Assembly: GCA_913062625.1 (NCBI GenBank)
Contig: CAJXWP010000022.1
Span: 1-36,313 of the forward strand
Direction: 5' to 3'
From: an uncultured Haliea sp.
GTDB taxonomy: Bacteria; Pseudomonadota; Gammaproteobacteria; Pseudomonadales; Halieaceae
DNA length: 36,313 nucleotides
The translations under genes were made by a program, and so were the position numbers. Within the stretch, counting starts at the first letter, position 1. Every line of letters begins with the position of its first letter. The notes under the pieces are model-generated. The model saw only the letters and a program-made list of their open reading frames with translations, did no database searches and had not been told where the DNA came from. Of this stretch, positions 1-36,313 are shown piece by piece.

Positions 1-511
1 TATCAGCAATCGTAAAATGGTCGCCTGCCAGCCAAGTTGATGTGGCAAGGTGTGCGTCCAGTTGCGGCAAAATATGGCGTATTTGCATTAAGCCGCGTTC
101 CGCCAGCTCAGGTATTTGGGGGGTGTCTAACGTCCCTGGCAGCGCCCGATTGTGAAAATTTTTGCCCTTGTTGCGCAGGGCGCTGGCGATAGCCACCATC
201 AGGCCTTGGAATAGCCTGTGGCACCAGCTGACGGCCTGAGCCCGTTCCAGTGGCGTACTCCCCATAAGCGGGTGCTCGGGATAGAGTTCTTCCAGATAAG
301 AGAACATGCCGATCACTTCTGTTAGCACCGTGCCGTCGTCTAGCACTAGCGCGGGTAGGGTGCATGCAGGGTTGATCTGCCGGTAACGGCCATTCAGTTG
401 CTCAGCGGTCATCATATCGATCTGCTGCGTGTCGATCTCAATGCCTTTGAGCTTGAGGAAAAGCATGAGCCGCTGGGGGTTGGGGGCAGGGTCATACGTA
501 TAAAGTTTCAT
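1..511 (-). CDS. Glutathione S-transferase family protein, C-terminus cut by window edge
   Basis: The reading frame is open from an ATG at 511 down to base 1, so about 170 N-terminal residues are visible. It starts MKLYTYDPAPNPQRLMLFLK, a thioredoxin-like GST N-domain. The NPACTLPALVLDDG stretch holds the cis-Pro that contacts glutathione, followed by the usual TEVIGMFSYLEELYP helix. The helical C-domain begins near residue 85, and WLAGDHFTIAD near the edge is the conserved N-capping/hydrophobic staple region of GSTs. GSTs conjugate or reduce electrophiles with glutathione in the cytoplasm; the substrate cannot be told here. No Cys or Ser in the usual N-terminal catalytic place is obvious. 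The gene points away from the cytochrome gene, and the two share the 173-bp gap at 512-684. Confidence 0.88.
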   Translation of the reverse strand, partial: MKLYTYDPAPNPQRLMLFLKLKGIEIDTQQIDMMTAEQLNGRYRQINPACTLPALVLDDGTVLTEVIGMFSYLEELYPEHPLMGSTPLERAQAVSWCHRLFQGLMVAIASALRNKGKNFHNRALPGTLDTPQIPELAERGLMQIRHILPQLDAHLATSTWLAGDHFTIAD

Positions 512-650
512 TGATAGCCTTTTTCAGAGCACGTATTACTGGCTAGAAAATCTGCATAAAGCGACCAGCCAAGGAACCACTAGTGTGTCGCTTTTTTTTA
601 TCTCGGACAATAGTTTCAATCATCACGTTTTATCGCTCAGCATATTTGGC

Positions 651-656
651 TATAAT
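651..656 (+). promoter_or_regulatory. Consensus -10 box of the cytochrome c5 gene
   Basis: A perfect TATAAT lies 28 bp before the GTG at 685. The -35 region, about 629-634 (TTTATC), is weak. Transcription would start near 663. That puts the upstream in-frame ATG codons (583 and 655) outside the transcript and decides the gene start in favour of the GTG at 685. Confidence 0.6.
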
Positions 657-684
657 GCCAACCGAATCAACCGAGGAACTCGCC

Positions 685-1113
685 GTGACTAATCCTATAG
701 CCTTTAGCTTTTTAGTTGTCCTGCTGGCCAGCAACGCGTTTGCTGCAGATTTGACCAATGCCCAGCGCAACGCCATCGTGGAGCGAATTAAGCCGGTTGG
801 CGAATCCTGTGTGGAAGGTGACAGCACCTGCGCGGCAGCGCCTGCTATGGTAGTCAGCGCAGAACCGCGCTCCGGGGAAGACGTTTATAACACAGCCTGC
901 ATGGCCTGCCACAGCAGTGGTGCCGCGGGTGCGCCTAAATACGGTGATGCCGTGGCTTGGAGTGGTCGAATTGCCAAGGGTATGCCAGCTCTATACGCTA
1001 CGGGTGTAGGGGGTGTCCCTGGTACTGGCATGATAGCCAAGGGGGGATGTATGAGTTGTTCTGATGAAGATGTGTATGCTGCCGTGGACTACATGGTTGC
1101 TGGTAGTCAGTAA
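685..1113 (+). CDS. Cytochrome c5 family protein (periplasmic c-type cytochrome)
   Basis: A small electron carrier of the periplasm, 142 residues. The start is taken as GTG 685: GAGGAA sits six bases before it, a TATAAT lies just upstream, and translation gives a clean signal peptide (about 20 residues ending SNAFA before ADL). The mature part has one haem c motif, CMACH, in its centre. Near the C-terminus, GMIAKGGCMSC supplies the Met axial ligand and the Cys pair typical of cytochrome c5. The family donates electrons to terminal oxidases or other periplasmic acceptors. Longer in-frame starts (583, 655) would add residues before the signal peptide and are rejected. It converges on rep; in Pseudomonas, as I recall, a cytochrome c5 gene also lies close to rep. 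Confidence 0.9.
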   Translation: MTNPIAFSFLVVLLASNAFAADLTNAQRNAIVERIKPVGESCVEGDSTCAAAPAMVVSAEPRSGEDVYNTACMACHSSGAAGAPKYGDAVAWSGRIAKGMPALYATGVGGVPGTGMIAKGGCMSCSDEDVYAAVDYMVAGSQ

Positions 1114-1132
1114 AAAGGCGCCTGTTCAGGCG
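1112..1132 (-). terminator. Intrinsic terminator of rep, overlapping its stop codon
   Basis: On the minus strand CGCCT-GAAC-AGGCG forms a five-pair stem with a four-base loop, followed by CCTTTTTA. The stem overlaps the rep stop codon (1126-1128), and the T-run reaches the cytochrome stop codon, so the two convergent genes share this element. On the plus strand the tail is poor in T. Confidence 0.55.
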
Positions 1133-3123
1133 AATAAATCTTTAAGTCCTGCCAACGTTTCCTGGCCGCGCTCCTCATTGTCTTCTTGAGTGCCCTGACC
1201 GCCGCCCTGCCATTGCAGATCGTCTTGGGGTAATTCCTCTATAAAGCGGCTGGGCTCACAGTTGATAGTTTCGCCGAATTGGCGACGTTTCAGAGCCATG
1301 GTCATGCTTAAAGTTTGCTGCGCTCTCGTGATACCGACATAGGCCAGTCGACGTTCTTCCTCAATATTATCTTCTTCGATACTCGCGCGGTGGGGCAGTA
1401 TTTTCTCCTCCATGCCGATGATGTAGACGTGCGGGAACTCTAGGCCTTTGGCGGCATGCAGCGTCATCAGCTGAACACTTTCAGGCCCTTTTTCTTCCTC
1501 GTCTTGTTGCTCCAGAAGGTCTCGCAGCACCAGGCGGGAGATCGCCTCGTCCAACCCAACCTGTTCGCTTGACATAACCCGCTGTAAGCCATCGATCAAA
1601 AAATGGACATTACCCATGCGCCGTTCTGCCACGTCCTCGCTGGAGCTGAGTTGGTCAAGCCAGCCCTCATAGTCAATGTCGCGTATCATTTGGCGCACAC
1701 CTGAGACGCTGTCGTAGCCGTCGCAGCTGCGACGTACACCATCCATCCATTGACGAAACTCGCGCAGGCGCTTGAGTCCAGCCTCAGGCACCTCATTCGA
1801 ATCAATGCTGCTACAGGCCTGATTTAGGCTGCAACGATTAGCGAGTGCGAAATTACCTAAAGCTTCAAGTGTCGAGGTGCCCAGCTTGCGTCTGGGTACG
1901 TTGGCAATACGTAAAAATGCGTTGTCGTCGTTCTCGTTTATGATGAGACGCAGGTAGGCCATGATGTCCTTCACCTCATTGCGGGCGAAGAACGACGTTC
2001 CCCCACTGAGATGGTAGGGCACCTGCTGCTGTTGCAGCGCCAACTCGATCAAGCGTGATTGATGGTTCCCTCGATACAGGATGGCATAGTCACCAAAGCG
2101 TGTGCGCCTGCGCAACTTGTGGTCGAGAATTTCTGCAACAACCTGATCCGCCTCATGTTGCTCGTCGCTGCAGCGAATAATGCGTATCGGCTCACCGTAG
2201 CCTAGTTCACTCCACAGCTGTTTGTCGAACACGTGAGGATTGTTGGAAATCAGGGTGTTTGCGGCCTTGAGGATGCGGGCCGTTGAGCGATAGTTTTGTT
2301 CCAGTTTGACAATTTTCAGGCCGGGAAAATCCTCCTGCAGTTGCACCAAGTTCTCGGGCCGGGCACCGCGCCAAGCATAAATGGATTGGTCATCATCGCC
2401 TACTACCGTAAGCCCGCTGCCAAGGCCTATCAGCTGTTTTACCAGTAGATACTGGCTGGAGTTGGTGTCCTGATATTCATCGACCAGCAGGTAGTGGATC
2501 TGGTTCTGCCACTTTTCCAAAATGGCAGGAGAGTGCTCAAAGAGTATTGTCGGGAGCAGGATCAAGTCGTCGAAATCAAGCGCATTATAGGCCTTCAGCG
2601 CACGTTTGTAGCGCAGGTAGGCTTGGGCGCACAGCATATCGGCTGGACTGGTGGCATTCGCCAGCGCTTGCTCTGGCAGCACGCGATCATTTTTCCAGCT
2701 GGAGATACGCTGCGCGATGGTGTTCGTTTGATCGCCCTCAGCACCGTGCTCCTGAATCAGGAGATCGCGTATCAGTGTGCGGGTGTCCTCCCCATCGAAG
2801 ATGGAAAAACCCGATTTAAGCCCTAGCTCTTTGCGCTCGGTGCGAATGATTTTCAGGCCTAATTGATGAAAAGTGCTGACCGTGAGGCCTTCCCCTGCAT
2901 TGCCGCGCAACAGCTTGCCTATCCGTTCCTTCATTTCCCGTGCTGCTTTATTGGTAAACGTTACCGCTGCAACGTGGCAGGCGTTAATGCCGCAGGTACC
3001 CACTAAATAGGCGATTTTTTGAGTAATAACACTGGTTTTACCGCTGCCAGCACCGGCGAGAACCAGCAGGGGACCGTCGATATAGCGCACGGCCTCACGT
3101 TGTCGGAGGTTGAGCTGCGGCAC
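1126..3123 (-). CDS. rep: ATP-dependent DNA helicase Rep (UvrD/Rep superfamily 1)
   Basis: A 3'-5' DNA helicase that clears proteins ahead of replication forks and helps restart. Its 665 residues match the length of E. coli Rep (673). The motifs run in order: Q-motif LNLRQREAV at the N-terminus, Walker A GAGSGKT (about residues 24-30), VDEYQDTN (motif II), GDDDQSIYAWRGA (III), EQNYRST (IV), TLHAAKGLEFPHVYI (V) and EERRLAYVGITRAQ (VI). The start is GTG (3121-3123), which places the Q-motif at residues 4-12 as in other Rep proteins. It lies four bases after the stop of the upstream thioesterase gene, so the two are probably co-transcribed. Rep rather than UvrD or PcrA is chosen from the short C-terminus and the neighbourhood. 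Confidence 0.93.
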   Translation of the reverse strand: MPQLNLRQREAVRYIDGPLLVLAGAGSGKTSVITQKIAYLVGTCGINACHVAAVTFTNKAAREMKERIGKLLRGNAGEGLTVSTFHQLGLKIIRTERKELGLKSGFSIFDGEDTRTLIRDLLIQEHGAEGDQTNTIAQRISSWKNDRVLPEQALANATSPADMLCAQAYLRYKRALKAYNALDFDDLILLPTILFEHSPAILEKWQNQIHYLLVDEYQDTNSSQYLLVKQLIGLGSGLTVVGDDDQSIYAWRGARPENLVQLQEDFPGLKIVKLEQNYRSTARILKAANTLISNNPHVFDKQLWSELGYGEPIRIIRCSDEQHEADQVVAEILDHKLRRRTRFGDYAILYRGNHQSRLIELALQQQQVPYHLSGGTSFFARNEVKDIMAYLRLIINENDDNAFLRIANVPRRKLGTSTLEALGNFALANRCSLNQACSSIDSNEVPEAGLKRLREFRQWMDGVRRSCDGYDSVSGVRQMIRDIDYEGWLDQLSSSEDVAERRMGNVHFLIDGLQRVMSSEQVGLDEAISRLVLRDLLEQQDEEEKGPESVQLMTLHAAKGLEFPHVYIIGMEEKILPHRASIEEDNIEEERRLAYVGITRAQQTLSMTMALKRRQFGETINCEPSRFIEELPQDDLQWQGGGQGTQEDNEERGQETLAGLKDLFA

Positions 3124-3127
3124 GCGC

Positions 3128-3562
3128 TCAGTGATTCCTGGTGACTTTTGCGACCGAGCTTGCGGTGGCGGTGAGAAGTCCAGCGCTGTTGTACAGTCGG
3201 CCTTCTAAAAAGGCCGTTTTATAGCTGCATTTGATAATCTTACCGATCGCCCGCAGACAGCCTGCCCGGGTGGGTTCAAGATAGGTTGTGTTGATATCGA
3301 GGGATGAGAGCCCACTTATATCTTCGCTTGAAGCGAATACAGCATGGCTCATTGCCGCGTCCAACATCACCGTGATAAATCCGCCCTGCACTACGTCGAT
3401 GGAATGGCAGAAGTCCTTGCTGATGATAAATTCAAAGCTACAGGAATTTTCTTGCTGATCGACAGCAACAACTGTACCGCCTAACATTTGAATAAAGCTG
3501 GGACGGTGTGTATTGAGCCTTTCAATGACCGACGACGCGCTCATTGAAGAATGTTTCCGCAT
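3128..3562 (-). CDS. PaaI/YbgC-type hotdog-fold thioesterase
   Basis: A 144-residue single hotdog domain of the PaaI-like acyl-CoA thioesterase family, which hydrolyses acyl- or aryl-CoA esters in the cytoplasm. The central motif VQGGFITVMLDAAMSHAV matches the family pattern HGG-x4-LxD on the hotdog helix, with Gln replacing the His before GG and Asp as the likely catalytic acid. SLDINTTYLEPTRAG is the following strand region (usual form: DLxVxYLxPxxxG). The start is uncertain between Met1 and Met7 (MSASS). The gene sits four bases upstream of rep and downstream of ppnP on the same strand. Proximity to the beta-oxidation genes at 4164-7561 is suggestive, but those are on the other strand. Substrate unknown. 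Confidence 0.8.
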   Translation of the reverse strand: MRKHSSMSASSVIERLNTHRPSFIQMLGGTVVAVDQQENSCSFEFIISKDFCHSIDVVQGGFITVMLDAAMSHAVFASSEDISGLSSLDINTTYLEPTRAGCLRAIGKIIKCSYKTAFLEGRLYNSAGLLTATASSVAKVTRNH

Positions 3563-3589
3563 GAATGCGCTGGCATCACAGGGGTTATT

Positions 3590-3871
3590 TTATTCATACG
3601 TGCACAAATAGGCCGTCTCTGCGGCCACTTTGACTTTGAACGTTTTGTGAGCGGCTACGATAAAATGTTCGCCTGCGCCGTAGGTTGCCCAGTCGTCCGT
3701 GCCCGGTAGCTTCACGGTGAGAGCTCCAGTGATAACGGTCATGGTTTCTTTTTGAGTGGTGCCAAACTCGAATTCTCCAATGGCCATCACGCCAATAGAC
3801 GCGGGAAGCACCGCGGTGTGAAAGGCGATGGAAGCGACCTTGCCATCAAAGTAGTGATTAATGTTAAACAT
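3590..3871 (-). CDS. ppnP: Pyrimidine/purine nucleoside phosphorylase PpnP (YaiE, DUF1255)
   Basis: A 93-residue cupin-fold protein. It aligns by eye along its whole length with E. coli YaiE/Ppn[12 protein letters not shown] at the start, then [21 protein letters not shown], the GALTVKLPG turn and the terminal [10 protein letters not shown]. PpnP phosphorolyses several nucleosides to the base and ribose 1-phosphate in the cytoplasm. AAGGA lies six bases before the ATG, which supports the start. It heads a probable minus-strand unit, ppnP-thioesterase-rep, with 27 bp to the next gene. Confidence 0.93.
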
Positions 3872-3975
3872 TGAATTCCTTAGCGCATGATATGTAAAAA
3901 AATAGGGACCTGATTTTCGCTTCTTTTTGAGGGTAAAGTAAAAAGAAAAATGCTGTGCGGGTGAATTAAACCGAC

Positions 3976-3998
3976 AAAAAGGCCATTGCTGCGTGGCC
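3976..3998 (-). terminator. Terminator-like hairpin upstream of ppnP with no gene behind it
   Basis: On the minus strand GGCCA-CGCAGCAA-TGGCC is followed directly by TTTTTG. It stands 104 bp upstream of the ppnP start, in the divergent gap between ppnP and the thiolase gene. No coding frame lies upstream on that strand, so it would end a short non-coding transcript or act as a leader attenuator. It could also simply block read-through. Confidence 0.4.
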
Positions 3999-4101
3999 GA
4001 TTATCACCTGCACCTGCTTTTTTAGTTTAACTGGCCGTACGCCTACTTAGAATTCCCTTCATGGCCTTGTAGATGAAACACTATCAGGTATGTTTACAGC
4101 C

Positions 4102-4129
4102 TTGAATTTTCCGGTGCTGAGCCTATTGT
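4102..4129 (+). promoter_or_regulatory. Candidate sigma-70 promoter for the thiolase operon
   Basis: TTGAAT (4102-4107) and TATTGT (4124-4129) are 16 bp apart, each four of six matches to consensus. Transcription would begin near 4136, leaving a leader of about 28 nt before the ATG at 4164. Confidence 0.35.
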
Positions 4130-4163
4130 TATGCGCCCATAGACTGAACACGTGAGGTACTGC

Positions 4164-5366
4164 ATGAGTAACGACGCTTTTATCTACGATGCGATTCGCA
4201 CCCCTAGGGGCAAGGGTAAGCCTGGTGGCGGCCTATACGAAGTGAAGCCGATTGACCTCGTTACCAATTTACTGGAGGAGATGAAGACACGCCATGAACT
4301 GGATACTACCCAGGTGGAGGATGTAGTTATTGCCACGGGTGAACCGGTGAATGAGCAGGGGCAGAATATCGCTAAGACGGCCCTGGTCTACTCCAGTTGG
4401 GATGACGTGACCGTTGGAGCGCAACTGCATCGTTATTGCGCCGGGGGGCTGGATGCAGTCAATACCGTCGCGATGAAAATAATGTCTGGAATGGAGTCCA
4501 TGGGCGCGGCAGGGGGTGTAGAGAGTATGTCGCGCCTTGGCATCGGTGCCAGCGGGGCCGCTGCCGGTGATGCCTGGGTGGCGATGAAAAGTTATGGCAT
4601 CTCGCAGGGTCTGGGCGCCGACTTAATGGCAGGCCTAGATGGTTTTGATCGCGATGACGTAGACCGGTATGCGTGTCAGTCCCAAGCACGCGCCGCTCAT
4701 GCCCGCGACAGCGGATATTTTGAGAAGTCTCTGGTGCCGGTGAAAGATCTTAACGGTGTGATTGTGCTGGCGCATGACGAATTGATTCGGCCAACGACGG
4801 CAGAGGGTCTGGCGAAACTGAGTCCCTCATTCACAATGTTCAACGACTACGGGCACGGAGAGTTTCTCAAGTTTAAGTATCCTCAGATAGAGCGCGTGGA
4901 CTGTATTCACACCCCGGGCAATTCCTCTGGGGTCGTCGATGGCGCAGCCCTTGTACTGTTGGGCAATCGGCAAGCAGGTGCAGATCAGGGGCTGAAGCCG
5001 CGAGCGCGCATTGTGGCGTGTGCCCTGACTGGAACTGAGCCGACGCTTATGCTGGCGGGGCCAGTCCCTGCTGCTCAAAAGGCGCTGCAACTGGCCAGCA
5101 TGTCGGTCGACGATATTGACCTATTCGAGTTAAATGAGGCCTTTGCGTCTGTAGTGCTTCGCTTCCAGCGAGAGATGGGCGTTGCGGATGACAAAATCAA
5201 CGTCAACGGCGGCGCCATTGCGATGGGCCATCCTATTGGTGCCACCGGTGCCATGATTCTGGGAACCGTGCTGGATGAGCTGGAGCGTCGCGACCTCAGC
5301 ACCGCGATGGTAACGCTCTGCGCCGGCGGTGGTATTGGTATCGCTACGATCATCGAACGCGTTTAA
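4164..5366 (+). CDS. Acetyl-CoA C-acyltransferase (thiolase) of beta-oxidation
   Basis: Catalyses thiolytic cleavage of 3-ketoacyl-CoA, the last beta-oxidation step (or the reverse condensation). 400 residues, the normal thiolase length. The nucleophilic Cys sits in LHRYCAGGLDAVN. The C-terminal half has GELNEAF-type DLFELNEAFAS, the NVNGGAIAMGHPIGATGA signature with its catalytic His, and a second catalytic Cys in TLCAGGGIG. The ATG at 4164 is preceded by GAGGT at 4154-4158, so it is preferred to the in-frame GTG at 4152. The hydratase/dehydrogenase gene follows 38 bp downstream on the same strand, making a two-gene beta-oxidation operon like fadAB or fadIJ. Which of these it equals cannot be settled by eye. 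Confidence 0.92.
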   Translation: MSNDAFIYDAIRTPRGKGKPGGGLYEVKPIDLVTNLLEEMKTRHELDTTQVEDVVIATGEPVNEQGQNIAKTALVYSSWDDVTVGAQLHRYCAGGLDAVNTVAMKIMSGMESMGAAGGVESMSRLGIGASGAAAGDAWVAMKSYGISQGLGADLMAGLDGFDRDDVDRYACQSQARAAHARDSGYFEKSLVPVKDLNGVIVLAHDELIRPTTAEGLAKLSPSFTMFNDYGHGEFLKFKYPQIERVDCIHTPGNSSGVVDGAALVLLGNRQAGADQGLKPRARIVACALTGTEPTLMLAGPVPAAQKALQLASMSVDDIDLFELNEAFASVVLRFQREMGVADDKINVNGGAIAMGHPIGATGAMILGTVLDELERRDLSTAMVTLCAGGGIGIATIIERV

Positions 5367-5404
5367 ACGAACAGAGACTTGAGGCAGATTGGAGTGGAAA
5401 GCTA

Positions 5405-7561
5405 ATGAGTTACATACGACTGGAAAAAGACGCAGACGGCATCGTGGAATTGATTTTCGATCAAGACGGCAAGTCTGTAAATGTGATGGGCGATGAATAT
5501 GCTGAAGCCATGCCCAAAGCGCTGGATGAACTGGAGGCGCAGAAAGGCGAGATAACCGGCGTTTACATCCGCAGCGGCAAGCCCGGTCAGTTTTTTGCGG
5601 GGGGTGATATTACGCTTATGCTGGAGATGGATTTGCATCCGGACGATGTCGAGCGCAAGCAAATGCTTGATGGCATTATTGCCGCCAAGGCGCCGCTGCG
5701 CAGACTAGAAGCGCTGGGTGTGCCGATTGCGGTGGGTATTAATGGCGCAGCTTTGGGCGGCGGTTTTGAAATCGCCCTAGCGTGCCACCATCGTATTGCG
5801 CTAGATGACAAGCGGGTGCAGATTGGTTTGCCTGAAGCCATGCTTGGCCTGATGCCCGGTGCGGGTGGCATTGTGCGGATGGTGCGTTTGCTGGGCATGC
5901 AGGATGCCTTGACCTTGATTTCTCAGGGTAAACGACTGAATGCGAGTCGGGCAATTGAAAAAGGTTTGGTCCATGAACTGGCAGCTAATGAAGACGAAAT
6001 GACCAAAAAAGCCAAGGCGTGGATCAAGGCCAACCCTGAAGCGAAGCAGCCTTGGGAGCTGCCCAGTTACAGTATTCCTGGCGGAGCCCCCGGCGAGCCG
6101 GCAACACAAGCATTGACGTATTTTGGTCCGGTCAATGTCATGGTGCAAACCAAAGGCAATATGCCCGCGCAGCAGGTCATTATGGCCGCCGTTATCGATT
6201 CTGCCCGCGTTGACTATGACACTGCACACACGATAGAGGCGCGCTACTTTCAGCGTTTGCTGTTGGATCAGGTGGCGCGCAATATGATGACCACTTTTTT
6301 CGTGCAAATGAATCAGCTGGATGCCGGCGCCTCACGCCCTGCCGACGTTGCGAAAACCGTTGTCAAAAAACTGGGCATACTGGGGGCGGGTGTGATGGGC
6401 GCAGGTATTGCCTTTAATGCGGCGAAGGTGGGTATCGACGTTGTTTTAAAAGACCTCACCCTGGAAAATGCTGAAAAGGGTAAGGCTTATGCCGCTGCTG
6501 CCTGCGAAAAAATCCGCAGTATTGACGAGGCGGGGGCGGAAAAACTGCTGGCACGAATTCAGCCTACGGCACAGGTGAATGATCTTGCCGATTGCGATCT
6601 GGTGATCGAGGCTGTGTTTGAGGACCGCGGCGTGAAAGCGGCAGTGACGAGGGAGACTGAAGGGGTATTGGCCCATTCAGCGGTATTTGCGACGAATACC
6701 TCGTCGTTGCCGATTAGCGAATTGGCGCAGGCGTCACAGCGCCCCGAGAACTTTATTGGCATGCATTTCTTCTCTCCGGCGGAGAGAATGCCATTGGTTG
6801 AGATCATCGTTGGTGATAAAACGTCAGATGACACTCTCGCGAAGGCCTTTGACCTGACTCAAAAGTTGGGCAAGAAGCCTATCGTGGTGAAGGATTCTCC
6901 GGGATTTTTCACTACCCGCGTTATCGGACAAACCATCACCCAGGGTCAAATGATGCTAGCAGAGGGCATCAATCCAGCGCTCATCGAGAATGCTGCGGCC
7001 TTTAACGGCTCGCCGATGGGGCCACTTGAAACACTGGATAATATTTCTATCGAGACCGCCTACCATGCAATGACGCAGGCGCAGGCAGATGCTGTTGCGC
7101 GCGGGGATGAACCCGAAACGGGGCCACAGGCCGAGGTTATCCGCATTATGTTTGAAGACGTGGACCGCAAGGGCCAAAATAAGGGTGGCGGCTTTTATGA
7201 TTACGATGACAAGGGCAAGAAGATTGCAACCTGGCCTGGCCTGAAGGCTCTATTTGCCAAAGACGGATACACGGATATTCCGTATCAGGATATCAAAGAC
7301 CGCCTGTTGTTTCCTCAGGTTTTAGAGGCTATCCGTATTATGGAAGAGGGTGTGATGACTAGCGTGGTCGATGGCAATATTGGCTCTATTATGGGTATTG
7401 GTTTCCCACCGCACACCGGTGGTGTGTTTCAGTGTGTCAATGCCTATGGCGTGCAGGCCTTTGCTGACAGAGCCGAAGAGTTGAGGTCGAAGTACGGTCC
7501 CGTTTTTGCGCCGCCGAAATTGCTGCTGGAGATGGCGGCACAGGGTAACGCATTTGTATGA
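5405..7561 (+). CDS. Fused enoyl-CoA hydratase / 3-hydroxyacyl-CoA dehydrogenase (FadB/FadJ family)
   Basis: The multifunctional beta-oxidation protein, 718 residues, close to FadJ (714) and FadB (729). Domain 1 (about 1-200) is crotonase: GQFFAGGDI forms the oxyanion pocket, and the two catalytic Glu residues stand in GGGFEIALAC and IGLPEAMLGLMPGAGG. Domain 2 (from about residue 320) is the NAD-binding dehydrogenase: LGILGAGVMGAGIA is the Rossmann loop, NTSSLPISELA follows, and GMHFFSPAERMPLVEII holds the catalytic His-Glu pair. The C-terminal dehydrogenase domain reaches the end (VDGNIGSIMGIGFPPHTGG). With the thiolase it turns enoyl-CoA into a shortened acyl-CoA plus acetyl-CoA. The partner thiolase is placed first, as in fadIJ. 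Confidence 0.93.
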   Translation: MSYIRLEKDADGIVELIFDQDGKSVNVMGDEYAEAMPKALDELEAQKGEITGVYIRSGKPGQFFAGGDITLMLEMDLHPDDVERKQMLDGIIAAKAPLRRLEALGVPIAVGINGAALGGGFEIALACHHRIALDDKRVQIGLPEAMLGLMPGAGGIVRMVRLLGMQDALTLISQGKRLNASRAIEKGLVHELAANEDEMTKKAKAWIKANPEAKQPWELPSYSIPGGAPGEPATQALTYFGPVNVMVQTKGNMPAQQVIMAAVIDSARVDYDTAHTIEARYFQRLLLDQVARNMMTTFFVQMNQLDAGASRPADVAKTVVKKLGILGAGVMGAGIAFNAAKVGIDVVLKDLTLENAEKGKAYAAAACEKIRSIDEAGAEKLLARIQPTAQVNDLADCDLVIEAVFEDRGVKAAVTRETEGVLAHSAVFATNTSSLPISELAQASQRPENFIGMHFFSPAERMPLVEIIVGDKTSDDTLAKAFDLTQKLGKKPIVVKDSPGFFTTRVIGQTITQGQMMLAEGINPALIENAAAFNGSPMGPLETLDNISIETAYHAMTQAQADAVARGDEPETGPQAEVIRIMFEDVDRKGQNKGGGFYDYDDKGKKIATWPGLKALFAKDGYTDIPYQDIKDRLLFPQVLEAIRIMEEGVMTSVVDGNIGSIMGIGFPPHTGGVFQCVNAYGVQAFADRAEELRSKYGPVFAPPKLLLEMAAQGNAFV

Positions 7562-7628
7562 ATCGCTCACCTCTGGCGCAGGAGAGATTGTTGGTCTATG
7601 GCGGCAGGCACTGCCAATGAGCATTTGC

Positions 7629-8864
7629 CTATGCAGGGTCAAAGGTGATCTGCAGCTCCTTCATGGCGTTAACGAAAAATGAGCGGACAAACTTTGGGTC
7701 GCCCGCAAACTCAGGGTTGCGCAGGCGAGGGATGATTTCCTCGAACATAATGTTCAATTCCAATCGTGCTAGGTGGGTGCCGATGCAAAAGTGCTGTCCG
7801 ATACCGAATGAGCGCAGCTGGTTATAAAGGTCCGGCATGCGTTCGGCGCGCGTGACGTCAAATAACGTTGCAGTGTCGCCGAATATCGCCTCGTCGTGGT
7901 TGGCGGTGTGGTAATGCAGGATGACCTTATCGCCTTTTTTGATCGGTTGGCCCGCGAGCTCGGTGTCCTCCATGGCGGTGCGGCGCATGGAAATGAAGGC
8001 CGTGTTGTAGCGCAGTATTTCCTCACAGGCATTGCTGATTTTGTCCGGATTATCCACCAGGTATTGCAGCTGATCGGGGTGTTCCATTAACAGGCGCATG
8101 CCCTGTGCAATAACCGTGCGGGTAGACTCATTGCCACCCACCAGGATAAGGATGAACATCCAGCCAAAGATGTCTTGGGAGAGCGGTGCGCCCTCTAACT
8201 GTGCATCCAGCAGTGCCCCTGTGATGTTGTCCATGGGCGACTCACGGTGCTTTTCTGCCAGTTTCATAGCGTATTGTATGACCTCCAGCGATGCCAGCTG
8301 CCCCTCTAACTCGGAAACCGACATGTCCGGGTCATCGGCGAAGATCATGGTGTTGGTCCAGTTAAAAAACTGCTTTCGGTCTTCAAGTGGCACGCCCAGT
8401 AGCTCCAAAATGCCTATTAATGGCAGTTCCGCAGCGACTTCCTCTACGAATTCGCATTCGCCTTTGCTTGCCACCGCATCGACGATACGTTTTGCATGCT
8501 CGCGAAATTTGGGCTCATAGGATTCAACGCGCTTTGGCGTAAACGCATTGCGCACAATGCGTCGCACCTTCTGGTGTCGCGGCGGATCCATATTGATGAT
8601 GGTGTGGCAGTGTATGTTATCGACCATGTCTTGGTCATATTCCATAGGGAAGGCAGAACGGGCTGCGGAGGAAAAGAGCTTTGGGTTCTTGGACACCTCA
8701 TCCATTTCTGCGATCCGTGTGACCACCCAATAGGGTACCCCTGTGATAGGGTCTTCCAGCTTAACGACCGGACCGGATTCGCGGATTTCTGCAATTTTGC
8801 CATAGGGCATACCCTCAGCATAGGTGCCCGGGTCGAGTAAGTTGGTAAAAGGGCATTGGTCCAC
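7629..8864 (-). CDS. Cytochrome P450 (bacterial soluble class)
   Basis: A haem-thiolate monooxygenase of 411 residues with no membrane anchor. The haem ligand Cys is near residue 360 in FGIGQHFCIGTHLARLE. The I-helix oxygen-activation motif is LVGGNESTRT, the K-helix ExxR is EEILR, and HTIINMDPPRHQKVRRIV is the C-helix region of soluble bacterial P450s. It starts at GTG 8862-8864 with GGAG six bases upstream. No ferredoxin or ferredoxin reductase gene is adjacent, so electron partners lie elsewhere. Its stop is 67 bp from the end of the convergent beta-oxidation operon, which hints at lipid, terpenoid or steroid substrates, but the family cannot be assigned from sequence alone. A promoter and dyad upstream suggest repressor control. 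Confidence 0.94.
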   Translation of the reverse strand: MDQCPFTNLLDPGTYAEGMPYGKIAEIRESGPVVKLEDPITGVPYWVVTRIAEMDEVSKNPKLFSSAARSAFPMEYDQDMVDNIHCHTIINMDPPRHQKVRRIVRNAFTPKRVESYEPKFREHAKRIVDAVASKGECEFVEEVAAELPLIGILELLGVPLEDRKQFFNWTNTMIFADDPDMSVSELEGQLASLEVIQYAMKLAEKHRESPMDNITGALLDAQLEGAPLSQDIFGWMFILILVGGNESTRTVIAQGMRLLMEHPDQLQYLVDNPDKISNACEEILRYNTAFISMRRTAMEDTELAGQPIKKGDKVILHYHTANHDEAIFGDTATLFDVTRAERMPDLYNQLRSFGIGQHFCIGTHLARLELNIMFEEIIPRLRNPEFAGDPKFVRSFFVNAMKELQITFDPA

Positions 8865-8889
8865 AGGCTTCTCCGACGATCAAAGTGAG

Positions 8890-8918
8890 TTTAGACAGGT
8901 TGGCGCTCAAACTAACAA
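8890..8918 (-). promoter_or_regulatory. Candidate promoter of the P450 gene
   Basis: On the minus strand TTGTTA (8913-8918) and TCTAAA (8890-8895) are spaced exactly 17 bp, four of six matches each. The start point would be near 8883, about 20 nt before the GTG. The -35 box lies within the dyad at 8908-8929. Confidence 0.45.
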
Positions 8919-8929
8919 CCATTAGTTTG
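8908..8929. promoter_or_regulatory. Operator-like perfect dyad over the P450 -35 box
   Basis: CAAACTAA (8908-8915), spacer CAACCA, then TTAGTTTG (8922-8929). This is a perfect inverted repeat with 8-bp arms, 22 bp overall, a size typical of TetR-family operators. Its position across the putative -35 box suggests repression of the P450. No regulator gene lies beside it in this window. Confidence 0.5.
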
Positions 8930-9017
8930 TCACTGAGCTTCGCATATTGGAATCTTCCGGTAAAGCTCGGCGGGGAGAGTGATGTCGTCCGGTTTAATTT
9001 GCGGTTACAGCGCAGTG

Positions 9018-9036
9018 ACGCACCATATTGGTGCGT
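9018..9036. repeat. Perfect inverted repeat between yifB and the P450 gene
   Basis: ACGCACCA-TAT-TGGTGCGT has 8-bp arms and a 3-base centre. It is 29 bp past the yifB stop and about 150 bp upstream of the P450. No T-run follows on either strand, so it is either a second operator or a plain mRNA 3'-end hairpin of yifB. Confidence 0.4.
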
Positions 9037-9064
9037 GGCGCCAGGGCAAGGCACCGTCCTCCCA

Positions 9065-10552
9065 TCAGTAACGATAGGCAAGAGCCTCGGTAATATGTGC
9101 TATGCCGATAGACTTGGATTGTTCGAGATCGGCGAGTGTGCGCGCTACCCGAAGTGTCCGATGCAACCCTCTTCCAGACAAGTGCATCTGTGTCGCGGCT
9201 GATATAAGGCTTTTATTCTCTTGCTCTCCCAGTAAGCAAATGCTTGCTAACTTATTGGGTGAGAGCTGCGAATTAGGACTACCCTGGCGTTCTTCCTGCA
9301 GCGCTCGGCAGCGATAAACACGTTCTTGAACCACACTAGATGCTTCCCCGGCAGCGGCTGGGGTCAATAATTCCTTGGGCGTTAAACGGCTGACCTGAAC
9401 GTGGAGGTCGATACGATCCAACAATGGTCCCGATACACGTGATCGGTAACGTTGGATGTGTTCCGGTGTGCAGCGGCAGGGCCAGTCGGGATCGCCGAGG
9501 TAGCCGCAGGGGCAGGGGTTCATGGCTGCGACTAATTGAAATCGCGCGGGGTAGGTGATCCTGTGGCTGGCCCGCGCGAGAGTAATCTCGCCGGACTCCA
9601 TCGGCTCTCTAAGGACTTCGAGGCAGTGACGGCTAAATTCTGGCAGCTCGTCCAAAAACAGTACGCCACCATGAGCAAGGGAAATTTCTCCGGGGCGTGG
9701 CTTGCTGCCGCCACCGACCAGAGCCGCAGCGCTGGCGCTGTGGTGGGGATTGCGAAATGGCCGCTGAAAGACGGAGTCTCCCTCAGAAGAAGGGCTGGCA
9801 ATATCGCGTAGCGCTAGGCCAAGAAGGATTTCATGCGGGGCTGGAGGCGGCAGTATGCCGGGCAAGCGACTGGCAAGAAGCGTTTTGCCGGTCCCCGGAG
9901 GGCCGCAAAGTAAGAGGTTGTGGCCACCGCTGGCGGCTATTTCCAATGCACGCCGGGCACCCGCTTGCCCTACAACGTCGCACAAATCAGGATGATCCTG
10001 CGCCGTTGTGGCGACTTCGGCCTGTGCGACTTCGATTTTCTCACTGCCGTTAAGATGCGCGCATAGTGTGAGAATGTTGGGTGCGGCAATCACCTTGCTG
10101 CCGGGGACAATAGCGGCGGCTCGGGCGCAAGGGGCAGCAACGACCAGTTGGCGACCTTTACTGCTCGCCGCAATGGCAGCTGCGACTACGCCCGGGACGG
10201 GCCGGAGACTGCCATCGAGAGCCAACTCTGCGAGAAATTCATGCTGTGCAAGATAGTCCAGTGGCACTTGCCCCGACGCACTGAGAATACCCAGTGCGAT
10301 AGGGAGGTCAAAGCGGCCTCCCTCCTTGGGCAAATCGGCCGGAGCAAGGTTTACGGTGATACGGCGGTCAGGGAAAGTGAAGTGGGAGTTGAGGATGGCG
10401 CTGCGGACGCGATCCTTGCTTTCTCGCACGGCGGTCTCTGGGAGGCCAACGATATTAAAGGCTGGCAGCCCGTTGGATAAATGCGTTTCTACCTCTACTA
10501 GGGGGGCGTTAATCCCCGATAGCGCACGGCTATAGATTAAAGACAGTTCCAT
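9065..10552 (-). CDS. comM: YifB/ComM family Mg-chelatase-like AAA+ ATPase
   Basis: 495 residues, the usual length of the YifB/ComM family. The N-terminal Lon-protease-like fold begins LSLIYSRALSGINAPLV and includes HLSNGLPAFNIVGLPETAVRES. The AAA+ core has Walker A GPPGTGKT, GGVLFLDELPEF as Walker B, and the four-Cys stretch NPCPCGYLGDPDWPCRC. Its C-terminus LSGRGLHRTLRVARTLADLE is the Mg-chelatase C domain. In Vibrio, ComM is a helicase that drives branch migration during natural transformation; many non-competent bacteria also carry it. It lies 65 bp downstream of ubiK on the same strand, a pairing common in gammaproteobacteria. Confidence 0.94.
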   Translation of the reverse strand: MELSLIYSRALSGINAPLVEVETHLSNGLPAFNIVGLPETAVRESKDRVRSAILNSHFTFPDRRITVNLAPADLPKEGGRFDLPIALGILSASGQVPLDYLAQHEFLAELALDGSLRPVPGVVAAAIAASSKGRQLVVAAPCARAAAIVPGSKVIAAPNILTLCAHLNGSEKIEVAQAEVATTAQDHPDLCDVVGQAGARRALEIAASGGHNLLLCGPPGTGKTLLASRLPGILPPPAPHEILLGLALRDIASPSSEGDSVFQRPFRNPHHSASAAALVGGGSKPRPGEISLAHGGVLFLDELPEFSRHCLEVLREPMESGEITLARASHRITYPARFQLVAAMNPCPCGYLGDPDWPCRCTPEHIQRYRSRVSGPLLDRIDLHVQVSRLTPKELLTPAAAGEASSVVQERVYRCRALQEERQGSPNSQLSPNKLASICLLGEQENKSLISAATQMHLSGRGLHRTLRVARTLADLEQSKSIGIAHITEALAYRY

Positions 10553-10617
10553 GGCTCTTCCTTGAGCTTGTTGTTGTTTTTATGGCCGGATCCTGCGAGT
10601 TGGTTGGGCTCTGCCAT

Positions 10618-10878
10618 TCACTCCTGAGTCAGGTTTTCCAGTTCGTTGGTCATTTCTTCTAATGTCGCTTCCAGTAAAATGACGCGTGCACGGGTGCGCT
10701 GAAGTATTTCAGTCTGGGCGTCAAACTCCTCGCGGCTCACCATATCCAGTTTAGACAATGTAGATTGCGCCAATGCGCGCAGACTTTTATCCACATCACT
10801 CTTAACGCCGCTAGCGCCGACCAATTCGCTGACCTGCTGTAGAAGCTCCCAAGGAGGTGGGGGTGCTTTTAGTGCCAT
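10618..10878 (-). CDS. ubiK: Ubiquinone biosynthesis accessory factor UbiK (BMFP domain, YqiC)
   Basis: An 86-residue coiled-coil protein. The SREEFDAQTEILQRTRARVILLEATLEEM segment is the hallmark heptad region of the BMFP/YqiC family. It binds UbiJ and lipids and supports aerobic ubiquinone assembly; a membrane-fusogenic activity has been reported for related proteins. It is first in a minus-strand unit with comM and divergent from the nitrogen operon at 11175. Confidence 0.92.
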   Translation of the reverse strand: MALKAPPPPWELLQQVSELVGASGVKSDVDKSLRALAQSTLSKLDMVSREEFDAQTEILQRTRARVILLEATLEEMTNELENLTQE

Positions 10879-10953
10879 GGGCTTACCCTTGCGCGTAATT
10901 GTTAATCAGTCAAAGTCTAGACCATTTTTTCCACTGCGCACAGCGCATAAACA

Positions 10954-10970
10954 CGCACTATATGGGTGCG
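10954..10970 (+). promoter_or_regulatory. Candidate NtrC-binding site
   Basis: C-GCACT-ATATG-GGTGC-G fits the NtrC consensus GCACY-N5-RGTGC with symmetric extra bases. It lies about 130 bp upstream of the start point expected from the sigma-54 promoter at 11066, a usual enhancer distance. A weaker, imperfect second dyad (CACA-ATAA-TGTG) lies at 10975-10985. Confidence 0.55.
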
Positions 10971-11065
10971 CCGCACAATAATGTGGCCTGACTATTTCCC
11001 CTGAAAAGCACAGATGCAGAGAGTATATTTTATATGTCATTGAAAAATAACAATAAGATTTTTTT

Positions 11066-11081
11066 TGGCACAAACTCTGCT
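11066..11081 (+). promoter_or_regulatory. Sigma-54 (RpoN) promoter of the porin-glnK-amtB operon
   Basis: TGGCAC-AAACTC-TGCT matches the -24/-12 consensus (TGGCACG-N4-TTGCW) with the invariant GG and GC ten bases apart. Transcription should start near 11092, leaving about 83 nt of leader before the ATG at 11175. Together with the upstream NtrC-type site this predicts induction under nitrogen limitation. Confidence 0.7.
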
Positions 11082-11174
11082 TTGTATAAAACAACAGACT
11101 GATAGAGCTGCCAGCAGCCCACTGACGCCTCACTACAGTCTGTCATCGAACGTTTAATTTTAGGAGTAGGCGAC

Positions 11175-12298
<1,124 letters not shown>

Positions 12299-12336
12299 CG
12301 ATATTTCCAAATGGCCGTTAGCGGAGAGCTACACTC

Positions 12337-13596
12337 ATGGAACAAAATATTTTTGAACTACAGTACGCGCTAGATACGTTTTACTTTCTGATCTGCGGCG
12401 CATTAGTAATGTGGATGGCAGCAGGCTTTGCGATGCTGGAAGCAGGCTTAGTGCGCTCTAAGAACACCACCGAGATTTTACTCAAAAATATCTCACTGTA
12501 TGCCGTAGCATGTACCCTGTATATGATCTGCGGTTACTCCATCATGTATGGCGGTGATGAGTTCACCCTGTTTCTAAATGGCATCGTCTCAGATGGGGTA
12601 ACGGGTGCGGAAGAGCCTGCAACCTATGCACCCTCCGCTGACTTTTTCTTTCAGGTAGTGTTTGTTGCTACAGCGATGTCTATTGTCTCGGGGGCTGTAG
12701 CCGAGCGCATGAAACTGTGGGCGTTCCTTGCTTTTGCGGTGGTCATGACGGGCTTTATCTACCCGATGGAAGGCTCTTGGACCTGGGGCGGACAGCCCGT
12801 ATTTGGTATGTACACTCTGGGTGATCTTGGTTTTTCTGATTTTGCGGGATCTGGCATTGTGCACATGGCCGGAGCGTCCGCAGCCCTCGCTGGCGTATTG
12901 CTATTGGGAGCGCGAAAAGGAAAATATGGCCCAGATGGCTCGGTTAAGCCGATCCCCGGTGCGAACATGCCTATGGCAACGCTAGGAACTTTTGTCCTCT
13001 GGATGGGCTGGTTCGGCTTTAATGGTGGCTCTGTGCTGGCTACCGCGAGTGTCGACAGCGCTAACGCTGTTGCAGTAGTCTTTATGAATACCAACGCCGC
13101 GGCAGCTGGTGGTCTCATCGCGGCGATGATTTTAGCGCGAGTGATGTTTGGAAAGGCAGATCTGACGATGGCACTTAACGGTGCGTTGGCCGGCCTGGTC
13201 GCGATTACTGCCGAGCCATCTACGCCTACTGCTTTGCAGGCGACCTTATTCGGTGGTCTCGGTGGCGTGCTGGTTGTCCTGGCTATTGTCACGTTGGACA
13301 AGTTGAGGATTGACGACCCTGTTGGTGCGATATCAGTTCACGGTGTGGTTGGTCTTTTAGGATTGCTACTAGTCCCGGTTACCAACAGCGAGAACTCCTC
13401 ATTCAGTGGCCAGCTGATCGGCGCCGCCACGATTTTCGTCTGGGTCTTTGGTAGCAGTCTGATCGTGTGGAGTATTTTAAAAGCAGTCATGGGTATCCGT
13501 GTTAGCGATCAGGAAGAATACGAGGGAGTGGACATGTCAGAGTGCGGTATGGAGGCCTACCCTGAATTTGTCGGTGCCAGCGGCAGTGGTCGCTAA
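12337..13596 (+). CDS. amtB: Ammonium transporter AmtB
   Basis: A polytopic inner-membrane channel of the Amt/Rh family, 419 residues, about eleven helices. The conserved pore pair is present: His in GSGIVHMAGASAALAG and His in ISVHGVVGLLG. The family signature DFAGSGIVHMAGA and the SKNTTEILLKN cytoplasmic loop are both visible. No long cleavable signal peptide is seen. GlnK from the preceding gene would gate it. The cytoplasmic tail is short (about 35 residues after the last helix) and acidic. A strong terminator follows at 13640. Confidence 0.95.
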   Translation: MEQNIFELQYALDTFYFLICGALVMWMAAGFAMLEAGLVRSKNTTEILLKNISLYAVACTLYMICGYSIMYGGDEFTLFLNGIVSDGVTGAEEPATYAPSADFFFQVVFVATAMSIVSGAVAERMKLWAFLAFAVVMTGFIYPMEGSWTWGGQPVFGMYTLGDLGFSDFAGSGIVHMAGASAALAGVLLLGARKGKYGPDGSVKPIPGANMPMATLGTFVLWMGWFGFNGGSVLATASVDSANAVAVVFMNTNAAAAGGLIAAMILARVMFGKADLTMALNGALAGLVAITAEPSTPTALQATLFGGLGGVLVVLAIVTLDKLRIDDPVGAISVHGVVGLLGLLLVPVTNSENSSFSGQLIGAATIFVWVFGSSLIVWSILKAVMGIRVSDQEEYEGVDMSECGMEAYPEFVGASGSGR

Positions 13597-13639
13597 TGCC
13601 GACACACTTTGCAGGCGCATTTTTCATTGCAGCTCTTTT

Positions 13640-13662
13640 GGGGGCCTGCGGGCCCCTTTTTT
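13640..13662 (+). terminator. Strong intrinsic terminator of the nitrogen operon
   Basis: GGGGCC-TGCG-GGCCCC followed by TTTTTT: six G:C pairs, a tetraloop and six T, 44 bp after the amtB stop. It separates the operon from the lipoprotein gene at 13777. Confidence 0.9.
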
Positions 13663-13776
13663 GTTATACCTAAGAGAACGTGCGCTATATTAATGGCGGT
13701 TAATTTATCTGTGCGTGTTATTCTGGTGTGGCGAAAGCAAGTCTATGGCAACAATGAATTTTGAGGAATATCCAAA

Positions 13777-13974
13777 ATGTATAAAAAATTACTCATCGCG
13801 TCCACTATTATAGCCCTCACCATGAGTTTGTCGGCATGCGGCGGCTCTACCACCAAGGTTCAGGCGACGGGAACACAGGGGCAGCAGTTATTGGACCTGA
13901 AAAAAGCTCACGATCAGGGTGTGATTACAGATAGTGAATATAAGCGTACCAAGAAAAAGATTCTTAAGAGCTAG
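13777..13974 (+). CDS. Small SHOCT-domain lipoprotein
   Basis: 65 residues. Residues 1-20 are a type II signal peptide with the lipobox LSAC, so Cys21 would be lipidated. The C-terminal half, QLLDLKKAHDQGVITDSEYKRTKKKILKS, is a SHOCT motif (short C-terminal domain), a helix pair found at the ends of many membrane proteins and thought to aid oligomerisation. Gly follows the Cys, which favours outer-membrane sorting. It stands alone between the amtB terminator and the convergent HAD gene. Function unknown. Confidence 0.8.
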   Translation: MYKKLLIASTIIALTMSLSACGGSTTKVQATGTQGQQLLDLKKAHDQGVITDSEYKRTKKKILKS

Positions 13975-13992
13975 CGATAGCGTTTGCCGGTT

Positions 13993-14703
13993 CTAGTGGG
14001 CATCAACAATATGATCAATAGCATCAGGCAACTGGTGTAAGGTGACAATCTCGCAGTCCGCGCTGTCTCCTTCACCTGGCCACGCTCTTCGTTGGGTATT
14101 CACCCACACCGTATGCATACCGATGTCGCGGGCACCCCGGATATCATGGTCAGGGTCATCACCGACGTGAATAATATGCTCTGCGGCAACGCCGGTTTGT
14201 TTTATCGCAGCTTGGAACATGGCGGGATCAGGCTTACTGGCGCCCATGTCTTCTGCCGAAAAGGCGAAATCGAAGTACTCGGCGGCATCAGTCTTATAAA
14301 TATCAGCATTACCGTTAGTCAGTGCTCCAAGGGTGTAGTTTTGCGCTAGTAGCTCCAGAATACCCAAGGCCTCCGGATAGAACTCGACCTTGTGTCGCTC
14401 CACAAAAAAAACGTCAAAGGCTTGTTGCGCGCCAACACGTGCTTCTTCTTCTGAGTATCCCGCTACAATCTGGAGTTCGTAGAGCATTTGGGTGCGCATT
14501 TGGCTGATGTGGTGGAATAGCTCCGGGTGGCGCCGCCAGACAGATTTTTTAAATTCTAACAAGGCCTCCTGATCGAACCCTGCCACTGCATTCGGACGGT
14601 ACTGCAGAAGCCACTGCTGCTGGGCTCGCTCCGCCTTGACGATAACAGGCCCTACATCCCATAAGGTGTTATCAAGGTCAAAGGTGATAACTGAAATGGC
14701 CAC
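13993..14703 (-). CDS. HAD-IA family phosphatase, YigB-like
   Basis: 236 residues of a haloacid dehalogenase-type hydrolase. Motif I is FDLDNTLWD with the nucleophilic Asp, motif II is GALTNGN, the Lys motif is in GASKPDPAMF, and motif IV is HVGDDPDHDIRGA. E. coli YigB, in the same place after xerC, is an FMN/riboflavin-pathway phosphatase; that activity is only inferred here. The start is GTG 14701-14703, one base after the xerC stop. AAAGGAG lies inside the last xerC codons, and motif I begins at residue 7, as normal. A longer open frame back to 14871 overlaps xerC and is rejected. Last gene of the lptM operon. Confidence 0.88.
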   Translation of the reverse strand: MAISVITFDLDNTLWDVGPVIVKAERAQQQWLLQYRPNAVAGFDQEALLEFKKSVWRRHPELFHHISQMRTQMLYELQIVAGYSEEEARVGAQQAFDVFFVERHKVEFYPEALGILELLAQNYTLGALTNGNADIYKTDAAEYFDFAFSAEDMGASKPDPAMFQAAIKQTGVAAEHIIHVGDDPDHDIRGARDIGMHTVWVNTQRRAWPGEGDSADCEIVTLHQLPDAIDHIVDAH

Positions 14704-14704
14704 C

Positions 14705-15637
14705 CTAATCTCCTTTGCGGCGTTTGGCTCGCGGATGTGATGCGTCATACACTTTGGCGAGGTGCTGGAAGTCGAGATGGGTGTAAATCTGCGTAGTGGA
14801 AATATTTGCATGCCCCAGTAGTTCTTGGACCGCTCGCAGGTCGCCGCTGGATTCCAGCATGTGACTGGCAAACGAGTGGCGCAACATGTGAGGGTGAACG
14901 TCCTGGTGCATGCCGGATTTTCGGCCCTGGAGCTTCAAGCGTGCCTGAATATTGCGCACGCTGATGCGGCGGCCGCGATTACTGGTAAAGAGAGCGCCAG
15001 CATCGGTTGTCTCTGCAGCGTCTGATGGACGCACCTTCAGCCAGCGCGCAATGGTTTCAAGCGCTGTGGAGCCTACCGGGACGGTTCGCGTTTTTCGACC
15101 CTTGCCGGTTACGGTTAATAATTTCGATTGGGCGTCTATGTCGTTGACATCCACCGCGGCCAATTCGGCCAAACGCAGCCCTGAGGAGTAGAATAATTCC
15201 GCCATCGCGCTGTCGCGAAGGGCGACCGCAGTGTCCGAGTCGAAGACCAAGTACTTGTCCACCTGATCCGCATCTAGAGTTTTGGGTAGCTTGCGAGGCT
15301 TACGCGGGGCTTGCACACTGGTCGCCGGATTGCGCAGCACGCCGTTTTCGCGCCCCAGAAAGTTGTAATATGAACGGGTGGCGGAAAGGCTGCGTTGAAT
15401 GCTGCCACCTGCCAGACCTCGACGGTGTAGCTGGCTTGCCCACGCGCGAATATCGGCCTCTACCAGCGCCTCCATGGCATCCTTATTGTTTGTTTCGCAG
15501 TAACGCTGCAGCGACAGTAAGTCGCGGTTGTAGTTACTAATGGTATGAGGCGATAGTCTGCGCACGTCTTGCAGATACGTGATAAAGCGCGCGGCAGACC
15601 CATTAAGCTTAGCGTTCAGCGCGGTGCGTTCGACCAT
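14705..15637 (-). CDS. xerC: Site-specific tyrosine recombinase XerC
   Basis: 310 residues. The N-terminal SAM-like domain (FITYLQDVRRLSPHTISNYNRDL) is followed by the catalytic domain. Arg is in SSGLRLAEL, Lys in TGKGRKTRTVP, the HxxR box in HPHMLRHSFASHML, then LGHANISTTQIYTH with the second His and the Tyr nucleophile. With XerD it resolves chromosome dimers at dif. XerC rather than XerD or an integrase is supported by the dapF-DUF484-xerC-HAD order, which matches enterobacteria. Seven bases separate it from DUF484. Confidence 0.94.
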   Translation of the reverse strand: MVERTALNAKLNGSAARFITYLQDVRRLSPHTISNYNRDLLSLQRYCETNNKDAMEALVEADIRAWASQLHRRGLAGGSIQRSLSATRSYYNFLGRENGVLRNPATSVQAPRKPRKLPKTLDADQVDKYLVFDSDTAVALRDSAMAELFYSSGLRLAELAAVDVNDIDAQSKLLTVTGKGRKTRTVPVGSTALETIARWLKVRPSDAAETTDAGALFTSNRGRRISVRNIQARLKLQGRKSGMHQDVHPHMLRHSFASHMLESSGDLRAVQELLGHANISTTQIYTHLDFQHLAKVYDASHPRAKRRKGD

Positions 15638-15644
15638 GATGCGC

Positions 15645-16352
15645 CTAGGCGTTCGTATGAGGCAGGTTGGGAAGTAACTTCACTATAACATCGGCAACAT
15701 GGGCCAGAAAAAGTGTGCCTGTCTTGCTGCTGTAGCGGCTGGCGTCTGAACTGCCAACGGCGATAAGCCCAAGTTGTTCGGTACACCCCAATGGCATGAT
15801 GGCGGCCGAACCGACCCCTTGTCCTTCCGGGAAGAGGAATGTGAGTTCCTCTGTTCGCAGCGTGCCGCAGATGGCTTTGTTACCTCTGAAGAGAGAGCCG
15901 ATCTCTTTTTTTACCATCTCATGGGATGCTGTTCGACACCCCTCATTGGTATCGTTTTTGGTGTACAGGATCATGCTTGCGTGTTCTACACTAAAGTCAG
16001 CGACCATTGACGTCATAAACGTGCTGTAAAGTGCTGCGACAGAAGGTGCATCGAGTAACTTCAGCACCAGTGCGCGGGTTTGCTCAAAGAGGGCATCGTT
16101 ATCTTTCGCATGCGCCGTAAGCGCCGTAAGCCGCTGGCGTAACTCTGTGCTGCGCTCACGCATAACACTAACCTGCTTCTCCACTAGCGACACTGCGCTA
16201 CCTGACGCATGTGGAACATGCAGAAAGTCCAACATATCGGGATAACGCTGCAGGAAATCATCATGGTTCTTCAGGTATTCACGAACGATCTCGTCATTGA
16301 TCTCGGGGTCTGCCCTTTTTACGTCTGTGTTCTGTTTTTTGCTGACTGCCAT
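15645..16352 (-). CDS. DUF484 family protein (YigA-like, GAF fold)
   Basis: 235 residues. IVREYLKNHDDFLQRYPDMLDFLHVPH at the N-terminus is the defining DUF484 segment. A helical linker (VEKQVSVMRERSTELRQRLTAL) leads to a GAF-like domain. The family is found almost always between dapF and xerC in gammaproteobacteria, as here. No enzymatic residues are evident and its role is unknown; the GAF fold suggests ligand or partner binding. Confidence 0.9.
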   Translation of the reverse strand: MAVSKKQNTDVKRADPEINDEIVREYLKNHDDFLQRYPDMLDFLHVPHASGSAVSLVEKQVSVMRERSTELRQRLTALTAHAKDNDALFEQTRALVLKLLDAPSVAALYSTFMTSMVADFSVEHASMILYTKNDTNEGCRTASHEMVKKEIGSLFRGNKAICGTLRTEELTFLFPEGQGVGSAAIMPLGCTEQLGLIAVGSSDASRYSSKTGTLFLAHVADVIVKLLPNLPHTNA

Positions 16353-16395
16353 GATTGTTGACTCTCCTACCCTGGATGGCCCCGCTGACGGGAAT

Positions 16396-17226
16396 TCAGA
16401 TTTTTATGCTTCCTTCGAACACCACCGCAGTGGGCCCTGTCATGATTACCGGCTGGCCTTCTCCTGCCCATGATACCGAAAGCTTACCCCCCGGTAACGC
16501 TACTGTCACGGGATCACTCAGCCAACTCCGTGAAATACCGTAAACGACAGCAGCACAGGCGCCTGTGCCGCAGGCGAGAGTTTCGCCGACGCTTCGTTCA
16601 TAGACACGCAGCTTGATCTCCTTTTCTGACACGATTTGCATGAAACCGACGTTAACGTGTTGCGGAAAGTCAGCATGTGACTCGATAAGTGGGCCCAGGC
16701 GCTCGACCTCACTCTGGCTGGTGCTCTCAACCCGCAATACCGCATGTGGATTTCCCATTGATACTGAGCCAATTTCTAGCTCCGTATTATCTATTAGGAG
16801 GGCATAACTCTGCTGTCTGGCAGTCGCCGCGAAGGGAATTTTTTCGGGTTCGAACTCCGGGGCACCCATGTCGACTTCAACTTCGTTGTTTTGCAGCGCG
16901 CGCAGCTCAATAACACCGGCTGCCGTTTCCACGCGGATGGTTCGCTTGCGGGTGAGTTTCTTTTCGCGGACGAAGATGGCGAAACAGCGAGCGCCATTAC
17001 CGCACTGCTGCACCTCGCTACCGTCGGCATTGTAGATGCGGTAGCGAAAATCTACCTGTGGGTTGTGCGGCGCTTCCACGGTCAGTATCTGATCGCAACC
17101 CACGCCCAAATGTCGGTTCGCCAGCCTGCGCACGTCTTGCGGGCAGATCGTATAGTCCTGACTGATTAGGTCAATAACGATAAAGTCGTTACCCGCGCCG
17201 TGCATTTTGGTGAAGTGTAATTGCAT
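16396..17226 (-). CDS. dapF: Diaminopimelate epimerase
   Basis: Interconverts LL- and meso-diaminopimelate, the penultimate lysine step and a peptidoglycan precursor step. 276 residues, normal length. KMHGAGNDFIVID opens the fold. The two catalytic Cys lie in QQCGNGARCFA and LACGTGACAA. It follows lysA by 18 bp and precedes DUF484 by 43 bp in the same operon, so the two lysine genes are co-expressed. Confidence 0.97.
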   Translation of the reverse strand: MQLHFTKMHGAGNDFIVIDLISQDYTICPQDVRRLANRHLGVGCDQILTVEAPHNPQVDFRYRIYNADGSEVQQCGNGARCFAIFVREKKLTRKRTIRVETAAGVIELRALQNNEVEVDMGAPEFEPEKIPFAATARQQSYALLIDNTELEIGSVSMGNPHAVLRVESTSQSEVERLGPLIESHADFPQHVNVGFMQIVSEKEIKLRVYERSVGETLACGTGACAAVVYGISRSWLSDPVTVALPGGKLSVSWAGEGQPVIMTGPTAVVFEGSIKI

Positions 17227-17244
17227 TCTACATTCGTCGTCTGA

Positions 17245-18510
17245 TTAGTTAGAAGCGTCTTGGTCGGGTAACAAGGCTTCGCCACGAATAAGATCCGCTA
17301 GCGTTTCTCGGGGTCGCACCAGATGTGTGCGATCAACGTCCACCATGATTTCTGGAGCTCGACCACGACTGTTATAATTAGAACTCATGGTAAAGCCATA
17401 CGCACCCGCTCCAAACATCGCCAGAAGATCGCCCTGAGCCAGAGTCAGTTCTCTTCCTTTTCCAAGGAAATCACCGGTTTCACACACGGGTCCCACCACA
17501 TCCCATTGCGCCTGTTGTCCCTCTGCATTTTTTTCTACGCGCTGGATATCCATCCATGCTTCATAGAGCGCAGGGCGAAGCATATCGTTCATTGCCGCAT
17601 CGACCAGCGCAAAGTGATGATCAGGCGTAGATTTAAGATACTCCACTTGCATGACCAGCACACCCGCGTTGGCCGTAATAGAGCGCCCTGGCTCAAACAT
17701 TAGCTGTACATCGCGGTCGGCCAGTACCCGCCTAATTTCAGCAATGTATTGCCCGATGGAGGGCGGCTCCTCGTCGCGGTAATTCACCCCCAGCCCGCCG
17801 CCCAAATCCAGATGGCGAATGACGATGCCCAGCTCCGTCAGTGTGTCTACCAGTTTCAGCAGGCGATGCAGAGCGTCGATAAACGGACTGACTTCGGTCA
17901 GTTGTGAGCCTATGTGGCAATCCAGCCCAACGATCTGCACGTGCTCTAATTGTGCGGCATGCTGGTATACCCGCAGCGCTTCATCGATCGTCAACCCGAA
18001 CTTGTTTTCGCGCAGGCCGGTAGAGATATACGGATGTGTTTTCGCATCCACATCAGGGTTTACCCTGATGGAGATGGGCGCAATCTGGCCGCGCTGGCCG
18101 GCAACGGTGTTAAGCACTTCCAGTTCTGCTGCTGACTCAAGGTTGAAGCAGTGGATGCCCAGTTCCAGGGCCCTCGCCATCTCTTCAGGCTTCTTGCTGA
18201 CACCCGAAAATACGACCTTTGATGGGTCTCCGCCAGCGGCGACGACGCGTTCCAGTTCACCACCCGAAACGATATCGAAGCCTGCGCCTAGTTTAGCCAG
18301 CACATTGAGCACGGCAAGATTAGAGTTGGCCTTCACCGCATAGCAAATCAGGTGCTTGGCACCTTCAAGCGCTTGGCGGTATTCCATGAAGGCATCTTCC
18401 AGCGCTGATCGGGAATAGATATAGCAGGGTGTGCCGTGAGTGGCAGCGATTGCACTGACTGCAACATTTTCCGCGTACAGGCTGCCCTCACGATAAGTAA
18501 AATAGTTCAT
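17245..18510 (-). CDS. lysA: Diaminopimelate decarboxylase
   Basis: PLP-dependent enzyme making L-lysine from meso-diaminopimelate. 421 residues, alanine-racemase-like barrel then beta domain. The PLP Lys is in CYAVKANSNLAVL. HIGSQLTEVSPF, LDLGGGLGVNYRDEEPP and FEPGRSITANAGVL bind the phosphate. GPVCETGDFLGKGREL supplies the substrate Cys-Glu from the partner subunit, and GAYGFTMSSNYNSRGRAPE closes the site. It lies 14 bp after lptM, an arrangement usual outside the enterobacteria. Confidence 0.97.
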   Translation of the reverse strand: MNYFTYREGSLYAENVAVSAIAATHGTPCYIYSRSALEDAFMEYRQALEGAKHLICYAVKANSNLAVLNVLAKLGAGFDIVSGGELERVVAAGGDPSKVVFSGVSKKPEEMARALELGIHCFNLESAAELEVLNTVAGQRGQIAPISIRVNPDVDAKTHPYISTGLRENKFGLTIDEALRVYQHAAQLEHVQIVGLDCHIGSQLTEVSPFIDALHRLLKLVDTLTELGIVIRHLDLGGGLGVNYRDEEPPSIGQYIAEIRRVLADRDVQLMFEPGRSITANAGVLVMQVEYLKSTPDHHFALVDAAMNDMLRPALYEAWMDIQRVEKNAEGQQAQWDVVGPVCETGDFLGKGRELTLAQGDLLAMFGAGAYGFTMSSNYNSRGRAPEIMVDVDRTHLVRPRETLADLIRGEALLPDQDASN

Positions 18511-18524
18511 CAGTTAGCCTCAGC

Positions 18525-18680
18525 TCAGGACGCTTTATTTTGCGGTTCAGCGCCGTCGACCGGTGAGGTGGGGGGGAGTGGGGCTTCTTCGGACGGCGAA
18601 TATAACGCCCCTGTCTGCCCGCACCCGCCGAGGACGGCAATAGTGAGTGCAATTAGCATGAAGATATGGGAATAAGGCAT
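18525..18680 (-). CDS. lptM: LptM-family small lipoprotein (LPS translocon assembly)
   Basis: A 51-residue gene found by translating the gap upstream of lysA. A signal peptide MPYSHIFMLIALTIAVLGGC ends in lipobox LGGC, and the mature start CGQTGALYSP matches the LptM/YifL pattern (CGxxGxLYxP). The tail is short, Pro- and acid-rich. LptM assists disulfide maturation of LptD with the Bam complex in E. coli. CTGGAG lies seven bases before the ATG, and a TATAAT lies further upstream at 18709. It leads the operon with lysA and dapF, as in other gammaproteobacteria. Confidence 0.9.
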   Translation of the reverse strand: MPYSHIFMLIALTIAVLGGCGQTGALYSPSEEAPLPPTSPVDGAEPQNKAS

Positions 18681-18690
18681 GGCGCTGCTC

Positions 18691-18781
18691 CAGTTTACAA
18701 TGGCGCAAATTATACCGCCCGCCGGTCAGCGGCGCTAATCGCCCTTATTATTGAATTGTGCACAATTTCGTGAAAAGCTTC
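18691..18781 (+). repeat. Direct repeat copy A (in the lptM promoter region)
   Basis: Aligns without gaps to 20060-20150 at about 68 of 91 positions (hand count). Both copies begin with CAGTTTAYAATGGCGCAAAT and share an unbroken core CCCTTATTATTGAA. Copy A carries the lptM -10 box. Its counterpart of the cyaY coding start is absent: similarity stops just before the base that would begin cyaY. Confidence 0.85.
18709..18714 (-). promoter_or_regulatory. -10 box of the lptM-lysA-dapF operon
   Basis: A perfect TATAAT on the minus strand, 28 bp before the lptM ATG; the start point would be near 18702. No good -35 box is 17 bp upstream (TAGCGC). The box lies inside repeat copy A, and copy B has lost it. 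Confidence 0.55.
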
Positions 18782-19064
18782 ATTATTGTCTGGCTCCTAT
18801 AGCCGTATCAGTAAAAAAAGCGGTTCTTAACCGTTCATTGGTGAACCCCTGCGCAGCGGCTTGGCCCATGAGGAGTTTTTTATTGGCATGCCTGCTCATT
18901 GAATGCTGTTAAGCTGGCTTCGCTTGAGATGTAAGGACGCATTGCTAGCGCATCGAGTGGGGGCACCACCCATAAAGGTGTTACAAAATTATTTGTCGGG
19001 CGTCGGATTCTAGCACCCTACCTGGCGCAATAAAAAAACACATAAAGAAAAAGTGGAACGAAAA
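18782..19064. other. Non-coding stretch between repeat copy A and the LLM gene
   Basis: 283 bases with no credible coding frame on either strand. It contains an imperfect hairpin (GGTTC at 18822 pairing with GAACC at 18843-18847) and an A-rich run just before the LLM start. Part of it must be the LLM promoter region, but no clear -35/-10 pair was found. No leftover cyaY coding sequence could be recognised. Confidence 0.5.
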
Positions 19065-20069
19065 ATGGCAGACTTACCCCGTCAGAGAGTGGCGATGACG
19101 ATACCCGGGCCAACGGCAACCGTGGCTGATTCCATCGCTTTGGCCCAACGCCTTGAGCAGCTAGGCTGGGACGATATCTGGCTGGCCGATGCAGGCGGAC
19201 TGGATGCATTAACCCTGGTGCCCATGCTACTGGCCGCTACGAAAAACACCCGCATTGGTACCGCAGTGGTGCCTGTGTTCACACGCACACCTGCCGTTCT
19301 CGCTAGCACTTTCGCTGTTATTAGTCAGGCCTACCCTGGCCGTTTTGTTCCAGGCCTGGGTACATCCAGCCACGCTATTATCAATAACTGGCATGGCCTG
19401 AGCATGGAGAAACCGCTGACTCGAATCAAGGAAACCATGGCCTTATTGCGCTCTATGATGGCCGGAGAGAAAACCGCGTTTGAAGGCGAAACACTGCGCA
19501 GCAAAGGCTATCGCCAGGCGCCGACCAGCAGCCAGCCTATTTACCTAGCAGGTTTGAGACCCAAAATGCTCGAAACTGCTGCGGAAATTTCCGACGGCGT
19601 CATTTTGAATCTCTTTCCCCGTTCTGCCCTTCCTAAAATAATGGAACACATCGCCATCGGTGCCGAGCGTGCGGGTAAAGATCCTGCCTCCGTTGAAGTC
19701 GTGTGCCGCCATATGATGTGTCTTACGGATGACAAGGCGCTGGGACGCGCAGCGTTCCGAGCCGCTTTCGGGCCTTATTATGCAACACCGGTCTATAACA
19801 AATTTCTTGCTTGGGCAGGCTATAAAGACACCGCCAATGAAATAGCAGAAGGCTTTAAAGCCAGAGACAGGGAGAGAACATCAGCGGCTATGACCGATGA
19901 GCTGGTCGACGAAATTGCTATCATCGGCAATGAAGTTGAATGCCAGGAGCTCATTCGTGAGTACGCTGCTGGTGGCATTCATACGCATGTTATGGCCCCC
20001 ATGATTCCCGATCCGCAGATCATAGAAAAGACCGTGATGGCCTTTAGCAAGGAGCGCTTCAGTTTATAA
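19065..20069 (+). CDS. LLM-class (luciferase-like) flavin or F420-dependent oxidoreductase
   Basis: 334 residues of the bacterial luciferase-like TIM-barrel superfamily. RVAMTIPGPTATVADSIALAQRLEQLGWDDIWLADAGGLDALTL is the N-terminal barrel. ATKNTRIGTAVVPVFTRTPAVLASTFAVISQAYPGRFVPGLGTSSH is the family core, with PIYLAGLRPKMLETAAEISDGVIL later. Members reduce or oxygenate substrates with FMNH2 or F420H2; the cofactor cannot be decided here, and gammaproteobacteria often lack F420. ATG 19065 is taken as start (GGAA eight bases upstream). The last codons (FSL-stop) lie inside repeat copy B. It separates lptM and cyaY, which are normally neighbours, so it is probably an insertion. Confidence 0.85.
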   Translation: MADLPRQRVAMTIPGPTATVADSIALAQRLEQLGWDDIWLADAGGLDALTLVPMLLAATKNTRIGTAVVPVFTRTPAVLASTFAVISQAYPGRFVPGLGTSSHAIINNWHGLSMEKPLTRIKETMALLRSMMAGEKTAFEGETLRSKGYRQAPTSSQPIYLAGLRPKMLETAAEISDGVILNLFPRSALPKIMEHIAIGAERAGKDPASVEVVCRHMMCLTDDKALGRAAFRAAFGPYYATPVYNKFLAWAGYKDTANEIAEGFKARDRERTSAAMTDELVDEIAIIGNEVECQELIREYAAGGIHTHVMAPMIPDPQIIEKTVMAFSKERFSL

Positions 20070-20150
20070 TGGCGCAAATGAATACGTCCGCTGGTAAGCG
20101 GCATGAACACCCCTTATTATTGAAGGTTGCACACTTTAGTGGAAAAAATC
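20060..20150 (+). repeat. Direct repeat copy B (end of LLM gene and cyaY leader)
   Basis: Ungapped partner of 18691-18781, about 75 percent identical. It includes the last three codons and stop of the LLM gene and runs to three bases before the GTG proposed as the cyaY start. The two copies are 1369 bp apart, in the same orientation. Confidence 0.85.
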
Positions 20151-20152
20151 CT

Positions 20153-20476
20153 GTGATAACTGAATCAGAATTCAATGAGTTGATAGAGCATACTTTTGAG
20201 GCATTGGAGGAGGCTCTGGATCAGATTGATGCGGATATCGACTATCAGATGTCCGGCAGCGTGCTCACCGTCGAATTCGACAACGACACGAAACTGGTGT
20301 TCAGCCGTCAGCCCCCGACACGGCAGCTGTGGTTAGCTGCGCGCGCCGGGGGTTTTCACTTTGCCTACGATAAAGCTGTCGGCGACTGGCGTGGAACTCG
20401 TGATGGGCAGTTGTTCCGACTTTTTGTGGTTGATCAGATGAAGATCCAGGGGGGCATTACTTTTGAATGGCGTTGA
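20153..20476 (+). CDS. cyaY: Iron donor / frataxin-like protein CyaY
   Basis: Bacterial frataxin, an iron-binding regulator of Fe-S cluster assembly. From GTG 20153 it is 107 residues, matching E. coli CyaY (106). ITESEFNELIEHTFEALEEALD is the acidic first helix, SGSVLTVEFDNDTKLVFSRQPPTRQLWLAARAGGFHF the sheet, and GTRDGQLFRLF the end. The frame is also open upstream to ATG 20069, which would add 28 residues. That part is encoded by repeat copy B, has no counterpart in CyaY, and its copy-A equivalent contains a stop, so the shorter start is preferred. The ribosome site (GGA nine bases upstream) is weak. Normally it is divergent from lptM; here the LLM gene intervenes. Confidence 0.85.
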   Translation: MITESEFNELIEHTFEALEEALDQIDADIDYQMSGSVLTVEFDNDTKLVFSRQPPTRQLWLAARAGGFHFAYDKAVGDWRGTRDGQLFRLFVVDQMKIQGGITFEWR

Positions 20477-20480
20477 TTTT

Positions 20481-21470
20481 ATGGCCCATGTGCTGCGAGC
20501 ACCGAGAGTCCTAGGACTGCTGGCCATCCTTAGCGCGCTGCCGGTGTCGGCGAGCGAGCCCTTATATGTTAAGAACTTGAGTCCGGTGGCAGGATTGATT
20601 GGCCTTCCCTCCCAGCGAGACGCGCAGGCTACACCGAGTGGTGAGGTGGCGGCGGCACTTTATAGCAGTGTGGCCAATGACTACGTCAACGAGAGCAGCG
20701 ACACTGAATTTCTCAATCTGGATGGGGAGACCCTGCGCGTCGCCCTGGAGTTGCGTTATGGGCTGGCGGAAAACTGGGATATACAGTTAGAAGTGCCTTG
20801 GCTGCAGCAGAGTGGGGGAGATTTAGACGGTGTTATTGATGATTGGCATGATTTTTGGGGAATGTCCGATGGCGGTCGATCTGATGTGCCCAGGGATATC
20901 CTGAATTATCAGTATACCAGCCCAGCGGGTGGTTTTTCCCTGCAGGATGACACCTCTGGCATGGGTGATATTAGCCTGTCCTTGAACCACGTGTTTTATC
21001 AAGATGAGAGTTCTACTGTTAGCTTAGCGTTGGGCTACAAGTTTGGGACTGGCGACGAAGACGACTTTTTAGGCAGTGGTGCCGATGATGCCTTTATTGC
21101 TCTGCGTTTTTCTGGCGCTCAAATGTCGGACCTGCCATTGACCTGGCACGGGCAGGCGGGTTATTTGCGCGCAGGAGATAGCAACTTGCTCGATGGTTTT
21201 CAGGAGCAGAATCTCTGGTTTGCAGGACTCGCGGTAGACTGGCAATTCGCGCAGCGCTGGTCGCTTATTGCGCAACTCGATGGCCATGCAGCTCCCCTGG
21301 ACAGTAGTCTGACTGGCGTGGGTGATGATGCGGTCATGGCGACTTTAGGCACGCGCTGGTATTTCGCGCCACATTGGTCGATAGATTTTAATTTTGTTGA
21401 GGATATTCGCGTTGCAACGGCGCCGGATGTCACATTCCAGGCGAGCCTGCGCTACCGCCCGAGATTCTGA
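20481..21470 (+). CDS. DUF3187-family outer-membrane beta-barrel protein
   Basis: 329 residues with a signal peptide of about 24 residues (MAHVLRAPRVLGLLAILSALPVSA). The body is alternating beta strands with periplasmic-turn acidic loops (LRVALELRYGLAENWDIQLEVPWLQQSGG, SLALGYKFGTGDEDDFLGSG) and ends in an aromatic RYRPRF, the usual C-terminal Phe recognised by the Bam complex. It resembles DUF3187 proteins. ATG 20481 is four bases after the cyaY stop; a TTG at 20463 is an alternative overlapping cyaY. It is convergent with argH. Function unknown. Confidence 0.72.
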   Translation: MAHVLRAPRVLGLLAILSALPVSASEPLYVKNLSPVAGLIGLPSQRDAQATPSGEVAAALYSSVANDYVNESSDTEFLNLDGETLRVALELRYGLAENWDIQLEVPWLQQSGGDLDGVIDDWHDFWGMSDGGRSDVPRDILNYQYTSPAGGFSLQDDTSGMGDISLSLNHVFYQDESSTVSLALGYKFGTGDEDDFLGSGADDAFIALRFSGAQMSDLPLTWHGQAGYLRAGDSNLLDGFQEQNLWFAGLAVDWQFAQRWSLIAQLDGHAAPLDSSLTGVGDDAVMATLGTRWYFAPHWSIDFNFVEDIRVATAPDVTFQASLRYRPRF

Positions 21471-21497
21471 GCAGACTCCCGCAAAGCGGTATTCATT

Positions 21498-22907
21498 TTA
21501 TGAAGAAGCCTGCCGCGCCTGCACCACAGATCGGGCCCGCAGTGCGGCCTCTGCCACTTGATTTGGCGCAGTGCCGCCCAGATGGTTCCTCGCGGTGACC
21601 GACCCCTCTAGCGTGAGAACGTCGAATACATCCTCGCGGATATCGGCGCAAAAGTTCTGCAGCGTCGTCAGCGTCATTTCCGATAAGTCTTTCTCGCACT
21701 CAATACCGTGAGCTACGGCTTTGCCGACCACTTCATGTGCGTCGCGAAAGGCTAGTCCTAGGCGCACGAGGTAGTCGGCCAAATCAGTGGCGGTAGAGAA
21801 ACCGCGCCGCGCGGCTTCTCGCATCACCTCGACCTTTGGCTTGATTGCTGGAACCATATCGGCATAAGCTCGCAAAGAATCGAACACCGTGTCGATAGTG
21901 TCGAACAGAGGCTCTTTGTCCTCCTGATTGTCTTTGTTATAGGCCAATGGCTGACTCTTCATCAGTGTTAGTAGCGCAATGAGGTGGCCATTGACGCGTC
22001 CCACTTTGCCGCGCACCAGCTCTGGCACATCTGGGTTCTTTTTTTGCGGCATGATGGAAGAGCCGGTACAAAAACGGTCGGGCAGTTCAATGAAATTAAA
22101 CTGGGCGGAGCTCCACAGCACGAGTTCTTCTGACATGCGCGACAGGTGGGTCATTAGCAGGGCAGCGAAAGAACAAAACTCGATGGCAAAGTCGCGATCG
22201 GATACCGAGTCCAGAGAGTTTTCTGTCGGCTTATCAAAACCCAAGGCTGCTGCCGTGTGCGCACGATCTATGGGGTAAGTGGTGCCAGCCAGTGCCGCCG
22301 CGCCTAGCGGCGATTGGTTAAGTCTCGCACGACAGTCCAATAGACGGCCATAGTCGCGCTCCAGCATTTCATTCCAAGCCAGCAGGTGGTGGCCGAAAAC
22401 GACGGGCTGAGCGGTCTGTAAATGGGTAAAGCCCGGCATGATAGTGTTGGTGTGGGCTGCTGCGAGGTCAATTGTGCCCTGTTGCAGGCGGGTGAGTTCG
22501 CAGGCGATGCTATCAATAGCCGCACGTAGATAAAGGCGGATGTCAGTAGCAACCTGATCGTTACGGGATCGTCCGGTGTGCAGTTTTTTACCGGCCACGC
22601 CAATCAGTGTGGTTAGCCGAGCTTCGATGTTCATGTGCACGTCTTCCAGTTCGATTGACCACTGAAAGTCGCCTTCGTTGATTTCCTTCTGTATTTGCGC
22701 CAGGCCGCCCTCGATTTCACCGAGTTCCGCTGGGGTGAGGACATCCACTGAACGCAACATTCGAGCGTGGGCCAGTGAACCTTCAATATCCTGGGCGGCC
22801 ATGCGCAGGTCAAACCCGACCGAGGCAGTGAAACGTTGTACGAAGGCGTCTGTCGCTTCATTGAAGCGGCCACCCCACAGTTTACTGGTGTCTTTTTCTT
22901 TACTCAT
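21498..22907 (-). CDS. argH: Argininosuccinate lyase
   Basis: Last step of arginine synthesis: argininosuccinate to arginine plus fumarate. From ATG 22907 it is 469 residues, beginning [20 protein letters not shown]. The superfamily signature is [29 protein letters not shown] and [14 protein letters not shown] are conserved active-site segments. An in-frame ATG at 22946 has a slightly better ribosome site (GGA seven bases away), so the first 13 residues are uncertain. It is divergent from hemC; in Pseudomonas algZ-algR lie in this gap, but here they are absent. Confidence 0.95.
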
Positions 22908-22970
22908 AGTGCTCGAAATTCCGGAGTCGCTTCGTGCTCTAGACATATTTTCGTCCGATTTAAGAAAAAT

Positions 22971-22976
22971 AGTATA
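22971..22976 (-). promoter_or_regulatory. Extended -10 promoter of argH
   Basis: On the minus strand TGG-TATACT is an extended -10 element (five of six plus TGn). The start point would be near 22964. No convincing -35 box is seen. Confidence 0.45.
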
Positions 22977-23091
22977 CCAGCTCCGCGCTGAGGTCGGTCG
23001 AGGTTTCGCTCATCATTCCCGTCGCAACAGGATGGCTTCGCTTTTCGGTATCTGCAAAATGCTGAATGTCGCCGGTTCGGTGTCTGACTGG

Positions 23092-23097
23092 TATCAT
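23092..23097 (+). promoter_or_regulatory. Extended -10 promoter of the hemCDXY operon
   Basis: TGG-TATCAT is an extended -10 element (five of six plus TGn). The start point would be near 23104, giving a leader of about 23 nt before the hemC ATG. It mirrors the argH element 115 bp away on the other strand. Confidence 0.45.
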
Positions 23098-23126
23098 GCG
23101 AGATAGGGACTTATAGGATTTCGAGA

Positions 23127-24059
23127 ATGCCGCGCACATTGATCATCGCTACCCGGGAGAGCCCTCTTGCCCTTTGGCAAGCGGAATTTGTTCGGTCTGC
23201 CCTGGCGGAGGCGCATCCTGATGTGGATGTCCAGTTACTGGGCATGACCTCGCGTGGCGACCAGTTGCTGGATGTGCCGCTGTCTAAAGTCGGCGGCAAG
23301 GGCCTGTTTGTAAAAGAGTTGGAAGAAGCGCTGCTGGATGGCCGCGCAGACATCGCGGTGCATTCCATGAAGGACGTGCCCATGACGTTTCCGGCAGGAT
23401 TGGGCCTAGGGGTTATTTGCGCCCGGGAAGACCCTTCCGATGCTTTTGTTAGCAACCAATATCGCACTCTTGCAGAGTTGCCGGCTGGGAGCATAGTGGG
23501 AACTTCTAGCTTAAGGCGCGAGTGTCAGCTGCGATCAAGGCGACCTGATCTCGAGATCAAGTTTCTACGTGGCAACGTCAATACCCGACTGCGTAGGCTT
23601 GACGAGGCAGAGTATGACGCCATTATTTTGGCCAGTGCCGGACTCATACGCCTTGGCTTTTCAGCGCGCATTGCTCAGCGCATGGATATTTGCGATTCCT
23701 TGCCGGCGGGTGGTCAAGGCGCTGTAGGGATAGAACTGCGCAGCGGCGATAGTGCCGTTCTGTCGCTGCTTCAGGTTGTGCACCACGAGCCTACCGCCAG
23801 GCGTGTGACGGCCGAACGAGCGATGAATAAACGACTTGAAGGCGGGTGCCAGGTGCCCATAGGCTGCTATGCGAACTATGTCGGTAGTGGCGAGACATTG
23901 TTGTTGCGAGGACTCGTTGGCAACCCTGACGGCTCGCAAATATTACGCGCAGAAGCTATTGCGCCTGCGGTCGAGGCGGAGCAGCTTGGTATTGCTGTAG
24001 CGGAAGACTTGTTGTCGCAAGGCGCAGCGGCTATTTTGGCGGCGGTTTATGGTGGCTGA
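23127..24059 (+). CDS. hemC: Hydroxymethylbilane synthase (porphobilinogen deaminase)
   Basis: Polymerises four porphobilinogens into hydroxymethylbilane in haem synthesis. 310 residues. [16 protein letters not shown] opens the protein and HSMKDVPM holds the catalytic region. [11 protein letters not shown] binds substrate, and [13 protein letters not shown] carries the dipyrromethane-cofactor Cys. AGGA lies eight bases before the ATG. Its stop overlaps the hemD start by 11 bases, indicating translational coupling. Confidence 0.97.
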
Positions 24060-24840
24060 GACTGCCTTCGCAGTGCGCCGGATACTGGTGACGCGCCCGA
24101 CGGGAGATGCGTCAGATATCTTGTGCGCGGCACTTAAAATGGATGGCTATGAGGTCTTCAGTCAACCCCTGTTGGTTTTGCAGAGACTGCCGCAGATTCC
24201 TGTCGTGCAGCGCAAAATGTTGCTGCATCTGGATCGCTATCAACATGTCATTTTTATCAGCTCCAATGCAGTGCAGTTTGGCATGGCCCTGATTGAAGAT
24301 TATTGGCCCCAGCTGCCGATAGATCTCAATTGGTATGCCATCGGTGCTGCGACGGCATCTAAACTCGAGCGTTTCGGAATTGAAGCGCTTACGCCCGGAA
24401 GTGCCATGACCAGCGAGGGCTTGTTGGCGCTTCCATTGTTGCAGAATGTGCGCGATCAGCGCGTGCTCATTGTAAAAGGGCAGGGTGGTCGCGATACGTT
24501 GACACAGGAGCTGACACGCCGAGGTGCTTTAGTCGACGAGCTACCATGCTATTGTCGCTGTCTTCCGGAGATGTCTGCAGGCGAGCTGGCTGCGAATTTG
24601 ACCCAGTGGTGTATTGACGTGATCATGATCACCAGTGGTGAAGGATTGTCTAACCTGCAGGTATTGCTTAGCCCGGCAGAAACTACTAAGTTAAAGCGCA
24701 TAGGCTTGATTGTGCCATCGCAACGGGTTGCCAATATGGCACACAATGCTGGTTTCGAGCAGGTTGTGACGGCTGAAAACGCATCCGATTTGGCGATGCT
24801 GCGCGCTCTGAAGGAATGGCGACGTGGCACTGGAGAATGA
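24049..24840 (+). CDS. hemD: Uroporphyrinogen-III synthase
   Basis: Cyclises hydroxymethylbilane with D-ring inversion. 263 residues of this poorly conserved family. [25 protein letters not shown] at the N-terminus, [50 protein letters not shown] and [15 protein letters not shown] are the family landmarks in order. It overlaps hemC and is followed by hemX after three bases. Confidence 0.94.
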
Positions 24841-24843
24841 TAA

Positions 24844-26004
24844 TTGAGCGATCAGGAAAGCAATAATAGTGAACAATCTGATGAGGTCTCGGAGATTGAG
24901 GTAGCAGCAGTTAAAAAATCGCCTATCGAAGAGCGTCCCGTGGCACCTGGCAGCAAGTCAGCTGCCGCGCCGGTCAAGGGTTCTTCCTGGGTTGCTTGGT
25001 TGGCACTGCTGTTGGTTATGGTGCTTGCGCTCGGCGTGGCTTGGGTCGCGCGTGAGGGTCAAATTAAGGGACTTGCGCTGACACAACGGGTGGCGCAGCT
25101 TGAGACAGTTTCCCAGCAGAAGCAGACCAGCCAGAAAGAGCTCGAAGATCAGTTGCGGGTGGAGTTGCGCTCGGGGCTTGCGGCGCTCGAGGTAAAAGAA
25201 GGTGATAAAGTGTCACGCCTTTCTCAAAGTTTAGCATCCTTAAATGAAAAACTGGCAAAGCAGCAGAAGGCATTGGCGCGCTTCAGTGTCAGTGATCGTG
25301 ACAATTGGTTACTCGCCGAAACAGGACATTTGCTTCGCCTAGCGGACCAGCGGTTAGTGATGGCGGCAGATCCTGTTGCTGCCGAGGCATTGTTGACCAG
25401 TGCCGATGCTGTTTTACGTGGCGTTGATGATCCTAGCCTTCATGCTGTGCGTGCTGCTATTGCAAAAGAGATAGCTGCATTGCGAGCGGTCCCGAAAGTG
25501 GACGTGGAAGGGATCTATCTCAGCCTAGCGGCATTGATTGAGCAGGCCGACAAACTGGTGATTTTTCAGCTACCCAAACAGGCAGAGCGTCCGTCGCCAA
25601 AACCGGCCACTGACTGGCAAGGTCGGCTGCACCAAGGCTATAGATCAGCCCTAGCCACATTATCTGATTATGTCATTATTCGTCGCAGAGATGTCCCCAT
25701 GCAGGCCCTGATGGACCCGCAATGGGAGGGATTGGTGCGGCAGAATCTGCGAATGCTGTTGGAACAGGCACAGATAGCACTGCTGTCAGATAACCAGAGA
25801 CTCTATGCCGTAAGTCTAGAGCGTGCTCAGCAAGGGGTGGCGCAGTTCAAGGCGTCAGATGACGTGGGTACCAGCGCTATTTCCACCGAAATTACGCGGT
25901 TGCGTGGGCTCACCATCGGTATTGCACAGCCCGATATTTCATCCTCGCTGCGGGCGCTAGACAATGCTGTTGAGCAGCGTCTGCAATCCGAAGGCGGCCA
26001 GTAA
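24844..26004 (+). CDS. hemX: HemX family membrane protein of the haem operon
   Basis: 386 residues. An acidic, Ser/Glu-rich cytoplasmic N-terminus (about 1-50) leads to one membrane helix (WVAWLALLLVMVLALGVAWVA). A long periplasmic coiled coil (QKQTSQKELEDQLRVELRSG) and helical domain follow, with the conserved NWLLAETGHLLRLADQRLVMAADPVAAEALL. The family is annotated as a uroporphyrin-III C-methyltransferase, but it has no methyltransferase fold; its real role is uncertain. It starts at TTG 24844 with GGAG eight bases upstream. Confidence 0.88.
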   Translation: MSDQESNNSEQSDEVSEIEVAAVKKSPIEERPVAPGSKSAAAPVKGSSWVAWLALLLVMVLALGVAWVAREGQIKGLALTQRVAQLETVSQQKQTSQKELEDQLRVELRSGLAALEVKEGDKVSRLSQSLASLNEKLAKQQKALARFSVSDRDNWLLAETGHLLRLADQRLVMAADPVAAEALLTSADAVLRGVDDPSLHAVRAAIAKEIAALRAVPKVDVEGIYLSLAALIEQADKLVIFQLPKQAERPSPKPATDWQGRLHQGYRSALATLSDYVIIRRRDVPMQALMDPQWEGLVRQNLRMLLEQAQIALLSDNQRLYAVSLERAQQGVAQFKASDDVGTSAISTEITRLRGLTIGIAQPDISSSLRALDNAVEQRLQSEGGQ

Positions 26005-26007
26005 GTC

Positions 26008-27231
26008 ATGCGTAAGTTATTCATTATTTCTCTGGTCGCACTGTTGCTCGGTGCAGGTCTTGTTGCTGTTATTGAGGCCGACCCGGGCTATGTACTGTTG
26101 TCTTTTGGTAACTACACCTTAGAGGCAAGCCTGTGGGTGGGTGTGTTGTTACTGGCGCTTCTGCTCCTGGCGGTATATCTGTTGGTCCGCTTGACGTATC
26201 GGATTATTAGTGGGCAACAGTTCCTGTTCTCTTGGCTGGGAACGCGTAAAGCAGATAAGGCCATGCGACTCAGTACTCGCGGGTTGATCAGTTTTACCGA
26301 GGGCAACTGGACCGAGGCGCGACGTCAGTTATTAAGTGGCGCGAAACACAATCAGGCACCGCTGGTCAATTATCTGCTGGCCGCTCAGTCCAGTGCGAAA
26401 TTGCACGATATCGACAAAGTGCCTGAGTATTTGCAGACGGCCGGCGAAGTAGAGCCTTCAGCGGCGGTGGCGATTGAAATGATGCATGCTGAAATCAAAT
26501 TGCAGGCGGGAGAATACAGGCAGGCCCTTGCGCTACTGACGCAGGCAAAAAGTAATGTTCCCCGCCACCCGCATGTGCTTAGCCTTTTAAGCCAAGCTTA
26601 TCAGGGGTTGAATGACTGGGGCCAGCTGCTGGAGTTGTTGCCGCAGCTGCGAAAGCATAAACAGCTTTCGAGCGAGGCATTTGAGCGACTAGAAAAACAG
26701 ATTCATCACAACAGGCTTCAGCTGTGTCATTCAGATTTGCATCGCTTGCAGGCAGTGTGGGGAACAGTGCCAAAACGTTTGCAGCGTGATCCGGTCCTTG
26801 TTGAGACCTATGTACGTAACCTCATCAAGGGTGAAGATTATGACTCAGCTGAGAGCTTCATCCAGCGCGCCCTCAAGCAGGAGTGGCAACCCGCTTTGGT
26901 GCGCGAGTATGGTTGTTTACGGGGCCACAATGCCAGTCATCAACTGGCTCAGGCTGAAAAGTGGTTGAAAGCGCACCCAGATGACCCTCAGTTATTACTG
27001 AGTCTGGGCCGTTTGTCGGCGCGCGACCAATTGTGGACTAAGTCACGGCTATATTTCGAGCGTAGTTATCGGGTTGAACACAGTCCCGAGGTTTGCGCTG
27101 AGTTGGGTCGCTTGCTGACAAGTTTTGGCGAAAGCGAAGCAGCTGCAGATTATTTTCGTGAGGGTCTACTGCTGAGCGAAGATGAGCTGCCTGATCTGGC
27201 GTTGCCGCTTCAAATCACCGCTGACGACTAA
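26008..27231 (+). CDS. hemY: HemY family TPR protein of the haem operon
   Basis: 407 residues. Two N-terminal membrane helices (about 4-24 and 41-62) are followed by a cytoplasmic or peripheral TPR-rich domain (KADKAMRLSTRGLISFTEGNWTEARRQLLSGA, QLLLSLGRLSARDQLWTKSRLYFERSY). This is proteobacterial HemY, not the Bacillus protoporphyrinogen oxidase of the same name. It is three bases after hemX, the last gene of hemCDXY. TPRs suggest a scaffold role in haem or tetrapyrrole metabolism. Confidence 0.92.
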   Translation: MRKLFIISLVALLLGAGLVAVIEADPGYVLLSFGNYTLEASLWVGVLLLALLLLAVYLLVRLTYRIISGQQFLFSWLGTRKADKAMRLSTRGLISFTEGNWTEARRQLLSGAKHNQAPLVNYLLAAQSSAKLHDIDKVPEYLQTAGEVEPSAAVAIEMMHAEIKLQAGEYRQALALLTQAKSNVPRHPHVLSLLSQAYQGLNDWGQLLELLPQLRKHKQLSSEAFERLEKQIHHNRLQLCHSDLHRLQAVWGTVPKRLQRDPVLVETYVRNLIKGEDYDSAESFIQRALKQEWQPALVREYGCLRGHNASHQLAQAEKWLKAHPDDPQLLLSLGRLSARDQLWTKSRLYFERSYRVEHSPEVCAELGRLLTSFGESEAAADYFREGLLLSEDELPDLALPLQITADD

Positions 27232-27288
27232 ATTCCGAACGGTAGCCAATATGATTACCCTTCATGAAGATAGGCGTTCGGCCGCAGG

Positions 27289-28773
27289 CTAAAGTTTGAT
27301 GCCAAGCTCGTCCCACAATTCATCGATCCGCTGTTTCACTGGCTCACTCATGGCAATGGGGCTGCCCCACTCACGCTGGGTTTCCCCAGGCCATTTATTG
27401 GTCGCATCAAAGCCAACTTTGGACCCCAGCCCAGAAACTGGTGAGGCAAAGTCCAAGTAGTCGATAGGCGTGTTCTCGATGAAAACTGAATCTCTCTGCG
27501 GGTCCATGCGCGTGGTCATCGCCCAGATGACATCTTTCCAATCTCTGGCATTCACATCCTCGTCTGTGACAATGACGAACTTCGTATACATAAACTGTCT
27601 TAGGAAAGACCAGACGCCCAGCATGATGCGTTTCGCATGTCCCGGGTATTCCTTACGTATGGTGACCACAGCTAAGCGGTATGAACAGCCTTCTGGCGGC
27701 AGGTAAAAGTCGACTATCTCTGGAAACTGCTTTTGCAGTATTGGGATGAACACTTCATTGAGCGCCATGCCAAGTATGGCGGGTTCGTCTGGTGGACGTC
27801 CGGTGTGCGTGCTGTGATAAATGGGTGATTCTCGATGGGTGATGGCCTCAACGGTGAATACGGGAAAGCGCTCAACCTCGTTATAATATCCCGTATGGTC
27901 GCCAAACGGGCCCTCGTCAGCCATTTCATCCGGCGCGATATACCCTTCTAAAATGTACTCTGCCGAGGCCGGCAACTGCAGGCCGTGTTTTCGACACAGC
28001 GGCGTGAAACATTCAGCCACTTCAGTCTTACTGCCACGCAGTAGGCCGGCAAAGGCGTACTCTGAGAGGGTGTCAGGAATTGGGGTGACGGCCGCTAGGG
28101 TCGTGGCTGGGTCGGCGCCAAGAGCAACAGCGACAGGGTAGCGTTGCCCCGGGTTTTTTTTCTGCCACTCCCTGAAATCCAGCGCGCCGCCACGGTGTGA
28201 CAGCCAGCGCATGATCAGTTTGTTGCGTGCCAAAAGTTGTAGACGATAAATGCCTAGATTCTGACGCTCCTTGCCAGGTCCGCGAGTAATCACTAGCGGC
28301 CAGGTAACGAGCGGTGCTGCATCGCCTGGCCAGCATGTCTGTATAGGCATCGTGAAGAGATCGACATCTGCGCCCTGCTTCACGTGGTATTGGCAAGGTG
28401 GATTGCGCACCACCTTGGGCGCCATGTGTAAAACTCGTTTTAGCAGGGGCGCTTTATCCCATAGATCACGCATGCCTTTAGGTGGATCCGGCTGGCGCAG
28501 GTAAGCGAGCAGCTCTCCGATTTCGCGGAGAGCCTCGAGATCTTGTGCGCCCATGCCCAAGGCAACACGTTGCTCAGTACCGAACAGGTTGGCCAGTACT
28601 GGCGTATTAAAGCCTTTAGGATTTTCAAACAAAAGGGCAGGACCGCCGGCGCGCAGAGTACGGTCGGCGATTTCCGTTATTTCGAGTTTGGGGTCGACTT
28701 CAGTTTGAATGCGTACCAGTTCACCGCGCTTTTCTAACGCAGCAATAAAATCTCTGAGATCAGTATATTTCAC
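27289..28773 (-). CDS. ubiD: 4-hydroxy-3-polyprenylbenzoate decarboxylase UbiD
   Basis: Prenylated-FMN decarboxylase of ubiquinone synthesis, 494 residues (E. coli 497). [22 protein letters not shown] opens it, and [10 protein letters not shown] with [10 protein letters not shown] binds the flavin and metal. [21 protein letters not shown] and [13 protein letters not shown] hold the Glu/Arg residues of the active site. GTG start (28771-28773). A UbiX-type prenyltransferase is needed but is not in the window. It lies downstream of rho, as recalled for Pseudomonas. Confidence 0.96.
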
Positions 28774-28920
28774 TAGGCTTTATCTATTCGTTAACGTTTA
28801 ACACCGGACAGTACACGTTGTAACATCGCGAGGCAACGCGTCCATCCGGCTTGTTGCCATTGCTACGTTGAGGGCTCAGCGCCCACTTCGCTGGAGCGCA
28901 TTATTCGGTTGAATCAGCGA

Positions 28921-30189
28921 CTACTTGCGCTTCATCGATTTAAAGAACTCTTCGTTCGTCTTAGTCTCTTTGAGTTTGTCACTTAAGAACTCAATAGCGG
29001 CTAGGTCTTCCATGCCGTGCAGCAGTTTACGCAGGATCCACATGCGCTGTAATTCATCATCCGCTGTAAGCAGCTCTTCCCGACGCGTGCCAGAACGACG
29101 AATATTGATAGCGGGGTAAACGCGCTTTTCAGAGATCTTGCGATCTAGATGTAATTCTAGATTGCCAGTGCCTTTAAATTCTTCGTAGATAACTTCGTCC
29201 ATCTTAGAGCCAGTGTCGACCAGGGCTGTCGCAATGATTGAAAGGCTACCGCCCTCCTCGATATTGCGCGCTGCGCCAAAGAAGCGCTTTGGGCGTTCTA
29301 GGGCATGGGCGTCTACACCGCCGGTCAATACTTTCCCGGAGCTAGGAATAACGGTGTTGTAGGCGCGAGCCAAGCGAGTTATGGAATCGAGAAGGATCAC
29401 CACGTCCTTTTTGTGTTCTACCAGACGTTTGGCTTTCTCGATCACCATGTCGGCAACCTGCACGTGACGCGACGGCGGCTCATCAAAGGTAGAAGCTACC
29501 ACTTCGGCGCCTCGAATGCCGACTGAGCGTTGCATTTCAGTCACTTCTTCCGGACGCTCATCAATCAATAGCACGATGATGTAACACTCGGGGTTGTTGG
29601 TGATTATCGCTTGGGCGATGCTTTGCATCATGATCGTTTTGCCCGCTTTAGGCGGCGCAACCAGTAATCCGCGTTGACCTTTGCCGATCGGTGCAACCAG
29701 ATCAATGATTCGGCCTGTTAGGTCCTCTGTGCTCCCGTTACCTGTTTCCAGGGTGAGGCGCTGATCGGGGAACAGTGGCGTGAGATTTTCAAATAAGGCC
29801 TTATGCTTGGAGTTTTCTGGCCTGTCGAGATTGACCTCGTCTACCTTGAGCAGGGCAAAGTAGCGCTCGCTGTCTTTAGGTGGACGAATCTTGCCTGAAA
29901 TGGTGTCACCCGTGCGCAGGTTAAACCGCCGAATTTGGCTGGGTGAAACGTATATGTCGTCGGGGCCTGCTAAGTATGAGCTGTCGGCGGAACGCAGGAA
30001 GCCAAAGCCATCCTGTAAAATTTCCAGTACCCCATCGCCATAAATATCTTCACCGCTTTTGGCATGTCGCTTCAGGACGGCAAAAATAATATCTTGTTTG
30101 CGCGAGCGGGCCATGTTGTCCAGGCCCATCTCTTTCGCGATATCAATAATATCTTGGGTAGATTTTGTTTTTAAGTCAGTCAAATTCAT
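28921..30189 (-). CDS. rho: Transcription termination factor Rho
   Basis: Hexameric RNA helicase that ends transcripts. From ATG 30189 it is 422 residues (E. coli 419), starting [20 protein letters not shown]. The RNA-binding cold-shock domain is [32 protein letters not shown]. Walker A is APPKAGKT, the Q-loop [13 protein letters not shown] and the R-loop/arginine finger region [21 protein letters not shown] longer frame to 30261 adds unrelated residues and is rejected. No Shine-Dalgarno precedes the ATG; the eight bases before it resemble the 16S 3' end instead. About 230 bp separate it from trxA. Confidence 0.96.
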
Positions 30190-30201
30190 AAGGAGGGTAG
30201 T

Positions 30202-30279
30202 ATGTGTGTGATTAAAGAGAAGTATGGGGTACAAATGAAAGCTCGTTGGAGATACCAACAAAAAGCTGCTTTTTCGTGA
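30202..30279 (+). CDS. Candidate 25-residue small ORF antisense to the rho leader
   Basis: AGGAGGG (30191-30197) stands four bases before ATG 30202; translation gives [20 protein letters not shown] then KAAFS and a TGA. The peptide is basic, with no membrane helix. The ribosome site is the best in the window, but no promoter was found for this strand and no family is recognised. It could be chance: the same bases are the rho 5' leader read backwards. Confidence 0.22.
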
Positions 30280-30331
30280 GTTACTGATTTATTGTATAGA
30301 CACAGGAGTTTGCGCCGAATTCAAAGGTAAC

Positions 30332-30349
30332 ACGGCCCGATAGGGCCGT
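30332..30349. terminator. Hairpin between trxA and rho
   Basis: ACGGCCC-GATA-GGGCCGT is a perfect seven-pair stem with a tetraloop, 73 bp beyond the trxA stop. On the trxA strand it is followed by GTTACCTTT, a weak T-tract; on the other strand a TTTTTT comes only after nine bases. It probably ends or stabilises the trxA mRNA. Confidence 0.45.
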
Positions 30350-30421
30350 CTACTGCTTTTTTCTCAACAGAGCACGCGATTATAGGTGCTGGGGGCTTGT
30401 GTGGGCTTGGCCTCTGTCGTT

Positions 30422-30748
30422 TTAGATCACTTCTTCAATAAAATCTTTCAACTGTGTCTTGGATAATGCGCCAACTTTAGTAGCCTCTGCGTTGCCATCC
30501 TTGAACATGATTAAGGTCGGAATGCCACGGATGCCGAACTTCTGGGGAATGTCCGGATTAGCGTCCACGTCGACTTTGCATATCTTTAATTTGTCGCCGT
30601 AATCGGCGGCAAGCTCATCGAGCACCGGCGCGATCATTTTGCAGGGGCCACACCATTCTGCCCAGAAGTCCACCAATACGGGGACATCGGAATTTAATAC
30701 TTCCGCATCAAAAGTGGCATCGCTGATGTGTACGATTTGATCGCTCAT
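30422..30748 (-). CDS. trxA: Thioredoxin 1
   Basis: 108 residues of the classical cytoplasmic thioredoxin that reduces ribonucleotide reductase and protein disulfides. The active site WAEWCGPCK stands at residues 28-36, with the cis-Pro in [10 protein letters not shown] and the buried Asp in [12 protein letters not shown] lies before the ATG. It is the neighbour of rho on the same strand, an order shared with E. coli and Pseudomonas. Confidence 0.97.
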
Positions 30749-30934
30749 GCTGTTCTCCGGTTGATTTCAGATCTTAATTATGACGAGGTTTTAAACGTGA
30801 AGTAATCATACCACTGGATGGTCGGCGCACAACTGCCAGACGGGAATAAAAAGTCTTGTCGTTATTTTCCTTCTGAGGTTTTTTCGAAACTAAAATGATA
30901 GTGAGCTTTACCGTGATAGGCTTGCCGCAATGGG

Positions 30935-30964
30935 TTGCCTGATCTTTTGAGGTTTTGGCATACT
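30935..30964 (+). promoter_or_regulatory. Candidate promoter of the VTT/flavoprotein gene
   Basis: TTGCCT (30935-30940) and CATACT (30959-30964) lie 18 bp apart; TGG before the -10 gives an extended element. The start point would be near 30971, about 20 nt before GTG 30992. Confidence 0.35.
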
Positions 30965-30991
30965 AGAACTAACTAATATCAGGGTATCAAT

Positions 30992-33127
30992 GTGCGCAAC
31001 CCAAAAATCCTAGTAATAGCCGTCGTAGTCTGTGTCCTTATTGCCTGGTGGTTCTTCGATCTAGGCAGCTATCTGCAGCTTGACACTTTGCAGGAAGATA
31101 TCGGTGGTCTGCGCGAGTGGGGTGGCAATAATCCGTTGTTGGCGGGCCTGATATTTTTTGCGGGCTATATTGTGGTCACGGCGCTTTCATTGCCCGGTTC
31201 AGCCGTGATGACACTAGCGGGCGGTGCTCTTTTTGGTTTTTGGTATGCACTGCTGCTGGTGTCATTTGCTAGTAGTATCGGAGCGACTTTGGCCTTCCTT
31301 GTGTCTCGACTGCTTTTGAGGGACTGGGTTCAGAAGCGTTTTAGCCGGCATCTGGGCGCGCTCAACAGAGGTTTTGCAAAAGACGGCTCCTTCTATCTGT
31401 TCTCTCTTCGGCTGGTGCCAATCTTCCCATTTTTTATGATCAATTTACTGATGGGTCTGCTGCCGATCCGTAGTTGGCCTTTTTACTGGGTGTCGCAGCT
31501 GGGGATGTTGCCGGCCACGGTGGTGTTCGTCAATGCGGGGACACAATTAGGTCAGCTAGAGTCGATTTATGGAATAATTTCTTTACCTTTATTGGGCTCC
31601 TTTGTCTTGTTGGCGGCATTTCCTTTTGTTGCAAAGTGGTTACTTGGGGTTGTAAAACCCCGCCTGCTTCTGAAAGCTTATCCTAAACCCAAACAGTTCG
31701 ATAATAATCTGATTGTCATTGGTGCAGGCTCGGGAGGGCTAGTCGCTTCGCTCATAGCAGCGACTGTAAAAGCGAAAGTCACCCTCATTGAGCGTCACCA
31801 GATGGGTGGCGATTGTCTCAACACCGGCTGTGTGCCCAGCAAAGCTTTGATTCGCTCCGCGCGGATTGCGCAATATGCGCGGCGAGCAGAGGAGTTTGGG
31901 CTGGCTCCAATGTCGGTAGAGGTGAATTTTCCTAAGGTGATGCAGCGTGTGCAAAATATCATCAAGACCATCGAGCCGCATGATTCGGTGGAGCGGTTCA
32001 CGCAGTTGGGTGTGAACTGCGTGCACGGCGATGCAAAAATTCTCTCGCCGTGGGAGGTGGAGGTGAATGGACAGACGCTGACGGCCAGAAACATTGTAAT
32101 AGCCACGGGTGCTCGCCCTGCGGTTCCTGATATTCCGGGTCTCGCTACGCTCGATTACCTGACGTCAGACACGGTGTGGGATATCAGGACTCTGCCCGAA
32201 CGCTTGCTGGTCGTAGGGGCTGGCCCCATCGGTTGTGAACTGGCGCAAGCGTTTGCTCGGCTGGGCAGTAAAGTCACGCTGGTGACTCATGCCGATCGAC
32301 TGCTGCCTCGGGAAGATTTGGAGGTCTCTGAGCGCGTGGACGCTGAATTTCGGCGGCAACATGTGAAGGTTCACGCGAATTATAGTCCGCTGCTTTTTGA
32401 CGCCGCCGAGAACGAGCAGACCTGCGTTTTTAGTACTCCGCGAGGACAGCGAACATTGAGCTTTGACCGAGTATTGCTCGCGGTCGGTCGCAGCGCTAAT
32501 GTTGAGGGGCTGGGGCTAAAGGATCTTGGCATCGCTGTTGGCCCGGGGGGTACGGTTGAAGTGGATGAGTCTTTGCGGACCGCGATACCGACTATTTTTG
32601 CTTGCGGTGATGTGGCCGGCCCCTACATGTTTACCCACATGGCAAGCCATCAGGCTTGGTATGCAGCGGTCAATGCATTGTTTGGACGCTTTCGCACGTT
32701 CAAGGTGGATTACTCGGTGGTGCCGTGGGCGACATTTACTGACCCCGAGGTGGCGCGCGTTGGCTTGAATGAGGATGAGGCGCGGGCAGCCAATATCGCC
32801 TTTGAGGTAAGTCGTTACGAGCTGGCTGAGCTGGACCGTGCCATTGCTGATGGCGAAGCACATGGGTTTATTAAAGTGCTGACCGAGCCGGGTCGTGATC
32901 GTATTCTTGGAGCCACTGTTGTGGGCTACCATGCCTCGGAATTGATCAATGAATTTGTGTTGGCAATGAAACATGGTTTGGGTCTAGGAAAAATACTAGC
33001 GACCATCCACATATACCCGACACTGAGCGAGGGCAACAAGTTTGTAGCAGGTGAGTGGCGCAAGGCGCGCAAGCCAGAAGGACTGCTGCGTTGGGTTGAG
33101 CGTTATCATCGCTGGAACCGAGGCTGA
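30992..33127 (+). CDS. Fused TVP38/TMEM64 (VTT) membrane domain and FAD-dependent disulfide oxidoreductase
   Basis: 711 residues. Residues 1-230 are a VTT/DedA-like integral membrane domain: an N-terminal helix (ILVIAVVVCVLIAWWFF), then FAGYIVVTALSLPGSAVMTLAGGALFG and RLVPIFPFFMINLLMGL, both signature segments. From about residue 240 a group I flavin disulfide reductase begins: FAD loop VIGAGSGGLVASL, redox pair CLNTGC (near 275/280) with VPSK, NAD(P) loop VVGAGPIGCELAQAFARLG, IFACGDVAGP, and the interface His/Glu in HIYPTLSEGNKF. It lacks the HMA domain and C-terminal Cys pair of mercuric reductase. The substrate is unknown; the layout points to membrane-tethered thiol or metal redox chemistry. 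GTG start. Confidence 0.9.
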   Translation: MRNPKILVIAVVVCVLIAWWFFDLGSYLQLDTLQEDIGGLREWGGNNPLLAGLIFFAGYIVVTALSLPGSAVMTLAGGALFGFWYALLLVSFASSIGATLAFLVSRLLLRDWVQKRFSRHLGALNRGFAKDGSFYLFSLRLVPIFPFFMINLLMGLLPIRSWPFYWVSQLGMLPATVVFVNAGTQLGQLESIYGIISLPLLGSFVLLAAFPFVAKWLLGVVKPRLLLKAYPKPKQFDNNLIVIGAGSGGLVASLIAATVKAKVTLIERHQMGGDCLNTGCVPSKALIRSARIAQYARRAEEFGLAPMSVEVNFPKVMQRVQNIIKTIEPHDSVERFTQLGVNCVHGDAKILSPWEVEVNGQTLTARNIVIATGARPAVPDIPGLATLDYLTSDTVWDIRTLPERLLVVGAGPIGCELAQAFARLGSKVTLVTHADRLLPREDLEVSERVDAEFRRQHVKVHANYSPLLFDAAENEQTCVFSTPRGQRTLSFDRVLLAVGRSANVEGLGLKDLGIAVGPGGTVEVDESLRTAIPTIFACGDVAGPYMFTHMASHQAWYAAVNALFGRFRTFKVDYSVVPWATFTDPEVARVGLNEDEARAANIAFEVSRYELAELDRAIADGEAHGFIKVLTEPGRDRILGATVVGYHASELINEFVLAMKHGLGLGKILATIHIYPTLSEGNKFVAGEWRKARKPEGLLRWVERYHRWNRG

Positions 33128-33142
33128 GCGGAGAATCTAGTC

Positions 33143-33409
33143 GTGAAGGCGTTGTTGGATGAGTCATGGCACGTCTATATTTTGCAATGTGCTGATGCGA
33201 CACTTTATACGGGTATTACCAAGGATCTCCAGCGCCGGGTTCAACAACACAATGGCGAACAAATTGGCGGCCCCAAATATACTCGAGGCCGTCGACCTGT
33301 TTGTCTTATGTGGTCTAAGGAGGCTCCTAATCATGGAGCTGCGCTACAGCGCGAAATAGCGATTAAAAAACTTAGCAAGGGGGAAAAGCTTCGGCTGATA
33401 GGGCATTAG
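33143..33409 (+). CDS. GIY-YIG nuclease-superfamily protein (YhbQ-like)
   Basis: 88 residues, a single GIY-YIG domain. HVYILQCADATLYTGITKDLQRRVQQHN holds the two Tyr and the Arg of the active site, with YTRGRRPVCLMW next and the Glu in ALQREIAIKKLS. E. coli YhbQ and its relatives act on DNA weakly or are uncharacterised. GTG start with GGAG nine bases upstream, 15 bp after the flavoprotein gene, so probably co-transcribed. Confidence 0.88.
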   Translation: MKALLDESWHVYILQCADATLYTGITKDLQRRVQQHNGEQIGGPKYTRGRRPVCLMWSKEAPNHGAALQREIAIKKLSKGEKLRLIGH

Positions 33410-33475
33410 CCACCACCAAGACCCTTACCAATTTACTGCCAGAATATTCTAACTGCAGGGTCGAGCTAGCTCCAG

Positions 33476-35359
33476 TTATTGTGACAGCTCTTCCAGAACC
33501 TGCTGCTGATCGAGCCAGATTTCATCCAATTCTTCCGCCCGAACTTTGAGTTCCCCTTCGCGTTTCAGTAGGTCAGCCAATGTTTGCCTGTGATCCTCGG
33601 TGTACAGGTCATTGTTCTCAAGCTGCGAGCGCAATTCGTGCATAGCGAGACTGACCTTGGACATGTCAGCTTCAGTTTTATGCAGCTGTTTTTGTAGTGG
33701 TTTGAGTTTTTCGCGCAGCGTGGCTGCTTGCTGGCGTTTTTCTTTACGCGAAGTGTCGGTCGTTCCCGCATCTCGTTTGTCGGTTTGCCTGTAGCTGGAT
33801 AGAATCCAGCGCTCGTATCCCTCAAGGTCCTCTGTGTATTCCTCGATCTGGCCATCGTGAACGAGCAGTAATTCTTCCGCGGTATTACGCAGCATATGGC
33901 GGTCGTGGCTCACCAATACTAGGGCGCCTTCGTAGGCCTGCAAGGCGACTTCCATGGCGTGGCGCATTTCTAAGTCGAGGTGATTAGTGGGCTCGTCGAG
34001 TACCAACAGGTTGGGCTTTTGCCACACCACCATTGCCAGTGCTAGGCGCGCTTTCTCGCCCCCTGAAAAGGGTGCAACGGCTGCCATGGCGGCATCACCG
34101 CGAAAATTGAAACCACCTAAAAAGTTGAGAATGTCTTGCTCCCGTGCGTCCGGGCTAAGTCGCTGCAGATGAAGAACGGGGCTGGCCTGCATGTCCAGAG
34201 CCTCCAGTTGCTGCTGATCAAAGTAGCCGATGCTGACATGCTCTCCGACAATGCGCGTGCCACCCAGCAGTGGGAGTTCACCGATCAGGCTTTTTAGCAG
34301 GGTGGATTTTCCGGCCCCGTTTCTGCCTAACAGCCCATAGCGGCTGCCAGGGCGTAACTGTATGTCAACATCAGACAATACCGGCATGCCGCCGTATCCG
34401 AGTATGGCCTCATCCAGACGCAATAGAGGGTCACTGCTTTTTGTTGGCGTGGGAAAACTGAAGTCAAAGGGTGAATCGGCATGGGCCGGGGCCAGCGACT
34501 GCATGCGCTCTAACTCCTTCAGCCGGCTTTGTGCCTGCTTGGCTTTGGTGGCCTTGTAGCGAAAACGCCGCACGAAGTCGTCGATCTCGGCGATGCGCCG
34601 CTGCTGTTTATCATAGTTGGCTTGCTGGTTGGCGAGACGCTCGGCACGGAGCCGCTCGAAATCGGAGTAGTTGCCTTTATAGGTGAACAGTTGTTGCTGT
34701 TCAATGTGCAAAATGCGTTCGCAGGTTGCATCGATGAAGTCTCGATCGTGAGAAATCATCAGTAGTGTGCCGGCATACTGCTGCAGCCACTGTTGCAGCC
34801 ACAGCGTGGCATCTAGGTCTAGGTGGTTGGTGGGCTCATCCAGCAGTAGGACGTCTGAGGGAGTCATTAGTGCGCGCGCGAGGTTGAGCCGGATGCGCCA
34901 GCCACCGGAAAATTCGCTGACTGACCTGCCGGCGGCATCTTCGGCGAATCCGAGGCCCTGCAGGAGACGCTGTGCCCTGCGTTCGGCGCTATAGCCGTCA
35001 ATTTCCTCCAACTGAGTATGAACGCTAGCGGTTTTATCGAACGCCCCAGCCGCTTCTAAGGTTGCGACTTCATCGTGCAGTCGGCCTAACAGCGCATCGC
35101 CTCGCCAAACGTATTCTCCTGCGGGCAGCGAAGTGGCATGAATTTCCTGTGCCATGTGCGATAGCCGCAACGTGTTCATGCCCTCGATGTCGCCAGCATC
35201 CGCACCAAACTCACCCAGTAGTAGCGAGAACAGGCTAGATTTGCCGCAGCCATTCGCGCCAATCAGCGCCAGTCGCTGTCCGGGCTGTATGGTCGCATTC
35301 GCATCTTGCAGCAGCAGTTTGCTGCCGCGGCGAAAGTCTATGTTACGCAGTATGATCAT
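33476..35359 (-). CDS. ABC-F family ATPase, YheS type
   Basis: 627 residues with two ATP-binding cassettes and no membrane domain. Cassette 1: GANGCGKSS, SEFSGGWRIRLNLARAL, DVLLLDEPTNHLDLD. Cassette 2: GRNGAGKST, PFSGGEKARLALAM, LLVLDEPTNHLDLE. The linker between them (FRYKATKAKQAQSRLKELERM) is the P-site tRNA-interaction region, and a charged coiled coil forms the C-terminus. ABC-F proteins bind the ribosomal E site and aid translation. Whole-length resemblance to E. coli YheS (637) is good by eye. Divergent from the TIGR02444 gene. Confidence 0.93.
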   Translation of the reverse strand: MIILRNIDFRRGSKLLLQDANATIQPGQRLALIGANGCGKSSLFSLLLGEFGADAGDIEGMNTLRLSHMAQEIHATSLPAGEYVWRGDALLGRLHDEVATLEAAGAFDKTASVHTQLEEIDGYSAERRAQRLLQGLGFAEDAAGRSVSEFSGGWRIRLNLARALMTPSDVLLLDEPTNHLDLDATLWLQQWLQQYAGTLLMISHDRDFIDATCERILHIEQQQLFTYKGNYSDFERLRAERLANQQANYDKQQRRIAEIDDFVRRFRYKATKAKQAQSRLKELERMQSLAPAHADSPFDFSFPTPTKSSDPLLRLDEAILGYGGMPVLSDVDIQLRPGSRYGLLGRNGAGKSTLLKSLIGELPLLGGTRIVGEHVSIGYFDQQQLEALDMQASPVLHLQRLSPDAREQDILNFLGGFNFRGDAAMAAVAPFSGGEKARLALAMVVWQKPNLLVLDEPTNHLDLEMRHAMEVALQAYEGALVLVSHDRHMLRNTAEELLLVHDGQIEEYTEDLEGYERWILSSYRQTDKRDAGTTDTSRKEKRQQAATLREKLKPLQKQLHKTEADMSKVSLAMHELRSQLENNDLYTEDHRQTLADLLKREGELKVRAEELDEIWLDQQQVLEELSQ

Positions 35360-35459
35360 GAGGTTGCGAATTCTACCCGCCGAATCCGCTGCGGGCTAGT
35401 GCCCACGGGCGCGGTTGGTGTAAGGTTTATCATAAGTGCACAAACAAACTGGTTACATA

Positions 35460-35930
35460 ATGAGCAACAACCCGCTGTGGGATTACTCTATTGCGACGTA
35501 CGATCTGGAAGGCGTGGCGCCCGCCTGCCTTAGGCTGCAGGACACGTTTGGTCTAGATGTAAATCTGTTATTTTATGCGGCTTGGCTGGCACAGCTGGAG
35601 CGGCGTCTCAGCCATCATCACCTGACAGCGTTGGAGGCTCTCATCGCAGATTGGCGCAACGATATGGTCAAACCGTTGCGCGCATTGCGTCAAAGATGGC
35701 GCCAAGTCCCTTATGCGGTAGGTATACGTGATGAGATCAAGTCTTTGGAGCTGCGCGCAGAACAACAACAGCTGGACACGATGTATGCGTATTATCAAGA
35801 GTCTGCTGGGTTGTCTTGGGCCGCCCGGCCCTTGCGTGAAAACTTGGCGCTGGTCGCGTCTTTTTCCGGTCCTGAGGATGAGCATCGGTTTGCCGCTCTA
35901 GAGCGTCTGGCGATATCGTTCTCGTCGTGA
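35460..35930 (+). CDS. TIGR02444 (DUF2390) family protein
   Basis: 156 residues, mostly helical and cytoplasmic. NPLWDYSIATYDLEGVAPACLRLQDTFGLDVNLLFYAAWLA at the N-terminus is the family signature, with VKPLRALRQRWR after it. Function unknown. ATG 35460 is chosen since homologues begin a few residues before the signature; a GTG at 35436 is an alternative, and neither has a good ribosome site. Divergent from the ABC-F gene across 100 bp. Confidence 0.85.
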   Translation: MSNNPLWDYSIATYDLEGVAPACLRLQDTFGLDVNLLFYAAWLAQLERRLSHHHLTALEALIADWRNDMVKPLRALRQRWRQVPYAVGIRDEIKSLELRAEQQQLDTMYAYYQESAGLSWAARPLRENLALVASFSGPEDEHRFAALERLAISFSS

Positions 35931-35952
35931 CAGGGGTAGCGCCCAAGCTGCG

Positions 35953-36010
35953 TGGGTAGTAAGATACCCAAGCCGTTGTAGGAGTTCTAGGGGCAACCGA
36001 TGTGCCCTAG
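35953..36010. other. Two successive hairpins between the TIGR02444 and FKBP genes
   Basis: TGGGTA-GTAAGA-TACCCA (35953-35970) and CTAGGG..CCCTAG (35987-36010, with one bulged G and two extra pairs). Neither has a T-run. The first may mark the end of the upstream mRNA; the second lies about 70 bp before the FKBP start, in its probable leader or promoter. Confidence 0.4.
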
Positions 36011-36077
36011 AGTCGTACCTTACAGAGGTAGACATACACACGATTTTCACGATTTTTTGATGACAATGGGACGAATT

Positions 36078-36313
36078 ATGAAGAAGTATTTAGTGCTGTT
36101 TACGTTAGCCGGCCTTGTTGCTCTGCAAGGTTGTAACCCAAAAACGCCCGCTGCCGCTGAGGATGACGCCACAACGACTGCTCCGGCAGCAGCAGATGCT
36201 GCTCCTGCAGCTGCAGACGCTGATCTGGCAACATCGGATCAGCGTTTGAGCTACGGCATTGCGTTTGGCCTTGGTCAGCGCATGAAGGCTGACGGTGTGC
36301 CTCTAGATACGGG
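36078..36313 (+). CDS. FKBP-type peptidyl-prolyl isomerase lipoprotein, C-terminus beyond window
   Basis: 78 residues visible. MKKYLVLFTLAGLVALQGC is a lipoprotein signal with lipobox LQGC. An Ala/Asp/Thr/Pro-rich linker follows, then LATSDQRLSYGIAFGLGQRMKADGVPLD, the N-terminal dimerisation helix of FkpA/Mip-type PPIases. The catalytic FKBP domain would lie beyond the edge. ATG 36078 is chosen over an in-frame ATG at 36066, because GGGA lies before the former and the signal peptide then has a normal length. Probably a periplasm-facing folding factor. Confidence 0.82.
   Translation, partial: MKKYLVLFTLAGLVALQGCNPKTPAAAEDDATTTAPAAADAAPAAADADLATSDQRLSYGIAFGLGQRMKADGVPLDT

Follow-up and report, generated by a model that had tools for sequence, protein, structure and literature searches.

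Does a diverged repeat that brackets a gene record the arrival of that gene? The question is raised by a locus in the genome of an uncultured Haliea sp. (G000), where an LLM-class oxidoreductase gene lies between lptM and cyaY and is flanked on both sides by a copy of the same 91-bp leader sequence. The first-pass annotation of this DNA had proposed that the leader was doubled when the LLM gene arrived. We analysed the locus in the whole stretch of DNA that carries it, 36,313 nucleotides in length (hereafter the window), and compared it with 18 genomes of the genus, this one included. The order of elements is lysA (minus strand), lptM (minus), copy A of the repeat, a 283-bp gap, the LLM oxidoreductase gene (plus), copy B, cyaY (plus) and a DUF3187 gene (plus), with the following positions in the window:

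17245-18510, minus strand: lysA, diaminopimelate decarboxylase (TIGR01048, 523 bits)
18525-18680, minus strand: lptM, LPS-translocon lipoprotein, which stays with copy A (NF047847, 31.6 bits, cut-off 27.7)
18687-18781, no strand: copy A, the left leader copy (alignment and repeat finder)
18799-18937, minus strand: degraded 3' end of an IS91-family (Y2_Tnp) transposase gene (36.1 bits, E 7e-10)
18985-20069, plus strand: relocated native segment with the LLM-class oxidoreductase gene and about 80 bp of its own upstream DNA (PF00296, 224.8 bits)
20056-20150, no strand: copy B, the right leader copy, joined to the 3' end of the LLM gene (alignment)
20153-20476, plus strand: cyaY, frataxin-like iron donor protein (TIGR03421, 98.8 bits)
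20463-21470, plus strand: DUF3187 gene, a conserved neighbour (PF11383, 155 bits)

Against the Pfam family LptM_cons, lptM of the window scores slightly below the cut-off (26.0 bits; cut-off 27.3). The LLM gene likely starts at ATG 19065 and its stop codon is at 20067-20069. By alignment, the likely cyaY start is GTG 20153, immediately beyond the repeat, and the repeat on the cyaY side is therefore a leader. Upstream of this start the cyaY frame stays open as far as ATG 20069; this ATG shares bases with the LLM stop codon (TAATG, window 20067-20071) and would add 28 N-terminal residues to the cyaY ORF; it is possible that this overlap couples LLM and cyaY, or that it is due to chance. Copy A has kept a TATAAT on the minus strand (18714-18709) facing lptM, presumably a promoter element, and the same place in copy B reads ATTCAT (minus strand of 20078-20083). 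Copy A also retains the side of the leader that faces cyaY, which may drive LLM. A consensus promoter scan returned 4 sites against 1.8 expected and was discounted. About 50 bp of the lptM-cyaY leader (window 18721-18770) are well conserved in most aligned genus rows, with the core TTGAATTGTGCACACTTT (in copy A, TTGAATTGTGCACAATTT) and a GTGCAC dyad; this stretch is perhaps a shared regulatory site.

The repeat itself is as the first-pass annotation had described it. Gapless alignment of 18691-18781 with 20060-20150 gives 68 of 91 identical positions, exactly the figure it had reached by hand count, and contains the 14-base identical run that it had noted (CCCTTATTATTGAA). Copy A does lie before lptM, and both the LLM stop codon and the cyaY leader are within copy B. 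The repeat finder paired 18687-18776 with 20056-20145 (90 nt, 77%) and blastn paired 18677-18776 with 20047-20145 (100 nt, 76%, one gap). In its best register (69/91) the repeat is the top gapless 91-mer direct pair of the window; the runner-up reaches 51/91, and the best pairs in five first-order Markov resamplings of the window reach 48-49. A query of this genome with window 18660-18790 returned two matches, both at the lptM-cyaY locus, and the search for further units that had been suggested thus found none. Chance similarity is ruled out by the distance between 69/91 and the 51 of the next-best pair in the window, and a dispersed repeat by the two matches, both local, so that the probability left to either is negligible.

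We then compared the lptM-cyaY joint across relatives. In 12 of the 18 genus genomes lysA/lptM adjoins cyaY without an insert, and lptM itself was detected in 10 of these 12; the claimed adjacency of the two genes in relatives is true of these 12 genomes. Inserts at the joint are present in four genomes, G000, G010, G011 and G003. In G016, neither cyaY nor lysA has a match in the assembly. In G017, two contigs (C96 and C76) stop inside lptM in adapter-like sequence (L032:3075-3120, L054:1-35), which we take to be Nextera adapter, and the joint is probably uninterrupted; its lptM side resembles the left copies of the inserted genomes and its cyaY side the right copies. A wider set of named loci comprised 80 of 393 loci. 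Among the closest 28 (L078-L105), the distance from the lysA start to the cyaY start is 215-433 bp in 24, two are records of the inserted genomes G003 and G011, and two (G010 and G017) have no lysA on the stretch compared. The further 52 comprise 34 loci with 231-425 bp between lysA and cyaY, 16 with 1.4-2.0 kb and two without lysA. About 1 kb of extra DNA lies between lysA and cyaY in 14 Pseudomonas loci (e.g. L115, L120, L136). Flanking direct repeats were found in none of these 14, and in none of the 16 inserted Pseudomonas or Oceanospirillaceae-type loci by blastn at E 0.01, a test that does detect those of G011 and G003; such repeats are thus no general property of inserts at this joint.

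A species tree computed from four proteins in 12 genomes places all four inserted genomes in one clade of five (support 100/100), within which G011 and G003 are grouped (97/99) and the other branching order is not settled by the tree. All four of the inserts in this clade are bracketed by diverged copies of the lptM-cyaY leader. This supports the proposal of a doubling of the ancestral lptM-cyaY intergenic region, with the inserted DNA between the two copies. The other half of the proposal, that the arrival of the LLM gene caused the doubling, is not supported: G010, G011 and G003 contain both copies around other cargo and have no LLM gene there, so that in three relatives lacking the gene at this place both copies are already present, an outcome that the first-pass annotation had itself named as a refutation. 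Thus, the doubled leader existed in the clade without LLM. A second doubling may still have taken place in this genome.

The relatives also show how much was duplicated. The G011 locus consists of lysA-lptM-cyaY', about 4 kb of cargo and then lysA'-lptM-cyaY, with a unit of about 0.5 kb that runs from lysA codon ~40 (in the right copy) to cyaY codon ~32 (in the left copy); the first ~40 lysA codons are thus part of the duplicated unit, the duplicate being seen in L033. The arrangement in G003 is as in G011, but with a shorter right copy. In G010 the left copy ends at the cyaY point of G011 and the right copy starts inside the leader. The left copies of G010 and G011 lose cyaY similarity at identical bases (GACTATCA/G), and in G003 the translated match of the left cyaY' stops two codons earlier and the DNA match fades sooner. 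All these left cyaY' pieces are decayed. Beside cyaY, G003 (L034:3909-4064) and G011 (L033:5657-5812) carry an intact second lptM-like frame of 51 codons. These right lptM copies encode QTRALYTP, and the four left copies encode QTGALY at the same place. Comparison of the two right copies gives pS 0.62, pN 0.24 and a corrected rate ratio of 0.21, values that are signs of purifying selection and suggest that the second lptM is kept in both genomes. Two points speak against this: for these 51 codons pS is close to saturation, and neither right copy has a Pfam LptM match at E 0.001, although the left copy of G003 has one.

The DNA between the copies differs from genome to genome, with three cargo types among the four inserted genomes, one of them shared by G011 and G003. 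The 16.5-kb insert of G010 encodes methyltransferases, a glycosyltransferase with a GtrA-type domain, an acyltransferase and a radical-SAM protein. G003 has a glycosyltransferase, a sulfotransferase and a 755-aa protein without Pfam family, and G011 has a glycosyltransferase and a sulfotransferase (84% and 77% protein identity to those of G003) together with pieces of the 755-aa gene. This 709-755-aa gene (L034:6527-8794, L031:5013-7142) is present in three of the 18 genomes and always at this island: it is common to the G010 and G003 islands, in pieces in that of G011 and absent from G000. A Pfam scan of 14 cargo ORFs (nine from G010, three from G003, two from G011) detected no recombinase; four of the 14 match no family.

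In G000 the cargo is the LLM gene, whose product is well above the PF00296 cut-off (27.9 bits) and slightly above that of TIGR03841 (215.6 bits, cut-off 213.65). Orthologues at 53-91% identity are found in 10 other genus genomes at other loci; in all nine of those with a cyaY match the orthologue is not beside cyaY, the tenth being G016. In three clade members the orthologues are 88-91% identical and lie elsewhere in the genome, by which a foreign LLM gene is ruled out. This genome has a single copy, with the next match at 31%. The segment 18985-20069 aligns to G017:C97 without gaps at 84%, and the block beside the usual place of LLM is 86% identical to G017; as the two values are similar, we regard LLM as a native gene that has changed its place. 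Where the 3' end of the gene runs into copy B there is an imperfect match of 14 bases, here GCTTCAGTTTATAA, the counterparts of which are GCTTCAGCTTTTAA in the LLM gene of G017 and GCTCCAGTTTATAA in the G017 leader. A TauD-family gene whose distance from LLM is 0.6 kb in G017 and about 6 kb in G011 is present in three of the 18 genomes and was not found in this one.

Between copy A and the LLM segment lies the IS91-family relic (18799-18937). We built an IS91 profile from 17 copies and a model from 13 overlapping ones, with the window and G010 junction copies in neither; the 17-copy profile detects the relic with 38 bits (E 1.8e-10), the best of 20 shuffles scoring 5.1 bits. The family was assigned through a PF04986 match of 23.6 bits (cut-off 20.9) on one truncated G011 copy, the window relic itself being very short; two other truncated relative copies have no PF04986 match. 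At its right junction, G010 has the same IS91 3' end fused with the cyaY leader (65 bits); no relic of this kind is present at the locus in G011 or G003. Scoring of 150 of the 470-630 candidates per genome yielded at least 30 relics in G000, at least 13 each in G010 and G003, at least 9 in G011 and at least 6 in G017. At least 71 relics are thus present in five genomes, and 58 of 71 share a sharp end, starting at model positions 1-6. The two junction relics lack this end, the terminal 54 model positions being missing in G010 and the terminal 102 in the window, where the copy begins at position 103. Because both miss the transposon's own terminus, they do not look like direct transposition products. 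No target tetranucleotide next to the sharp ends was seen to be shared when the flanks of 11 copies were inspected by eye. At 30 relics per 3.07 Mb, about 0.004 would be expected to touch the 283-bp gap, an expectation that could be a few times larger given that 150 of the 630 G000 candidates were scored. To our knowledge, rolling-circle insertion by itself does not double its target. Both junction relics have the cargo on the transposase 5' side; here the transposase is on the minus strand and LLM is on its 5' side. IS801 recruits DNA from the transposase 5' side, and most IS801 fragments are concluded to stem from recombination and to act as homology regions (PMC3189936). By analogy, a role for the junction relics as recombination-derived homology regions would fit.

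To follow the history of the copies, a tree of 17 rows was computed, eight of them outgroups (seven of the 12 uninterrupted genus genomes and the named locus L085). Groups recovered were the left copies of G010, G011 and G003 (84/88), the right copies of G010 and G017 (99/96) and the right copies of G011 and G003 (91/88). Copy A of G000 is not placed with the other left copies, and several of its leader sites are of right-copy type. In tests made with this tree, sister status is rejected for the G010 pair (AU 0.009) and not for the G000 pair (AU 0.42); a single group is rejected neither for all four left copies (AU 0.23) nor, by a narrow margin, for the four copies of G011 and G003 (AU 0.08). 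Named trees, chosen after the first tree was seen, were compared on 14 of the 17 rows. The tree with sister copies in every genome fails on 192 leader and cyaY columns (AU 0.003) but not on the 93 leader columns (AU 0.056), and three separate duplications, in G000, in G010 and in the G011/G003 ancestor, are rejected on neither (AU 0.14 and 0.48, respectively). For both copies being ancestral in all genomes, the values are AU 0.10 on the 192 columns and 0.020 on the 93. Placing the G000 pair as sisters within the right-copy group gives AU 0.385 and 0.456, and within the left-copy group 0.008 and 0.016.

The divergence of the two copies had been taken in the first-pass annotation to mean either an old event or a donor from another species. 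Our results favour an old duplication. A distant donor of the duplicated segment appears disfavoured by the decayed right lysA' of G011, which matches its best clade sequence at 86/120 positions against 71/122 for the best full-length outgroup; the leader and cyaY' barely discriminate between donors and are not decisive here (e.g. the left cyaY' of G010 scores 71/88 to the clade and 71/88 to outgroup G015).

What the data show directly is that the leader is doubled, that the cargo varies, that LLM orthologues lie at other loci and that IS91 relics are present; a single ancestral event, its inheritance by G000, the crossover route and any role of IS91 are our inference. The explanation that we prefer, with modest confidence, is one old duplication in the clade ancestor together with the entry of an island, followed by cargo turnover through homologous recombination and IS91-linked movement. 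The 91-bp repeat would then be the remnant of an old duplication of a lysA'-lptM-cyaY' segment (about 0.5 kb in G011). This duplication would date to the ancestor of a small Halioglobus-type clade, and the duplicated DNA would most likely be that of the lineage itself. The doubling would have come with placement of an island between lptM and cyaY, either through single-crossover integration of a circle on which that segment lay, or through a tandem duplication into whose joint the island was then inserted. The two halves would have divided their tasks, the left copy keeping the lptM promoter and gene and the right copy the cyaY leader and gene, and the DNA between them would have become neutral, gaining and losing cargo through homologous recombination via the copies, deletion and IS91-linked movement. 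In G000, on this view, the old island has disappeared and LLM, a native gene, has moved in together with its upstream DNA, beside an IS91 3'-end relic. Counting in favour of one old event are the presence of both leader copies, with differing cargo, in four of the 18 genomes, all in one clade of five, the common end point of the G010 and G011 left copies, the grouping of the G010, G011 and G003 left copies, the cargo gene found in all three of these islands, and the rejection of sister copies both in every genome (on the 192 columns) and in G010. Counting against this explanation are copy A of G000, which does not group with the left copies, the alternative trees that are not rejected, the missing terminus of both junction relics, and G011 and G003, which have no IS91 relic; moreover, because G017, close to G010, may be uninterrupted, a loss in G017 or a later gain in G010 is needed. 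The G000 copies may descend from the old duplication with some gene conversion, or may reflect a second doubling after loss of the island.

The second of these possibilities can be stated as an explanation in its own right, and one that we hold to be a minority prospect: recombination between the copies removed the island from G000 and left one mosaic leader, which the entry of LLM then doubled anew. The right-copy-type sites of copy A, and a 12-base run that it has in common with copy B (AATGGCGCAAAT), are what such a history would leave, the tree with the G000 pair inside the right-copy group is not rejected on either column set, and G017, left-like on the lptM side and right-like on the cyaY side, has the possible look of an emptied site. 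However, gene conversion between the copies accounts for the same sites, and two duplications at one spot are required. The copies also differ by 25%, against 16% for the LLM genes of G000 and G017, and a fresh duplication would therefore still be old, although this comparison is a rough one of non-coding with coding rates. Rather less likely, in our estimate, are independent single-crossover insertions in each lineage, by circles bearing the leader of a related species. Cargo and doubled leader do coincide in all four inserted clade genomes, neither three separate duplications nor, on the leader alone, one per genome is rejected, and the left cyaY' of G010 is as close to G015 as to the clade. 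Yet the left copies of G010 and G011 end at the same point, a cargo gene is common to G010 and G003/G011, sister pairs in every genome are rejected on the 192 columns, and searches of collections of phages, plasmids and viral contigs with our queries yielded no carrier. Specifically, the ~0.5-kb unit of G011 has no match in plasmids, window 18391-18990 has none in phages, and the exact degenerate 26-base leader pattern was not found in viral contigs, a weak negative because the pattern matches just 22 of the 190 loci compared.

A further alternative is an assembly artefact that joined LLM to cyaY. The assembly has 117 contigs, of which the window is one, and contig C59 of this genome, which carries the usual neighbour of LLM, a molybdopterin oxidoreductase gene, ends about 0.8 kb short of the expected place of LLM. 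Nevertheless, two false joints would be needed in a locus whose outer parts adjoin in relatives, the three separate assemblies of G010, G011 and G003 have a similar structure, and short reads would hardly be confused because the copies differ by 25%; we consider an artefact very improbable. A more general and tentative idea, which we put forward as a conjecture that may well fail, is that the lptM-cyaY joint of this clade is a self-made docking site, in which the doubled leader would serve as an attachment-like pair for host homologous recombination, without an integrase. Islands could then be loaded, exchanged and removed, with one promoter kept per copy and lptM and cyaY unharmed, and IS91-family ends would supply cargo.

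Whatever its route, the joint is a slot that a small group of marine bacteria has used more than once for additional genes. It illustrates how a conserved two-way promoter can become a site of variable gene content with no integrase in evidence, through doubling, retention of one gene per half and cargo between the halves. Diverged repeats that flank a gene are thus not necessarily a record of when it arrived. Since close relatives display empty, filled and refilled sites, a few more genomes could suffice to reconstruct the succession of events. Among the papers listed in literature searches, one set does not mention cyaY or lptM and another set does not mention Halioglobus.

Several known systems resemble parts of this locus. 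Like a genomic-island hot spot with flanking direct repeats, it has one joint, differing cargo, repeats at both ends and empty sites in relatives; unlike such a hot spot, it shows no recombinase in the 14 scanned cargo ORFs, and its repeats are long, diverged leaders of protein genes. IS91, IS801 and ISCR are rolling-circle elements capable of one-ended transposition (PMC3189936, PMC13393415). Features in common with them are scattered 3' (right-end) fragments with a sharp end and cargo on the transposase 5' side; the differences are that the junction copies lack the terminus and that the sharp ends have no common tetranucleotide. Finally, although no circle or carrier was seen and tandem duplication plus insertion yields the same order, the arrangement in G011, lysA-lptM-cyaY' followed by cargo and lysA'-lptM-cyaY, is the product expected of Campbell-type single-crossover integration.
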